This document shows, piece by piece, positions 1-64,000 of a DNA stretch of 64,000 bases; the first letter of the stretch is position 1; every line of letters begins with the position of its first letter. The position numbers were made by a program, and so were the translations under genes. The notes below the pieces were generated by a model that saw nothing but the letters and a program-made list of their open reading frames with translations, searched no databases and was not told the origin of the DNA. Origin of the DNA: Spirochaetales bacterium (GTDB lineage Bacteria; Spirochaetota; Leptospiria; Leptospirales; Leptonemataceae); the NCBI GenBank assembly GCA_015075425.1, contig JABTUL010000002.1:124001-188000 (forward strand). The letters are read 5' to 3'.

Positions 1-1
1 G

Positions 2-352
2 GCCTTCACCTCCGATCAGGATGCACGCCAGCATGGATCCTTCTTTCCTTTTTTTGGCAAGCCTGCCTCTACCTTCATGGGTCCGGCTATTATCGCTCGC
101 ACGACTTCCGTTCCGGCGTACTTTGTCTGGTCCTACAGAAAAGATGGTAAAGTGGTATTTGCGGCCGAGAAACTGCAGGAGCCCTCTGTCGCGCGTGAAA
201 ACCTGGAGCTATGGGAAGACGAGTTCACCCGAATCTGGCTGGCGAGGCTGGAGCGGGCCATCCGTGAACACCCGGCCGATTATCTGTGGGCGCACAATCG
301 CTGGAAAAGCCAACCGGTCCCAACCGGTCAGGGAGGACCTTCCAGCGATTGA
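2..352 (+). CDS. LpxL/HtrB-type lipid A secondary acyltransferase, 3' part
   Basis: C-terminal 116 residues of a lysophospholipid acyltransferase that adds a secondary acyl chain to lipid A at the inner membrane. The 5' end lies outside the window; the frame is open from base 2. The visible part begins with the conserved block DQDARQHGSFFPFFGKPAS, continues with the hydrophobic GPAIIARTT stretch, and ends with the family's tail YLWAHNRWKS. The catalytic HX4D motif would lie upstream and cannot be checked. The last 25 bases overlap tail-to-tail with the convergent lipoprotein gene. Family assignment is firm; which acyl chain is added cannot be told. Confidence 0.85.
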   Translation, partial: AFTSDQDARQHGSFFPFFGKPASTFMGPAIIARTTSVPAYFVWSYRKDGKVVFAAEKLQEPSVARENLELWEDEFTRIWLARLERAIREHPADYLWAHNRWKSQPVPTGQGGPSSD

Positions 353-858
353 AAGTAAACCCGGATGGCAGGCAGATCGCGTCGGGCCCTTTCGTAGAGT
401 ATGGAATGTACAATCGTCTGGCGGGAGTCGGCGGTCAGATAGATACGTGTACGACCTTCAATCAGCGTCCGATTGCGCTCCATGGTCCAGAGATACTCAC
501 GGCCGGACCACTGATGTTTGGCCCGGAAATCGCTCTCCCGACGGGCACCCCGAAGGGTCTGGAAGTAACGCAAAAAGGCCTGCTCAATTAACTCATCCGG
601 CTCCCTGCGAGCTTGCTCCACTTCAGCAGCAGTAAGATCCAGAATTCCCAGCTGAAAAACATTCTGCGTGGTATGATCCACAAAAAGTTGCATGGCAAAA
701 CCCGCTCTCCGCTCTTCCTGACTCTTCTCTCCGCGTACAATCCAGCGAAGCTTCTCAAAATGAATTTCCTGCCAGCCAGGCGGCACCGCTTTATTCTTCT
801 GAACGCTCTGACACACGCTGAGCAAAGATAAAACTACAGGCAGAGAAAGTTTTAACAT
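328..858 (-). CDS. putative lipoprotein, unknown function
   Basis: 176-residue protein with a short N-terminal hydrophobic segment and a possible lipobox ending LLSVC (Cys16), relaxed as in spirochaetes. The mature part is charged, with several Trp and Tyr, and no domain I recognise. It is the last gene of the minus-strand run that begins with gcvT. Its ATG follows the stop of the dehydrogenase gene by overlap (TAGAATG), which suggests coupled translation. Its 3' end overlaps the acyltransferase gene on the other strand by 25 bases. A surface or periplasmic location is inferred from the signal peptide only. Confidence 0.6.
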   Translation of the reverse strand: MLKLSLPVVLSLLSVCQSVQKNKAVPPGWQEIHFEKLRWIVRGEKSQEERRAGFAMQLFVDHTTQNVFQLGILDLTAAEVEQARREPDELIEQAFLRYFQTLRGARRESDFRAKHQWSGREYLWTMERNRTLIEGRTRIYLTADSRQTIVHSILYERARRDLPAIRVYFQSLEGPP

Positions 859-2018
859 TCTACGAGCACCTTAATTGCCTGGTTGCTGCGCGCTACCGCA
901 AAAGCTTCCGCCATCTTTTCCAGCGGATAGCGATGGGTAATGAAATGCTCATGAATTACCTGGACAATCTGCGGAAAACGGCTCAGCAAATCCAGGGCTG
1001 GCGCAAAAGGCCCGCAACGGGAGCTTTCCAGAATGATCCCGCGCTCAATAGCCCGGCCCGCTGTACTTCGGTCCAGTCCTGGTTTAAGATAAATCGTGGA
1101 GCGCGGACGAGTTCCTTTTTCAAGAAGCCCGGCAAGCTCCTGCAAACTTTCAATGACCGGGCCCTCTTCCGTTTTCTTTTCAGCAACACTCAAACGATGT
1201 TCTCTCACCACAAACTCGGTGAAACCTTGAATCCCTTCCACGGTCTGTCCATGAGTGGACTTGAGATGTACGATGGAGCGGCTGATGCGCAGGGCTTCAA
1301 GAAAGCCGGCAGGAGACCCCGTGGTATCAAAAACAAGATCATAAGAGGCAGCATCTGCTGTGGAGGTGTAGTGGTCGGCACCCAGTGCTAAGGACAGCGC
1401 TGCCGGCCGTTCATGGCGCACAATTGCATGAATAGAAAAATCATGACTGCGAGATTGTCTTACCATGGACAGAGCGGCGATGAGTAAAAGGCCCAGCTTT
1501 CGTGGCCCGATCACCGCGACTTTACGATGGTCACTCTGTAAAGAAGTACTTACTGCGTGCAATGCGGCCGCCAGCGGTTCTATAACGGATGCAACAGTAA
1601 GATCCAGGGCCGGAGGGACGGGCACAAGCGCTCCTTCGGGAACCAGACTATACGGGGCAAAGCCGCCGGGAAGCCGGTCAATGCCCAGGGTTAGCCTTTC
1701 CGGACAGTGTGTGGCCAGTCCCTCACGGCAGTAAGGACAATCGGCCGGAACATGACGCGCCAGGTGCGAGGCATTGATTTCCACGGCGTGCAGTTCGCCA
1801 TTGTGGGAGGAAATCAACTCATGGCCGATCACCTGGGGCAAAGGGTACGGTAGGAAGCGGCGAGACAGGTCCGTGGAACAGATTCCACAGGCTTCATTTT
1901 TAACCAGGACAAATCCCGGACCAAGGCTTAGAACCGGTTCTTCATCATAGAAAATATCCCAACCGGCCTTTAGCGGTTGAAAGGTAACCTGGCAGGGCCG
2001 AAAACTGTCACTCTGCAA
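852..2018 (-). CDS. zinc-type medium-chain dehydrogenase/reductase
   Basis: 388-residue MDR-superfamily protein (alcohol/polyol dehydrogenase-like). Visible motifs: catalytic-zinc block NEACGICSTDL (Cys near residue 44), VIGHELIS, the structural-zinc lobe DCPYCREGLATHC, and a Rossmann segment VAVIGPRKLG. The structural-zinc lobe shows three cysteines (C-x2-C-x7-C) where the canonical lobe has four, so structural zinc may be lost or bound differently. The substrate is unknown. The start is TTG without a clear ribosome site, so the N-terminus is uncertain. It sits downstream of the glycine cleavage genes, and one-carbon or amino-acid metabolism is possible but unproven. Confidence 0.75.
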   Translation of the reverse strand: MQSDSFRPCQVTFQPLKAGWDIFYDEEPVLSLGPGFVLVKNEACGICSTDLSRRFLPYPLPQVIGHELISSHNGELHAVEINASHLARHVPADCPYCREGLATHCPERLTLGIDRLPGGFAPYSLVPEGALVPVPPALDLTVASVIEPLAAALHAVSTSLQSDHRKVAVIGPRKLGLLLIAALSMVRQSRSHDFSIHAIVRHERPAALSLALGADHYTSTADAASYDLVFDTTGSPAGFLEALRISRSIVHLKSTHGQTVEGIQGFTEFVVREHRLSVAEKKTEEGPVIESLQELAGLLEKGTRPRSTIYLKPGLDRSTAGRAIERGIILESSRCGPFAPALDLLSRFPQIVQVIHEHFITHRYPLEKMAEAFAVARSNQAIKVLVEC

Positions 2019-2044
2019 ATACAGGGGGGCCTGAAAAGTCTGGA

Positions 2045-2326
2045 TTACTTCTTCTCCACATCGGTTACTTTGAGTTTCCGGCGGGTATCCCAGGTACGAT
2101 AAGGGGCAAGGGCCTGCATGCGCTGTTCAGAAACATAAAAGATGCGATCCCCGTATTTCACGAGTATCCCTTTGTAATGGGCATACTTGGTGCGGTGGTC
2201 AACCATGCCTATTTCTTTGACATCGTTCCAGTTTTCAGCGGATTTCAGGGTGGGCACATGCCGCAGATGCAGCTCCCTGATCGTGCCTTCCTTAACCGAG
2301 TCTCTTAGAATTCGTTCCCATTCCAT
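2045..2326 (-). CDS. small protein of unknown function
   Basis: 93-residue soluble, charged protein with no signal peptide and no domain I recognise. It lies between gcvPB and the dehydrogenase gene with short gaps (18 and 26 bases), so it is probably co-transcribed with the glycine cleavage operon. The ATG lacks a strong Shine-Dalgarno sequence. It has several aromatic residues and repeated basic/acidic pairs; no catalytic motif is evident. Confidence 0.55.
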   Translation of the reverse strand: MEWERILRDSVKEGTIRELHLRHVPTLKSAENWNDVKEIGMVDHRTKYAHYKGILVKYGDRIFYVSEQRMQALAPYRTWDTRRKLKVTDVEKK

Positions 2327-2344
2327 GCGCTGCTCAAAATTGGT

Positions 2345-3823
2345 TTATATATTCTCGCCCTCTGCTGTAAAGAAATTTAATACAGGACTCCGGGCAGCCT
2401 CGACCTCGTCCAGGCGGCCGACAAAAGCTCTCCGGGGAGCTTCTTTGAGTGAGGCATCCCCCTCCCGCATTCTACGGGCAATATCGATCAGGGCAGCGCA
2501 CAGCTCACGAATGGAATCCGCGCTTTCCGTTTCCGTCGGCTCGATCATCATCGCTCCACTCACAGAAAGAGGAAAATAGACTGTGGGCGGGTGAAAACCA
2601 TAGTCAATCAAGGCTTTGGCAAGATCCATGGTGCTGAAGTTCGTTTCTTTTTGCAGACGGTCGCTCAGTACCGCTTCATGCAGCATATCCAGGGGTGAAG
2701 CCACAGCAAAATCGTTCTTGAGCAGATGCAGCAGGTAACGAGCATTCAAAACTGCTTGATCGGCTACTTCATCAATGCCGCGACCGTAGCTGTTGATGTA
2801 GGTCAGGGCTCGCAGCATCATCCCGAAATGACCGATCCCGGCTTTAACCCGGCCAATGCTGTGCTCCGGTGTGCTCCAGAAAAAATGCCCGTCCGCGCTG
2901 CGGGCAGCCAGCGGGCCAGGGAGGAAAGGGGCCAGAGAGGGAGCAACCACAACAGCTCCCGCACCAGGGCCACCGCCACCGTGAGGAGTGCTGAAGGTCT
3001 TATGTAAATTTAAATGACACACATCCACTCCCATAGCAGAGAGGGACGCCTTGCCCAGGATGGCATTGAAATTGGCACCATCCATATAAAGGAAAGCCCC
3101 GGAAGCGTGCAAGAGATCCGCTATCGGGCGGATATTTCTTTCAAAGACCCCGAGTGTGCTGGGATTGGTGAGCATCAAACCGGCCACATTGGCACCCAGC
3201 TGTGCTTTCAGAGAATCCAGGTCTGTCAGACCATCGGCTGTAGAACGAATTTCCAGAGCTTCAAAGCCGGCCAGGCGACAGGAGGCCGGGTTGGTTCCGT
3301 GCGCGCTATCCGGAATCAGCATGATGGTCCGTTTCTCCCCGCGCTGCCTTAGCGCTGCAGCAATGAGAAAGAGTCCGGTCAGTTCTCCATGAGCACCCGC
3401 AGCAGGTTGAAGGGTCACCGCATGCATGTCGGTCAGAGCTTTAAGAACTTCCTGCAATTCAAAGGTAACGCGAAGGATGTGCTGGCTGTAGCGTTCGGGA
3501 AGGCCGGGGTGATGGGCAGCGTACTCCCGGAAAGCGGCGATTTCCTCATTGATTCGGGGATTGTACTTCATGGTACAGGACCCCAGCGGATACGTATTCA
3601 GATCGATGGCATAGTTCCAGGTGGACAGGCGGGAAAAATGGCGGACAACCTCACTTTCTGCTAACTCCGGTAACCGCAATTCCGCCAGCGGGCGAACAAA
3701 ATTCTCATCCAGACTGTCTGCCAGACTTTGATCGTCCTCAGGCAAAAGAACTCCCTCTTTACCTGGCCGTGAACGTTCAAAAACCAGAGGCTCCTCATAG
3801 AGCTGCGCATTTCTTGTGATCAT
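2345..3823 (-). CDS. gcvPB: glycine dehydrogenase (decarboxylating) subunit 2, P2
   Basis: 492-residue C-terminal half of the split P-protein of the glycine cleavage system. It carries the PLP site: Lys275 in HLNLHKTFSTPHGGGGPG is the expected Schiff-base lysine, followed by the glycine-rich loop. The conserved LGSCTMKYNP block lies near residue 80 and PDSAHGTNPAS near 171. With subunit 1 it decarboxylates glycine and passes aminomethyl to the lipoyl arm of GcvH. It starts 7 bases after gcvPA. Length matches the bacterial two-subunit type. Confidence 0.96.
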   Translation of the reverse strand: MITRNAQLYEEPLVFERSRPGKEGVLLPEDDQSLADSLDENFVRPLAELRLPELAESEVVRHFSRLSTWNYAIDLNTYPLGSCTMKYNPRINEEIAAFREYAAHHPGLPERYSQHILRVTFELQEVLKALTDMHAVTLQPAAGAHGELTGLFLIAAALRQRGEKRTIMLIPDSAHGTNPASCRLAGFEALEIRSTADGLTDLDSLKAQLGANVAGLMLTNPSTLGVFERNIRPIADLLHASGAFLYMDGANFNAILGKASLSAMGVDVCHLNLHKTFSTPHGGGGPGAGAVVVAPSLAPFLPGPLAARSADGHFFWSTPEHSIGRVKAGIGHFGMMLRALTYINSYGRGIDEVADQAVLNARYLLHLLKNDFAVASPLDMLHEAVLSDRLQKETNFSTMDLAKALIDYGFHPPTVYFPLSVSGAMMIEPTETESADSIRELCAALIDIARRMREGDASLKEAPRRAFVGRLDEVEAARSPVLNFFTAEGENI

Positions 3824-3830
3824 TCACACC

Positions 3831-5138
3831 TCATTTACAGGCAGCTGCAAGTAGCAGGGCCCATTTTTCCACGACTTTGGGAGAAAGTAACTCGCTGAAG
3901 GCAACCAGAAGTCTCTTCTCATCCAGGGCTGTGCCTGGCAGGATGCGCTGGCTTTCCAGACAGCGCTCGATCACCAGCTCTGCCCTGATCGGCAGATCAA
4001 TGACGAATTCGTTAAACATCGGGCCTTCATGGGCGGGCCGGATCTCTGAATGCTGTGCGATCAATTTGCGGCCCAGAGTGGCAAACCGATGCGATCTCTG
4101 CGCAGCGCGGTAAAGACCGCGCTTACCCATAACAGAAAGATAGATGGATGCGCGCAGCGCCATCAGACCCTGGTTTGTGCAAATGTTGGAAGTGGCCCGG
4201 GCGCGCCGGATGTGCTGCTCACGAGTTGCCAGAGTCACAACAAATCCCCGTCTTCCTTCCCGATCATACGCCTGACCGACCAGCCTGCCAGGCATATTGC
4301 GTACATGAGCCATTGCCGATCCCAGAAATCCAAGCCACGGACCACCGGCCATCAGGGGAATACCAAAACTCTGCGCTTCGCCACAAACAATATCGGCACC
4401 AAGGCTACCGGGAGATTTCAAGTAAGCCAGGGACAGAGCTTCTGTCACCACAGCAATCAAGAGCACAGGGGCGGGCAGCATTTCTTTGATTTTTTTAATA
4501 TCTTCGAGTAACCCAAAATAATTGGGTGATTGCACAACCACCGCACCCGTTTCTGGACCGACTTTGAAGGCACCCAATCTTCCGTTTTCTCCGGCGATCA
4601 GATCAAAGGAAAATACTCCCGGCGCAGCGTATGTCTGTATCGTTTCTATATATTCTGGATGAAGTAAGCCCGAAACCTGGACATGCGATTTTCCGCTGAT
4701 TCTGAGGGCCATGCTGATTGCTTCAATGACCGCCGTTGATCCGTCATACAGCGATGCATTGGAAACTTCCACACCCATCAGGTGCGCCATCATTGACTGG
4801 TACTCGAACATAGCCTGTAGAGTACCCTGGCTCACCTCCGGTTGATAGGGAGTGTACGCGGTAAGAAACTCACCACGGGAAATCAAAGGATCAATAATGG
4901 AAGGAATGTAATGACTGTGGCCCAGTCCGCCGGCAAAGGAATGCTCCGCCAGCAACACATCGCTATGCTGAAAGTAGCGTCGCAATTCGATTTCACTCAT
5001 GGCCGGGGTAAAATGGGCGGCCGTGGGCTTGCGCAGGGCTGCCGGAATCGATTGGAATAAATCTTCCGTAGAAGAAAGGCCCAGCTCCTGCAGCAGCGCC
5101 TCTTTTTCTTCCGGCCCGGTTGGGATGTAACGATGCAT
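3831..5138 (-). CDS. gcvPA: glycine dehydrogenase (decarboxylating) subunit 1, P1
   Basis: 435-residue N-terminal half of the split glycine decarboxylase. Recognisable blocks are the N-terminal RYIPTGPEEKEALLQELG, the FAGGLGHSHYIPSIID and TAYTPYQPEVSQG segments, and TREQHIRRARATSNICTNQ. This half lacks the PLP lysine, which is in GcvPB. The ATG lies 2 bases after the gcvH stop. Order gcvT-gcvH-gcvPA-gcvPB is the standard arrangement where the P-protein is split. Confidence 0.96.
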   Translation of the reverse strand: MHRYIPTGPEEKEALLQELGLSSTEDLFQSIPAALRKPTAAHFTPAMSEIELRRYFQHSDVLLAEHSFAGGLGHSHYIPSIIDPLISRGEFLTAYTPYQPEVSQGTLQAMFEYQSMMAHLMGVEVSNASLYDGSTAVIEAISMALRISGKSHVQVSGLLHPEYIETIQTYAAPGVFSFDLIAGENGRLGAFKVGPETGAVVVQSPNYFGLLEDIKKIKEMLPAPVLLIAVVTEALSLAYLKSPGSLGADIVCGEAQSFGIPLMAGGPWLGFLGSAMAHVRNMPGRLVGQAYDREGRRGFVVTLATREQHIRRARATSNICTNQGLMALRASIYLSVMGKRGLYRAAQRSHRFATLGRKLIAQHSEIRPAHEGPMFNEFVIDLPIRAELVIERCLESQRILPGTALDEKRLLVAFSELLSPKVVEKWALLLAAACK

Positions 5139-5140
5139 AC

Positions 5141-5527
5141 TTACCCCAGAGTCTTGATATAATCTGCGTAGGCGCTTGAATTCATGAGGGTGCCCAGATC
5201 CCCGGCGCTATAGTCCTTGATCTTGATAATCCAGGAACCATAAGGATCTTGATTTACCCGTGCCGGATCCTGATTCAAAGCGGGGTTGACCTGGGCTATA
5301 CTGCCGCCCAGCGGTGCATAAAGTTCTTCGGCAGCTTTTACGGATTCTATGGCACCAAAAGATCCTTCGCGCGCAAGGACCGTACCGACAGGTTTCACAT
5401 CAATGTAGACAATATCCCCCAGCGAATGCTGGGCGTAATCCGTAATCCCGACCAGAAGAAGGCCGCCCTCTTCAAGGGCCCATTCGTGTTTGGATGTATA
5501 TAGAAGATTTTCGGGGACTTTGTTCAT
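5141..5527 (-). CDS. gcvH: glycine cleavage system H protein
   Basis: 128-residue lipoyl carrier that shuttles aminomethyl between GcvP and GcvT. The lipoylated lysine is Lys64 in the motif GAIESVKAAEELYAP. The N-terminal TSKHEW and the GITDYAQHSLGDIVY block are typical, as is the length. The ATG at 5527 is preceded by a good GGAG site. It lies 63 bases downstream of gcvT. Confidence 0.97.
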   Translation of the reverse strand: MNKVPENLLYTSKHEWALEEGGLLLVGITDYAQHSLGDIVYIDVKPVGTVLAREGSFGAIESVKAAEELYAPLGGSIAQVNPALNQDPARVNQDPYGSWIIKIKDYSAGDLGTLMNSSAYADYIKTLG

Positions 5528-5590
5528 TTCAGCTCCTGCCCTTCAGGCACGTGTCAACATTCTGTGCAAAGACCGACTGTAAATCAGAAG

Positions 5591-6664
5591 TCATCGGGCA
5601 GCCCTGCGGTAAAAAGGGCCTTCCAGGAGCTTCAGGCCCAGATGGCGGCCCCGTACTTCTACGGATAAAGGCCCAGGTTCCCGGCCAGCAGGCACATATA
5701 CGGTTCCGATTCCAGCCCTCAGAGCTGGCGAATGGGCACCGGAAAGCACCTCCCCGATCCTCTCCTCCCCCGTAAAAACCCCATATCCCTCACGAGGTAC
5801 GCCGGCTTCTGTCAGTTGAAAGGGCCGAACCCGGCCAGGCAAGCCGCTCTCCTTTTGCTCTGCAATCCTTTCCCGGCCGGCAAGGGACAGAGAGCGGTTC
5901 TTGAATGTCCAGCCTATGCCGCTTTCCAGTGGCGTCCACTCTTCGTTTAGCTCATGGCCCCACAAAGGATAGAGGACCTCCAGACGCAGAAGATCGCGGG
6001 CCCCGAGACCCGCCGGAGTGAGTCCCGCTTCCATACTTGAAGTGAATAGACTTTCTGCAAATTCCGGTTTAAAATAGAGTTCATAGCCATCCTCCCCCGT
6101 GTACCCGGTACGGCTGATTAAGAGCGGCACGCCGGCAAGGGTAACTTCAGCAAAATGAAAACGCTTGAGCGCCGGCAGATCACCCCACTTATCCTCCAGC
6201 AGGCGATGCACCATGGGTCCCTGTAAAGCAAGAAGTGCCGTGTGATCGCTCCGATCCTCCACGGATACACCGCTTTCGCTTACCTTCTTTAGAAGCTCTG
6301 CGATGCGTAAATAGTTTACCGCATTGGATACCATCATGTAGCGATCCATGGAAAAGCAGTACACCGTGACATCATCGACAACCCCTCCATTCGCATTCAG
6401 AATGGCTCCGTACTGAACCTGACCGGGTTCAATAGTATATATATCATTACAATACACGTGCGATAGGCTTTCTCTTGCTTTTTCTCCATATACAAGAATC
6501 TCCCCCATGTGCGAAACATCAAATATTCCTCCCTTCTCGCGCACTGCGCGGTATTCCTCCAGAATCGAAGCGTACTGCACTGGCATTTCCCACCCTGCGA
6601 AAGGAACCATGCGAGCGCCCAGGTGAACATGAAGGTCATATAGAGGAGTGCGGCGAAGAGTCAT
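5591..6664 (-). CDS. gcvT: glycine cleavage system aminomethyltransferase (T protein)
   Basis: 357-residue tetrahydrofolate-dependent aminomethyltransferase that forms 5,10-methylene-THF and ammonia from the aminomethyl-lipoyl arm of GcvH. Conserved blocks: FAGWEMPVQY, GIFDVSHMGE, NANGGVVDDV, LALQGP, RTGYTGEDGYE and LGARDLLRLE. It is the first gene of the gcv run. Its ATG has no Shine-Dalgarno site but lies 8 bases behind a good extended -10 element, so it may be translated from a leaderless or near-leaderless mRNA. Confidence 0.97.
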   Translation of the reverse strand: MTLRRTPLYDLHVHLGARMVPFAGWEMPVQYASILEEYRAVREKGGIFDVSHMGEILVYGEKARESLSHVYCNDIYTIEPGQVQYGAILNANGGVVDDVTVYCFSMDRYMMVSNAVNYLRIAELLKKVSESGVSVEDRSDHTALLALQGPMVHRLLEDKWGDLPALKRFHFAEVTLAGVPLLISRTGYTGEDGYELYFKPEFAESLFTSSMEAGLTPAGLGARDLLRLEVLYPLWGHELNEEWTPLESGIGWTFKNRSLSLAGRERIAEQKESGLPGRVRPFQLTEAGVPREGYGVFTGEERIGEVLSGAHSPALRAGIGTVYVPAGREPGPLSVEVRGRHLGLKLLEGPFYRRAAR

Positions 6665-6672
6665 TGCGTCAT

Positions 6673-6678
6673 ATTATG
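6673..6678 (-). promoter_or_regulatory. extended -10 element of gcvT
   Basis: On the minus strand the sequence reads TGGCATAAT, a TG-N extended -10 with five of six matches to TATAAT. The expected start of transcription is at about 6665, next to the gcvT ATG (6664-6662). No good -35 is present at 17 bp, as is usual for extended -10 promoters. The prediction is by eye. Confidence 0.5.
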
Positions 6679-6710
6679 CCACATTCATCCCTGCGAAAGT
6701 TTTTTTCCTT

Positions 6711-6741
6711 CAATGCGAAATAATCCTGCTACTTCGCATTG
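6711..6741. promoter_or_regulatory. 9-bp perfect inverted repeat upstream of gcvT
   Basis: CAATGCGAA (6711-6719) and TTCGCATTG (6733-6741), separated by 13 bases. It lies about 47-77 bases upstream of the predicted gcvT start site. The spacing fits a dimeric regulator site. A hairpin role is less likely because no T-run follows on either strand. The regulator is unknown. Confidence 0.4.
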
Positions 6742-6957
6742 GGGTTTATTGCAAGCATTTGCCAAAAGAAGGCACTTTCGTGCTTAAATCAAAAAATACC
6801 TCCCTTCTTTGATTTTTTCTTTGACGTCACAACCCTGCGACGAATCCCTCGCATCTTGCCGCGGACGCGGGTGGGACGTTTCTCACTCTCCGCATCGCTT
6901 AAAGTTGTACCGGGGTCGTGGAAGATTCAGGAACAATGTGGCAAGGATAGATTTTTT

Positions 6958-7146
6958 ATGAATGCAGGTCAGAAAACCATGGTAGAAAGCCCTGCGGAAA
7001 GACCGCTAAAAGCCCCCGCGGTCCAGCACACCTGCTCCCTTTGTGGTTCTCGCACGGAACGCCTCTACCAGAATGACGCCTGTAAAAATTGCCTTTCACA
7101 AATATTAAAAGCCTCCGTGGCTCTGATCAACCAATTTCGCAATTGA
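6958..7146 (+). CDS. small zinc-ribbon-like protein
   Basis: 62-residue protein with two CxxC knuckles, CSLCGSRTERLYQNDACKNC, so a single zinc site is likely. The ATG at 6958 has an AAGGA site about 10 bases upstream, which favours it over an ATG further upstream in the same frame. The rest is polar with a short C-terminal helix. Function is unknown; it could bind nucleic acid or a protein partner. It is followed after 30 bases by a single-pass membrane protein gene. Confidence 0.6.
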   Translation: MNAGQKTMVESPAERPLKAPAVQHTCSLCGSRTERLYQNDACKNCLSQILKASVALINQFRN

Positions 7147-7176
7147 CAGGCATCCCCCGACCCCTAAGACGGCTCT

Positions 7177-7680
7177 GTGCCGGAGACTGAACTCAAAAAA
7201 CAGGGGCGCCGGGCCCTGAGAGAAATTAAGTTTTCGTTACTTTTTGGGGCACTGGCTCTCCTGATCGGGGTGGCTGTTTATAGATTCGGTCCTCAGGTAG
7301 ACAGCAGCATTTTCCATTCAGAAGTGGGCCATACTCGCAATTTCCGGCCTACAGACCGGGGAGGGATTGTTGAATACAGAGAAAAAGCGGGGCAAACGGG
7401 GAATACGGACCGTTTGCGCAAGGACTTAGGGATTCTCTGTCAACGTTTCAGCCGCGGCCAGTTTGTCATGACCAGGCTGGCGGGTTTTTCCAAAAAGGAT
7501 GTGGTCCGGAGTATGGAATCCCAGACAGGGAAGATCAGCTGCCGATTGGCCCCGGAAGGTGCCGTTCTGGAAATCGAAGCCGGGGACAACACCGCGCGCA
7601 AAGCCCTTCACGAGTATCTGGCATTTTTGCAGAAATACTGGACAAATCAGACCCCGGCTGCAATATCTCCTGCCGGCTAA
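7177..7680 (+). CDS. single-pass membrane protein, unknown function
   Basis: 167-residue protein with a basic N-terminus, one transmembrane segment (about residues 20-36, FSLLFGALALLIGVAVY) and an extracytoplasmic or periplasmic tail. No domain is recognised. The start is GTG with a weak ribosome site, so the N-terminus could differ by a few residues. It sits between the zinc-ribbon gene and the double-OmpA lipoprotein gene, probably in the same transcript. Confidence 0.55.
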   Translation: MPETELKKQGRRALREIKFSLLFGALALLIGVAVYRFGPQVDSSIFHSEVGHTRNFRPTDRGGIVEYREKAGQTGNTDRLRKDLGILCQRFSRGQFVMTRLAGFSKKDVVRSMESQTGKISCRLAPEGAVLEIEAGDNTARKALHEYLAFLQKYWTNQTPAAISPAG

Positions 7681-7746
7681 AAAGGACTCGCAAGGTGTAT
7701 CGCGGCCTTTATTTTACAGCGATGCCGGGCCGATTATACAAAGAGT

Positions 7747-8832
7747 ATGAAAAGCACTGCCGCCGCTATTTTGATTCTCCTCTTTACCCTGTCCTGCCAG
7801 TCCTCTGCCCTGAAAGAGGCAGAGCGTAGAGCCAAGGAAGAGGCTCAGAAAAAAATTGAAGAAGAAGCCCGCCGGGCCCTCAGCGGTGCCGGCACACTGA
7901 GCAGCGCTGCTTTGACCGGCTTTGCGCCCCGGAAGGCTGAGCTCAAGCCCGCTTATTTTCGGGCCTGGTTTGAGCGCAATCGCAACAGTTTATTTGGTAC
8001 AATTCAATCTCTTCCCGAAGGGAGCGTGCTCGTGGTTACCGGCCATAGTGATCCTCTGGGTGGAGATGCTCTGGCAGAAAGTCTGGCCCGGCAGAGAGCC
8101 GACTACGTTGCCCGTGAACTTCTAAAACTCGGCGTCCCCCCCCACAAGATCACCACCAATAGCATGGGGGCACGACAACTGGCCAACCCGCATTTCCCCG
8201 GGGCCGGTGAAAACAGGCGGGTGACCTTAGAAACGTCAGCAGGAAGTGGCGTTGCGGGCGCACTGCGCTCGGCACTTCCCGGAGCTTTGCCCGGCGCGCT
8301 TCCTGGAACGCAATCCCTCATGCCCGACATGACCCAACTGAACACCGAGCTGGCCAAACTAACCGTTTCTGGTTTCACTTCAGCACGCTCGAGCCTTGGT
8401 AAAGGATATGAGACCATGTGGCTTGGTATGCTGAACAGTGTCCTGCCGCAGCTTCGGGCCGCTCTGGCCAGCGGCTACGTACTGGAAGTGGCCGGACATT
8501 CCGATCCTTTTGGCGGGCCGGAAAAGGCCGATCGCTTTGCCCGCCAGCGAGCGAACTACGTTGCTGGACTTTTAAGAAGGAGCGGGATCCCTTCCCGTTC
8601 CATGCAAGTAGTGAGTCGTGGTGCTATGGAACCGGCTAACGCAAACTTTGCCGGAGCTGCAGAAAACCGCCGGGTCACCTTGAAGCTCGTCGGCGCGGGA
8701 AGATCCTATCTGCCATCACTGCCTGGAGGATTACCGGGAGCGTTGCCTGGGGCTCTGCCGGGCGCTTTGCCGTCAGGCCTCCTGCCACAAAGTTATCCGG
8801 CGAGTCCAGACTACACTTCGCCTGGTTATTGA
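7747..8832 (+). CDS. lipoprotein with two OmpA-like peptidoglycan-binding domains
   Basis: 361-residue lipoprotein: signal peptide with lipobox FTLSC (Cys17), a charged helix (residues 21-46), OmpA-like domain 1 (about 60-163), a Leu-Pro-Gly-Ala repeat linker (175-187), OmpA-like domain 2 (about 205-314), and a second LPGA repeat tail (323-345). Each OmpA domain keeps the Asp of GHSD (99-102; 250-253) and the Arg of ENRR (155-158; 306-309) that bind diaminopimelate in the family. It probably tethers the outer membrane to peptidoglycan at two points. The pair of domain-plus-repeat units indicates internal duplication. Confidence 0.85.
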   Translation: MKSTAAAILILLFTLSCQSSALKEAERRAKEEAQKKIEEEARRALSGAGTLSSAALTGFAPRKAELKPAYFRAWFERNRNSLFGTIQSLPEGSVLVVTGHSDPLGGDALAESLARQRADYVARELLKLGVPPHKITTNSMGARQLANPHFPGAGENRRVTLETSAGSGVAGALRSALPGALPGALPGTQSLMPDMTQLNTELAKLTVSGFTSARSSLGKGYETMWLGMLNSVLPQLRAALASGYVLEVAGHSDPFGGPEKADRFARQRANYVAGLLRRSGIPSRSMQVVSRGAMEPANANFAGAAENRRVTLKLVGAGRSYLPSLPGGLPGALPGALPGALPSGLLPQSYPASPDYTSPGY

Positions 8833-8858
8833 TCGCCGTCGTTGCCGGCCATCCGTCA

Positions 8859-10394
8859 TCAGTGCAGAAAGTGGCGAACGCCGGTGAATACCATGGCCAG
8901 TCCATGTTCATTGGCGGCAGCAATCACCTCTGGATCACGAACGCTGCCTCCCGGCTGAATCACCGCTGTAGCGCCGGCCCGGGCCAGCTGATCCAGCCCG
9001 TCCCGAAACGGGAAAAAAGCGTCTGAGGCCACGGCCGATTTTTCCAGGGAAAGACCGGCCTCCTGAGCCTTGCGCACGGCAACAATGGTGGAATCCACCC
9101 GACTCATTTGACCCGCACCAATGCCCAGGCTTCTATCCGGTCCGCAAAAAACAATAGCATTGGATTTCACATTTCTGACCAGAGCCCAGGCAAAACGGAG
9201 CGCTGCCCATTCGCGCTCATCAGGGCTCCGCGCGGTCACCACTTTCCATTCACTGGAAACGGGATGATCCAGCTCTTGAAACAAATACCCGTTCCAGATG
9301 CGACGCATTTCAAATCCGCCGCCTTCCAGAAGGGAGCGCGCTTCTTCCTGTGAAGATTCAAGCAAGCGGATTTGGGGCTTGCTCTGAAAAACCTGAAGGG
9401 CACTGGCAGAGAAATCGCGGGCAATGACCCCTTCCACGAAATTTTCCGTGATAGCGCGGGCCAGTGATTCATCCACACTACCAGCCACACCAATCACACC
9501 ACCAAAAGCACTCACCGGATCACAGCTGCGTGCCGTCCGGAAAGCCGCCTCTAAAGACGCATGACTGGCTGCACCGCAGGGGTTGAGGTGTTTGATGATG
9601 GCAATTCCCTGACCCGGCAGGGACAGCGCGGTTCGCAGGGCCGCTGAAAAATCCAGCATGTTATTAAAAGATAGCTCTTTGCCCTGCAGTTGACGCAAAG
9701 GGAAATCCGTATCGGAACGATAGTAGGCTGCCTTCTGGTGTGGATTTTCGCCGTATCGGAGGGTCTGGACCCGGTTATAGCTCAAGGTCAGGGTCTCGGG
9801 AAAATCATCGCCGGCCCGCAAGTTCAGGTAACCGGCTATCATCGCATCGTAGGCAGCAGTATGATTGAAAACTTCCCGGGCCAGTTCGAGTCGCATCTCC
9901 ACAGAAAAGCCCTGAGCCCAGTTCTGCATGAGCGCCTGGTAGCGCTCGGGGTTGCAGGTCACAACCACACCGGTATAATTTTTGGCGGCAGCCCGAAGGA
10001 GAGCCGGTCCGCCAATGTCAATATTTTCTATAGCGTTGGCAAGATTCTCCGGGTCACTACGAATGGCAGAAGCAAAGGGGTAGAGATTCACGCAAACCAG
10101 ATCAATGGTCTCAAGGCTGTGCTTGTGGAGGGTATCCATGTGTTCCTGGCTTTCGCGCAGGGCTAAGATTCCGGCATGAATTCGGGGGTGCAGAGTTTTC
10201 ACCCGGCCATCCAGCATTTCTGGAAATCCGGTGAAATCTTCCACAGCACGCACGGCCAGCCCGGCTTCCTGAAGAGTCCGGAGTGTTCCGCCCGTGGAGA
10301 TGATTTCCACCCCCTGCTCACAGAGGAAGCCGGCAAATTCCAGCAAATTGGTTTTATCTGATACCGAAAGCAAAGCTCTTTGTATTTTTTTCAT
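8859..10394 (-). CDS. purH: bifunctional AICAR transformylase / IMP cyclohydrolase
   Basis: 511-residue enzyme for the last two steps of IMP synthesis. The N-terminal MGS-like cyclohydrolase domain (about 1-190) starts [16 protein letters not shown] and contains STGGTLRTL. The transformylase domain follows, with [24 protein letters not shown] (catalytic Lys-His) and SNAIVFC. Length is normal. The ATG has an AAGGAT site and lies 2 bases after the purN stop, so the two purine genes are co-expressed. Confidence 0.96.
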
Positions 10395-10396
10395 AG

Positions 10397-11005
10397 TTAA
10401 TCCTTTATTATGACCTTCCGGCCCCGGACCTCAAGCCGATCGTCCATGAAAAGAGTAGCGGCCCGGACAACCAGCCGATGTTCCAGAGGTAAAAGTTCTG
10501 CCTTCAGGCGATCCAGATCCCAGGAAGGATCTATTTCCAGGGCACTCTGGGCAATGATGGGCCCGGTGTCCACTCCTGCATCCATGAAGTGGACCGTGGC
10601 TCCAGTCACGCGAACTCCGTATTCCAGAGCCTGCTTTTGAGCGGCCATTCCCGGGAAGGCCGGCAGCAAAGAAGGGTGTATGTTTATGATTTTATACTTA
10701 AATTCTGATATTATCTGCCCCGAAAGAATACGCATGAAACCCAGGGCTAAAATGAGATGGGGGCAGTCCTCGCGCAATTGCTCAAGGAGAGCTGCCTGAA
10801 AATCCAGAGCACTGCGAAATACTGTATAGTCCAGAGTACAGACAGGTACTCCAGCCCTTTCTGCCAGAAGAGCCGCTCCCGTGCCCGGTCGATCGACTAT
10901 CAGCTTTTCTATCAGAAGAGAGCCCAGTTGGTTTTGATCCCGGGCTTCCAGCACAGCTCCCAGGTTGCTGCCGCGACCGGACGCCAGAATAACACACTTT
11001 TTCAG
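10397..11005 (-). CDS. purN: phosphoribosylglycinamide formyltransferase, CTG start
   Basis: Transfers formyl from 10-formyl-THF to GAR in purine synthesis. From the CTG at 11005 the protein has 202 residues and begins MKKCVILASGRGSNLGAVLE, which supplies the family's N-terminal phosphate-binding loop (GRGSN). The first ATG or GTG downstream would remove it. An in-frame stop lies just upstream of the CTG, so no other start is possible. GAGGA stands about 6 bases before the CTG, and the CTG overlaps the TGA of the preceding gene as CTGA. Other motifs: IINIHPSLLPAFPG and GATVHFMDAGVDTGPII. Confidence 0.9.
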   Translation of the reverse strand: MKKCVILASGRGSNLGAVLEARDQNQLGSLLIEKLIVDRPGTGAALLAERAGVPVCTLDYTVFRSALDFQAALLEQLREDCPHLILALGFMRILSGQIISEFKYKIINIHPSLLPAFPGMAAQKQALEYGVRVTGATVHFMDAGVDTGPIIAQSALEIDPSWDLDRLKAELLPLEHRLVVRAATLFMDDRLEVRGRKVIIKD

Positions 11006-11415
11006 ATTCTTTCCTCAAAAAAACGAACAGAATTAATGACAGCAGAAATGGTCCGTGCCTCCTCAGGAGCCGGGACTTCATCGGAATTGTAAGTAATAAT
11101 AAGAAGATGCGATGGTGCTCCCATGAGCGTGACCAGCCAGAAACGCTCCTGGCTCATGAATTCGCAAGCCATGGCAGGCTGACCATGAACCGATCGGTAG
11201 GCCGTCACCGCCTCGCTTTCATAGGCGATGCGGTGGCGGGCAAGATAGCGCGTCATCTCAAGGGCAAGTTCCGGCATGGCATCTCGAGCCAGTGAGGCGA
11301 TTTGAATGGCACCCGCTCCGGCCGGATCGTAAAAGGCTGGAATATCTTCAATAATTTCAGCCTCCCAGTGTGCGGGATATTCCAGCTCAAAGCAGACACC
11401 CTCAAAGTATGGCAC
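11002..11415 (-). CDS. protein of unknown function upstream of purN
   Basis: About 137 residues from a GTG at 11415; a TTG at 11469 is an alternative start and neither has a clear ribosome site. The sequence starts near FEGVCFELEYPAHWEAEI and is a mixed alpha/beta protein that resembles PsbP-like or stress-type small domains in general pattern only; I do not assign a family. Its TGA overlaps the CTG start of purN, so it is probably co-translated. It is divergent from the alpha/beta hydrolase gene at 11500. Confidence 0.5.
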   Translation of the reverse strand: MPYFEGVCFELEYPAHWEAEIIEDIPAFYDPAGAGAIQIASLARDAMPELALEMTRYLARHRIAYESEAVTAYRSVHGQPAMACEFMSQERFWLVTLMGAPSHLLIITYNSDEVPAPEEARTISAVINSVRFFEERI

Positions 11416-11499
11416 AGGACAGAATTGGATGCGCGGGACCGTGGTAAATGCAAATATGCTTCCCAGCAAAGCACCGCGTCCAATGCTCTGCCCTATAGT

Positions 11500-12786
11500 A
11501 TGTTCACGGGCAGAAACAAACGCAAGAACCCGCTGTATATCGCCTCCTCCATTCTTATTATCATCGGGCTGGCGCTGCTCACCGGCAGTGTAGCCATCAT
11601 CGCCGCCGCTATTCTGGTGATCCTTGTACTCTTCTATCCCTTCTTTCTCTTTTTGTGGGAACAGATCTATGGTGTGGAGGACCTGGCAGACCAGGTTTTT
11701 CACGCGCACACGGATGATGCCTGGAACATTGCTCTGCATTTCCACCGCCCGGCCTACCCCAGACCTGGGGCGCTACCCGTCCTGCTCTGCCATGGCCTTG
11801 CAGTGAACAAATACGGTGTGGACCTGGATCGGGGTCACAGCCTTGCTTATTACTTGCGACAGAATGGTTTTCCCGTTTTCGTCATCAGCCTGCGCGGAAC
11901 GGGCAAATCCTACCATGCCTCACGCTATGGGTACCGGGATTTTTGCTTTGATGATATTGTGGAGTACGACGTTCCTGCTGTGATTAAGAAAGTTCGTGAC
12001 CTCACCGGCGCCCCGCGAATCAACTGGATCGGTCATAGCATGGGGGCGATGATTGCCTACGCTGCCATTGGTCGCAGGGTCCCGGAATCCGACCGCATCC
12101 ATTGCCTGGTCTCTCTGGGAGGGCCAGGGCGGATCGACCATGCCCGCAGCTCCATCTGGGCGCAGGCGTTGAAGTACCCCTGGATGGGTCAACTCCTGGA
12201 TCTGAAGTTTGGCGCTCAGGTTGTTTCGCCGGTCACCGGACGGATCATATCCCCCATTGAAGAGCTGGTTTACAATAAAGAAATCGTCAGCAGCACGACC
12301 ATTCGGCGGTTGATGAAAAACGGGATTGAAAATATCGCTCCTGGCCTGCTCAAACAATTCGCCGCCTGGATGAGGACGGGCCGTGAATTCAGTCAAGACG
12401 GTGTCTATGATTACCGGTCCAGCTTTGAAAACATTACCATACCTGTGCTCTATATTGCCGGGGCCCGCGATCATGTGGCCCCTGTTGAATCCATCCGCTT
12501 TGCTTACAATCGGACAGCCAGTAAGGATAAAACCATGCTGGTTATGGGCCGCGAGGACGGAGTGCCCTTCGATTACTGTCATACCGGGCTTGTGCTGGCA
12601 GATCGCGCCCTCATGGATGTTTTCCCTCGTGTTCTGGAATTTTTGAATCGCTATGGCATGGAGCGCCGCAAACGGTCCTTGATCCAGAAATGGCGGAGCA
12701 AACTCCGGCTCAAGAAAGAACGGCGTTCCCTGCGCGGCCGCCGCAATTGGCAAGAAAGAGGGGTCTCTGATGTTATTTCTGCTTAG
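11500..12786 (+). CDS. membrane-anchored alpha/beta hydrolase
   Basis: 428-residue hydrolase with two closely spaced transmembrane segments (about residues 13-52) and an alpha/beta hydrolase domain. The oxyanion region is VLLCHGLAVNKYGVDLDR; the nucleophile is Ser180 in WIGHSMGAM; a probable acid is Asp in AGARDHVAP; a probable His is in FDYCHTGLV. The pattern resembles lipase/acyltransferase members of the fold, and the substrate is unknown. The start chosen is ATG 11500; the upstream frame is antisense to another gene. The gene ends with a 17-base overlap with the SGNH hydrolase gene. Confidence 0.8.
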   Translation: MFTGRNKRKNPLYIASSILIIIGLALLTGSVAIIAAAILVILVLFYPFFLFLWEQIYGVEDLADQVFHAHTDDAWNIALHFHRPAYPRPGALPVLLCHGLAVNKYGVDLDRGHSLAYYLRQNGFPVFVISLRGTGKSYHASRYGYRDFCFDDIVEYDVPAVIKKVRDLTGAPRINWIGHSMGAMIAYAAIGRRVPESDRIHCLVSLGGPGRIDHARSSIWAQALKYPWMGQLLDLKFGAQVVSPVTGRIISPIEELVYNKEIVSSTTIRRLMKNGIENIAPGLLKQFAAWMRTGREFSQDGVYDYRSSFENITIPVLYIAGARDHVAPVESIRFAYNRTASKDKTMLVMGREDGVPFDYCHTGLVLADRALMDVFPRVLEFLNRYGMERRKRSLIQKWRSKLRLKKERRSLRGRRNWQERGVSDVISA

Positions 12787-13579
12787 GGCCCTTCTCCCGG
12801 TCCTTTTACTCATCGTGGCCTGTCAATCGCCGCGCAAACGTTCGGCGGCCGGGATGGACTACTTCGCGCCGGAATTTCAATGCACTTCATCGATCATCAA
12901 AAATGAAGCGTCTCTGCGTTACCTGGGTGCCTGGAAATTTTTCCATGATCGCTACGTGGAAGAAAACAAAAAACTGTCCCCGCCTTTTGCGGTAATCACG
13001 GGAGATTCTATTGCTCATTTATTTGTACAGGAGAGACTGCAAAAATTTTTACCGGAGTTTCAGATCATCAATCGCGGAATTGGTGGCGATTCCACGCTTT
13101 TCTTCCTGCGGCGGCTGGACAGCAATGTGATCGCTCTGCAGCCAAGAGTAGTGATCATCAGCATTGGCGGCAATGACCTTCTGGGTGGCCGCTGCCTGGG
13201 GGATATTCTGGAAAACACGCGCACGGCTGTGCAGAACATTCGCCATAATCTACCACAAACTTCTGTGATCCTGACCGGCGTGCCGCCCGTGCTCAGCTGG
13301 AAGGCCAATGCCATCTCACCCCAGTACAATCGCCGCCTTGCAGAAATGGTCAGCAGCATTCCCAATGTCTTTTTTCTGGACCTCTGGCCCGCTCTTTCCG
13401 ATCCAGAAAAACAACTTCTCGCAGAACCTTACCACAATATCCTGCCGGGCGGGAAACTCGACACCATCCACTTCAATGAAAAGGGTTACGCCGAATGGGC
13501 GCGTCTTTTACGCCCCGTCTTGCAGCGCCTTCAAACAGCTCCAGCCTCCCCGGCTCCTTCCACACCAGCGCCTCAATAA
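12770..13579 (+). CDS. SGNH/GDSL-type hydrolase lipoprotein
   Basis: 269-residue lipoprotein with lipobox LIVAC (Cys18). SGNH blocks are present: block I VITGDS (Ser80), block II GIGGDST, block III SIGGNDL, and block V DTIHFNEKGY with the catalytic Asp-His pair. It is likely an esterase, lipase or acyl hydrolase at the cell envelope. The C-terminus is Ala/Pro-rich. An AGAGGGG site precedes the ATG, which overlaps the end of the alpha/beta hydrolase gene, so the two are coupled. A strong terminator follows directly. Confidence 0.85.
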   Translation: MLFLLRALLPVLLLIVACQSPRKRSAAGMDYFAPEFQCTSSIIKNEASLRYLGAWKFFHDRYVEENKKLSPPFAVITGDSIAHLFVQERLQKFLPEFQIINRGIGGDSTLFFLRRLDSNVIALQPRVVIISIGGNDLLGGRCLGDILENTRTAVQNIRHNLPQTSVILTGVPPVLSWKANAISPQYNRRLAEMVSSIPNVFFLDLWPALSDPEKQLLAEPYHNILPGGKLDTIHFNEKGYAEWARLLRPVLQRLQTAPASPAPSTPAPQ

Positions 13580-13586
13580 AAAAAAA

Positions 13587-13610
13587 GACCCTCACAATGA
13601 GGGCCTTTTT
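13587..13610. terminator. bidirectional intrinsic terminator
   Basis: Stem CCCTCA (13589-13594) with TGAGGG (13598-13603), loop CAA, preceded by a run of A and followed by a run of T. It can serve both the SGNH hydrolase gene on the plus strand and the LysM lipoprotein gene on the minus strand. Confidence 0.85.
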
Positions 13611-13632
13611 CCGCATAACGGGTAGCTATGGC

Positions 13633-15075
13633 TTACTGAATGCTTTCGCGCGGCCGAGGCTCCATCGGACTGGCCGGTGCAGCCGGAGCAGGCTTTTGAG
13701 CAGCCGGGCGGGCACGCTTCTGCAGATACTGTTTCTGCCGGCGCAACGCTTCAGCCTTGAGACGGGCCTTTTCTTCCGCATCAACTTCCGGGATCACGAG
13801 AGTCTGACCGGGGAAGATCAGATGCGGATTGTTGATCTTGTCTTTATTGGCCTCATAGATCTTCACCCACATATAGGGATCACCATAGACGTTCTTCTTA
13901 CCGGAGATGCAGCTCAAGCATTCCGGCGGATCGCTTTTACCGATTTCATAGGTGCGATCTCCGGAAACGGCCGGTTCCTTGGTGCCGCCAGAAGGCGCTG
14001 AGCGGGCCAGAGCAATCGACTGCTCATTGACAATGAGTGCCAGACGCATGGCTTCTTCAGAATCCTGGATGGATTTTTCATACTGCTTTGCGGAATAGTT
14101 TTTCTCCGCTGAACTCAGTGCTTCACGTCCGGCGGCCAGGCTCTCCTCAATGCTACGAGCAGCAGGTTGATTTTTCAGCGCGCCTGCTCCCAGGGATTTG
14201 TAGGAAGACTCGGCAGCCATAATGGCTTTGGCCGCGTCAGATTTCTTTTGTTCTGCAAAAGCAGGCATCGCTTTATTCAGGGCTGCGTTGGCCGATTTTT
14301 CTGCAGCAAGCAGCTCTTTCTGACCATCTTTCAAATTATCCTGACCGAAAAGTGTGCGTGCTCTGGTAGCCGCTGTGCGGGCCTGCTGAATCTCGCCCGC
14401 CGCTGTAGTTGCTCCACCAAATTGCTCTGCCTTGCTAATGGTCTTTTCCACACCGGCCAGAGCGTTCAGCTTTTCACCCTTGCGGGCCAGCGCCTTAGAC
14501 TTAGCCGCGTCTGCTGCAGCACGGGCAGCAACAAAATCGTCACGCGAAGCAGCGAACTGAGCGATCACGGCCTCTTCCTGCATGGCACGATTTTCCTTCT
14601 CTGTAGCCGTTGACTTCTCCGTCAGGGCCGGCAGAGCTTCACTTTTTTCTTTAGCCTGCTTGTAAGAGGCGATGGCCCGGGCATTTTTCTCGCGAGCATC
14701 CTGGAATTCCGGTTTGGCCAGCTCTTCAGCCCAAGCCTTGTCAGCACTGTCCAGACTGGTTCTTGCTGCCTGGTATTCCGCGTACGCTGCTTTGGGCGCA
14801 CTGGCCAGGTTGGCCCGCCGGGCAGCTTCAAAAGCTGCATCAGCGTGAATTTTGGCATCTTTGTACTTTTCTTCTCCCAGAGCAGAATGAGCCACGACCA
14901 GTTTTTCCCTGGCGGAATCAATATCCGCTTTTGCATGGCTGGCAGCACCATTGGCCTCTGCCCGGGCGATTTCCTGGCGCGCCTGGCTTAATTCCTGCAC
15001 GGGCACGGGTTTAGAACAGTAAAACAGCAGACCGGCCATGGCCAGCGCAACTGTCGTTTTTTGCGTATACAACAT
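13633..15075 (-). CDS. DUF4398/LysM lipoprotein, Ala-rich helical
   Basis: 480-residue lipoprotein with a relaxed lipobox LLFYC (Cys20), followed by long Ala/Lys/Glu-rich helices (about residues 30-345) that match the DUF4398 pattern of paired helices. A C-terminal LysM-like domain (about 377-432: YEIGKSDPP, YGDPYMWVKIYEANKDKI, IFPGQTLVIP) is followed by a basic, Ala/Pro-rich tail. The LysM domain is expected to bind peptidoglycan while the lipid anchors the outer membrane. It stands alone between two terminators, so it is monocistronic. Confidence 0.85.
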   Translation of the reverse strand: MLYTQKTTVALAMAGLLFYCSKPVPVQELSQARQEIARAEANGAASHAKADIDSAREKLVVAHSALGEEKYKDAKIHADAAFEAARRANLASAPKAAYAEYQAARTSLDSADKAWAEELAKPEFQDAREKNARAIASYKQAKEKSEALPALTEKSTATEKENRAMQEEAVIAQFAASRDDFVAARAAADAAKSKALARKGEKLNALAGVEKTISKAEQFGGATTAAGEIQQARTAATRARTLFGQDNLKDGQKELLAAEKSANAALNKAMPAFAEQKKSDAAKAIMAAESSYKSLGAGALKNQPAARSIEESLAAGREALSSAEKNYSAKQYEKSIQDSEEAMRLALIVNEQSIALARSAPSGGTKEPAVSGDRTYEIGKSDPPECLSCISGKKNVYGDPYMWVKIYEANKDKINNPHLIFPGQTLVIPEVDAEEKARLKAEALRRQKQYLQKRARPAAQKPAPAAPASPMEPRPRESIQ

Positions 15076-15131
15076 CCCTTAGAATCCTCTTTCCTGATTT
15101 TTTTTGAATATGAGTGAAAATAGCTCAGAAA

Positions 15132-15158
15132 ACAGGATCAGGCTACCCCTGATCCTGT
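15132..15158 (-). terminator. intrinsic terminator after STAS gene
   Basis: Perfect 11-bp stem ACAGGATCAGG (15132-15142) with CCTGATCCTGT (15148-15158). On the minus strand it is followed by TTTTCTGAG. It ends the transcript of the STAS gene at 15184-15519. Confidence 0.85.
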
Positions 15159-15183
15159 CAAGCAGTATGGCCGGCAAGACCGG

Positions 15184-15519
15184 TTACTTAAAGGCTGCGA
15201 CAGCGTCCTGTTCAGAATCGAAAATCTCGAAAAAGGAAGTCAGCTTGGTCAATTCAAATACTTTGCGGACAGAGCCGGAAACATTGATGATTTTCAGACC
15301 CCCCTGGTATTTTTTCAGATTGGACAGGCTGGAGATCAGAGCTCCAATCCCCGAGGAGTCGATGTAGCTAACGCGATCCAGATTGATAATGACGTTGTAT
15401 TTCTGCTCTTCAATGAGCTTTCCAATGATTTCTTTGATTTCCGGCGCATTGTAAAGGTCGATTTCACCATTCACGTCCAGAATCACTATATCACCGCTTT
15501 CTCTTCTTTGAATTTCCAT
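15184..15519 (-). CDS. STAS-domain anti-sigma factor antagonist
   Basis: 111-residue single STAS domain of the SpoIIAA/RsbV type. The phosphorylatable serine is in YIDSSGIGALI, with GEIDLYNAPE at the N-terminal strand. It is expected to switch partners with a kinase/anti-sigma factor; no RsbW-like kinase lies next to it. The gene is monocistronic, ending in a perfect hairpin terminator, with a candidate promoter upstream. Confidence 0.9.
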   Translation of the reverse strand: MEIQRRESGDIVILDVNGEIDLYNAPEIKEIIGKLIEEQKYNVIINLDRVSYIDSSGIGALISSLSNLKKYQGGLKIINVSGSVRKVFELTKLTSFFEIFDSEQDAVAAFK

Positions 15520-15550
15520 GCATTAAAGCCTTTACAGAGCGAGATTTTCA

Positions 15551-15582
15551 CCTATACCAGTTTTTTTCATCGTCATTGTCAA
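15551..15582 (-). promoter_or_regulatory. candidate promoter of STAS gene
   Basis: On the minus strand, TTGACA (15582-15577) and an extended -10 TGGTATAGG (TATAGG at 15556-15551). The spacer is 20 bases, longer than usual, so the extended -10 may act alone. Recognised by eye. Confidence 0.4.
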
Positions 15583-15612
15583 CCACAAAAATTGAGCCCT
15601 TCCGGGAAAAAA

Positions 15613-16746
15613 TCAAACGGGGGCCCGACCGGCCTGATAGCGTAAAAGCCATTCGGCACGAAATGCCGAAAATCGGTCTGCCTCAATGGACTCCCGCAAG
15701 AGCCGCATGAAGTGGAAATAAAAAAACAAATTATGAATACTTATGAGCATCGGGCCGAGCATTTCGCGGGCCACAAACAGGTGACGCAAATAAGCCCGGC
15801 TGTAGCCCTGACAGGCATGGCAGCCACAGGCCGGATCCAGGGGTTCCCCATCCCGGCTGAAGCGTGCATTCCGTATGTTCAGCGGCCCATTCATGGTCAG
15901 AGCCTGCCCGTTACGGGCATTGCGCGTGGGTAGAACACAATCGAACATGTCAAAACCAACGGACACAGCAAGCAAAAAGTCAGGAATAGTGCCCACGCCC
16001 ATAAGATAACGGGGCCGCGAAGGATCAAGCTCCGGGGCCATACTTTCCAGAGTAGCCCGAAACTCATCGCGGCTTTCGCCAACAGACAGGCCGCCGGCGG
16101 CAATCCCGGCAAAGGGAAGCTCCTGAATTTCCTGCATAGACTGCAGGCGCAACGGTATATTGCATCCACCCTGATGGATACCAAACAAATGGAGCCGTGG
16201 CGATAACTGGCCGTCGCTCTTTAGCCGATCTTTCCTTTCCAGAGATTGTCTGGCCCAGTTCCGGGTTCTCTGCAGCGCGGCCCTCAAGCGGGCAAGGTCA
16301 GCCTGAGCGGGCGGGCAATCGTCAAGCGGCATGGCAATGTCCGATCCCAGAAAATTCTGGTAATCGACAACGCTTTCCGGTGTGAACAGATGCTTCTTGC
16401 CATCAATGTGACTTTGAAACTGAACTCCCTGTTCGGAAAGCTTCACTCGCCCGGCAAGACTGAATGCCTGGTAACCGCCACTATCAGTAAGCACCGCGTG
16501 CGGCCAGTTCATGAAAGTATGAAGCGGCATAGCAAGATCATATCCCTGCCGTAAAAACAGATGATATGTATTGGAAAGTATTAGTCGGTATCCCATTCCG
16601 GCCACGTCTTTTAGAAAGACACCCTTAATGGTTGCCTGCGTTCCCACGGGCATGAAGACGGGGGTGGGGATTTCGACGCCGGAAAGATTGAGTAAACCGC
16701 TGCGAGCCTGCGAGTCGGTAGACTGACTCAGGGAGCTGAAGAACAT
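15613..16746 (-). CDS. tgt: queuine/preQ1 tRNA-ribosyltransferase
   Basis: 377-residue tRNA-guanine transglycosylase that exchanges guanine 34 for preQ1 in GUN-anticodon tRNAs. The active-site Asp88 is in LTDSGGYQ. The nucleophile Asp lies in FDCVLPTRNARNG. Zinc ligands are seen in CGCHACQGYSRAYLRH near residue 310. MPVGTQATIKG and LMGVGTIPD are typical. It starts within the end of the TPR-protein gene (19-base overlap), so they are co-transcribed. Confidence 0.96.
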   Translation of the reverse strand: MFFSSLSQSTDSQARSGLLNLSGVEIPTPVFMPVGTQATIKGVFLKDVAGMGYRLILSNTYHLFLRQGYDLAMPLHTFMNWPHAVLTDSGGYQAFSLAGRVKLSEQGVQFQSHIDGKKHLFTPESVVDYQNFLGSDIAMPLDDCPPAQADLARLRAALQRTRNWARQSLERKDRLKSDGQLSPRLHLFGIHQGGCNIPLRLQSMQEIQELPFAGIAAGGLSVGESRDEFRATLESMAPELDPSRPRYLMGVGTIPDFLLAVSVGFDMFDCVLPTRNARNGQALTMNGPLNIRNARFSRDGEPLDPACGCHACQGYSRAYLRHLFVAREMLGPMLISIHNLFFYFHFMRLLRESIEADRFSAFRAEWLLRYQAGRAPV

Positions 16747-17936
16747 CTTCTGCGGGCCTGCTGGAATTCTGCAGGCAGGCTATTCATCAGGGGCTGTGCC
16801 GGACCTGTCTGGAAGATAAAGTATTGCCGGAGAGCCTCTTCCCCCTGACGGATCTCGCTCTCCATCTTCTGGCCTTCTGCACAGGGGATCTGCTGCGCCC
16901 GATTCAGAGCTGAAAGTGCAGCAATACGATAGACCTCTTTGTGGCCCGGTCCTTCAGCCAGCTCTTGCAATAGCGAGTCCACCATGCGCTGTGATTCATC
17001 GTAGCGGGCCCGAAAAAGGGGCGAACCGGCAGCAAGGTAAAGTCGGGTACGCAGATAATGACCGCGCAAAAGCTGGATCTGCGCCTGACGATCCTTCTGG
17101 CCGATCAACTCTTCAACGGCCCGGGCCACCTCAAAAAGTCGCCCCAGATATTCCTCTATACGTTCCGGCCGGGACCGACCTCCCTCAAGCAGACGCACCT
17201 GCGCCTGCTCATGCAGTGCTTCCAGGTAGTCCTGATAAAACTGGTATTTATCATTTTTATAATTAAAATTATCGCGATTCTTCCAGGCCAGCGCAAATTC
17301 GCCCAGCGCTTGCACCGGTGGAGTGCGCTGCTTCAAGGACTGCCCCAGGTACAAGGCCCCGAGAGCTGCATGCGCTTCGGGGAGATCTGCATCTTTGAGC
17401 AGCGCCTTTTTGTAAGCCTGCAGGGCCCGCGCTGTATCCTGGCGGGCCAGGTAGTAGTCCCCCTCCCTTTTTAGCAGCATGGCTTCTTCCAGATTTTCTG
17501 AACCGAGGGTGCGGGCCACAAAATGTCCCTCACGCACGCGCAGCAGGATACCGGACGCGGTAAGCACATCGCCGTAGAACTTGCTCTGCAATATGGCCTC
17601 GACTTTCACCTCACCAACAATCAAACCGTTGCGGTAGCGTGTATGGAAGGGATCTTTATCAATAACATACAGCTTCTGCCCCACCTTCAGACCTGCGGGG
17701 TTGAGCACCTTCACCGTGATTTGGTCGGGCCGGACATCGTAACCGGGCGTGGCATCGACTTTTTGTAGAATGGCGGCCTTGGTTTTGCTGGTGATTTCAC
17801 CCACAAGAATCATCTTTTGCGGTTCCGGCCGGGTATAGTTGCGGAAGGCATAGATCAACTGACTCTGCACTTCCGCAGAGAGGCCCGGGGCAGCCCATGT
17901 GCAAAAAAGGAGAGTGAACGCAAAGGAGCGGAGCAT
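16728..17936 (-). CDS. exported TPR-containing protein
   Basis: 402-residue exported protein. An N-terminal signal peptide (MLRSFAFTLLFCTWAAPGLSAE) is followed by a beta-rich domain (about residues 20-145) that is reminiscent of FlgT-like folds only in general, then TPR-like helices (about 150-330: REGDYYLARQDTARALQAYK). The ATG at 17936 is preferred over one 21 codons upstream because it opens directly into the signal peptide. A periplasmic location is inferred. Co-transcribed with tgt. Confidence 0.65.
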   Translation of the reverse strand: MLRSFAFTLLFCTWAAPGLSAEVQSQLIYAFRNYTRPEPQKMILVGEITSKTKAAILQKVDATPGYDVRPDQITVKVLNPAGLKVGQKLYVIDKDPFHTRYRNGLIVGEVKVEAILQSKFYGDVLTASGILLRVREGHFVARTLGSENLEEAMLLKREGDYYLARQDTARALQAYKKALLKDADLPEAHAALGALYLGQSLKQRTPPVQALGEFALAWKNRDNFNYKNDKYQFYQDYLEALHEQAQVRLLEGGRSRPERIEEYLGRLFEVARAVEELIGQKDRQAQIQLLRGHYLRTRLYLAAGSPLFRARYDESQRMVDSLLQELAEGPGHKEVYRIAALSALNRAQQIPCAEGQKMESEIRQGEEALRQYFIFQTGPAQPLMNSLPAEFQQARRRCSSAP

Positions 17937-17974
17937 GTCCGCTATCAGTATCGGCCGGTATGCCGGCAGAGCGG

Positions 17975-18406
17975 TTATTTTACTACCAGGACGCTGCAAG
18001 GAGCATGGTGAACCACACGGTCCGAGACCGAACCAATTAAGAAACGCCCCAGCAGGGAAAGCCCCCGGCTACCAATAACGATCAGATCATACTTTTCTTT
18101 GCCGGCCAGGTCACAGATTTGTTCCGCTGGATAGCCCTCCAGTACCCGGCGATCCCAGGGAACGGAAGTGGACTCCAGGGCATCATGGATTTTATCAAAG
18201 CGCTGTTCTTCGATCCATTTGACCCGGTTCACACCAACGGGTGCCGCTTCGTAGTAACCCGGCAGTGGACCGAACTCTTCAATGACTTCAAGGATAGTGA
18301 TTTTTCCGCCACTTTTTCCGGCCAGAGCAAGGGCCATCTCAATGGCTTTACGGGATGAGGGAGAGCCATCCACGGGTACCAAGATTTTTGTTATCAACCG
18401 CTCCAA
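17975..18406 (-). CDS. universal stress protein (UspA family)
   Basis: 143-residue single Usp domain. ATP-binding motif G-x2-G-x9-G-S is present in [18 protein letters not shown], and the N-terminal Asp is in ILVPVDGS, so it belongs to the ATP-binding class. The start is TTG with a strong GGAGGAG site. It is divergent from the membrane-protein gene at 18517 and 38 bases upstream of the TPR-protein gene. Confidence 0.92.
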
Positions 18407-18516
18407 ATCTTACTCCTCCGGGCCGTATGGTCCGGGGCCATGGGAGCAGAGAAGAGTTCACTCACAAGCAATTTTCATTTTTCTTGCCGAACCCAGGACA
18501 GAAGGGATCGTGGTCT

Positions 18517-19491
18517 ATGGGCGGCTTTGAATCTGCGTGGCCGGCGTTCTCTCTGGCTGCCTTTCTTTTCGCCGTTGGTCTTGTTACCGGCATTGTCCTT
18601 GCCATCAATCGTGCCGGGCATAAGCAAAAAGTCGCAACCCGTCAAAAAATCGTACTGATGCAGAGTTTTCAGCAACTCAGTCGCGGACTGGGACTGGAAA
18701 GTGCCAGGCTCGTTTACAATTTCCTGGCTCATTATGACCAGACGGAGCAGAAACTCATCGCCCGTGCACCGCACAAATACTACCAGGCGCTGGAACACTA
18801 CTTGCTCAAGCGAGCACCCCTGCGAAGGGCCGTGCAGATACTGGCTTATGTTAGTGGTCCGGCGCAGGGGACGCGAGTCGAAAGCCTGGATAATATAATG
18901 CGCGGTGAACTGGGGGCTCTGGAAACGCAAAAGACCGATGTTCCGGTCTCTATGGAAAAAATCGATGCGCGTACTCTGAAACTGATGACGGTCAGTGAGC
19001 ATCGACCACAGGAAGGTCCCGGTAGAATCTACATCTATCGCAAGCATGGAGGTGGGTTCCTGCTCGATGGTGAGGTTCGCCTGAAAGATGCCACGAGCGG
19101 GGAGTATTCCTTTTTGCTCGGTGCCCAACCACGGCCGGCCGGGGATAAGATGGTCATGATTGAAATGCAAACGCCGGTGAATCTTGAGCCGGTTACCCTG
19201 CCCCATGAAGCCCAGGAATCGGACCGTTCCCTGTATACCTTCCAGCCTGTTTTAATTTTGCTCTCGCCCCGCGCGGCCATGCTCGCAGATAACCTTCCGC
19301 CGGAAACGCTACGACGCAAAGTAGGGCTGTGGCTGATGAAACTGGATAATATTGATTTCAAAGGAAAATTATTAACTTCACGCAAGGCCGGTCAGTTGAT
19401 TTTCCGGTTTGAAGATTTTACACCGGAAGGCTCCGCACTGATCAAGGAGTATCTAAAAAAACAGGAAGGGACGGCTGAATCCATCAATTGA
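18517..19491 (+). CDS. membrane-anchored protein of unknown function
   Basis: 324-residue protein with one N-terminal transmembrane segment (about residues 9-30) and a long cytoplasmic part. The C-terminal part (about 160-320) is beta-rich and vaguely like PilZ-type domains, but the RxxxR and DxSxxG signatures are absent, so I do not call it PilZ. ATG 18517 follows an AAGGGA site. Its end overlaps the start of the lipid A deacylase gene by 17 bases. Confidence 0.6.
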   Translation: MGGFESAWPAFSLAAFLFAVGLVTGIVLAINRAGHKQKVATRQKIVLMQSFQQLSRGLGLESARLVYNFLAHYDQTEQKLIARAPHKYYQALEHYLLKRAPLRRAVQILAYVSGPAQGTRVESLDNIMRGELGALETQKTDVPVSMEKIDARTLKLMTVSEHRPQEGPGRIYIYRKHGGGFLLDGEVRLKDATSGEYSFLLGAQPRPAGDKMVMIEMQTPVNLEPVTLPHEAQESDRSLYTFQPVLILLSPRAAMLADNLPPETLRRKVGLWLMKLDNIDFKGKLLTSRKAGQLIFRFEDFTPEGSALIKEYLKKQEGTAESIN

Positions 19492-20932
19492 TGGCTCCTT
19501 TCCCCACTACCGGGGCCTCGCAGTTTTCCTGCTCCTGGCAGCCTGGAGCACGCTTCCGGCACGCCAGGGACTTCAGGCGACCATTGACAACGATGCCGGT
19601 TTTTCTGACCGCTTCTACACCAGTGGAGTTCGCTTTTCTTTCCATGACGAAGGTCTGTTGGCGCCCTTCAATCCGGCCAGCTATCCCGGCCGTTTGCTGG
19701 AAAAATGGATTCTACCCTCCAGCGGGCATTCCTACCTGTTGACCGGCCTGGACACCTTTACTCCGCAGCATATCAACAGAGCAGCCATTGGTTATGGAGA
19801 CCGGCCCTATGCCAGCTGGGCTTTTCTGGGAGCCGGTCATCACCAGAATAACGGCCGCCGATTTTTCACCAGTGAACTTCAAGCGGGCAGCAGTGGAATC
19901 CTCAGTCGCGAAGCACAAACCTATGTGCACACGGATTCGCGCTATTCCAGTCCACCCAATGGCTGGGACCATCAGCTTCCAGAGCGTGCGGGCGCGCAGC
20001 TGGAACTGCGCTACGAAGAACGTTTCACCCGATCCTCAGGAAAAGCAGCCGGGTTCTTGTTTGCGCACACCCGCACCGGGAGCATATACAACGATCTTCG
20101 CGTGGGTCCACTGTTACAGTACGGCTTCGTCGGGCACGCACATACGCAGAGTAGCGATGCCCTTTTTGACCAGATGAGCAACGGCTCCGGTTATGCCCTG
20201 CTATTTTTCCGGCCAGCTGTGCGTTATGTAGCACATGATTCGACTCTTGAGGGCTTCCATGGAAGCGCAGGCCGCTCCACGTACAGGGAAAACGAACTGG
20301 CCCAGCAAATCGCTTTTGCACGGCTGACGGAGCACAGCGATCGCACAGCGCTACAGCGTGTGGATGCTTACGATAGACTGGTTCTTAGCCGCAACCAGAT
20401 CGATTACCGTGAAAATTTTCTGCTTTTTAATGATATGTTCTATAGTGGTTCGCGAAAAGATATCGGGATGCAAATCTTGATCTATGAAACCCTCTTCCGG
20501 GAAACGCGACCCTTTGAAAAAAAAGCAGAAACGGATGCCCTGATTCTTGTAAGCCTGACGCAGGACCCCCAACCGGCCAGTGCGGAAAATGCTTTCTTTT
20601 TATCGCAAACTCTGCTGCGGCCACGCGGGAAAAGTCTGCATCCCCTGGCCCGCTGGATTGCTTTTGACAAACTTACCCGCAACCGACCGATCTCCAGTAC
20701 GAACAAAGCCTTGATCTATGCATTTCTTTTTCGCGGCCATGAGTATGGAAACAAACGATACACTGTGCCCGTGCGCAGGCTCCTGGGGGAGGTGGAGACA
20801 GGAATGGCCTTTGGCAATCATAGCCTGCGCGGTGCGCTGAGCTGGACATTACGATCTGCGGAATTCGAGTCCGCTCGCGGCATTGCTGGCTTCCACAGCT
20901 TTTTCCGCCTTTCACTGAGTTATTTATTCTGA
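19475..20932 (+). CDS. lpxR: LpxR-type lipid A 3-O-deacylase (DUF2219), CTG start
   Basis: Outer-membrane beta-barrel that removes the 3'-acyloxyacyl group of lipid A in its characterised relatives. With the CTG at 19475 the protein has 485 residues and a signal peptide (RGLAVFLLLAAWSTLPA). Family motifs follow: TIDNDAGFSDRFYTSG with the Asn-Asp pair (39-40), GDRPYASWAF, and GSSGILSREAQTYVH with the catalytic His (about 152), then GWDHQL. It ends in aromatic SLSYLF, a barrel signature. No ATG, GTG or TTG exists in frame before the signal peptide; AGGAAGG lies 5 bases before the CTG. It is longer than typical LpxR (about 320 residues). Confidence 0.82.
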   Translation: MNPSIDGSFPHYRGLAVFLLLAAWSTLPARQGLQATIDNDAGFSDRFYTSGVRFSFHDEGLLAPFNPASYPGRLLEKWILPSSGHSYLLTGLDTFTPQHINRAAIGYGDRPYASWAFLGAGHHQNNGRRFFTSELQAGSSGILSREAQTYVHTDSRYSSPPNGWDHQLPERAGAQLELRYEERFTRSSGKAAGFLFAHTRTGSIYNDLRVGPLLQYGFVGHAHTQSSDALFDQMSNGSGYALLFFRPAVRYVAHDSTLEGFHGSAGRSTYRENELAQQIAFARLTEHSDRTALQRVDAYDRLVLSRNQIDYRENFLLFNDMFYSGSRKDIGMQILIYETLFRETRPFEKKAETDALILVSLTQDPQPASAENAFFLSQTLLRPRGKSLHPLARWIAFDKLTRNRPISSTNKALIYAFLFRGHEYGNKRYTVPVRRLLGEVETGMAFGNHSLRGALSWTLRSAEFESARGIAGFHSFFRLSLSYLF

Positions 20933-21544
20933 AATATCATCTATAAATTCTTTCAATTGGCGGGCGGCTTCTCCCCGATGACTGATTGCATCCTTCGCCG
21001 GTCCGGCTAACTGTGCCAGAGTGCATCCGGAAATCGGATGGAAAAAAATCGGATCGTAGCCAAAACCGGTGACTCCCTCCGGCCGGTGGTTGATTTCTCC
21101 CTCCACCCTCCCCTCAAACAGGTATTCTTCTCCTGCTCCACAGAGGGCCAGAACACAGATGAAATATGCCCGCCGATCTTTACTATTTTCCAATTCCTTG
21201 AGGACAAGCAGGCAACGGTCGGCATCACTCAGGTCCGGCCCGCCGTAGCGGGCAGAGTGCAGACCAGGTCTACCGCCCAGGGACGGAATGACAAGGCCGG
21301 AGTCATCGGCGAGAGCTACAGGCACGGCAGACAGGGCTCGCGCTTTGATCAGTGCATTCTCCGCGAAAGTCGCTCCATCTTCGACAGGAGCAAAAGAAAT
21401 ACCTGCGCGGGCGGGTAAATAGAAATTGTAAGAAGGCAGGAGCCGACGGAATTCCTCTACTTTGTGCGGATTGTTGCTGCCCAGACATATTCCATGTTGG
21501 GCAATCAGCCGGGCCAGCTCAGTTTTCAGAAGCCTGCACTGCAC
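20924..21544 (-). CDS. rdgB: XTP/dITP pyrophosphatase (RdgB/HAM1)
   Basis: 206-residue house-cleaning nucleotide pyrophosphatase that removes ITP/XTP. Motifs: LGSNNPHKVEEF (substrate loop), ALADDSGL, GFGYDPIFFHP and ISHRGEAARQL. The GTG at 21544 with AGGAAAG upstream is chosen; it overlaps the end of the STAS gene by 26 bases. The 3' end overlaps convergently with lpxR by 9 bases. Confidence 0.93.
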   Translation of the reverse strand: MQCRLLKTELARLIAQHGICLGSNNPHKVEEFRRLLPSYNFYLPARAGISFAPVEDGATFAENALIKARALSAVPVALADDSGLVIPSLGGRPGLHSARYGGPDLSDADRCLLVLKELENSKDRRAYFICVLALCGAGEEYLFEGRVEGEINHRPEGVTGFGYDPIFFHPISGCTLAQLAGPAKDAISHRGEAARQLKEFIDDISE

Positions 21545-21860
21545 TTTCCTGATTTTCAAAAAGTTCAAAAACGCGATCCAGCATGGTCAATTGTAAGAGA
21601 TTTTTTACCTCTCCATCCTTGACGGCCAGTTTAATATCGCCATTCTGGCGTTTGAGCTTACGTTTTACAGAAACGATCACACCCAGAGCTGTAGAGCAGA
21701 TGTGCTTCACCCGCGTTAAGTCAAGGACAATCTTGATATCCCCTTTCTGCAGCGCCTTATCCAGAGCCTCCTCCAGAGCGATGGAGTCTTCCTGCGCGAT
21801 GCGCCCGGAAATCGTAAGAATTTTCACATCTTTATTTTGCTTGCTCTGGATTGCATCCAT
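21519..21860 (-). CDS. STAS-domain anti-sigma antagonist
   Basis: 113-residue single STAS domain. The conserved Ser lies in HICSTALGVIVSV, a variant of the usual DSSGLG. It overlaps comF upstream by 29 bases and rdgB downstream by 26, which suggests a translationally coupled comF-STAS-rdgB transcript. No anti-sigma kinase is adjacent. Confidence 0.88.
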   Translation of the reverse strand: MDAIQSKQNKDVKILTISGRIAQEDSIALEEALDKALQKGDIKIVLDLTRVKHICSTALGVIVSVKRKLKRQNGDIKLAVKDGEVKNLLQLTMLDRVFELFENQESAVQASEN

Positions 21861-22512
21861 GGACGGCCTCTAAATCATCATTGAGCAGTAAGCTTAACAG
21901 GTGGACACTATTTGCGCCATTCTTTTTTAACATACGAGCCGCCTCGTTGGCCGTAGCGCCGGTGGAAAAGACATCCTCAAGCAGCAGTGGTCGAGCACAA
22001 CCACGAAGTCCTGCCATGGAGTCAATGATCTGAAAATGCCGATCCTCCTTGTTACGATCTTTCTGGTGCGCCGACCTGCGTTTCCAGAGGGCAGTTTGCA
22101 CCGGTAGCCCGAGCTGGTTCCCGAGCAAACGGGCCACATCGTAGCAAGGTTCAAAGCGGCGCTTACGGTACGGTTTGTCCGGTCCAATGACGGCAATGCT
22201 GTCACGCCCTGCTATAAAATCTGCCGGTAGGTTACGGAGAAATGAGGTAAAGTAGCGGGCGATGCTCCTGTCCCCCCTGCTCTTCCACTGCCAGAGCGCC
22301 TTCTGCCACGATCGAGAAAGGCGGAACAGACTGTGATGCTGCTCATAGAACAGATAGGAATCCGCACAGCGACAGCGACGAAAGAAACAGCGGCGGCAGC
22401 GATCTCCCGGAAAGAGTTGCGCCTCTTTGAGACGGGCACTACAGCCGTGGTGCTCAGCTGGAGATTCCTTTTCACATACCGGACAGACTTCCGGAAATAA
22501 AAAAGCGATCAT
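21832..22512 (-). CDS. comF: ComF-family phosphoribosyltransferase-like protein
   Basis: 226-residue ComF/GntX-type protein: an N-terminal Cys-rich zinc finger (CPVCEKE with CRRCFFRRC) and a C-terminal type-I PRTase domain with the PRPP loop LLLEDVFSTGATANEA. The family is linked to DNA uptake in some bacteria; the role here is unknown. The ATG lies inside the 3' stem of a terminator hairpin that serves the upstream gene, and no Shine-Dalgarno site is seen. Confidence 0.87.
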   Translation of the reverse strand: MIAFLFPEVCPVCEKESPAEHHGCSARLKEAQLFPGDRCRRCFFRRCRCADSYLFYEQHHSLFRLSRSWQKALWQWKSRGDRSIARYFTSFLRNLPADFIAGRDSIAVIGPDKPYRKRRFEPCYDVARLLGNQLGLPVQTALWKRRSAHQKDRNKEDRHFQIIDSMAGLRGCARPLLLEDVFSTGATANEAARMLKKNGANSVHLLSLLLNDDLEAVHGCNPEQAK

Positions 22513-22534
22513 GACCGTATAGGGTCATGATCGC
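22505..22534 (-). terminator. intrinsic terminator overlapping comF start
   Basis: Perfect 12-bp stem GCGATCATGACC (22505-22516) with GGTCATGATCGC (22523-22534), 6-base loop. On the minus strand it is followed by TTTTTT. It ends the OmpL47-like gene. The comF ATG (22512-22510) is part of the distal stem and the T-run encodes comF codons 3-5. Confidence 0.8.
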
Positions 22535-22560
22535 TTCCTGTGTTGCGCAGAAATGTTGAA

Positions 22561-23595
22561 TTATTCTGTGATTTCTGCTTTGAGTTCTGTACGCGGCGGG
22601 TAGTCGTCTGTCGTGAAAGTGAGATTGACTTCAGCACTTTCATTCCCCACAGCATCCACGGCCCGGGCTACAATCGTATGTTCTTCTTCTTTGGAGAAAT
22701 AGAGCGGCTCTGAATATACCTGCCATTCCTGACTGTTATCAATCTTGACCTGAATCTGCTCGATTCCGCTGCCCTTATCTTCTGCTTCGATGACAAAGGC
22801 GGTATTCTTGCGCGCATATTTGCGGCCACCAGCTTCCACCAGATTATTGGAAGGAACGATGCGAACGGAGGGTTTATCCGCATCCACATTGACCACAAAG
22901 TTGCCATCCGTAGTTTTATTGCCCAGATTGTCCTCAGCATAGAAGCGGATCAGCTGCGCGCTGGACTCATTGGATAGAGAAATCAGCTCATTGCTATAAT
23001 TTTGCAATTGGTCCGAGTTTACGCCATAGCTTACCACTTTAACGCCTGAACCCTCATCACTGACCCGGAAAGAAATGGTATTTCCGGCCGATGAATAGTG
23101 CCGACCGTTGCGCAGAGTAAAGGCCCTGGCTGGAAGCAGGGTAATCACGGGTGCTTTGTTATCGATGGTAACATTGTACACTTGATCCGCTTCGCGGTTG
23201 CCGGCCTTGTCCACGGAACGATAGACGATCGTGTGCGGGCCTTCCTGATTCAAGGAGAAAGGTCCGGTATACCGGCCAAAAGGACCCTCGTTTACTTTGT
23301 ATTCAATAAAATCCACCTCAGAAATAGCATCTTTGGCTTCCAGGACAAAGCGGACCTTAGAATTGGCAAAATTGATGCCATTCGTGTCCGTCCAGGTTAC
23401 CGCCTGGGTAGCCCCGCTGGAGTTTCCGTTGGTGACCTGGACTCCCGGACCACTTTCCGTACCGGTTTCTCCACTGGTTCCCGTGGCAGGCGCCGGGCCT
23501 TCCAGAGTATCCTCTTCCATAATATCTGACTGAGCGTATGCCGAAAAAGCGACAAATGCGGCGACGATAAGCGATAGTGACCATGCTCGCTTCAT
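22561..23595 (-). CDS. OmpL47-like exported repeat protein
   Basis: 344-residue exported protein: signal peptide ending FSAYAQ, a Gly/Thr/Ser-rich linker (about residues 25-70), then three beta-sandwich repeats (about 75-150, 150-240 and 245-335). Each contains a motif of the type DxxGN (SVDKAGN, AEDNLGN, AVDAVGN) and an EGPHTIVYR or EEEHTIVAR strand. This is the repeat of leptospiral OmpL47, a surface protein. The ATG has a strong GGGAGGA site. It is divergent from the FlaA-like gene. Confidence 0.85.
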   Translation of the reverse strand: MKRAWSLSLIVAAFVAFSAYAQSDIMEEDTLEGPAPATGTSGETGTESGPGVQVTNGNSSGATQAVTWTDTNGINFANSKVRFVLEAKDAISEVDFIEYKVNEGPFGRYTGPFSLNQEGPHTIVYRSVDKAGNREADQVYNVTIDNKAPVITLLPARAFTLRNGRHYSSAGNTISFRVSDEGSGVKVVSYGVNSDQLQNYSNELISLSNESSAQLIRFYAEDNLGNKTTDGNFVVNVDADKPSVRIVPSNNLVEAGGRKYARKNTAFVIEAEDKGSGIEQIQVKIDNSQEWQVYSEPLYFSKEEEHTIVARAVDAVGNESAEVNLTFTTDDYPPRTELKAEITE

Positions 23596-23665
23596 TGATT
23601 CCTCCCTGTAAATCTATAGACAGTGTAAATAATTTGCTTCAGGTGTACTGGCAGGAAGGCTTTTT

Positions 23666-24271
23666 TTGCGTCAACCGAAGAATTACAGGCCGGTGCTTTT
23701 TTTCTTACTCTTCTGGATGCCCGGCATTGCCGGTCAGGAGCCCGGCGCCGATGAAGTTTATCTGCTTGAAGACTTCGAGGAGGCGGGACGCTGGAGCCTG
23801 CAGGGCCGCGCTCTGAGCGCGGATCAGGCCCACCTGGACTATGCGCAGCTGGAAATTACGCCGGCAACCCGTGGCCGCCGCTATCTTGAGGTCCTCTGCC
23901 ATCGCGAATCGGGAATCCAGATTCTGCCCCCGGCTCCCCTGCGAATCAACGGTTTTGTGCGACAGATCACCATTCTTGTGCACGGCCGGGGTGAAAACGA
24001 TGAATTGTTTCTGGATTTGATCGACCGCGAAAACAAGCGCAAGAGGGAATTCCTGGGACGACTGAGTCACAGGGGGTGGAAACGACTGGAGTACCGTCCC
24101 GGCGCTCACATCCGTCAACGCAGTCCGCAGCTGGGCGGTGAGCCATCCGGACTGTCCATCGTGGGCTTTTACTTGCAACCGGCGACGCCGCTTCCCGCCC
24201 GCCTTCTGCTCGACGACCTGTCGGTCCGGGTGCGGCCCTATTTCCTGCAACCAGAGCTCAAGCTGGAATGA
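23666..24271 (+). CDS. FlaA-type flagellar filament outer-layer protein
   Basis: 201-residue exported protein of the spirochaetal FlaA family. Family blocks: LLEDFEEAGRW, PLRINGFVRQITILVHGRG, LFLDLIDRENKRKREFLG, HRGWKRLEYRPGAHIRQ and LLLDDLSVRV. It is expected to coat the periplasmic flagellar filament. It is shorter than typical FlaA1 (about 300 residues), so it may be a FlaA2-like or auxiliary member. The start is TTG with an AGGAAGG site 6 bases upstream. No other flagellar gene is in the window. The stop is one base from the stop of the convergent lipoprotein gene. Confidence 0.72.
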   Translation: MRQPKNYRPVLFFLLFWMPGIAGQEPGADEVYLLEDFEEAGRWSLQGRALSADQAHLDYAQLEITPATRGRRYLEVLCHRESGIQILPPAPLRINGFVRQITILVHGRGENDELFLDLIDRENKRKREFLGRLSHRGWKRLEYRPGAHIRQRSPQLGGEPSGLSIVGFYLQPATPLPARLLLDDLSVRVRPYFLQPELKLE

Positions 24272-24272
24272 C

Positions 24273-25067
24273 CTACATATTCTGAAGCAGTTCTTTGCGT
24301 TTTTCCTTGTACTCTTCTTCCGTTATCAGGCCATCTTTTAAAGCCTTGCGCAATTCATGCAGACGTTGATAGGGAGAAGGTCCGGATGGGCCTGAGTCCT
24401 TCTTCTCATAGCGAATTTCTGCAATTTCTTCTTCGGGAATGACAATCCACGTCCGGTGCATGTAGCCGCGAATCTTTTTATGAGTAAACTGTTCCGTTTG
24501 CTCTATTTCCAGATCCGGAAGGTTCCGCTTGAAGCTCACCGGCATCACTTCTTTCCAGTCATCGTCAAAGAAAGAGCTTCCAGGTAGTTCATCGTTGATC
24601 TCGCCAAGGACCAGGTTATAGCCTTCCTCATCCTTCCAGAATACCCCGGTTGTCCGCAGCATTTTGCTTAAAATACTGTTGTCCGGATCATAACGGACAA
24701 TGAATACCAGCCTGTGCCCCGCCGGCAAATTGCTCAGAGCTTCATGCATGGAACGGGCAATTCCGCCAAGCTCAGCCGGACTGAAAACCGAGCCTTCAAT
24801 ACGACCGAGGAAAGTGGAGCGCCGGTACTTGAGGGCGCCGAGTACGTTCTCAATCGTTTCCCTTTCCAGGGCACCGGGTTCTGCCATGGCGGGGAGCTCC
24901 CGCTGCAAATCACGATCCGGGTACACATCCGCGGGGAGGCTGTAAAAACTGGCCGCCTGAGTTTCCAGCATCAACTGTCGCTTCTTAAACCCTGACCCGC
25001 AGGCGATCAACAATAGAAGAAGAATGCCGATGGCGCAACGCATAGTAGCTTTAAGGTCGGAATGCAA
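24273..25067 (-). CDS. lipoprotein with C-terminal SHOCT motif
   Basis: 264-residue lipoprotein, lipobox LLIAC (Cys23). The body has no known domain. The C-terminus, LHELRKALKDGLITEEEY and following residues, is a SHOCT (short C-terminal) oligomerisation motif. The TTG at 25067 has an AAGGTGG site; an ATG 8 codons downstream has a weak one. It is the last gene of the long run that starts with bamA. Confidence 0.75.
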   Translation of the reverse strand: MHSDLKATMRCAIGILLLLLIACGSGFKKRQLMLETQAASFYSLPADVYPDRDLQRELPAMAEPGALERETIENVLGALKYRRSTFLGRIEGSVFSPAELGGIARSMHEALSNLPAGHRLVFIVRYDPDNSILSKMLRTTGVFWKDEEGYNLVLGEINDELPGSSFFDDDWKEVMPVSFKRNLPDLEIEQTEQFTHKKIRGYMHRTWIVIPEEEIAEIRYEKKDSGPSGPSPYQRLHELRKALKDGLITEEEYKEKRKELLQNM

Positions 25068-25079
25068 TCCGGGCCACCT

Positions 25080-25415
25080 TTAACCGGTGCCAAAATGTTT
25101 GTCGAATTCTTCCGGGCTCAGAACGGGTAGAATGGCCTGGATGCCGGAAAGTTTTAGAACAGAGGCAATGACTTTGTTCACATTGAGCAAAGCCAGCCGC
25201 CGCTGTGATGTCTTAAGCAAATCTGCCGCATGGATGAGTACACCCATGCCGGAGGAATCAATGAAATCGACTTCCATTAAGTCCAGCACCACCAGTTCCT
25301 CCAGACCCCAGGAAGCCTCCAGGGCTTTACGGAAGGCCATGCTATTTTCCATTTTTAGATCGTTTTTGATGCAAAGGAGCCGGGCCCCCGAGGATCGAGT
25401 CCTAACTTCAATCAT
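25080..25415 (-). CDS. STAS-domain anti-sigma antagonist
   Basis: 111-residue single STAS domain with the target Ser in FIDSSGMGVLI. It starts by a four-base ATGA overlap with the stop of the preceding 63-residue gene and so is coupled to the guaB transcript. No cognate kinase lies beside it. Confidence 0.9.
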   Translation of the reverse strand: MIEVRTRSSGARLLCIKNDLKMENSMAFRKALEASWGLEELVVLDLMEVDFIDSSGMGVLIHAADLLKTSQRRLALLNVNKVIASVLKLSGIQAILPVLSPEEFDKHFGTG

Positions 25416-25603
25416 TGCAGCTCGCTAACCTGAATGCCCTCGATGTAGTGAACCAATCCTTCTTTGTCGCGGTACTCCACCACAAAGCCATCGGCCTTTT
25501 CTTCCATGATCACGACGGGGGATCCACTGATTACAAAAACGCCTTTATGCAGGAACGTCTTGCGGAGTAAATTACAGGTGTCTCCTTTGCCGGGCCGTTT
25601 CAT
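25412..25603 (-). CDS. small conserved-looking protein, unknown
   Basis: 63-residue protein, mostly beta-strand by pattern ([35 protein letters not shown]), perhaps a single small barrel. It is joined by ATGA overlaps to guaB upstream and the STAS gene downstream, which supports real translation. No family recognised. Confidence 0.6.
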
Positions 25604-27171
25604 TGTTTCCGATTGGTGGTCATTGCCGGGTATGTATAACTGTGCAAATTGTGTACCGTCCCCTGGAGCTGGGCTGCCAGGGACCGCTTCTCAAAGCGGA
25701 TCCGCCCGGCGTACATTCGGGAATGCAGCTCACGAATGGAACGTACGCCCATGTCCTGAAAACTCTGCTTGAGTCCCTGCACCAGGTAGGGCAGGAAATG
25801 AAACATGGATCCTTTATCCACTACAGCTCCGGAAACACCCTGAGCCACTTTGATCTCCTGGTCCTCAGAAAAGTAGCGCTTGTCACCGCCGGCTTCCATC
25901 GCTTCAAGGGAGGCCATTCCGCGGTACTTCTTCAGGCGGATGCCATTTTCATAGAAGTATTCGCCAGGCGCTTCATGGGTTCCGGCAAACATGGAACCCA
26001 TCATGGTAGTTGAGGCACCAATGGCCAGGGCATTGGCAATATCTCCCAGACTGGCGATTCCGCCGTCGGCGATGACAGGAATTCCGTGCATCCGGGCAAA
26101 GCGGGCTGTATGGAAAACAGCAGTGGCCTGAGCGCGGCCAACAGCCATAGTGTCCTGGGTGATGCAGATGGAACCCGGCCCCATGCCGATGCGAATGGCA
26201 TCAGCCCCGGCCTTGATCAGATTCCAGCATTGTTCTGTAGTAACCACATTTCCACCGATAACTCCGAGGTCCGGATAGGTGTTTTTGATATGACGGATGA
26301 TTTCAATCTGGTAACGAGAATTGCCCTGTGCGGAATCAATCACGACCATGTCAACGCCCGCAGCCACCAGCCGGTCCAGCCTCTCATAGGAATCAAGCTT
26401 GGTGGAAATGGCCGCACCCACCCGCAGCCGCTTTTGTTCATCTTTGGAAGCGGCCGGATACTCCTGATGTTTTTTTAGATCGGAGCGACATAATAAGGCA
26501 ACCAGCTCACCGCGTCCATTGACGATGGGCAGTTTCCCCTTTTTGGATTGCTTGAGGATCCGGTTGGCCTCGCCAAGGGTGGCCCCTTCCGTTGCCGTAA
26601 CCACATCCCTGGTCATCACCTCTCCCAGAGCAATGCCGCGATTGGGTTCCAGGTCAATATCCCGATTGGTAACAATGCCGATCAGGCGTGATCCGCGGGT
26701 GCCATCTTCTGTAATCGGAATGCCGGAGAAATTGAATTCTCTTTTGATACGATCTACATCGGCAATGGTATGAAAGGGACCGAGTACCACCGGGTCCATG
26801 ATGAAACCATTCTTAAATCTTTTCACCTTTTCCACAAGAGCTATCTGGCGATCCTGAGAATTATTATAGTGTATCACACCAATGCCGCCCAGCAGAGCCA
26901 TGGCAATGGCCATCCGATCCTCCGTCACTGTGTCCATGGGTGAGGAAATAAAAGGACGGGCAATTTTGATCGACCTGGTCAAGTAGGTTTCCAGATCCAC
27001 TTCACTGGGATGAAAATCAATGTAACCGGGTAAGGCCAGGTAGTCGCGGTAGGTAAGGCCCTCACCGGCAAAAAGTTCAATGGCCGGCTGCCCGTCCGGT
27101 GGAACTTCATCCTCCCACTCCTCAAGATGAGCGGGGATTTCGCCTTCAAGGCCCGTGCTTGAATAATTCAT
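25600..27171 (-). CDS. guaB: inosine-5'-monophosphate dehydrogenase
   Basis: 523-residue IMPDH that makes XMP, the committed step to GMP. A TIM-barrel is interrupted by tandem CBS domains (about residues 130-240). The catalytic Cys336 is in [18 protein letters not shown] and the flap region RYFSE are seen. The ATG at 27171 is preferred over one 11 codons upstream. Its TGA overlaps the ATG of the next small gene as ATGA. Confidence 0.96.
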
Positions 27172-27285
27172 AGGTTTCTTTTTCCGCACCCCTCTGGCGG
27201 GCAAGCGAACTCCTGCAGGCCAGCCGCCTGAGCACAGAGAAATCGCGGAAACGATTCTTGCCAGTAAAAAATTGCAGATCTATAT

Positions 27286-28467
27286 TCAGGAGTTCGCAGA
27301 AAAGGCAATAACCCGGCGTTTGCGCAGATCTTCGAGTTCTGCCGGTGTAATACCGGCCCCGGAAAGCACAGCCACCGTATCCTGCCCGAGTTCCGGAGGC
27401 AGCCGCCGACAAACCGCCACCCCCGGGAGGATAGGATTGCCAATCATACCAGGAGCCCCAGCGGCCGGGATCTGCCACATTTTACGAAAAACTATCTGCT
27501 CATCGGCGCAGGCCTCGCTGAAGGTGAGAACAGGCGCCAGACAACACTCATCGTCTTCAAAGAAGGGCTTCCACTGATCCAGTGTACGATCGGCAAACAA
27601 ATTGCGGAGGACTGCCTCCAGAGCTTCCATCGATCCCTGCCGCAACTCTCCCTGCATCTCATCCAGGGTCGACTCCTGCCCCAGCTTACGAAAAAAAGCC
27701 CGTAAAAAACGCTCCTCCAGAGCCGCAAACATAACAAAACGCCCGTCCCGGGTTTCGTAGATACGGTAATTGGGCAGCTTTCCGCTCAGGACCATGTTCT
27801 CCCGGCCCGGTTCCTGTCCGTGGGCCTGATACTCTCCGGCCTGCAGCGGCCAGAAGGTAAAAGCACCGTCCAGCATGCCAATATCCAGCCGCCTGCCCTG
27901 CCCCGTTCTCGTGCGATCAAAGAGGGCCGCGAGTATTCCGGCCACCGCCGGCCACGTCCCTCCGCCCATGTCGGCCAGTTGAAAACCGGCAAGCACCGGA
28001 CGCTCCGGAGTCCCATTGACGGACAAAAGACCGGAGAATGCCATATAATTGCCGTCATGGCCGGCCCGGTTGCGGTAAGGCCCGTTCGCTCCATAACCGG
28101 AAATGGAACAATAGATTAACGACGGAAACTCAGCTTTCAGATCTTCGTAGCCCAGCCCCAGCTCATCCAGCATACCGGGCCGGAATCCCTCTATAAGTAT
28201 ATCACATGATTTAAGTATTTTTTTAATTACAGTCAAGCCCGCTGGATTCTTGATGCTCAGGGCCACGGATTTTTTATTGCGATTGACCTGGTAGAAAAGA
28301 GCGCTCAAATTGCTTCCAGGAAGCACAGCACCCATGTGCCGGATGGGATCTCCCAGTCGCGGATGCTCTATCTTGATTACATCGGCTCCCAGGTCCGCAA
28401 GCAACTGCGATGCCAGCGGACCGGGCAGGTACTGCGAAAGATCCAGAATGCGTATCCCGGAAAGCAT
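27286..28467 (-). CDS. CoA-transferase family III protein, probable alpha-methylacyl-CoA racemase
   Basis: 393-residue CaiB/BaiF-fold protein. LSGIRILDLSQYLPGP and LGADVIKIEHPRLGD are family starts; CSISGYGANGPYRNRAGHDGNY contains the catalytic region. GHDGNYMAFSGLLS resembles the His-centred block of alpha-methylacyl-CoA racemases more than formyl-CoA transferases, so racemisation of branched acyl-CoA is the best guess. The ATG at 28467 overlaps the stop of the SMR-like gene by one base (TGATG). Confidence 0.85.
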   Translation of the reverse strand: MLSGIRILDLSQYLPGPLASQLLADLGADVIKIEHPRLGDPIRHMGAVLPGSNLSALFYQVNRNKKSVALSIKNPAGLTVIKKILKSCDILIEGFRPGMLDELGLGYEDLKAEFPSLIYCSISGYGANGPYRNRAGHDGNYMAFSGLLSVNGTPERPVLAGFQLADMGGGTWPAVAGILAALFDRTRTGQGRRLDIGMLDGAFTFWPLQAGEYQAHGQEPGRENMVLSGKLPNYRIYETRDGRFVMFAALEERFLRAFFRKLGQESTLDEMQGELRQGSMEALEAVLRNLFADRTLDQWKPFFEDDECCLAPVLTFSEACADEQIVFRKMWQIPAAGAPGMIGNPILPGVAVCRRLPPELGQDTVAVLSGAGITPAELEDLRKRRVIAFSANS

Positions 28468-28838
28468 CAGGAAGCGGTCATCTGTGAGGCGATCAGCCAG
28501 AGACCCAGCACAAGGAAACCAATTCCGGCCCATTGGGTGACATTCAAAGTTTCCTGAAAAAAAAGGCGAGACGCCAGCAGAACAATCGCAAAGCCGCATG
28601 TCGTCATGATGGGATAGGCAATCGACAGCTGCATATCTTTGAGAACAAAACGGTAGGCTACAAAAGCCAGTCCAAAGGATGCAAGGCCGGCAATCAGCCA
28701 GGGATTCAGGAGGACTCCACTGACCAGTCCCTCCAGCCCTTCTTCATCCTTGCGCAAAGCTGAAGCCTTGACCAGTATGTTGGCAGAAGCATTGAGCACG
28801 ATGGCCACAAGCAAAACGATCAAAGTCACAGTTTTCAA
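28467..28838 (-). CDS. SMR/EamA-like four-helix membrane protein
   Basis: 123-residue protein with four transmembrane helices, like small multidrug resistance or ArnE/ArnF-type flippase subunits. The helix-1 Glu that is essential in EmrE is absent (VLNASANILVKAS), so a proton-drug antiporter is unlikely and a lipid-carrier flippase role is more attractive given its place beside lpxK and msbA. The start is TTG behind AGGAGAGG. Confidence 0.75.
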   Translation of the reverse strand: MKTVTLIVLLVAIVLNASANILVKASALRKDEEGLEGLVSGVLLNPWLIAGLASFGLAFVAYRFVLKDMQLSIAYPIMTTCGFAIVLLASRLFFQETLNVTQWAGIGFLVLGLWLIASQMTAS

Positions 28839-28859
28839 AATCCTCTCCTGCAGACCCGC

Positions 28860-29870
28860 TTAATAGAGTTCACGACCGCGCCGTGGTCCAGAAAGTACCG
28901 TTTGTAAAAACTCCTCCGGTCGGTCCAGACTGATTTCCAGAGAAGCTAAAAAAATCCGCTCTTTGCCGGGAAAATCCTTCAGGCGCACAGCATCTTTTTC
29001 TGTGGTCAGCCACACGTCAGCAGCCGGTAAAAACTCCTGGATTTCCCGGGCCCCGTAGGGATGGTGATCCGGAAAAGTACGTCGGCTGGACAGCTCTACT
29101 CCTGACGATTCGAGCAACGTAAAGAAAGCCCCGGGGTTGCCCAGGCCGCAGAAAGCCCCGATGCGTTCCTTGCCCTGAATAGCCTCCGGGATCGTTAGTT
29201 TCTGCCGTGCGTAAAAGAGCGGGAGCCCCGGAATTTCCCGCACGAGTCCTTCGTAGAATTGCAGCGCATTTGCAGATCCCAGGTCTGTGCGGGTGAAGAG
29301 AACAGCATCGGCACGACGCAGGGCCCCGGCCCCCTCGCGAAAACGACCGGCGGGAAAAATACGAAAGGAGGCCGGGTCCACACTGACATCTATCAAAACG
29401 AGCTGAAAATCGCCGTAAACCAGAGGGTTCTGAAAAGCATCATCAAGTATAACGAGAGAACCGGGCCTGCTGTGTTTTTCTATGGCCCGGCTGCGACGCG
29501 GATCCACAACTACAGCAACGCCCTGACGCCTGGCCAACCAGAATGCTTCATCGCCCGCTGCATCCACGTCCACCAGGCGTCTTTGCCCATCGGAAACCCG
29601 TAAAGGCAGGGGCGTTTTCCTCCTCCGACGGTAACCGCGCAAAACAAGGACCGGGTTTTCGCGCATCAGCTCACGGGCCAGATAATCGCAAACGGGAGTT
29701 TTGCCCGTACCCCCCATAGAAAGATTTCCCACGCACAGCACGTAGCGATCCGCAAAGCGGACCTGCTCCTTTAACCGCCGCCGATAATTTTTTTCATGCA
29801 GAAAAGTATACAATCGAGAAAGAAGAAGCAGGAAAGCATCAAGGAGCATCAGCGCCGAATTGCATATCAT
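28860..29870 (-). CDS. lpxK: tetraacyldisaccharide 4'-kinase
   Basis: 336-residue inner-membrane kinase that phosphorylates the lipid A disaccharide. Walker A is CVGNLSMGGTGKTPV; VLRGYRRR and ILDDAFQN (DDxxQ) are present. An N-terminal hydrophobic helix anchors it. The first ATG (29870) overlaps msbA by 32 bases; an ATG at 29849 would overlap by 11 and is equally possible. Confidence 0.94.
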   Translation of the reverse strand: MICNSALMLLDAFLLLLSRLYTFLHEKNYRRRLKEQVRFADRYVLCVGNLSMGGTGKTPVCDYLARELMRENPVLVLRGYRRRRKTPLPLRVSDGQRRLVDVDAAGDEAFWLARRQGVAVVVDPRRSRAIEKHSRPGSLVILDDAFQNPLVYGDFQLVLIDVSVDPASFRIFPAGRFREGAGALRRADAVLFTRTDLGSANALQFYEGLVREIPGLPLFYARQKLTIPEAIQGKERIGAFCGLGNPGAFFTLLESSGVELSSRRTFPDHHPYGAREIQEFLPAADVWLTTEKDAVRLKDFPGKERIFLASLEISLDRPEEFLQTVLSGPRRGRELY

Positions 29871-31746
29871 GTAATTTTTTGTACGGTCCCGCTACAGCCA
29901 TGAGCTCCGTATGTTTGCCCTGCTCTACGATTCTGCCGCGATCCATCACAATGATCTGATCGGCGTTGCGAATGGTAGAAAGACGGTGGGCAATGAGGAA
30001 GACTGTACGCCCGCGCAGCAGTGTTTCAATGGCCCGCTGGACCATCAGCTCGCTTTCGTTATCGAGACTGGAAGTTGCTTCATCAAATATCAAAATGGGA
30101 GGGTCATGAAGGAGAGCTCGCGCAATCGCCAGCCTCTGCCTCTGTCCGCCCGAAAGCATAACGCCCCGTTCTCCTATCAAAGTATCGTAACCTTGAGGCA
30201 TCTGGCGGATAAATTCATCTGCATATGACAGGGTTGCTGCCTCCACAATTTTTTCGAGAGGAGTATCCGGCCTTCCAAATGATATGTTATCTTTAATGCT
30301 GGCATTAAATAAAAAAATGCTCTGCGTGACCACTCCGATGGATGTCCGTAACGTTTTCAGGCTGTAGTTGCGGACATCCAGGCCGTTGATAAGCACTGCA
30401 CCGCGGACGGGATCATAGAATCGGGAAAGTAAATCCATGAGAGTTGTTTTACCGGCGCCACTCTGTCCCACGATAGCCAGCGTTTGCCCGCCCGGGAGAA
30501 AAAAATGGATATCCTCAAGAACGGGCGCACCATCTGTCTTGTACTGAAAGAATACGTTGCGGTATTCAATGGCTGCCGGGCGTTCCACCCGGCCCAGGGG
30601 CACTTTTTTTTCCACAGTATCCACCCGAGTATCCAGAAAAGAAAAAATCCGGCGGGCTGCGACAACGGAGTTATTGATCAGATTGATCATCACGGAGATC
30701 TGCTTGAGCGGGCGCATGATGAATATCAGAATGAAGAAAAAAGCAAAAAAGAGACCTTTATCGAGTCCCCGGGAAATTTCATAGGCACCCCAGGCCAGAA
30801 AGCCCAGTCCCACCACCGCACTGATAAATTCCGTTATCGCAGGGCCCACCTGATGATAGTAGTGTCCTTTATATGTATTTTTATATAATGAATCGTTGAT
30901 GGCCGCAAATCGTTTCTTCTCAAAGGTTTCCATACTGAACGCTCGAATGACGCGGATGCCGCTGATGACCTCTTGCAGATGCGACCCCATCTCTGCAAGG
31001 CGATCCTGCTGCCCGGTTGCAACCCGGCGAATCTTACGCGCAAAATTATTGATGGGGGAAAGGAATAAGGGCAGCCCTACAAAAATCACTAAAAACCACT
31101 GCCAGGAAATCAAGACAAGCAGCGCAGCATGAGTGATTATATAGAAGAAATTCATCAAAGAGTCCGTAAATTCTGCAGAAACGGATTTACCTACCAGTTC
31201 GGAGTCGTTGACGATGTTGCTCATGATACTGCCAGTCTGGTGTTCAGAAAAGTAATTCAGATCCATCTCATTGAGCTTCCGGTAGAGATCGGAGCGCAAA
31301 TCACGGACAGCCAGAAGTCCCGCCGTCTCTGCAAAGAAGATGGTTAAAGTCACCCCCAGAAGTTTTAACAGGTAAATGGGCAGGATATAAAAGCAGAGCG
31401 TGAGAATAATCTGCCGCGAACTCTGCCCTGAAAAATGTTCATTGATAGCAACTTTGCGCGATGTGATCCAGGCACCCATGCGATCGTAGAGGGGCATCGC
31501 CTCCCCCCGTTGATACCGTAAAAATCGGACGCGTTCGTCTCCACCTATGGTCAGAACTTCTGCGGGAGAGTCCGTTCCCAGGGAATTGAATACCGGAACA
31601 AAAAGCGTTAAAGAAACCAGATTGGCCATTGAAACAAAGAGAGCCAGCAAAACACCGATGGTAAGACGGATCCGGTAACGCCAGAGGTAACCGGAAAGTC
31701 TGAAGAGAACCGGAAAGAAGGGTTCGCTTGTGTGCAGTCGGCTCAA
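29839..31746 (-). CDS. msbA: lipid A exporter, ABC permease/ATPase
   Basis: 635-residue half-transporter: six-helix membrane domain (about residues 15-350) then ABC domain. Walker A VGQSGAGKTTLMD, signature LSGGQRQRLAIAR, Walker B ILIFDEATSSLD, switch His in IAHRLSTI. Position between bamA and lpxK supports a lipid A flippase role. The start is TTG, overlapping the bamA stop as TTGA, so the two are translationally coupled. Confidence 0.92.
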   Translation of the reverse strand: MSRLHTSEPFFPVLFRLSGYLWRYRIRLTIGVLLALFVSMANLVSLTLFVPVFNSLGTDSPAEVLTIGGDERVRFLRYQRGEAMPLYDRMGAWITSRKVAINEHFSGQSSRQIILTLCFYILPIYLLKLLGVTLTIFFAETAGLLAVRDLRSDLYRKLNEMDLNYFSEHQTGSIMSNIVNDSELVGKSVSAEFTDSLMNFFYIITHAALLVLISWQWFLVIFVGLPLFLSPINNFARKIRRVATGQQDRLAEMGSHLQEVISGIRVIRAFSMETFEKKRFAAINDSLYKNTYKGHYYHQVGPAITEFISAVVGLGFLAWGAYEISRGLDKGLFFAFFFILIFIMRPLKQISVMINLINNSVVAARRIFSFLDTRVDTVEKKVPLGRVERPAAIEYRNVFFQYKTDGAPVLEDIHFFLPGGQTLAIVGQSGAGKTTLMDLLSRFYDPVRGAVLINGLDVRNYSLKTLRTSIGVVTQSIFLFNASIKDNISFGRPDTPLEKIVEAATLSYADEFIRQMPQGYDTLIGERGVMLSGGQRQRLAIARALLHDPPILIFDEATSSLDNESELMVQRAIETLLRGRTVFLIAHRLSTIRNADQIIVMDRGRIVEQGKHTELMAVAGPYKKLHDMQFGADAP

Positions 31747-34700
31747 AAGCGAAAATCTCCAATACCAAAGACAAAGTTGAATTTATCGTCACCCGGAATT
31801 GGTTTGAACCGTCCACCCCCGGCATAGTAGACCTTCTGAGCAAAGAAGAAGCGCAGGGGCAGCACCGGTATCTGGATGCGAAATCCGGCACCCCAGGAAA
31901 ACAAAAACCGATCCAGGGCAACGTTGCGCTCCCGCAGCGCAGCCCGATCGGGATCGTTCCATGCGGTGACCGGGTAAGGGCGGCGCTGGAAAGTTAATGG
32001 ATTGTAATTTTCAAAGAATATATACTCCAGGGGTTGCGAGCGCGCGGCCACAAGGTTTGTGTTGTCCGCATAATTGTCAACGTACTCCTTTTCTGCTCCG
32101 GTCAGCTCTTCCGTATTGATAAAGAGCGATCCGGCATCGAGAAAAAAAGCCAGCCAGAGGATAGAAGGCTCAATGGGGAAACGCAACTCCGTATTGAATA
32201 AAATCTGATGAGAACCACCGGAGCGCCAGGGACGCGGAAACTGCGCATCGTTGATGTTGTAACCGCGCAGGGATTCGTAGCCACCCAGATAGAGGCGATC
32301 ATCTGGTTCAATATAAGGATTTTTTTCTTTATCTTGTTTTTTGCCGTACGGACCGGTCTCATGGGTGAAGGTAGATGAAAAACGAAATTCCTGCACAACT
32401 CGCCAGCGGGTCAGGCTATTTTTTCTGAAAAGGCCACCCAGGGTGTAATCAAACCACCACCAGTACTGCGACCAGGAAATTCCATATCTATTGAAATGAT
32501 CATCTCCGCCAAGTACCTGCCCGACCGTTTCCAGGGACAGATCCAGATTCATCCCCTGGGTGGGCGTGAAGGGATTGTCGCGGGTATCGTATACCAGCCC
32601 GTGCGTCAGACTCGACTTAAACTGGTAGCCCAGATCCACCTCTCGCAACACAGAATCGGCCACCAGGGCCGTTGGCCGGGAGGCAATGGACCAGGAAGGA
32701 GAGTAGCGATGGTAATGAGCCCAGTTGATCAGGAAGGAATGCGATACACCGACGCCAATGCCTATGCGGTTTTTTTCATACTGCGAATCCTCAACAAGGT
32801 CCGCCGGATCGTCACTGATCTGGATCGTGGGTGCAATAATAGATTGGGAAACATAGAACGCAGACAGAGTCAATGACCAGGGTGAGGGAGCGCTGCGAAA
32901 GCAATCTTCTTCTTTGCCCACCACATCTTTGAGCAGATTACGGATCTGAACTTTCAGCGTATCCAGAGCTTCAATGCTATTCTCCCTGGTTTGCAGGGCA
33001 TAGCCTTTAATGATTTTACCGCGCTCAGCATGATCATGCTGCAGTCCTTCAGCAATGGCCATGACATCGTCGACGTTCAAAGCTGAATCAAACAATTTCT
33101 GCTTGTTGCGCCAGTAGCTGCCGGTTGTCAGCTCACAACGCTCGTACATCCAGGGCTCGGTCCAGCGGATCTGGATGGTGCGCCGCAAGGGGCCATACTC
33201 CAGCCTGCCGGAAATGCGCTGGCCGGTTCCGGCAAGGTTGTTTTCCCCCACTTCCGTAAAAATGGAAAATCCCGACTGAGTGCCGTAACCGCCACCCATG
33301 GAAATCGTGCCGGTGGGCTGCTCCACCAGGTCAATGATGAGATTCATCTTCTCATCATCCGAGCCGGGACGCATCTGAAAGTTCACTTCCTTAAAATATC
33401 CAAGTCCTATGAGTTTTTCTCGACTACGATTCACCAGTGCCGAATTGAAAAGCTGCCCTTCACGAATCAACAGGTTCCGGCGGACAACGCGTTCCTGCGT
33501 CTTCACAATTCCTTTAACCACAATATTTTCGATATAGGCCAGACCATTTTCTCTCACTATGAAATGGATATAGCGAAACTGCTGGCCCTTTTTTTCCGGA
33601 TGTTCTTTGAGCAACTCTCTCAATCGGGCCGGGTCCACGTTTGCCGCCATGCGTTTGCATTCTGCGTCGCCCTGACCGGCACGACAGCCTTCAATTCGGG
33701 AAATTTCCTCTTCCGTCAATCGGTAGCGGGTTATCACCGGCTGAACCTGAGTGAAAACATAGCCCCGACGGGAGTACAGCTCCTGAATCACGGCTCGATC
33801 ACGAAAGTATTTGCTCTCATCAAATACGGCACCAAGCTCTGTATCATTGAACTCAAAGACGCGAAGCAGGTCATCAGCCTTGTAAACGGGAGCGAGTGGC
33901 CCCACCTGCTTTGAGCCACGGCTTAATAGTTCTTTTTTTTCCGGCGGATTTTCTTCTACGTTTAGATGATCGGGGTCATGCTCCAGAGAGTAGCCGCCAA
34001 AATAAGCAATCTCTCCTTCTTCGAGTGCGTAGGTAATCACAACGACCCGGCCTTCTTCCGGTTTCGAGCGGTTACGCCAGCGAATCTCATAGCCGGTTTT
34101 TTTCTCATCAATGCGCGCATCGACGTAGCCGCGCATTTTTGCAAAGCCTACAATTTTTTGTTGATCTTCCTGATATTTGGATTCCTCAAACTTTCCGCTA
34201 TCAAAAGTCCCTTCTTCTTTTTGTTGCAAAGTATCAAATATTTCATCCGGGTCCAGACGGCGCAGACCCATGATGTTGATTTTGGCAACGGGAATATTCT
34301 CTCCCTCATCAATAATATAACGTATCGTAAGACGGTTGTTTTCCGGGGCAGGAGCAATCTGAACCCAGACATCAGCAAGAAAGAAACCCTCTTCGCGGTA
34401 TTTCTTTTTCAAACGATCTACGGCGCTGCGAGCCTTTTGTTCGGAATAAACATCTCCCTCTTTAATACCGGCGGCATTCTTTAGATCCTGTGGATAGAGC
34501 TCCTCCGCACCCAGAAATTGAACCTCCGCTATGCGAGGCAACTCCCGCACCACATAGTAGATACGGATCTCTTTGTCTCCCACCACCTGAAGGCGAACCT
34601 GAGCGCTCTCAAAATAACCACTGCCAAATAATGATTTCAAATCCCGATTCAGGGCTTCTGGCGCAAAGACGTCCCCTTTTTGCATAAGGAGGTAGGAAGA

Positions 34701-34868
34701 CAGGTCACCGGGCTTCAAATTGCTCAGGCCAAGAAATTCGATCGCCTCGATACGGTGGCCGCTGTAATCACTTTCCCGGGTAGCCAGAGGCAGCACAAGC
34801 AGGAGCGCAAGGGCAAGGAGCAGGACAGGCCGGCGCCGGGAAGGGTATTTCTCTGGAACCTGATTCAA
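31743..34868 (-). CDS. bamA: outer membrane protein assembly factor BamA
   Basis: 1041-residue Omp85 protein: signal peptide (RRRPVLLLALALLLVLPLATR), a long POTRA region (about residues 35-540, with EIRIYYVVRELPRI and a last POTRA ending MNLIIDLVEQPTG), and a C-terminal 16-strand barrel (about 545-1041) with the loop-6 region LYLGGYESLRGYN. It inserts beta-barrels into the outer membrane. It is longer than the 800 residues of E. coli, mainly by an extended POTRA region. The start is TTG with no clear ribosome site. Confidence 0.93.
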   Translation of the reverse strand: MNQVPEKYPSRRRPVLLLALALLLVLPLATRESDYSGHRIEAIEFLGLSNLKPGDLSSYLLMQKGDVFAPEALNRDLKSLFGSGYFESAQVRLQVVGDKEIRIYYVVRELPRIAEVQFLGAEELYPQDLKNAAGIKEGDVYSEQKARSAVDRLKKKYREEGFFLADVWVQIAPAPENNRLTIRYIIDEGENIPVAKINIMGLRRLDPDEIFDTLQQKEEGTFDSGKFEESKYQEDQQKIVGFAKMRGYVDARIDEKKTGYEIRWRNRSKPEEGRVVVITYALEEGEIAYFGGYSLEHDPDHLNVEENPPEKKELLSRGSKQVGPLAPVYKADDLLRVFEFNDTELGAVFDESKYFRDRAVIQELYSRRGYVFTQVQPVITRYRLTEEEISRIEGCRAGQGDAECKRMAANVDPARLRELLKEHPEKKGQQFRYIHFIVRENGLAYIENIVVKGIVKTQERVVRRNLLIREGQLFNSALVNRSREKLIGLGYFKEVNFQMRPGSDDEKMNLIIDLVEQPTGTISMGGGYGTQSGFSIFTEVGENNLAGTGQRISGRLEYGPLRRTIQIRWTEPWMYERCELTTGSYWRNKQKLFDSALNVDDVMAIAEGLQHDHAERGKIIKGYALQTRENSIEALDTLKVQIRNLLKDVVGKEEDCFRSAPSPWSLTLSAFYVSQSIIAPTIQISDDPADLVEDSQYEKNRIGIGVGVSHSFLINWAHYHRYSPSWSIASRPTALVADSVLREVDLGYQFKSSLTHGLVYDTRDNPFTPTQGMNLDLSLETVGQVLGGDDHFNRYGISWSQYWWWFDYTLGGLFRKNSLTRWRVVQEFRFSSTFTHETGPYGKKQDKEKNPYIEPDDRLYLGGYESLRGYNINDAQFPRPWRSGGSHQILFNTELRFPIEPSILWLAFFLDAGSLFINTEELTGAEKEYVDNYADNTNLVAARSQPLEYIFFENYNPLTFQRRPYPVTAWNDPDRAALRERNVALDRFLFSWGAGFRIQIPVLPLRFFFAQKVYYAGGGRFKPIPGDDKFNFVFGIGDFRF

Positions 34869-34950
34869 CAGGGGTGCTCGCCTGGGTTTGGGTCAAAAAA
34901 CTGAAAGGCCGACGAGCGTCAATGCCTCATGAAACCCTCCCGGAACCAGG

Positions 34951-34971
34951 CCGGCCCGTACACGGGGCCGG
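34951..34971. repeat. GC-rich hairpin between bamA and recN
   Basis: CCGGCCC (34951-34957) can pair with GGGCCGG (34965-34971). It lies between the recN stop and the bamA start. No T-run follows on either strand, so it is not a standard intrinsic terminator. It could support Rho-dependent termination after recN. Confidence 0.3.
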
Positions 34972-35022
34972 GATTATGGGCCACAGGCAGCACCCGTTGT
35001 TTTCACCAATCATCAGGGGCGA

Positions 35023-36657
35023 TCAGGAGGCCAGATTCTGCAAAATCTCCCGGGCATGTTCAAGCCCCCGACTGCTACGACTGCCCATCATCCGGGCCAG
35101 TTCCTGTAGCCGCAGATCCTGATCCACTTGCACAATCCGGCTGATCGTCCTTCCACCCTGTACCGATTTTTCAATCTTGAAATGTTCCTGACCAAAAGCG
35201 GCCACCTGATGCAGATGGGTTACGACAATGACCTGCGTATCCTCTGACAGTTTACGCAAACGTTCCCCGATGGTATAGGACACTTCCCCGCCCACTCCCG
35301 TATCAATTTCATCAAAGACAAGCGTGCGGCTCTGACGGGAACTGGCAATAGATTTTAAAGCGAGCATCAAGCGGGACATTTCTCCACCGCTGGCAACCTT
35401 TCTGAGCGGCAGCAAGCCCTCGCCGGCGTTGGCCTGGAGCATAAATTCCACCCGGTCCAGCCCTTTTTCATGGATGAGCACCCTTTCCTGCCCATTCTCC
35501 ACTTCCATCTCTCTGGTTAATTGAATCCGTACCCTGGCCCCCTGCATTCCGAGGACCGCAAGCTCCTGGGCGATCTTTTCCTCCAGCAGTGCTGCATGGC
35601 CGCTGCGGGAGCGCGATAGCTCCTGACTTTTCTCCATCAGATCTTGGTACAGTGCTTCGTATTCTGCCCTGAGCGCCGAGAGTTCTTCCTTGCTCATGCT
35701 GAGCATGGCCAGCTCTTTGAGGTATTGTTCGCGTAGTTGTAGAATAGCCGCTGTACTGGCGCCATACTTCTTAAACAATCGACGATACCCCTGTAGCCTT
35801 TCCTCCACATCTTCCAGCCGTTCCGGAGAAAAGTGTAGAGCATCGCGCATCTTGCGTAGCGACTCAGCCAGCGGCTCAAGAGCATACAGCGCGCCGCGCA
35901 AGTGGCCAAGGGGTTGCTCTAAATCCGACTTAAGTGCAATATGCCGTTCCAGCAGACTTTCCATGCGACCCAGACGATCAAGCACGGAGGAATCCTCATC
36001 ACGAAGCATCTGGTAGCAAAGGGCCAGATCCGAAAAAAGCTGCCCCCCATTCTTGATCAGCGCCCGCTCCTGCTCCAGAGCTTCATACTCTTCTGCTACC
36101 GGGCCCACAGCCTCAATTTCATCCAGAACAAAGTGTAAGTAGTCACGTCTCTGTGCTTTTTCAGAGGTTTCCAGGGAAAGGTGATGCAATCGCTGACGAA
36201 TTTCCCGCGTGCGATGGTAAGCTTCCGACACACTGCGACGCAAATCTTCGACGCCAATGAATGCATCCAACCAGTCGATATGGTACTCCGGATCCATCAG
36301 TTTGTGCTGGTCATGCTGACCGTGCAATTCCAGAAGCGGGAGCGTTGCCTGTCTGAGCCGGCCGAGCGTAACAGCCTCTCCGTTACAGCTGGCCCGGCTG
36401 CGGCCATCCACGGAAATTTCCCGTCTGATCTGGAAGACTCGCTCCCCGGCAATGAATCTACCTTCTATAATGGCCGCGGCCGCCCCCCGGCGGACGACGC
36501 CGGCACCGGCCCGGCTGCCGAGCAAAAGGTCCAGAGCCTGCAAAACCAGAGACTTTCCAGCTCCCGTTTCACCGGTAATGATGTTCAGGCCGGGCCCGGG
36601 ACGAAAGCACATCCGGTCCACTATGCCAAAATTTTCTATCCAGAGTTCTTGCAGCAT
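35023..36657 (-). CDS. recN: DNA repair protein RecN
   Basis: 544-residue SMC-like ATPase for double-strand break repair. N-terminal LQELWIENFGIVDRM and Walker A IITGETGAGKSLVL, central coiled coil (about residues 155-365), and C-terminal signature VASGGEMSRLMLALK and Walker B TLVFDEIDTGVGGE. The ATG at 36657 starts exactly at the family N-terminus; a long in-frame extension upstream is not used. It is followed by bamA after 154 bases. Confidence 0.95.
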   Translation of the reverse strand: MLQELWIENFGIVDRMCFRPGPGLNIITGETGAGKSLVLQALDLLLGSRAGAGVVRRGAAAAIIEGRFIAGERVFQIRREISVDGRSRASCNGEAVTLGRLRQATLPLLELHGQHDQHKLMDPEYHIDWLDAFIGVEDLRRSVSEAYHRTREIRQRLHHLSLETSEKAQRRDYLHFVLDEIEAVGPVAEEYEALEQERALIKNGGQLFSDLALCYQMLRDEDSSVLDRLGRMESLLERHIALKSDLEQPLGHLRGALYALEPLAESLRKMRDALHFSPERLEDVEERLQGYRRLFKKYGASTAAILQLREQYLKELAMLSMSKEELSALRAEYEALYQDLMEKSQELSRSRSGHAALLEEKIAQELAVLGMQGARVRIQLTREMEVENGQERVLIHEKGLDRVEFMLQANAGEGLLPLRKVASGGEMSRLMLALKSIASSRQSRTLVFDEIDTGVGGEVSYTIGERLRKLSEDTQVIVVTHLHQVAAFGQEHFKIEKSVQGGRTISRIVQVDQDLRLQELARMMGSRSSRGLEHAREILQNLAS

Positions 36658-36721
36658 GCTTAGCAAATTACTGCTATACAAATTTTTGGCAAATACTTTT
36701 TGGGGTTCAGGCGATTTTTTT

Positions 36722-37036
36722 TTAACGAGCCCGAACCAGCTTGAAAAAATCAGAAAGGCCCAGCATTTCGAGGGCATGCAGACAGCTGGCTGAGGGTGAT
36801 TCGAGCAGCAGCGCCCCCCCTTTGCGGGCAAATTCCGAATGAAAATGCATCAGGGCGCCCACACCACCGGAACTGATGTGATCTACCAGGCCCAGGTGAA
36901 CGCGGACCTGGTGGGCAGCACGGGCCAGACAACCATCCAGGGCGCGCTTGAGGTCGCCCGTACTTTCCAGGTCCAGATGACCGCTGAGCCGCAAACGCAC
37001 ACAATCGCTGTGCTGCTCTTCCACGATTTTCAGCAT
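36722..37036 (-). CDS. STAS-domain anti-sigma antagonist
   Basis: 104-residue single STAS domain with the target Ser in DHISSGGVGALMHF. It lies 17 bases downstream of gltD and is probably the last gene of the gltBD transcript. It is the fourth separate STAS gene in the window. Confidence 0.88.
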   Translation of the reverse strand: MLKIVEEQHSDCVRLRLSGHLDLESTGDLKRALDGCLARAAHQVRVHLGLVDHISSGGVGALMHFHSEFARKGGALLLESPSASCLHALEMLGLSDFFKLVRAR

Positions 37037-37053
37037 ACTCTATGGGACGAAAT

Positions 37054-38490
37054 TTACCGCTGCCGCGATAGGAAACGATGGACCTGACCGGCACATTTTC
37101 GCCCCTCCGAAATGGCCCAGACGATGAGGGATTGCCCGCGACGCATGTCGCCACAGGCGTAAATTCCCGGAATACTGGTTGCAAAGGCCCCCTGGTGCAG
37201 GCCAAAATCGGCTTTAACATTTTTGCGGGCATCGAGCTCAAGGCCCATTTCCAGCAGTTCTGCAAGCATACCATGCTGTACGGGATGGACAAACCCCATG
37301 GCCAGAAGCACCAGATCGGCCGGCCATTCGAATTCTGTGCCCGGAATGTCTACAAACTGACCGTTCTCAAAGCGCACTTCATTTCCATAAATGTGGGTCA
37401 CCCGTCCGCCAGCCCCACGAAAACCGCGGGTCTGCACGGCCCATTTGCGGACCACGCCTTCTTCATGGGAAGTAGAAGTCCGCAAAATACGTGGATAGGT
37501 AGGCCAGGGTGTATCCGACGGGCGTTCCCGGGGCGGCTCCGGAAAGAGTTCAATCTGGGTAATGGAAAGGGCACCCTGCCTGTTCGATGTGCCCACGCAG
37601 TCCGAGCCCGTATCGCCGCCGCCAATAACGATGACGTGCTTCCCGGCAGCAGAGATGAGATCCGGAACATCATCCCCGGCATTCTTTCGATTTTGTCCCG
37701 TCAAGAAGTCCATGGCGAAATGGATCCCGGCCAGTTCACGACCGGGCACGGGAAGGTCACGTGGCTCTTCCGCACCGCCGGCCAGCACGATCGCCTGGTG
37801 CTCCGCCTGCAGCGTTTTGATGGCTATATCACGACCCACGTGTGCGTTCAGCCGGAACTTAACGCCTTCCATCTTCATCTGTTCCACACGGCGATCAATA
37901 TGCCATTTTTCCATTTTAAAATCAGGGATACCGTAACGCAAAAGTCCGCCGGGCCGATCGTTTTTTTCATAAATAGTGACGGTATGACCGGCGCGAGCCA
38001 GCTGCTGGGCACAGGCCAGGCCCGCCGGTCCGGAACCGACTACAGCTACACTCTTCCCGGAAAGGACACGCGGCGGTCGCGGCTCCACCCACCCTTCTTG
38101 AAAAGCACGGTCAATGATGGTTCGTTCGATAGCCTTGATGGATACAGGTGGATCCGTGATACCGAGTGTGCAGGCCGATTCGCATGGTGCCGGGCAGAGT
38201 CTTCCGGTGAATTCGGGAAAATTGTTGGTACTCTGTAAGTTATCGAGCGCATCACGCCATTGTTCTTTGTGAACCAGCTCATTGAATTCGGGGATCAGAT
38301 TGTCGACCGGGCAGCCCTGCGGACCATGGCAGAAAGGAATGCCGCAATCCATGCAGCGGGCACCCTGCTCTACGGCCGTCTGTGGATCCAGCGGGCGTTC
38401 AAATTCGCGATAGTGCCCTTTGCGTTCCTCAACCGGATCTTTTTCCGGCACCTTACGCGAGAATTCTTTGAAACCCGTCGGCTTACCCAC
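37054..38490 (-). CDS. gltD: glutamate synthase small subunit
   Basis: 478-residue NADPH-dependent flavoprotein that feeds electrons to GltB. The N-terminal Fe-S cysteines are in [19 protein letters not shown] and CPAPCESAC; the FAD loop is [15 protein letters not shown]; the NADPH loop is [11 protein letters not shown]. The GTG at 38490, giving [15 protein letters not shown], has GGAG six bases upstream and matches the usual GltD N-terminus. It overlaps the gltB stop by 8 bases. Confidence 0.94.
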
Positions 38491-41400
38491 GCACAGCTCC
38501 TGCAAGTTCCGCCTGAGCCAGCCGCTCCTCTTCCATCCTTTGCAGGGCCAGCTTGTATTCCCCGGGGATTACCTTCACAAAACGTTCGCGTTCAACGGAC
38601 CATTCGGCTAAAATTTCATCCGCGCAGGCAGAGCCTGTGTACTCCCGATGACGACGGATCATACTTTCTACCAGTTGGATTTCTTCTGGATCGGTCAGCG
38701 GGTCCAGATCCACCATGCTGGCATTCACCCGATTTTTGAAATGGCCATCGACATCGCGCACATAAGCGATTCCGCCAGACATACCGGCGGCAAAGTTACG
38801 CCCGGTCAGCCCGAGCACCACAACGCGCCCGCCGGTCATATATTCGCAACCATGATCACCCACACCTTCAATCACAGCATGCACGCCAGAATTGCGCACA
38901 CAAAAACGCTCTCCAGCCACTCCGCTGATAAAAGCTTCACCGCTCGTGGCTCCGTAAAAACAGGTATTTCCCACGATAATGTTCTCATGGGCCACAAAGC
39001 GAGCTTCCTCTGGAGGCCGCACAATCAAACGTCCCCCGGAGAGGCCTTTGCCGCAGTAATCATTGGTTTCTCCGGAAAGCTCCAGCTGAACGCCCTTCAT
39101 GAGGAAAGCTCCAAAACTCTGCCCGGCGGTGCCGGCCATGCTGATGCGGATGGTTGCGTCGGGCAAACCCACTTCTCCAAAGCGACGGGCCAGTTCACCG
39201 GAGAGCATGGTTCCCACACTGCGATTGACGTTGCGCACGCCCATCTCAATCGATACCTTCTCCCGGCGTTCCAGAGCCGGACGGGAGAGTTCAATCAATT
39301 CCTGATCCAGTTGTTCCTTGAGTTTGTGGTTCTGATCCCGGGTTCGATAGAACGCCGTGGGAAATATAGGTTCCGGCAGAGTCAGCAGCCGACTGAAGGC
39401 CAGGCTGCGTGCCTTCCAGTGATCATTGCTGCGTTTCTCTTTGATCCGATCCACCCGGCCGATCATTTCATTGAAGGTGCGAAATCCCAGCTGTGCCATG
39501 ATTTCGCGCACTTCGCGGACGATAAAACGCATGTAAGCGACCAGATACTCCGGCTTACCCTTATAATTCTTACGCAGCTCGGGATCCTGGGTGGCAACTC
39601 CCACCGAGCAGGTATTCAAATGACAGTTGCGCAGCATGATGCAACCCTGGGTCACAAGAGCAATGGTGGAGAATCCAAATTCGTCGGCGCCAAGTAGCGC
39701 GCCAAAAACCACATCACGGCCGGTCATGAACTTGCCATCTACGGCCAGATAGACCCGGTCGCGCAGGCCATTGATCACCAGAGTCTGATGCGTCTCCGAT
39801 AGTCCCAGCTCCCAGGGAGTGCCGGCGTAGTGGATGCTGGAAATGGGGCTCGCTCCCGTCCCGCCTTCATGGCCGCTGATCAATATATGATCTGCGTGGC
39901 ATTTGGCCACACCGGCCGCAATGGTGCCCACTCCTGATTCTGAAACCAGTTTCACACTCACCCGCGCCCGCGGATTCACGTTCTTCAGATCGAAAATGAG
40001 TTGTTTGAGATCCTCAATGGAATAGATGTCATGGTGCGGCGGCGGGCTGATGAGCGATACTCCCGGAGTGCTGTAGCGCAGCCGGGCGATGTACTTATCC
40101 ACTTTGAAGCCGGGCAGCTGCCCGCCCTCACCGGGTTTGGCACCCTGAGCCATCTTGATTTGCAAATCATCAGCATTTACTAAATAATTGGCAGTCACCC
40201 CGAATCGGGCTGAAGCCACCTGCTTGATGGCAGAGCGACGGCTATCGCCATCGGGCAGCGTTTCATAGCGCACCGGATCTTCGCCACCCTCCCCCGTATT
40301 GGATTTGCCACCGATGCGATTCATGGCAATGGCCAGAGAAGTGTGAGCTTCCCAGGATATGGAACCAAAACTCATGGCTCCGGTTTGAAATCGCTTCAGG
40401 ATTTCCTCTTCCCCTTCTACTTCCTCCAGGGGAACGGAGGGTCCGCTCAGATCCAGATCCAGCAGGCTGCGCAGAGTGATCAAACGATCAGGTTTATTGA
40501 TTTTTTCTGCAAATTGTTTGTACAGGGAATAGTCGTTTTTGCGCGTTGCTTCCTGGATGAGATAAACCGTTTCGGGAGTGAGCAGGTGCGCTTCTCCGGT
40601 CTTGCGGTAGAAATGCAAACCACCAGGGTCCAGTTTGCCCGGATGCAGGGTGGAATCATAGGCCATACTGTGACGGCGCACTGTCTCTTCTTCCAGGATC
40701 TCAAGGCTCAGTCCTTCCACCTTGCTCTGGGTTCCGGTGAAATACAGGTTTATGAGTTCGCTGTCCAGTCCCACTGCTTCAAAGATTTGAGCGCCACAAT
40801 AGGACTGCAGCGTACTGATCCCCATTTTACTGAAAACCTTAAAGAGCCCCTTACCCACAGACTTTATGTAGTTCTTGCGGGCTTCCTGGTGGTTTTTCAG
40901 ATGCTCCAGGTATCCTTGATCATAAAGATCGTCAAGGGTTTCAAAGGCTAAATAGGGATTGATGGCATTGGCACCATAACCAATCAGCAGGGCAAAGTGG
41001 GGTACTTCGTGAGGTTCACCGCTTTCAATGATCAGACCGGCGCGAGTTCTGAGGCCGGCACGGATCAAGAAATGATGCACGGCGGCCACGCAGAGCAAAC
41101 TGGGGATGGCGGCAAGATTCTGGGCTACGCCGCGATCGGAAAGGATGATCAGATTGTGGCCTGCGCGCACGCTGGTGGCCGCCTCATCGCAGACCTGATC
41201 GAGCCTGTTACGCATGGCATGCTTCTGATCCGGATCAAACAAAATATTTATTGTTTTTGTCTTGAATTTTTTATCATTCAGGCTGCGGATTTTCTCCAGA
41301 TCACTGTTAGTCAAAATGGGATGTTCCAGCTCCAGGCGGGCAGCATGTTCGGGCGTCTCACTTAGAAGATTGCCCTCCGGACCAATGTAACTGGTCAGTT

Positions 41401-43051
41401 CAAAAACCAGCTCCTCGCGAATAGCATCCACCGGCGGATTGGTCACCTGCGCGAAATTCTGTTTGAAGTAGCGAAACAGTGGCTGTGGTTTGTCCGAGAG
41501 AACTGCCAGAGCCGCATCTTCTCCCATGGACGCAACCGGCTCTTCGCCACGCGCCGCCATGGGTTTCATGACCGTCTGCACGTCTTCCTGTGTATAACCA
41601 AAGGCCCGCTGTAGTTCAACAATGTTCTCATGAGCGTAATGGGGCACAAATGCGGGATCCGGTAGCTGCGAAAGCCGCAGCATATTCTCATCAATCCACT
41701 TCTGGTATTCTTTGCCGCGAATGATTTCAGCTTTGATCTCTGAATCGTCAATGATGCGTTGCTTTTCCACATCGATGAGCAACATCTTCCCTGGCTGCAA
41801 TCGACTGCTGCGAACGATGCGCTCCGGGGCGATGGGAATGGTACCGCACTCAGAAGCCATGATTACCAGATCATCGGTGGTTACCACATAACGTGCCGGC
41901 CGCAATCCATTACGATCCAGCGTCGCGCCCAGCAGCGTGCCGTCGCAGAAGCCCACAGCTGCGGGGCCATCCCAGGGTTCCATCATGGTGGCATGGTATT
42001 CATAAAAAGCGCGCAACTCTGCAGTCAGCGTTTCATTCTTGGACCAGGCTTCCGGAATCATCATCATGATGGCATGGGGCATGCTGCGGCCGGATAAAGT
42101 GAGTAATTCCAGCACCGTATCAAAGGTAGCGGAATCGCTCTGCCCTTCCATGATGATGGGCAGCATCCGTTTCAAATCTTTACCAAAAAAGGGCGACTCC
42201 ATGACCATCTGACGGGCGGCCATCCAGTTCATATTGCCCCGCAGAGTGTTGATCTCTCCGTTGTGAGCAATCATGCGATAGGGATGAGCCAGGTCCCAGG
42301 TGGGAAAGGTGTTGGTGGAAAAACGAGTGTGGACCAGCGCCAGAGCAGACTGCATATCCGGATCGAGCAGGTCCGGATAGAATTCCGGAACCTGATAACC
42401 GGTAAGCATGCCTTTGTAGACAATGGTGCGGGCAGAAAAACAGGGAACATAGTAGCGACTGCGATCCAGCTTGAATTCTGCGCGAACCCGGCGATCGATC
42501 ACCCGCCGTATTAAATAAAGCTTACGATCAAAGTCCAGAATGCTGGTTATGGAATCATCGGCACCCATGAAGCACTGACGCATGCAGGGTAGAGTCCGGC
42601 GTGAGCCTTCCCCCAGAACCTCCGGGCGCACAGGAACATCGCGCCAGCCCAGAAAAGCCTGACCTTCATCCAGTACAACTTTTTCGATCAATCGTTCGAT
42701 TTGATTGCGAGTGGTACTGTTCTGCGGCAGAAACATAAAGCCCACGCCATAGCGCCCGGCCGGCGGCAGGGTTACGCCCTCTTTCGCCATCTCCTTGCGG
42801 AAAAAAAGGTCCGGGATTTGTAGCATGAGGCCTGCGCCGTCGCCGGTGCGCGGGTCCGCTCCCACGGCGCCGCGATGCTCCAGATTGCACATTGCCTTGA
42901 TGGCCAGATCGACGATTTCGCGCGATTTTTGCCCCTTCACATGGGCCACAAAACCCACGCCACAGGAATCTTTATCCAGGGAAGGATCATACAATCCCTG
43001 GCATTGGGGGCCCAGCGGGCCCAGTCCGTCGTCTGGACTCTGTCCGGTCAT
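38483..43051 (-). CDS. gltB: glutamate synthase large subunit
   Basis: 1522-residue enzyme that makes two glutamates from glutamine and 2-oxoglutarate. An N-terminal type-II glutaminase has its nucleophile Cys30 in DKDSCGVGF, which implies removal of a 29-residue propeptide. The FMN/2-oxoglutarate synthase domain has the 3Fe-4S cysteines in [16 protein letters not shown], and a C-terminal beta-helix is present. The ATG at 43051 follows AGGAG by 5 bases. Forms an operon with gltD and the STAS gene. Confidence 0.96.
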
Positions 43052-43174
43052 AGTTGCTCCTGGACGCTCCATTCGGGAAAAAAGCGCCGTCTGAGGTGTT
43101 CCAGACACCAAGATTTTTAGGAAGAGGATTCTGTAAATGTACCTTTGGAAGGAGGCTTCCGCTTAACCCACAAA

Positions 43175-43744
43175 TCAGCGGGTGCGCCCCTCAAGAAGGA
43201 TCTGTCCGCTGGATTTTCCGATCAGCAGATCAAAGCGGAGTGGCGCTTCATTGCGCTGGTTCGTGAAATAGATGTGTTTCCCGGAAAATTGTGCGCGGTA
43301 TTCCTCTGGCGTATCCCTCTCGCGCTCAAGGCAAAGATGAGATTCCGTATGAGCGTAGCTCTGCACGATTTCTGCGCGTAACAAAAAGAGTACCCAGTTC
43401 CGGGGAGAATTTTGCGCCAGACCTTCTCTGGTAAAAGAGCCGATGGCCTTTGCCGGGCCCCCTCGTGTTGCATCCACCCGCTCCAGACGAGAAAATATCC
43501 CGGCATGGACCCGGGGCCCGGAGGCGGTAAAGGCAAGAGGCGGACCCAGTTTGGTGGTAAAATCGGCAAGAAAGGGCGGTGCCGAAGCTCCGGAAAGGTC
43601 AGCCGGTTCCAGGCTTTCTTCATCGCCCTGCCAGGGCAGAGTGCCGCGCTCCAGGTGCAACTGCACAAGGCAGGGAGGTTTGGGAGACTCCTCAGGCATC
43701 AGCCGGCACCCCAATAAGCACAGAAAAAAGACGAATCCTCGCAC
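43175..43744 (-). CDS. putative lipoprotein, unknown function
   Basis: About 189 residues from a GTG at 43744 that opens into a signal peptide VRGFVFFLCLLGC, a lipobox with Cys12. A GGGGAG sequence precedes the GTG. A longer frame to 43897 exists but would put a basic stretch before the signal peptide. The mature part has no domain I recognise. Divergent from the octamer-repeat gene. Confidence 0.55.
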   Translation of the reverse strand: MRGFVFFLCLLGCRLMPEESPKPPCLVQLHLERGTLPWQGDEESLEPADLSGASAPPFLADFTTKLGPPLAFTASGPRVHAGIFSRLERVDATRGGPAKAIGSFTREGLAQNSPRNWVLFLLRAEIVQSYAHTESHLCLERERDTPEEYRAQFSGKHIYFTNQRNEAPLRFDLLIGKSSGQILLEGRTR

Positions 43745-43887
43745 ACGCTCCCCAAGTGCCCCAGCAAGCCAGTCCGCAAAATCCCGGTCAAGGCCTTTTC
43801 GGCATCCGCCTTTCCCACACCCTTTTCGCCCCGCCTGATCTTTTTTCCTTGCTTTTCCCGTTCCTTTATAAAAATCTATCGACAATC

Positions 43888-43893
43888 GGGGGA
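43888..43893 (+). promoter_or_regulatory. ribosome binding site of the repeat-containing gene
   Basis: GGGGGA, 7 bases before the ATG at 43901. It marks this ATG as the real initiation codon, although the frame it opens runs out of phase with the downstream domain. The internal ATG at 44013 has no comparable site. Confidence 0.55.
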
Positions 43894-43900
43894 CCATAGT

Positions 43901-44510
43901 ATGTCAGAGCAGCAGAGCAGCAGAGCAGCAGAGCAGCAGAGCAGCCGTAGCGGCCTATTTTCTCAAAGGGGCTGCATTTTCCGCAGGGGCAGCCAGCTTC
44001 TTAGCGCTGGGCATGATCATCGCCCAGAGCCTGAACACGTTCCAGGCCGGTGAAGTGGTATCCGCAAGCAAGATCAATCAGAACTTTCAGATCGCCGCTC
44101 CCCAGGGATTTGTAGGAGCCTTTATGCTATCGGCGTGCCCATCAGGCTGGATCCTGGCCGATGGCTCGAACGGTACTCCCGACTTGCGTGGGCGCTTCAT
44201 CCGGGGCCGTGATCCAGGAAATGCCACAGCGCGAGACCCCGGTGGAGATCGCGCGGCCGGCAATGCCCAGGACGATGCTTTTCAGGGACACTGGCATTTG
44301 CTGGGCGACGCTGCGGGAAACGTAGCAACTGGCCGCTCTACAATTGGTTCAAGCGGAGGTGATGAAGTAGGCGCAATCGCTACACCGCGTACAGAATTAT
44401 CACGTGCAATTACCCCCACTGCGGACGGAACGAGTGGAGCTCCCCGTACCGCCAGTGAAACCCGCCCCAAGAATGTGGCCCTGATTTACTGCATGCGCCA
44501 GGATAGTTAA
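43901..44510 (+). CDS. exported phage-tail-collar-like protein, phase-OFF (frameshifted by octamer repeat)
   Basis: The ATG at 43901 leads into five copies of CAGAGCAG and ends at a TGA at 44051-44053 after 50 codons. The downstream frame is open from 43872 to 44510 and encodes a hydrophobic segment (AAYFLKGAAFSAGAASFLAL) and then a tail-fibre/collar domain (SGWILADGSNGTPDLRGRF, DDAFQGHWH, PKNVALIYCMRQ). With six (or three) repeats the two join into about 205 (or 197) residues; four repeats give an early stop. An internal ATG at 44013 could make a 165-residue form without the whole signal segment. The collar domain is seen in phage tail fibres and in some exported proteins. Confidence 0.75.
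43905..43944 (+). repeat. five perfect copies of the octanucleotide CAGAGCAG
   Basis: A perfect 40-base tandem array one base after an ATG. The unit length is not a multiple of three, so gain or loss of one unit changes the frame. Three units make 8 residues (SEQQSSRA), so an in-frame array reads as a peptide repeat. Confidence 0.97.
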
Positions 44511-44512
44511 GG

Positions 44513-44914
44513 TTATTCTAACAAGCGGACGGGATAGCGTTCAAAAACGCGGTCCACGGTGGCTATAACCCAGCTATTCTTAACAGCGTGCGCAATCAGA
44601 AGCCTGTCAAAGGGATCACGATGAATGGCCGGTAGCTTCCCCAGCAAAAAAATCGCCTCATCCTCAAGGGGAGCCTGGACAAATCCGGTCCGGCGCATCG
44701 CCTCAGGTAACAGTCTTTGAGGTGGCGCCGGCAGGCCCAACTTGCCCAGATCGTATTTGATCTGAATCTCCCAGAGCGAGATTTGATGGAAGACCCAATC
44801 CCGATCCGCAGCAGTCATGGCTCGCCGGATGAAAAGGGGCAATTCTGGTGCATCAAGTAGAATCCACAGGGCGATGTGGGTATCCAGGAGAACAGGCGAT
44901 GGGCTACTCGCCAT
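44513..44914 (-). CDS. PIN-domain toxin (VapC-like)
   Basis: 133-residue PIN-domain ribonuclease. Acidic residues of the active site are visible: Asp in LLDTHIALW, Glu in ISLWEIQIK, and two Asp in HRDPFDRLLIAHA. It is a likely toxin of a type II toxin-antitoxin pair with the Phd-like gene upstream, whose stop it overlaps by 11 bases. An ATG five codons upstream is also possible. The cleavage target is unknown. Confidence 0.88.
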   Translation of the reverse strand: MASSPSPVLLDTHIALWILLDAPELPLFIRRAMTAADRDWVFHQISLWEIQIKYDLGKLGLPAPPQRLLPEAMRRTGFVQAPLEDEAIFLLGKLPAIHRDPFDRLLIAHAVKNSWVIATVDRVFERYPVRLLE

Positions 44915-45143
44915 AGAAGTCGCGTTCAAACTCGATCAGAGGCTGATCGAAATCGGCCGGAACAACAAACTGCCCCTTCAAGACACCCGGTTTGAGCTTC
45001 ACAACTTCCCGGGCATGTGGCAGGGGCTTTAGAACGGCCACAGGGACATTCCGTTCCGCTATAATGAAACCGGCCCCTTTTTTGACCTGATCAAGGAGAC
45101 GACCCAGACTACTTTTAGCCTGTGACAGGTTGACAACTTGCAT
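44904..45143 (-). CDS. Phd/YefM-family antitoxin
   Basis: 79-residue antitoxin starting MQVVNLSQAKSSLGRLLDQV, the DNA-binding Phd/YefM N-terminus, with an acidic C-terminal part (DFDQPLIEFERDFYGE) that should bind the PIN toxin. It is expected to repress its own promoter. The predicted promoter places transcription start at or near the ATG, so the mRNA may be leaderless. Confidence 0.85.
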   Translation of the reverse strand: MQVVNLSQAKSSLGRLLDQVKKGAGFIIAERNVPVAVLKPLPHAREVVKLKPGVLKGQFVVPADFDQPLIEFERDFYGE

Positions 45144-45148
45144 AGTAA

Positions 45149-45177
45149 TAATCAAGAATTAGACTAAAAATTGTCAA
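45149..45177 (-). promoter_or_regulatory. candidate promoter of the toxin-antitoxin operon
   Basis: On the minus strand a perfect TTGACA (45177-45172), 17-base spacer, and a weak -10 TGATTA (45154-45149). The start of transcription would fall at about 45142, on the ATG of the antitoxin gene. Confidence 0.4.
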
Positions 45178-45251
45178 CCCCGAATTCGGCTCTCCGGGCC
45201 GCCAGCCGCTTTTGCTAACTATAAAGCCGCCAGCACGGCCCGGATTCAGTC

Positions 45252-45644
45252 CTACTTTTTAGGTTTCATCGCTTCGAGGTGCTTGCGACATTCCTCGCTG
45301 AGCTTATCTTTGTTTTCGAGCAGGCACTGGTGCGGGCGCACTTTGCTGCCTTTACAGAGCTTTTGAAAATCGGCCTTGCAGGCTTGCTGGAGCGGCTCTT
45401 TTCCTTCCCTTCCCCGACCCTGGCCGGCCTCAAACCGCTTTTGACAGGCGGGACTCAGTTTGGCCTTGTTCTCTTCCAGGCAGGCGCGCAGCCGACCCTG
45501 CCCTGGTTTAATACCTTTGCAGAGTTCCTGCACTTCTTTGCGGCAGGCACCCTGGCCCGGGGAAAAATCGTCTTCAGCGTAAAGGGGCACGGTCCACAGC
45601 AGCAAGGCCAGAAGGCCGGTGCTAAAAATACCTTTTGTGTTCAT
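45252..45644 (-). CDS. exported Cys-rich repeat protein
   Basis: 130-residue exported protein: signal peptide ending VPLYAE, then two copies of a four-cysteine helical repeat (CRKEVQELCKGIKPGQGRLR..C..C and CKADFQKLCKGSKVRPHQC..C) separated by a Gly/Arg linker. The spacing matches the Cys-rich repeat of Golgi apparatus protein 1-like families found in many proteobacteria. The function in bacteria is unknown. GAGGTG lies before ATG 45644. Confidence 0.8.
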   Translation of the reverse strand: MNTKGIFSTGLLALLLWTVPLYAEDDFSPGQGACRKEVQELCKGIKPGQGRLRACLEENKAKLSPACQKRFEAGQGRGREGKEPLQQACKADFQKLCKGSKVRPHQCLLENKDKLSEECRKHLEAMKPKK

Positions 45645-45727
45645 TAGAATCACCTCAAGGAAGGACTGTTTTGGCGGACGTATGCTGGCAATCCGGTTTT
45701 CTATTTTTCTGACTTCTGTGTCGTAAA

Positions 45728-46471
45728 TCAGAAATCGAGCCGGATACCGGCCGTAAAACGACCGCTTTCGCGCGCGGCAGCCGGTTCATCCAGACCAAAA
45801 CGTAGATACTCGAGCAGCGGATACTTCCGGGCAACGGATGGATTGGCCAGCACAAACGTATCGAGAATGTTCCATCCCCACAGAAAGCCCAGCAGGCCGG
45901 CCATCGAGTTGGTTTGATACTCACGCTGCAGGAGCACTTTCTTTTCCTGCTGTAAAATGCCGGCAAAGATCAAATACCCCTGATTGCCCTGCAGGGAAAG
46001 GAAAGCCGGAGTTACCTGCTCTGAATAGGCTGCTTGCGCCGCCGCGTGCTGCTCACGATAGGTCCAGTACTGCGCGGCCGTAACTCCAGTGGTTCCCAGA
46101 AAAAAGCCGGCGCGGCCGTAATGCCCGAGCGAAGCCTGACCCCAGCCGGGAAGGATAGTCGATTTCAGAACCGGCCCGAGCGCCAGCCCGGAAGGTTCCT
46201 CAGACTTTTCGATTTTCTCTACTTTTTCCGCTGGCTTTTCTATGGGTTTGGGCGGCGGCCAGTACACGGCTGCAATACGCACCTTCGCGATTTGCGCATT
46301 GGGCACAACGACGGCCTGTCCATTCTGGAATAGGATGCGATGCACGCCTCCTGCCGGGAAAGCGCGCACGTTGGCATAGGTAGTTCCATTTTTCAAGACA
46401 ACGATATCCGCCTGGAGGGCCGTCGATGAAAAGAGGCCGACGAAAAGCCAGCCCCTGAAAAAACACCGCAT
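45728..46471 (-). CDS. exported DUF5683-like membrane protein
   Basis: 247-residue protein: signal peptide (MRCFFRGWLFVGLFSSTALQA), a short beta domain (VVLKNGTTYANV), a Pro/Lys/Glu linker (about residues 72-92), and a DUF5683-like membrane part (VLKSTILPGWGQASLGHYGRAG). It starts 2 bases after the FecR gene and is the third gene of the sigma-FecR operon. The role is unknown; being co-transcribed with the regulator, it may be its output or a sensor. Confidence 0.75.
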   Translation of the reverse strand: MRCFFRGWLFVGLFSSTALQADIVVLKNGTTYANVRAFPAGGVHRILFQNGQAVVVPNAQIAKVRIAAVYWPPPKPIEKPAEKVEKIEKSEEPSGLALGPVLKSTILPGWGQASLGHYGRAGFFLGTTGVTAAQYWTYREQHAAAQAAYSEQVTPAFLSLQGNQGYLIFAGILQQEKKVLLQREYQTNSMAGLLGFLWGWNILDTFVLANPSVARKYPLLEYLRFGLDEPAAARESGRFTAGIRLDF

Positions 46472-46473
46472 GC

Positions 46474-47511
46474 CTATTTGAGTTCGTCAAGGGAAAGCAC
46501 CGCGGTGCGATCCATCTCTATGACACCATACGTGGTATGGATCTGCAAAACGGCGCCATGAAACGATGGATAGCCTGTGTATTCACGACCGTCCAGAAGA
46601 CGTACCGTGTACAGCCGACCGTAATGTTTTTTGATGGCTTCCTCGCTGTCGAGCTCAAGCTCCGTATTGAGCGGTCCCGTGCCATATTTGCGGAATACGT
46701 CATCGTCCCGCTGGAACTGAGCGCGTTCGATGGTATCCACGGCCTGCACCGGCCCGACAAGAATATTTCCGGCAGCATCAACGGTGGCTCGCTGACCGGC
46801 CATGACCCTGGCTTTATTGGCGCTCGCCACAGCTTCCAGGTCAACTTGACCATCGTGAACGACAAGTATGGTAAGTGCCGGACTGGACGACAGATTGAAT
46901 TCTGTGCCGCGAACGGAGGCAACCGCTGTGGGCGTTCGCACGGCAAATGATCCTTTGAGCGGACCGGAACGGTAGGAAAACTGTCCCTCAAGACCGATTT
47001 CGGTTAGCTCCGATCCGGCTTCTTGCACAAGAGAACGGGTCAGAGTCACCTGTGTATTTTCCCCAATTCTACTGACAATGCCACCTCTGAAGATGAGCTG
47101 GGCTGCGGAAGCGGGTCCGGTTTTTAAGATGCTACCCTCAGCAAAGGGCAGGCCGGCCGGTGGCAATTGACTTGCGGTCAGCTCCCGGGATTCTTGCTGC
47201 AAAGCAAGGCTGGCCCTGCCAAAGACGATCTGAATCACACCGGCGGGCACATCGCTCTGGCCACCGCGGCTCAGATAGATGCCCACACCAACGGCAACCA
47301 GAACCAGCGCTGCTAAACTTAATAATATACTTTTATTCATACTCTTTTTCTCCTGACGGGACGCTGCTCCGGCTGGATGGGCAAGGAGAGCCCGGGCTTC
47401 TGCGTCGCGACCGGCGAGCCCTGGATCATCCATTTTGAGACCGGCCAGGGAAGCGGGCCAATCGTCCGGGTCTCTATCGATGAGCAGGCGAGACAGTTCG
47501 TCCAGCTTCAT
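46474..47511 (-). CDS. FecR-domain transmembrane regulator
   Basis: 345-residue protein: cytoplasmic N-terminus (1-58) that may bind sigma, one transmembrane helix (about 60-80), and a periplasmic FecR domain (about 100-230, with RIGENTQVTL, VRTPTAVASVRGTEF and VHDGQVDLEA). FecR proteins control a partner ECF sigma factor. Its ATG overlaps the sigma gene stop as ATGA. No TonB receptor gene is nearby. Confidence 0.85.
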   Translation of the reverse strand: MKLDELSRLLIDRDPDDWPASLAGLKMDDPGLAGRDAEARALLAHPAGAASRQEKKSMNKSILLSLAALVLVAVGVGIYLSRGGQSDVPAGVIQIVFGRASLALQQESRELTASQLPPAGLPFAEGSILKTGPASAAQLIFRGGIVSRIGENTQVTLTRSLVQEAGSELTEIGLEGQFSYRSGPLKGSFAVRTPTAVASVRGTEFNLSSSPALTILVVHDGQVDLEAVASANKARVMAGQRATVDAAGNILVGPVQAVDTIERAQFQRDDDVFRKYGTGPLNTELELDSEEAIKKHYGRLYTVRLLDGREYTGYPSFHGAVLQIHTTYGVIEMDRTAVLSLDELK

Positions 47512-48056
47512 AGCAGATCCTCCAGATTGTAACCGGCCGTGCGAAAATGTCGGGCCACTTCTCCCAGACCTTTCTCCAGATTCCGATGCAGAGTGGCTCG
47601 CGAACCGCCAAGCTTACTCAATATCTCCGCGACCGGGCGCTGCTCTAAAAGGCGCATCTCAAGCAAAGCCGCCAGTTCTTCCGGCAATGTACTGATGGCC
47701 TCAAGAAACAGATTCCGGATCAAACCGTTATCCATTCCCGCTTCCCGCGCTGGCAGGAGATCAGGCCGGGATAGCGGCTCCGCCTTTTTCTCTTTGCCGC
47801 GATCCACGATGGCGTTGCGCGCCACGGTATAGAGATAGCCGCGCGCCGTTGCCCTTTCCAGTTGCCCCGATCGCAATTTCTTGAGCAATTTAAGCCAGAT
47901 GGTCTGACCCAGATCTTTTGCCTGCTCAAGACTGCCCGTCCGTGCAACCAGGTAGTGCTCCAGCCGACCTGCATGCTCCCTGTAAAACTCTGCAAAATCC
48001 TCTTCCCCGATGGTACGTCCGATGTCTCCTGTTTTGAATTCCGGTGGTCCGGTCAC
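47508..48056 (-). CDS. ECF-type RNA polymerase sigma factor
   Basis: 182-residue sigma-70 family ECF protein. Region 2 (about residues 20-90): FAEFYREHAGRLEHYLV, AKDLGQTIWLKLLKK, ARGYLYTVARNAIVDRGR-like stretch. Region 4 (about 120-172): LPEELAALLEMRLLEQRPVAE and a helix-turn-helix. The start is GTG with TGGAGGT 7 bases upstream. First gene of a three-gene operon with the FecR and DUF5683 genes. Confidence 0.9.
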   Translation of the reverse strand: MTGPPEFKTGDIGRTIGEEDFAEFYREHAGRLEHYLVARTGSLEQAKDLGQTIWLKLLKKLRSGQLERATARGYLYTVARNAIVDRGKEKKAEPLSRPDLLPAREAGMDNGLIRNLFLEAISTLPEELAALLEMRLLEQRPVAEILSKLGGSRATLHRNLEKGLGEVARHFRTAGYNLEDLL

Positions 48057-48170
48057 CTTATTACCTCCAGGAAGGGAATCCGTCTCATTTTTTTTTGTTT
48101 TTTTCAGGGTAGATAAGTCAAACCATTTCTAACAAAAGGGCGGCCTATCGGGCACCAGACGGTTCGCCGG

Positions 48171-48890
<720 letters not shown>

Positions 48891-48906
48891 AAGGGACTTT
48901 GCCTTC

Positions 48907-48925
48907 CCCCGGGGCAGTGCCGGGG
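48907..48925. terminator. weak GC-rich hairpin
   Basis: CCCCGG (48907-48912) with CCGGGG (48920-48925), between two convergent lipoprotein genes. It lacks a T-run, so termination is only possible. Confidence 0.3.
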
Positions 48926-48927
48926 TC

Positions 48928-49362
48928 TCACTCTCCCCTTAAAGTAAGATAAGCAAAAGTAAACTGCCAGCGCCCCCTTCTGCGTTCAAAAACCAGATTT
49001 TCAATCCGGAAGCTTTCACTGCTTCCCTGGTAGTCTCCCGGAGCAATGCGGGGGTAATGGATCAATACGTCACGCACAGTCTTTGTATTGTCCACATTGC
49101 GCTCACTGAGTATCCGCTCGACGAGGACGGCAAACTGCTCTGCGTTGTGATACTGTATCGGATCGTGGTCCAGCTCTCCGCGAGTCTGAAAAGGAAAGGC
49201 TGTGAGGGCCGTCAAACGCGACACATCCCCGTCTATGGCCGCCCGACGGAAAGCATTGTAGAACTGCTGAACATCTTGCTCTGAACGGGTAACCCCGGCG
49301 CAGGAAACAAACAATAAACATAGATAAGCAATTACGCTGGATGATTTCAAAGATGACAGCAC
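48928..49362 (-). CDS. putative lipoprotein, unknown function
   Basis: 144-residue lipoprotein with lipobox LFVSC (Cys21). The mature part resembles small SnoaL/NTF2-like proteins in pattern (VQQFYNAFRRAAIDGDVSRLTAL and a final strand GRWQFTFAYLTL) but I do not assign it firmly. It lies 6 bases downstream of the cyclase gene and is likely co-transcribed. Confidence 0.6.
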   Translation of the reverse strand: MLSSLKSSSVIAYLCLLFVSCAGVTRSEQDVQQFYNAFRRAAIDGDVSRLTALTAFPFQTRGELDHDPIQYHNAEQFAVLVERILSERNVDNTKTVRDVLIHYPRIAPGDYQGSSESFRIENLVFERRRGRWQFTFAYLTLRGE

Positions 49363-49368
49363 CCTTCT

Positions 49369-52300
49369 TTACCAGCCTTCGTGATTGACTTTCACCGGAA
49401 ATTCTACCGGAACAGCCGGATCGATTAAACCATCGAACTGACCCACGCCCAGTCGTTTGATCTCAAATGCACCGTTGGGCAAAAGTCCTTCATCGTCCGC
49501 CGACAATTCCGGTTTAATGCGCAGCAGGAAATACATATCCAGGACGCCCTTGCCTTTAGCCTGCACCTTGCCCCTGTATTCGCAAATAAAAAAATCCTTA
49601 ACCAGTTCATACGTGGCCGCAGAAATATTGATCTTTTCCGCCTCGCCGGCCGATTCCATGCGGCTGGCCACATTGACTGTATCTCCCCATATATCATAAG
49701 CAAATTTATAGTTTCCGATGACCCCTCCGGTAACCGGACCGGAATGGATGCCGATACGAATCTGCCAGTAATCCAGTCCCAGTGCGCGTTTCACTTCGGC
49801 CATTTGCAACATGAAGGATCGGAATTCCAGCGCCGTCAGACAGGCATCAACAGCATGGGTGGGAGTCAGATGCGGGACTCCGGTCACACACATGTAGGAA
49901 TCCCCGATCGTCTTGAGCTTCTCCATATTGAAGCGTCGCGCTACTTCATCGAATTGACTGAAACAACCGTCGAGCTCTTCCACCAGCTGGTGGGGCATCA
50001 TCTTTTCCGACGCTCTGGTAAAACCGACAAAATCGGTAAAGAGCACCGTCACATTGTCGTAAAACAAGGGCTCAACGCGACCTTCACGCTTCAACTCTTC
50101 TGCCACCGGGCCCGGCAGAACATTGTACAGCAGCTTGTCTGATTCAGCCCGGGCTTTCTCTGCCTGGCTCCGGGCGATCTGGGCTGCATCGCGCTCCCGA
50201 TCGGCTTCGGCTCGCGCCAGCCGTGTCTGACGTAAGAGTTCCAGAGCCCGCACCGCACCGGCAACCTGTGCACCCATTCTTTCCAGAAAGTGCAGCTCAT
50301 CTGCCGCACGCCGGGGATTCTCTGAGCCGGATATGGTTAAGATCGCCACTACCTGACCATCGAGCAAGAGTGGTAGTTCCACACACCACTGGAAACGCAG
50401 CTCGTTGTAAATGGTTTCATCAATGGGTGACTTCCGCAGCCAGTCCGCACTTACCCGGCGCAGGTAAAACGGATTTCTCTTCTGAAAGGTTCGAAAAAGG
50501 GTACCGCTCTCTGGCACCAGAGGAATGCGCTGGATGCTTTCGGGGACGGACACAACATCGCGAAGCTCACCCTCTTTAAGAAAGGCTGCCAGCAAAAGAT
50601 CGTTCGCGCTGGCATTGACCGTGAAAAAAGCAACAGCACTGGCCCCAAAACGACGATCCAGAACCTGTCCCAATTCGCGCAGCAACCCTTCCAGATCGAG
50701 AACCGAGTTGGCTTTACGCGCCAGGTCTGCCAGAATCTGGGTATCCTCCCGTGCTTGCTCGGCCCTTTCCTGTGCCTTCCGAACTTCCGTGAACAGATTG
50801 GAGACATGAATGGCACCGGCAATCTGGTTGGCAAATGCAGCCATAGATTCAATCTGCCGGCGTCCAGGGAACTCTCCCATGTACGATGTGCAAAGAAGGA
50901 TGCCGATGCTCTTGCCCTGGACAACCAGCGGAAGAAGCATGAACCATTGCAGCTCCAGATCCTGAATCAAAGCGCGATCGTGTTCCATGCCGGGATACGG
51001 GGACCGGAAAACATCATGCTTACCTCCTGCATGAACGAGCAGAGGTTTCTTGCGCTCGTAGACCCGCCGGATGATCCCGCCTTCTTCTCCCCTAACAATG
51101 CGCAACCCGGAAGCCCGCTCAAACAACTGCGCGGGGGCCCGAGCCCGGGCGGACAACAGTTCGCCGGTACGACCATCGGGCAGAAGCAAAACAGACGATT
51201 CTACCTCGTAATCGGATGAAAGATGACTGAAGACCAGATCTACCACCTGGTATAGATCAGCGGAGGCATTCAGTGCCCGCGAAAATTCGTTGAGGTTCTC
51301 CGCTCTTTTGCGCTCTGATTCAGCGGCCCGGCGCGATTCTTCTGCCTGTCGCAAAAGCTCTGCAGCCCGGAATCCACCGGCAATTTGCGCTGCGATCTGC
51401 TCACAAAAGGCAATCTCCCGTCGCTCAATGCGAACAGATCCGGAACCACCGAAGGCAACAATGCCCACTATTTTATCGTTAACCAGAAGAGGCAACTGCA
51501 GGAACCAATCGAACTGCCAGATTTCCCGGATCCGGCGATCTACGGGAAAACGCTCGAGGATACGCTGCGGAATGCGAGCCATGAAAGAGGGCTTTCGTCT
51601 GCTGAAGGTCTGAAACATGCTGCCGCTTGCCTGGACCAGCGGAATGGACGTCACCTCAGGCGGGAATTGGGAAGCATGCACCATCTTTCCTTCCACAAAA
51701 CCCACGCGGGCCATGAGATTTTTCCCGCTACCATCGACAGCCCACAGTCCTGCATTGTTAATGCCGTAACGCTCACCAAGGAGCGCGGCCACTAACTGGA
51801 GCAACTGCTCGGGTTCCGTACTTTCATTTACGCGTCGCGATAGTTCCGCTAAAATTTCCGTTTCTTGTCGGGCAAGTTCCGCCTGGATCTGCTCTTCTTT
51901 GATTTTCTTGAGTAAATTGGAGGTGTTGATGGCGCCCGCAATTTGCTCACCAAAGCGTTCTACGGCTGCGGTTTCCTGTCGGGACAGACCCTCCGGCCTT
52001 GCGTAGGAAGTAACTGTGAGGAGGCCCGTGGGCTGCCCCTGAATGACCAGAGGCAGGAGCAGGAACCAGCGAAACGAAAGCGTGTTCACTATGGTTCGAT
52101 CCAGTTCCATCCCTGGATAGGGCCGACTGAAGATATCCCGTTTGCCACCAACACGAATATGCAGAGGCTTCTGCCGCTCGAATGCCAGGCGCAGAATCCC
52201 ACCGTTCTCCCCCGGTGGCACACGGATCCGCTCAACAAAACGAATCCGCTCCAGGTCTTGCTCCGTGTCTGTAAAGTAACGCGAGAACACCAGCTCTCCG

Positions 52301-53076
52301 GTCTCTGGATCCGGCAGAAAAAGGATGCAGGAATCGATGCTGTATTGCTTCTGCGTAAATCGTATTATTTTTTCAATCACCCGATCCAGGTCAGGATCAT
52401 CATTTAAAGCTCTGGCGAACTCATTGAGTTTTTCTGTATTCAAACGTTCCCGGTCGGCTTCTTCACGAGCAGCATCGGCACGGCTTCGTTCGTTCTCCGC
52501 TTCCAGGCGCGCCTTCATGGCCCGGCCATGGATCCGGTTTAGAACATAAGAAAGGACATTCATTCCGGCCAGCCAGAAGACGGCCAATGGAGCCCAGAGT
52601 GCCCAGGGTGTGGGGGTGGGTCCACCCCAGAAATTGGTATCCGGCCAACCCAGGGTGACCGCGGCTTCCCCGCCAAAAAGGAGAAATGCCGCCAGTGTGG
52701 CGGCAAAAATCCCGCGGCCTTTCTTATCTGTCAGAGAGGAAAGGCCGATGGGAATTGCCAGACCGGCGACAAGCGGTGACTGAATCCCTCCCGTAAAAAG
52801 ACAGAGAAGGCTCACCAAAAAAATATCCATACAGCTGCGCAAATACCCGAGCATCTGATCCGTTCGCGGACCGGGTGCCGGCAAAAGGCCGCGAGCCCTC
52901 AAAGGTCCAGAGACCAGAATTAGCAAAGCAAAAATGGAGTGGGTTGCCAACAGGTAACGAAGTGGACCCGGATCGATGCCATAGACCAGAGCCAGAGCAA
53001 GAGAAGACCAGAAAAATCGTCCCAGGGCAGTAGCGGAAAATCCGGCACCGCTCAGCCATTGTAACGCGCTATTCAT
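49369..53076 (-). CDS. membrane adenylate cyclase with four GAF domains
   Basis: 1235 residues: N-terminal membrane region with about six helices (10-180), short coiled coils, GAF1 (about 222-390), GAF2 (405-575), GAF3 (595-760), GAF4 (780-950), a signalling helix, and a class III cyclase domain (1002-1185). Metal-binding Asp1015 (FTDFVGF) and Asp1059 (IGDSY), adenine-selecting Lys1055 and Asp1128 (YDIWGD), and Asn1135/Arg1139 are all present, so it should make cAMP. GAF1 resembles GAF3 and GAF2 resembles GAF4. ATG 53076 overlaps the rsgA stop by 8 bases. Confidence 0.92.
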   Translation of the reverse strand: MNSALQWLSGAGFSATALGRFFWSSLALALVYGIDPGPLRYLLATHSIFALLILVSGPLRARGLLPAPGPRTDQMLGYLRSCMDIFLVSLLCLFTGGIQSPLVAGLAIPIGLSSLTDKKGRGIFAATLAAFLLFGGEAAVTLGWPDTNFWGGPTPTPWALWAPLAVFWLAGMNVLSYVLNRIHGRAMKARLEAENERSRADAAREEADRERLNTEKLNEFARALNDDPDLDRVIEKIIRFTQKQYSIDSCILFLPDPETGELVFSRYFTDTEQDLERIRFVERIRVPPGENGGILRLAFERQKPLHIRVGGKRDIFSRPYPGMELDRTIVNTLSFRWFLLLPLVIQGQPTGLLTVTSYARPEGLSRQETAAVERFGEQIAGAINTSNLLKKIKEEQIQAELARQETEILAELSRRVNESTEPEQLLQLVAALLGERYGINNAGLWAVDGSGKNLMARVGFVEGKMVHASQFPPEVTSIPLVQASGSMFQTFSRRKPSFMARIPQRILERFPVDRRIREIWQFDWFLQLPLLVNDKIVGIVAFGGSGSVRIERREIAFCEQIAAQIAGGFRAAELLRQAEESRRAAESERKRAENLNEFSRALNASADLYQVVDLVFSHLSSDYEVESSVLLLPDGRTGELLSARARAPAQLFERASGLRIVRGEEGGIIRRVYERKKPLLVHAGGKHDVFRSPYPGMEHDRALIQDLELQWFMLLPLVVQGKSIGILLCTSYMGEFPGRRQIESMAAFANQIAGAIHVSNLFTEVRKAQERAEQAREDTQILADLARKANSVLDLEGLLRELGQVLDRRFGASAVAFFTVNASANDLLLAAFLKEGELRDVVSVPESIQRIPLVPESGTLFRTFQKRNPFYLRRVSADWLRKSPIDETIYNELRFQWCVELPLLLDGQVVAILTISGSENPRRAADELHFLERMGAQVAGAVRALELLRQTRLARAEADRERDAAQIARSQAEKARAESDKLLYNVLPGPVAEELKREGRVEPLFYDNVTVLFTDFVGFTRASEKMMPHQLVEELDGCFSQFDEVARRFNMEKLKTIGDSYMCVTGVPHLTPTHAVDACLTALEFRSFMLQMAEVKRALGLDYWQIRIGIHSGPVTGGVIGNYKFAYDIWGDTVNVASRMESAGEAEKINISAATYELVKDFFICEYRGKVQAKGKGVLDMYFLLRIKPELSADDEGLLPNGAFEIKRLGVGQFDGLIDPAVPVEFPVKVNHEGW

Positions 53077-54118
53077 AATGAACCCGTGGCCGTTTACGCT
53101 CAGCAACGCTCTTAATGGCCCGGCCGATGCGGCGGGCCTCGGCTGAATCCCGACCATGCAGCTTTTGCCTCAGGGCAAAGGCTTCCGCTTCCCGGCGCAA
53201 TTTTACGTAGCTCAGCAGTCGCTCCCGGGACAATTCATTGCCGTCCACTGCAAGAAGGACAGCACAACCTGGTTCATTTTCATGACGACAGTTACGAAAC
53301 CGACAATGTTTACCTGTTTCTTCTATTTCCGGGAACGTTTCGCTTACGCCTTCTTCTGCATCCCAGAGTTGCAACTCGCGCATCCCCGGCGTATCAATAA
53401 CCATTCCACCTCCTGGCAAAAAGAAAAGTTTCCGGGCACTGGTCGTGTGTCGTCCACGCGAATCGTGTGCCCGGACAGCCGCCGTTTTTTGCACTGTGGC
53501 CCCCAGAAGGGCATTGAGCAGCGTGGATTTCCCCGCACCCGATGAGCCCAGAAATACTCCGGTAATGCCCGGTCCAAGGATGCCCGCAACACGATCCACG
53601 CCCCGGCCCTCGAGAACACAAATAGAAAAAAGAACAATACCAGGTAGAACGGCACGGGCCCGGGCCAGGGCATCGTCCAGGGCTGGCGCACGGTCTTCCT
53701 TTGTCAGGACAACAACGGGCACGACTTTTCCGGCATGGATCAAAGCAATCGTTCTCTCCAGCCGACGCGGGTTGAAGTCTCCATCGAGTCCCTGCAGGAC
53801 AAAGGCATAATCTACATTGGCCGCGAGAAGCTGCTCCTGCATCGGCTCACCCACCACCTTGCGCGCAAGGAGCGACGTCCGCGAAAGTACGGAGGCGATG
53901 CGATTTTCCGGAGTCAACGCCACCCAGTCGCCCACGGCCAGCCAGGTAGAGGGCGGACCGGCCGCATAGTTCAGAGGACCGCTGACGGGGCCCGAGCCAC
54001 TCATGGCCAGAAAACGACTGCCGGAAATGCTGACAATCCGCGCGGGCTGACACTCCGGGAAGGAAAGGAGCTCCTTAGAGCGCGATCTTTGCCAGCCGAG
54101 GTCTATCAGATTCTCCAC
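53069..54118 (-). CDS. rsgA: ribosome small subunit-dependent GTPase A
   Basis: 349-residue circularly permuted GTPase for 30S maturation: OB fold (about 40-115), then G4 VVLTKED, G1 GSSGAGKSTLLNAL, G3 DTPGMRE, and a C-terminal zinc site CRFRNCRHENEPGC. The GTG at 54118 has AGGAAGG upstream with 6-base spacing; the longer upstream frame is not homologous. First gene of an apparent rsgA-cyclase-lipoprotein operon. Confidence 0.93.
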   Translation of the reverse strand: MENLIDLGWQRSRSKELLSFPECQPARIVSISGSRFLAMSGSGPVSGPLNYAAGPPSTWLAVGDWVALTPENRIASVLSRTSLLARKVVGEPMQEQLLAANVDYAFVLQGLDGDFNPRRLERTIALIHAGKVVPVVVLTKEDRAPALDDALARARAVLPGIVLFSICVLEGRGVDRVAGILGPGITGVFLGSSGAGKSTLLNALLGATVQKTAAVRAHDSRGRHTTSARKLFFLPGGGMVIDTPGMRELQLWDAEEGVSETFPEIEETGKHCRFRNCRHENEPGCAVLLAVDGNELSRERLLSYVKLRREAEAFALRQKLHGRDSAEARRIGRAIKSVAERKRPRVHYE

Positions 54119-54265
54119 ACCCGCCTTCCTGCGAGCTGAAGCGGAGACTTCAAGAAAAATGCAGGACTTCGCCGATCCCGGAAGGGCCAATCGGAAACCA
54201 GCAAACAACGGGCCGTCGCACAGGAAATTGGATTGCCTCCGCAGAGCCACAAGCGGTTCTGTCGC

Positions 54266-55423
54266 ATGCCCATTCATCTGACTGAAGAACAATTGGAACT
54301 CAGAGATCTGGTACACGATTTTGCTCAGCGGGAAATTGCACCCATCGCTCTCGAGTGGGATCAGAAAAATGAAGCTCCGATGGAAATCGTCCGCAAGACC
54401 CGGCGGGAACTGGGAATTTCTGGCCTTACGATCCCGGAAGAATACGGCGGCCTGGGCCTGGGTACGCTTGAACTGACTATAATGACAGAAGAGATGTCCA
54501 GAGCCTGCCTCGGGATCACCCTGTGTTACGGCGTTACTTACCTGGGAATTCTACCCATACTCAAGGGCGGGACTCCGGAACAAAAAAAGAAATGGCTGTC
54601 TCCCGTGGCCGCAGGAGAAGTCGGGGTGAGTTTTTGTCTGTCGGAACCGGGAGCTGGTTCTGACGTGCCGGGCATGTCCACCGTGGCGGAAAAGAAAAAA
54701 GATAAATATATATTGAATGGGACCAAGGCCTGGATTACCGGTGGCGGGACTTCGGATGCCTATACGGTTTTTGCGTACACCAACAAAGATCGTGGACCGC
54801 GCGGCGTCTCCTGTTTCTATGTGGAACGGAATACCCCCGGCCTGAGCCTGGGCAAGAAAGAAGATAAACTGGGCATCCGGGCCAGCGATACCCGTCAGGT
54901 GATCTTTGAGGATTGCGAGGTCCCGGCTGAGAATCTGCTGGGTCGGGAGAATATGGGTTTTGTCTATGCTCTGCAAACTCTGGCTTCCTCCCGTTCTCTG
55001 GTCGCCGGTATGGGTGTGGGCATAGCGCAAGCGGCACTCGATCATGCTGTACGTTATGCAAAAGAAAGAGAACAATTTGGACAGAAGATTTCCAATTTCC
55101 AGGCCATCCAGCATATGTTAGCGGATATGGCCATTCGCACCGAAACCAGCCGGAGCATCACCTACCGCGCCGCCCGTGCCGATGACAAAGGCGCAAAGGA
55201 CGCAACCAAACTGGCCTCCATATCCAAAGCCTACACATCGAACTGCGCTGTGATGAATGCACTGGATGCCATCCAGATCCACGGGGGCTACGGCTACACC
55301 AGGGAATACCCGGTGGAGAAGCTGCTGAGAGATGCTAAAATTCTGGAAATTTTCGAGGGTACGACACAAATTCAGAAAAATGAAATCGCCACAGCCATAA
55401 TCAAAGAATCACTCTCCGCTTGA
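54266..55423 (+). CDS. acyl-CoA dehydrogenase
   Basis: 385-residue flavoprotein of the short/medium-chain type. Motifs: CLSEPGAGSD, KAWITGGG, the C-terminal HGGYGYTREYPVEKLLRD and IFEGTTQIQ with the catalytic Glu. It oxidises acyl-CoA to enoyl-CoA; chain length is unknown. ATG 54266 is preferred over one 11 codons upstream. Stands alone on the plus strand, divergent from rsgA. Confidence 0.94.
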   Translation: MPIHLTEEQLELRDLVHDFAQREIAPIALEWDQKNEAPMEIVRKTRRELGISGLTIPEEYGGLGLGTLELTIMTEEMSRACLGITLCYGVTYLGILPILKGGTPEQKKKWLSPVAAGEVGVSFCLSEPGAGSDVPGMSTVAEKKKDKYILNGTKAWITGGGTSDAYTVFAYTNKDRGPRGVSCFYVERNTPGLSLGKKEDKLGIRASDTRQVIFEDCEVPAENLLGRENMGFVYALQTLASSRSLVAGMGVGIAQAALDHAVRYAKEREQFGQKISNFQAIQHMLADMAIRTETSRSITYRAARADDKGAKDATKLASISKAYTSNCAVMNALDAIQIHGGYGYTREYPVEKLLRDAKILEIFEGTTQIQKNEIATAIIKESLSA

Positions 55424-55439
55424 ATCAGGCTTAACCCGC

Positions 55440-57491
55440 TTAACCCGCCTGCAGTCGCCGGGCCTGCATGGTTGCACGTAGCTCGGGAAGGTGCTTTTCT
55501 GCAACTTCCCGGCCACGGTCCACAATGCGGTCGATCTCATGAAAATCAAAAACGTCAAACCCGGCCACATCCGGTTCCAGAACCAGGTCAAACGTATCTT
55601 TACGAAAACGCATGAGTTCCCGCCCTTCCATGGCAATGGAGCGATACATAATACCAAGGATGGGCGGCAGTTCCAGATAGCGGCGCAGGCCCCGTAAAAA
55701 ACCAAAGGCCCCGGCTTCTGAGCGCACGTCCGTGCGGCTCGAACGTGTATCGGTCATGGGTGTGGCGTTCAACCCCAGAATGATCGCATAGCCTCTTTCG
55801 CGCAAGATATCTCCCGGCAGGTTGTTGATCACTCCGCCATCGACAATATCGTACTCACCCATTTTGAGCGGCGGAAAAACACCTGGCAGGCTCACGGATC
55901 CGCGTAAAGCCGTGGATAGAAAGCCACGATCAAAATGGATCTGGTTGCCGCTTTTCAAGTCCACTGCGTTGCAGACAAAGGGCAGCTCTAATTCTTCAAA
56001 ACGAGTTTCCCCGAACCCGCGCAGGATAGCCTGGTTCAACCGCTTTCCGCGAAAGAAACTTACCAGAGGCAGGGTCTTATCTAAAATCGCCGCCGAATCA
56101 GGCAAAATCTGGCCGAGCAGGTTCTGAATCTCCCGGGCGCTCTTACCCATGGCGTGAGCTGCACCAATGATGGCTCCCATGGAAGTCCCGGCAACACCGT
56201 CAAAATCCATGCCTTCGTGTTCCAGAACTTCCAGAACACCGACATGAGCAAAAGCGCGGGCTCCACCTCCGCCCAGGGCCAGACCGCGCGAGCTGCCGCT
56301 CAGATGGCGAGCCAAACGGGAGAGCCCCCTTGCATAACTGCTGCGTCGATCTGCCGTCCTTCCCCGCGGATCCTGTTCGATGCGAATATGCCGCCGGTAC
56401 AGATCGCGATGCCGGTTGCGCATGGAAATGATTCTTTCCACGGGCGTATCTGCGGGCTCGTCGCTTACAGTGATGAGTCGGTCCAGAAAATCGGACAGAA
56501 GACGATCGCAGTGATCTACACAGGCCTTCCAGCGTTCATCTTCGCGACGACCGTATTCCTTTAGTGAATTTAACAATACAACGGTATCGCTTTGTTGCAG
56601 GATCCGACAGAGTACCGGATGCTCGTAGTCTGCACCGGCATCCACAAGGATGATGGAATAGTATTTGCGCAACCGGCCCAGAAGACCCGGTACTGCTGCG
56701 GCCAGACGATGGTGGCGATCATCTTCTATAAAGAGCGACTCACCTCGCAGGACATGAAAACGATGCTCTCTGGATGCTAACATTCCGCGTATTTCATCAA
56801 TGGTGATCTGCGGCCAGCGACTCATGATATCCGCAACGGAGGCCCCGGCATGCTGTTCCTGGAAGAGAGATTCGCGACTGAGTGCGCATAACACCACCCG
56901 ATCAGGATTTTCATCCACCAGATGATCGCTCAGATCCATGGCTACCTGCGCCGCGCGCGCCGGATCCGCTGGACCGGTAAAAAATACAACGCGGGCCGGC
57001 GTTTCCCGTCCTTCTCCTGTTATACCGGCCCGCAAGCGACGGGAGAGCAAAAAAGTCAGGGCCTGGGCAACAGCCACTTCGCGACTCATGAGTTGCAGGA
57101 AAGCTGTTCCCGGAATCAAATAAACCGAGGAGTCCAGAGCGGCCCGGGCATCGGAAGAGCGCGGCTCACCGGTTAAGAGGCTGGCTTCGCCAAAAACAGC
57201 ACCGCGACCCTCAATACCCACGAGCAGAATTTCATCTTTCTCAACATTCCTGTGCTCAATATGGATCTCACCGTCCCGGACCAGATACAAATGCGACGGA
57301 GTCTCTGCCTGGCGGTAGACAAAATCGCCCTTGGGGAAACTGGCCAGCTGCACCTGAGCGGCAAATTCCCGGAATGCCGTACTGCGCTGCGACAGCCGCT
57401 GGAAGAGCGGATGGGCCGCCAGGAAGGCCATGTGCGACTTATCCCTTTCGCCGCCCACCCCCGCCTGCCGGTCTGAACTTTTTTTACTCAT
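55440..57491 (-). CDS. cNMP-binding / degenerate MinD-like / patatin-type phospholipase
   Basis: 683-residue protein of the NTE type: cyclic-nucleotide-binding domain (about 28-155; FGEASLLTGEPRSSDARA), a MinD/ParA-like middle (about 165-345) whose P-loop has lost its Lys (FFTGPADPARAAQ), and a patatin domain (about 400-620) with oxyanion GGGGARAFAHVG, nucleophile Ser437 in GTSMG and Asp in VDGGVINN. Likely a lysophospholipase controlled by cNMP. Its ATG overlaps the cusA stop as ATGA. Confidence 0.9.
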   Translation of the reverse strand: MSKKSSDRQAGVGGERDKSHMAFLAAHPLFQRLSQRSTAFREFAAQVQLASFPKGDFVYRQAETPSHLYLVRDGEIHIEHRNVEKDEILLVGIEGRGAVFGEASLLTGEPRSSDARAALDSSVYLIPGTAFLQLMSREVAVAQALTFLLSRRLRAGITGEGRETPARVVFFTGPADPARAAQVAMDLSDHLVDENPDRVVLCALSRESLFQEQHAGASVADIMSRWPQITIDEIRGMLASREHRFHVLRGESLFIEDDRHHRLAAAVPGLLGRLRKYYSIILVDAGADYEHPVLCRILQQSDTVVLLNSLKEYGRREDERWKACVDHCDRLLSDFLDRLITVSDEPADTPVERIISMRNRHRDLYRRHIRIEQDPRGRTADRRSSYARGLSRLARHLSGSSRGLALGGGGARAFAHVGVLEVLEHEGMDFDGVAGTSMGAIIGAAHAMGKSAREIQNLLGQILPDSAAILDKTLPLVSFFRGKRLNQAILRGFGETRFEELELPFVCNAVDLKSGNQIHFDRGFLSTALRGSVSLPGVFPPLKMGEYDIVDGGVINNLPGDILRERGYAIILGLNATPMTDTRSSRTDVRSEAGAFGFLRGLRRYLELPPILGIMYRSIAMEGRELMRFRKDTFDLVLEPDVAGFDVFDFHEIDRIVDRGREVAEKHLPELRATMQARRLQAG

Positions 57492-60400
57492 TTGTCCATG
57501 CTCCGGGTATCTCTGGCTTTCTGCCTTTCTCTTTGCCTGTAAAGGTAATACACCACCGGGTAAACAAAAAGCTCAAGGGCGAAACTCGTGATCAGCCCGC
57601 CAATAAGGGGGGCGGCGATGCGCTTCATAAGATCCGCTCCGGTTCCTGTGGACCAGAGGATGGGCATGAGACCTAAAAAATCGGTCATTACAGTCATGAG
57701 CTTGGGACGAATGCGCTTAACCGCTCCCTCGACCACGCACTCAATTAAATCTTCATCGCTTTGCAGGCGGCCGGACTCCATCCAGTCCGAATAAGAAAGA
57801 TCCAGAAACATAATCATAAAACTGGAAGTTTCGGCATCCATTCCCAGAAGTGCGATCATACCCACCCACACGGCAATGGACAAATTGTAGTCCAGCAAAG
57901 TCAGGATCCAGACGGCACCCATCAAAGAGAGAGGCAGAGTGGATAAAACCAGAAAAGCACGAAATGCGGACCGAGTGCTGAAATAGAGTAACAGAAAAAT
58001 AATGAGAACCGTTAGCGGCACAATCACGGCCAGTCGCGAACGGACACGCTGCATGTTTTCATACTGACCGCTCCACTCCAGATTGTATCCTGATGGTTTT
58101 TTCAGTTTTTCCTGCACGGCCCTGCGGGCCTCTTCTACGTAGGAGCCAATATCCCTATCCGCCACGTCGATGTAGACGTAGCCAGATCTGAGCCCGTTCT
58201 CATTGCGAATCATCCCGGGACCGGTGCGGATTACCAGGTCCGCCAGTTGTCCCAGAGGAATTTGAGCCCCCGATGGCAGGGGTATGAGAACACGCTTGAG
58301 TTCGTCCATTGACTCCCTGTAGCTGCGACCATAGCGCACGTGTACGCTGTATCGTTCGCGCCCCTCAATGGTCGTTGTCAGGTTGGCACCACCCATAGCA
58401 GCGCCAAGCACCAGCAAAGCCTCCTGCACGGACAGTCCGTGACGGGCCAGTTCGTCCCTCTTTAAGTCAAAATCAATGAAACTTCCGGCTGACACACGCT
58501 CAGCATAAACACTGCGGGTACCTCTAATATCTTTAAGAATATGCTCCAGATGTACACCCATTTCTTCAATTTTTTTAAGATCATCACCCTGGATCTTGAT
58601 GCCGACAGGTGTACGAATTCCGGTTGAGAGCATATCAATGCGTGCCTTGATGGGCATGGTGTAGGCATTGACCCAGCCAGGAAACTGCATAGCCTGGTTC
58701 ATTTCCGCCGTTAGCTCTTCCATGGTAATTGTATCACTGAAGAGCGGGCGCAGTAGAAAATGCAAAAAGTCCGGTAGAAAACTGTACCAGCGCTCCTTCT
58801 TGCGCCACTGTGATTCGTCTTTGAGCATGATCGTCGTTTCGATCATGGAAAAAGGGGAGGGATCTGTGGAAGTGTCCGCCCGGCCTGCTTTCCCAAAAAC
58901 CGTCTCCACTTCAGGAAAGGATTTCAGAATGCGGTTCTGCGTCTGTAGAATGCGCTCGGCTTCGCCAACGGAAAGCCCTGGCAGCGTTGTTGGCATATAA
59001 AGGATAGATCCTTCATTGAGCGGTGGCATAAACTCACTTCCCAGGCGGATGAAAAGAGGAATCGTGAGGATCACAAGCAAAAGGGCAATGCCCAGGGTCT
59101 GTCGGGGACGGTTGAGCGTATAGCGACAGGCGGGTTCGTAGATGCGAAACAGCCAGCGGCTTACCGGATGTTCCTCTTCGCGGTAGTAGCGCCCCACAAG
59201 AAAATGATTGATGATGCTCTGAAATCGCTTACTGTAAAAAATATTAAATGTTAGATCGCGCAAAAAGGTGACCGAACGCAAAAGCAAATAGCGCGGCTTC
59301 CACCGGGACTTCCAGGGTTCAGCCCGCACCGGCCAGGGACTGGCATCACCCACGGGCCGCTGGAACACAAAATCATGGTAACGAGAATAGAGCATGCGCA
59401 CGGCAGGGTCCAGGGTGAGAGCCAGAAGTGCGGAGAAGGCCATGGCAAAAGTCATAGTATAGGCCAGTGGTCGGAAGAGGCGCCCCTCTGTTTCAACCAG
59501 GGTGAATACAGGTAGAAAGGAAACGGACAGCACCAGCAAAGAGAAAAAAATTGAGGGCGCTACTTCCCGGAGAGCACCCAGGCGTACCTCCATGTAGGAT
59601 TTTCCGGTACCGGCCTCCTCACCTGCCTCGATCCAGGCCTGAACCCGCCGGTACATGTTTTCCACCTGAACGATGGTGCCATCCACCAGAACCCCGATGG
59701 CGATGGCAATACCCGCAAGCGACATGATATTCGTGGTCACGCCCATAAAATACATGGGCAGGAAGGCTACGATTACGGATACTGGCAGTGTTACAATAAC
59801 CGATGTTGCCGATGGTAGATGCCAGAGGAAAAGTAGCACAACCAGACTTACTAAAATCATTTCACCGGTGAGCGTATCCAGAAGCGTTTGCATCGAGCGC
59901 TCAATGAGACCAGATCTATCATATACTTCTTTTATTTCTACTCCGGGTGGCAAAGACGGCCGGATTTCAGCGATGCGAGCTTTCACCCGGCGGATGACGT
60001 TCAGCGCATTTTCCCCGTGACGCATGATGACAATGCCGCCCACAGCGTCGCCCTCACCGTTAAAATCCACCACACCCCGACGCATTTCCGGACCCACTTC
60101 CACGCGGGCCACGTGGCGCAGAAGCACCGGTGTTTTGCTTTCCCGGGAAAGGCCAAGGCCGATATTTTCCAGATCCGCCACTCCCTGCACGTAGCCACGC
60201 CCACGGATCATATATTCACGACCGCCAAAATCAAGCACCCGACCGCCCAGCTCCTGATTGGAGGCCCGGACCGCTTCAAGGACCCTGATCAGAGAGATAT
60301 TGTGCGATAATAAACGATTGGGATCGATGTGAATTTGGTACTGTTTTACGTGTCCACCAACCGAAGCCACCTCCGCAACTCCCGGGACGGATTGTAGCAA

Positions 60401-60895
60401 GAATCGGAGTGTCCAGTCCTGGTAGCTGCGTAAATCTGCCAGGTCTTGCTGACCGGTTTTATCCACCAAAACATACTGATACACCCAGCCCACACCCGTT
60501 GCATCGGAACCCAGCTCCACCTTGACTCCATCGGGAAGACTTCCCTGAACCCGGGCAAGATACTCCAGGACACGCGAGCGAGCCCAGTAGATATCCGTGC
60601 CGTCTTCAAAGATAACATACACATACGAATACCCGTAATCGGAAAAGCCACGCACACTCTTTACAGCGGGGGCCCCCAGAAGAGCCGTTACAATCGGATA
60701 GGTCAATTGATCCTCGATGATACCGGGGCTCTGATCCCAGCGACTGTAAACAATGACCTGAGTATCGCTCAGGTCTGGAAGGGCATCCAGCGGGATTTCG
60801 CGCATGGCCCAGAAGGAGGCTACAATGACCGCGGCCACAATAAAAAGCGTCAGCAGTCGGTTTTTTGCACTGAAGGTAATGATCTTATGTATCAT
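57488..60895 (-). CDS. heavy-metal efflux RND transporter (CusA/CzcA family)
   Basis: 1135-residue inner-membrane pump with the 12-helix RND layout. N-terminal FSAKNRLLTLFIVAAVI, LSDTQVIVYSRWDQSPG, and the helix-4 block SLAGIAIAIGVLVDGTIVQVEN with the proton-relay Asp. VGMIALLGMDAETSSFMIMFLD is the second relay region. The heavy-metal subfamily is clear; Cu/Ag is favoured by the Met-containing adaptor, but Zn/Co/Cd cannot be excluded. Six bases separate it from the adaptor gene. Confidence 0.92.
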   Translation of the reverse strand: MIHKIITFSAKNRLLTLFIVAAVIVASFWAMREIPLDALPDLSDTQVIVYSRWDQSPGIIEDQLTYPIVTALLGAPAVKSVRGFSDYGYSYVYVIFEDGTDIYWARSRVLEYLARVQGSLPDGVKVELGSDATGVGWVYQYVLVDKTGQQDLADLRSYQDWTLRFLLQSVPGVAEVASVGGHVKQYQIHIDPNRLLSHNISLIRVLEAVRASNQELGGRVLDFGGREYMIRGRGYVQGVADLENIGLGLSRESKTPVLLRHVARVEVGPEMRRGVVDFNGEGDAVGGIVIMRHGENALNVIRRVKARIAEIRPSLPPGVEIKEVYDRSGLIERSMQTLLDTLTGEMILVSLVVLLFLWHLPSATSVIVTLPVSVIVAFLPMYFMGVTTNIMSLAGIAIAIGVLVDGTIVQVENMYRRVQAWIEAGEEAGTGKSYMEVRLGALREVAPSIFFSLLVLSVSFLPVFTLVETEGRLFRPLAYTMTFAMAFSALLALTLDPAVRMLYSRYHDFVFQRPVGDASPWPVRAEPWKSRWKPRYLLLRSVTFLRDLTFNIFYSKRFQSIINHFLVGRYYREEEHPVSRWLFRIYEPACRYTLNRPRQTLGIALLLVILTIPLFIRLGSEFMPPLNEGSILYMPTTLPGLSVGEAERILQTQNRILKSFPEVETVFGKAGRADTSTDPSPFSMIETTIMLKDESQWRKKERWYSFLPDFLHFLLRPLFSDTITMEELTAEMNQAMQFPGWVNAYTMPIKARIDMLSTGIRTPVGIKIQGDDLKKIEEMGVHLEHILKDIRGTRSVYAERVSAGSFIDFDLKRDELARHGLSVQEALLVLGAAMGGANLTTTIEGRERYSVHVRYGRSYRESMDELKRVLIPLPSGAQIPLGQLADLVIRTGPGMIRNENGLRSGYVYIDVADRDIGSYVEEARRAVQEKLKKPSGYNLEWSGQYENMQRVRSRLAVIVPLTVLIIFLLLYFSTRSAFRAFLVLSTLPLSLMGAVWILTLLDYNLSIAVWVGMIALLGMDAETSSFMIMFLDLSYSDWMESGRLQSDEDLIECVVEGAVKRIRPKLMTVMTDFLGLMPILWSTGTGADLMKRIAAPLIGGLITSFALELFVYPVVYYLYRQRERQKARDTRSMDK

Positions 60896-60900
60896 ATTTT

Positions 60901-61950
60901 TTAATGATTGTGCGAAAAATCATCACGCACACCCCGTAAACGTGACTCTGAATCCACAAGGAACGTTGCCCGTGACACCACCGTTTCGCCCTCGTTCAGG
61001 CCGGAACGTACAACTACATCTTCGCCCACTTCCTCACCGATACGAATGCTGCGCGCTTCAAAGTGCCTTCCGTCATGAACCACGAAAACCACCTGCTCTG
61101 CCCCCGAGTCGAGGATAGCAGAACGCGGAATCGCCAGATCTTCACCCCGATCCACCTTGATGAGAACATCAACAGAGGCGTCCGGTCGTAGCGCCGGTCC
61201 ACTTTTCTCCAGGTAGATGCGGGCAATAATGGAACGCGAATCGGCTTCCACAACGGGCGCAATGGAACGAATCACGCCCACGAGCGGATCTTCGCGGCTA
61301 TGAGCGGGAACCACTTCAGCCTGCATTCCACTGCGAACGTGCTCAAGGTCCTGCTCATAAAGATTTGCATAAATCCAGACCGGGCCACCTTCACGAACAT
61401 CCGTTAAGTTGTTGTACAGAGCACGGTTGCGCGAAAGATTCCGTAATTCTTCCTCTCCCATGCCAAGGAGCCTCAGTCGGGCTCCGGCCGCGCGGCTCAG
61501 TTCCGCACTTCCAAGCACACTCAAATACTCCCGGATGGCGACGGCCAGCTCTGGATCAAAGGCTACCCGGCCCGATGTGCGGATGAGTTTTCGCAGGGGA
61601 CGACGCTCCACCTTCACCGTTCGCACCCCGATTAGCTGCTGACGCTCGGGATCAATGGCAAAACTACGGCCGGCCACCTCTACGCGGACCTTAGCTGCAT
61701 CACTTGCCTGGCTTTCCTTTTTCACGGGCACCAGATCCATGTGACAGATGGGACAGCTGCCCGGCCGGTCGCTTTTGATTTCCGGATGCATGGGACAGGT
61801 GTAGTGGCTGATCAGGGGATCGGGATCAAAAGAATCATCCTGGAAAAAATACATAAAACCAATTAGCGTTGTAATGACAGAAACGACCAGCAGCCAGTGC
61901 CATCGGTTCATTTGTCTCAGGATTGTTTGATACTGTCGCAATGGATTCAT
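60901..61950 (-). CDS. RND efflux periplasmic adaptor (CusB family)
   Basis: 349-residue membrane-fusion protein: signal anchor (about 18-36), an N-terminal heavy-metal-binding domain (50-76; YTCPMHPEIKS and GSCPICHMDLVP), then barrel-sandwich and beta-barrel domains. The CPMHPE/CPICHM motif is typical of adaptors of Cus-like pumps. Translation starts by an ATGA overlap with the outer-membrane channel gene. Confidence 0.93.
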   Translation of the reverse strand: MNPLRQYQTILRQMNRWHWLLVVSVITTLIGFMYFFQDDSFDPDPLISHYTCPMHPEIKSDRPGSCPICHMDLVPVKKESQASDAAKVRVEVAGRSFAIDPERQQLIGVRTVKVERRPLRKLIRTSGRVAFDPELAVAIREYLSVLGSAELSRAAGARLRLLGMGEEELRNLSRNRALYNNLTDVREGGPVWIYANLYEQDLEHVRSGMQAEVVPAHSREDPLVGVIRSIAPVVEADSRSIIARIYLEKSGPALRPDASVDVLIKVDRGEDLAIPRSAILDSGAEQVVFVVHDGRHFEARSIRIGEEVGEDVVVRSGLNEGETVVSRATFLVDSESRLRGVRDDFSHNH

Positions 61951-63239
61951 GGTTCCACCTCCAGGAGGACTCCCAGCATAGCGGCCCGGGAGAAAATGAG
62001 CTCGCGATAGAGAGCCTCAAGACGAGCGGCCTCTCCTTCCAGTTCATAGAGCATGTCCCAGCTATTCATCAGTGTGGCAAAGTCACCACGTGCGGTCTCA
62101 TAAGAAACCAGGGCCGATTCGCGGGCAGCCCTCGCTTGAGGAAGCAAAGAAGATCGGAACAGGGAGCGACGCTTCTTCAGGGACTGGAGGGTTTCCTCGT
62201 TTATCGCCAGATCTCTTTTGAGTCGGCCAATGGCATCCAGAGCGCGATTCTCCGCGGAACGGACAGTCTCTCCGGCGGCCCGGGTATTCTGGTGGTTGCT
62301 GAGAGCCGTCCAGAGAGGCACGCGTACCGTAAGTCCCACAGAGTAAGTCTCATCGCGCATCAGACCCGCCCTGAGTCCCTGCAACCGTTCCTCTTCTTTT
62401 TTCAGGCTTGCAAAAACGGAAAAATCCGGTAAATACTCCGATCGTGCGAGCTTCTGGCCCTGTTCCTGCACGGACTGCTCCAGACGTGCCAGGCGAACTC
62501 GTGGTGCATCTTCCAGACGACTGTCTGTCAGACGCTCAAGGAGACTATCTGTATATCCGGCGAGTCCAGAAACCTGGTTCTTCCATGTTTCGAGGCCCGG
62601 ACCGGCGTTCACCAGATAGTCAAGCTCTGCGAGCTCAGATTTTTCTCTGCCAGCAAGAACAAGGACCTGATCCTGGTAACGAGCCTGACGAACTTGAACG
62701 GAGGCGACATCGGCCAGAGTGCCCTTGCCTCCGGCGTAACGAGTGCGAGCCGCCTGGGCTAACGCCTGAGTACGCAGCACAAAAGATCGGGCCAGACCCT
62801 GTTCAATACGAATGGACTCATAGCGGGCAAGTGCTGAGAGAGTTTCACGAGCCAGCTCGTTGCGCTCCATCACCAGAGCCACTTCCGCCTGATCGGCGCG
62901 CAGACGCGCCTGACTGCTCTTTAGACTGAGTTTGCCGGGAAAAGGGATGGGTTGAGCCAGGCGGAGGCTACTGCCTTTCATACTTGCGGCCTCCGGCATG
63001 ACTTCCGGGAAAATTACGCTGCCACGCGCCCGGCCCTGCATCGTTTCCACCATGATCTCTGGATCAGGATAGGTGACCACGGCGAGGCGCGCGTTGTGCC
63101 GCATGGCCTGGACTTCGTGAAGCAGGGCCCGGATGCGCACATGACTGCTGACACTATCTGAGAGAAGTTCTTCCAGACGCGACGGAGCCGCCAGCAGCGG
63201 AAATGCTAAAATATATAAAATAATACAATACGTATTCAT
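61947..63239 (-). CDS. TolC-family outer-membrane efflux channel (CusC-like)
   Basis: 430-residue protein with a signal peptide (IILYILAFPLLAAPS) and two long helical OEP repeats (about 55-235 and 250-430). LRLAQPIPFPGKLSLK, TRYAGGKGTLADVASVQ and VSYETARGDFATLMNS are typical of CusC/CzcC. It forms the outer-membrane part of the tripartite pump. ATG has AAGGAGG 5 bases upstream, the strongest site in this operon. Confidence 0.9.
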   Translation of the reverse strand: MNTYCIILYILAFPLLAAPSRLEELLSDSVSSHVRIRALLHEVQAMRHNARLAVVTYPDPEIMVETMQGRARGSVIFPEVMPEAASMKGSSLRLAQPIPFPGKLSLKSSQARLRADQAEVALVMERNELARETLSALARYESIRIEQGLARSFVLRTQALAQAARTRYAGGKGTLADVASVQVRQARYQDQVLVLAGREKSELAELDYLVNAGPGLETWKNQVSGLAGYTDSLLERLTDSRLEDAPRVRLARLEQSVQEQGQKLARSEYLPDFSVFASLKKEEERLQGLRAGLMRDETYSVGLTVRVPLWTALSNHQNTRAAGETVRSAENRALDAIGRLKRDLAINEETLQSLKKRRSLFRSSLLPQARAARESALVSYETARGDFATLMNSWDMLYELEGEAARLEALYRELIFSRAAMLGVLLEVEP

Positions 63240-63275
63240 CTAAACCTCCTTTCTGATTGCGAAAGTCGGTTTTTT

Positions 63276-63737
63276 CTAGATCAAAAAGACACTGCAGAGG
63301 AGATAAAGCGGACGGCCGGAAACGGGAGAATCTGCCGGATGGTAAAAGAATGCTCCTGTAGCCTTTTGCACAAAGGACTGGAAAAGATCCTCCCGGGGCA
63401 AAAATCCAGGAACCGGGGTAAAAGCGTGATCTGACTTCTCTGCCTGCAGCTGACAGCCCGGGCAGGCAAGGCAGCTCTTTTCATGATCCACCGGCAGTTC
63501 CGATTTTTCCGGGAAAGACCGCTCCTCCTGTGCGGCCGACCGGGCATGACAGGGTGGAGAGTCCAGAGAACTTGAAGAGGTTACAGGCAAACAGCAGGGA
63601 TAAACGGAAACAACGCTGATGAGCAACCCGAGCAAAAAGGCAACAGTGGTGCGGCCCGCCTTCACAAGGGGAGTGAAGGGTAAAACTAAGGGTATGTCAA
63701 CAATAAAAAGTGGCCCCATCAGGAATAAAGCGCCCAT
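63276..63737 (-). CDS. small Cys-rich exported/membrane protein upstream of cusC
   Basis: About 153 residues from ATG 63737: a hydrophobic N-terminal region (MGALFLMGPLFIVDIPLVL and VAFLLGLLISVVSVYPCC), then a Cys/His-containing mature part (SPPCHARSA, KSCLACPGCQ) with a hydrophobic C-terminus. It may be a metal-binding accessory of the efflux system. A GTG about 18 codons downstream is an alternative start. No family recognised. Confidence 0.5.
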   Translation of the reverse strand: MGALFLMGPLFIVDIPLVLPFTPLVKAGRTTVAFLLGLLISVVSVYPCCLPVTSSSSLDSPPCHARSAAQEERSFPEKSELPVDHEKSCLACPGCQLQAEKSDHAFTPVPGFLPREDLFQSFVQKATGAFFYHPADSPVSGRPLYLLCSVFLI

Positions 63738-63747
63738 GAAGCGCCGT

Positions 63748-64000
63748 TCACAGATTTTTTTGGATGAATCCTGAAATGATGCCAGCCGTTTCTGCGGGAA
63801 TTTCATATTGCGGGCCGTGACCGATGTCTTTGAGCACAAGCAATTCGGAACGAGGCACCTGCGCTTTCCAGACGGGAGCATGCTTTACAGAAATGATGCG
63901 ATCCTGATCGCCCCAGACGATCAGCGTGGGAGCCTTGATGTTTTTGATCTGGTTGTCCAGAATGTAGTACGGGCCGGAACGAATTTCCCGGCGCAGAAAT
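63748..64000 (-). CDS. alpha/beta hydrolase, C-terminal part
   Basis: The last 84 residues of an alpha/beta hydrolase whose 5' part lies beyond the window. The acid Asp is in LIVWGDQDRIIS and the catalytic His in IGHGPQYEIP. It ends 10 bases before the Cys-rich gene, so it may be upstream in the same transcript. Confidence 0.8.
   Translation of the reverse strand, partial: FLRREIRSGPYYILDNQIKNIKAPTLIVWGDQDRIISVKHAPVWKAQVPRSELLVLKDIGHGPQYEIPAETAGIISGFIQKNL

Follow-up and report, generated by a model that had tools for sequence, protein, structure and literature searches.

Phase variation through simple sequence repeats (SSRs) has been studied best in pathogens and commensals that are adapted to a host. 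In Haemophilus influenzae, paralogous surface-protein genes (YadA-domain adhesins) carry different SSR classes, and octamers are known from the hmw loci (PMC2651432, PMC3309571). Besides tetranucleotide loci, this species possesses hmw genes with 7-9-nt SSRs upstream, and the octamer GCATCATC is located 5' of hmw1A and hmw2A (PMC2651432, PMC3309571). In the literature searched, neither a phase-variable collar-domain protein nor SSR phase variation in relatives of Leptospira was found. The locus described here resembles the SSR loci of H. influenzae in that exact short arrays are located at or near surface-protein genes, the repeat unit is not a multiple of three, and paralogues bear different SSR classes.

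The genome under study comprises 4.13 Mb in four contigs. The whole stretch of DNA that was analysed, termed the window, has a length of 64 kb and corresponds to positions 124001-188000 of contig C2. One of its genes, as seen in one assembly, is very probably a slipped-strand ON/OFF SSR contingency locus. The features of this gene, together with the corresponding array of a paralogue on contig C1, are the following:

43872..44510, + strand: collar-protein frame, open at 43872-44507, with the stop TAA at 44508-44510
43888..43893, + strand: GGGGGA, Shine-Dalgarno-like; the GGGGG ends 8 nt 5' of ATG 43901 and is a plausible ribosome-binding site
43901..44053, + strand: frame of ATG 43901 with its stop at 44051-44053, a 50-codon out-of-frame product, OFF at five units
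43905..43945, + strand: octanucleotide array (CAGAGCAG)5.125, every copy exact, open in all three frames
43953..44036, + strand: conserved hydrophobic export segment (AYFLKGAAFSAGAASFLALGMIIAQSLN) with codon-level constraint upstream of ATG 44013
44037..44507, + strand: phage short-tail-fibre collar/tip-like domain, in which the motifs TPDLRGRF-RG, DAFQGHWH (HxH) and ETRPKNVALIYCM flank a hypervariable loop region
L034:1327-1516 (G000:C1 about 1639126-1639315): GAATCAGA array of the C1 paralogue, 23.75 exact octamers

An earlier note on this DNA had reported an ATG at 43901 followed by an exact octamer array, and both sequence and coordinates hold. The run amounts to 5.125 CAGAGCAG units (5.1 exact units at 43905-43945 according to TRF) and is separated from the ATG by a single base, the T at 43904. 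The frame of this ATG does end at 44051-44053, after 50 aa. It had also been claimed that the collar frame, open from 43872, lacks a start codon before the export segment; a search for ATG, GTG and TTG from 43872 found none 5' of 44013, and the first such codon, ATG 44013, lies inside the hydrophobic segment. The frame arithmetic is right as well: 3, 6 or 9 units bring ATG 43901 and the collar domain into one frame, 4 or 5 units do not join them, and 4 units lead to a TAG immediately past the array. Unit number sets the frame, since a unit of 8 bp is not divisible by three and no frame of the array contains a stop; a change in this number moves the frame between a full-length and a truncated product, as in a contingency locus. 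The peptide encoded by the repeat was correctly recognised as a repeated unit, which reads EQQSSRAA (MSEQQSSRAAEQQSSRAA...) rather than SEQQSSRA. No sigma-70-type promoter was called 5' of the window collar gene.

The background for the array was taken from 30 copies of the 64-kb window generated with a first-order Markov model and searched for perfect arrays with a unit of 4-12 nt and at least three copies. The longest perfect array in these copies measured 18 nt, compared with 41 nt for the CAGAGCAG array; a perfect array of this kind at a coding start is beyond chance. In 864 kb of the genome, a sample made up of the window and forty stretches of 20 kb each (800 kb), perfect octamer arrays were found only at two collar genes, those of the window and of the C1 paralogue; six of the first 20 stretches had been picked to cover collar loci, which biases the sample toward repeats there, and the others were spaced regardless. 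A genome-wide search further showed that the CAGAGCAG and GAATCAGA octamers each form an array at one place only. Among very few arrays longer than 20 nt in the sampled genome is a perfect ATTG array of 5.75 copies (L213:4938-4960, G000:C2), located between genes or at the edge of one.

Runs of at least ten G or C are equally scarce and number three in the entire 4.13 Mb, namely the C12 of a further collar copy, a C10 and a G14. The G14 run (L199:9174-9187, identical to G000:C1:59174-59187) splits an FkbM methyltransferase into two frames. This is a probable second phase-variable gene, of the contingency type, whose product perhaps acts on surface polysaccharide, and it suggests a wider use of repeat-length switching in this organism. 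Relatives at the family level contain long poly-G tracts, none of them at collar genes. In one such relative, a G14 is located a few bases 5' of the ATG of a small lipoprotein-like gene (L230:1568-1581, identical to G018:C1:137267-137280), where it could tune expression. An exact search of viral contigs for the start region returned nothing.

A protein search of the genome detected, in addition to the window gene, four further sizeable paralogues as well as decayed fragments at two more loci (C1:2231126-2231490 and C2:472786). The paralogue at G000:C1:1639332 harbors 23.75 exact GAATCAGA units (190 nt) between a GTG start and the collar frame. This octamer differs from that of the window and forms a far longer array, at the same place relative to the collar domain. 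At the assembled count the GTG is out of frame with the domain, and counts three apart bring the two into frame; a GGGGG is positioned 9 nt 5' of the GTG that opens the array. All copies are exact across 190 nt, which implies recent slippage. Upstream of this GTG lies a small ORF, about 20 codons long, that has a strong Shine-Dalgarno sequence. A third paralogue, at G000:C2:787897, carries a run of 12 C after ATG AGG AGC T, is out of frame and truncated at its C-terminus, and is probably a decayed gene; a DUF1554 gene adjoins it. The remaining two paralogues stand in tandem (L038) and have ordinary ATG starts (MKQE-KKSFLKGAAFAGG). Hence three of the five sizeable copies show a repeat at the same place, each a different one, and all three are OFF in the assembly.

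A single clade with a support of 100/100 unites the five paralogues, and the homologues in related Leptospirales genomes have a plain ATG start with no repeat there. Among the genomes compared, therefore, expansion and repeats are confined to this lineage. Upstream of their starts, the window and C1 copies have in common only the 12-nt TTTTTTCCTTGC and the GGGGG, and a recent duplication of a whole promoter-repeat unit is therefore unsupported.

Comparison of the paralogues reveals constraint on the collar frame. The window and C1 copies differ at 77% of the synonymous and 30% of the nonsynonymous sites (pS 0.77, pN 0.30), and the frequency of differences at third codon positions is over twice that at first or second positions; the other paralogue comparisons point in the same direction. 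Changes fall mostly at third positions in the export segment before ATG 44013 too, which favours translation from upstream of this codon and hence through the repeat. The domains of the window and C1 copies are full-length, stop-free and constrained, and the sole defect in each is found at the length-variable array. The frame downstream of the repeat is an intact, selected coding sequence, as at a contingency locus.

The earlier description of the domain as a collar was right in substance. Support comes from PHROGs, where the tail collar fibre families (PHROG 1800 and 523) are matched at about 1e-15, with 2.2e-15 for PHROG 1800, and from a PDB profile search with a profile of 41 homologues, which retrieved 9CUY at 2.1e-21 and 1OCY (T4 gp12) at 3.5e-16. 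The Pfam entry Collar (PF07484) stays below threshold, with 17.2 bits for the window protein against a cut-off of 24 and up to 21.2 bits for the paralogues, none of which reaches the gathering score. With a significant profile match over collar and tip, the collar/tip identity can be regarded as secure at the level of sequence. The AlphaFold model has a mean pLDDT of 64.8, a low confidence that is too weak on its own for claims about the fold; Foldseek searches with it gave 6OV6, 1PDI and 1OCY at E-values of 5e-4 to 6e-3 and low TM-scores.

The profile alignment with the T4 gp12 short tail fibre (1OCY, 1PDI; 9CUY) and with PHROGs 1800 and 523 extends over collar and tip, and the elements in common with gp12-like tips are PDLRG-F-RG, the HxH region and the end ETRP-N--L-Y--. 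Within the family, the motifs TPDLRG-F-RG, DAFQGH-H and ETRP-NVAL-YC enclose a middle region whose length and sequence are hypervariable from one paralogue to the next, as is the case in receptor-binding fibre tips. Unlike phage fibres, the window protein is bacterial, small and stand-alone, bears an export segment at its N-terminus and is encoded in a chromosomal, non-phage neighbourhood. A bacterial counterpart with solved structure is the collar-domain protein C24 of Bizionia argentinensis (6OV6), which provides the best Foldseek match (E 5e-4, obtained with the low-confidence model) along with a profile match, at an identity of 20-23%. The terms "adhesin-like" and "surface" in the earlier note stand less firmly, as suggestions drawn from the tail-fibre-tip fold and the hydrophobic export segment.

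The immediate neighbours of the window gene are a glutamate synthase (named by eye from the sequence, not by profile), a lipoprotein-like protein, a PIN/Phd pair, a Cys-rich protein, FecR and a sigma factor. The neighbours seen there are not phage genes, and prophage membership was rejected for this immediate neighbourhood only. The pair of PIN-domain toxin and Phd/YefM antitoxin follows directly 3' of the collar gene but is encoded on the other strand (window 44513-45155, - strand). Collar genes often follow a lipoprotein-like gene (L037:1086-1802; in relatives L040, L041 and L043), and in three related genomes a protein of about 494 aa, weakly ZU5-like in L040, is encoded just before the collar genes. 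Furthermore, two collar loci have one and the same reading frame (MRSRVPWNFCGLPHSGHFFFAG...) in their vicinity (L208:10518-10937 and L216:8145-8513), which is possibly part of a repeated mobile element.

The phase-variable reading offered by the earlier note has been considerably strengthened by paralogues with a 23.75-unit octamer array and a C12 tract, all of them out of frame, and by the constraint on the downstream frame. We propose that slipped-strand mispairing during replication adds or removes 8-bp CAGAGCAG units just after the ATG. The unit number would decide whether ribosomes from ATG 43901 enter the collar frame (3, 6 or 9 units, ON) or a short dead-end frame (OFF), and the five units of the assembly would correspond to the OFF state. 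The predicted ON product of about 200 aa would combine a hydrophilic tail encoded by the repeat with an export signal or membrane anchor and with the tail-fibre-tip domain, the last located outside the cytoplasmic membrane. The window, C1 octamer and poly-C copies are all OFF in the assembly, and different combinations of family members could be switched on.

With one ON count in three, there is a 30% chance that all three repeat copies are OFF, and pseudogenes would look the same. It is nevertheless unlikely that the repeat-bearing paralogues are frameshifted dead copies whose arrays are incidental expansions. All three of these copies are indeed out of frame, the C12 copy is without its C-terminus, and the two further loci hold decayed fragments only; but the domains of the window and C1 copies are whole and under constraint apart from the array, and two different octamers at the same place, with none elsewhere in 864 kb, are not expected from random decay. 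It is very improbable that the protein is made constitutively from an internal start or a non-canonical one (ATG 44013, ATG L034:1560 in the C1 copy, or ATA/ATC upstream), with the repeat acting only as a leader outside the protein. Although ATG 44013 and the collar domain share one frame, use of this codon would lose most of the export segment, which is conserved with synonymous-biased change in all paralogues; moreover, a well-spaced GGGGG precedes both ATG 43901 and the C1 copy's GTG, and at the corresponding position the C12 copy lacks an ATG.

An assembly or consensus error in the repeat is scarcely credible as the cause of the pattern. Assemblies do contain miscounted units, short reads cannot span the 190-nt array, and long reads are prone to errors in homopolymers, whereas any read easily covers 41 nt of octamers. 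An error at one locus would leave the arrays at three paralogues unexplained, and the existence of an array is independent of its exact count. The slipped-strand contingency locus remains our preferred reading of the window gene. A wider and more tentative proposal concerns the family as a whole: a free-living Leptospirales lineage may have turned phage fibre tips into a lineage-specific, exported binding repertoire with combinatorial ON/OFF switching through independently acquired repeats (two octamers and one poly-C), in which the hypervariable tip loop would confer member-specific specificity.

Three members with a different repeat each at the same position, in one environmental Leptospirales genome, suggest a repeated acquisition of switchability on one protein family. 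They also indicate that fibre-tip-like proteins may form a class with a variable surface function, such as the recognition of phages, predators or neighbours, or attachment. The earlier note had drawn its parallel from host-adapted bacteria, for which support is lacking; the relatives are environmental metagenome-assembled Leptospirales genomes, and the host-adapted analogy therefore concerns the mechanism only. Compared with H. influenzae, where tetramers predominate and gene-associated octamers are located upstream, the octamers described here lie within the first codons. The bacterium studied here is an uncultured member of the Leptospirales, and its switched target would be a tail-fibre-tip protein. 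The mechanism is one already known and the target apparently a new one.
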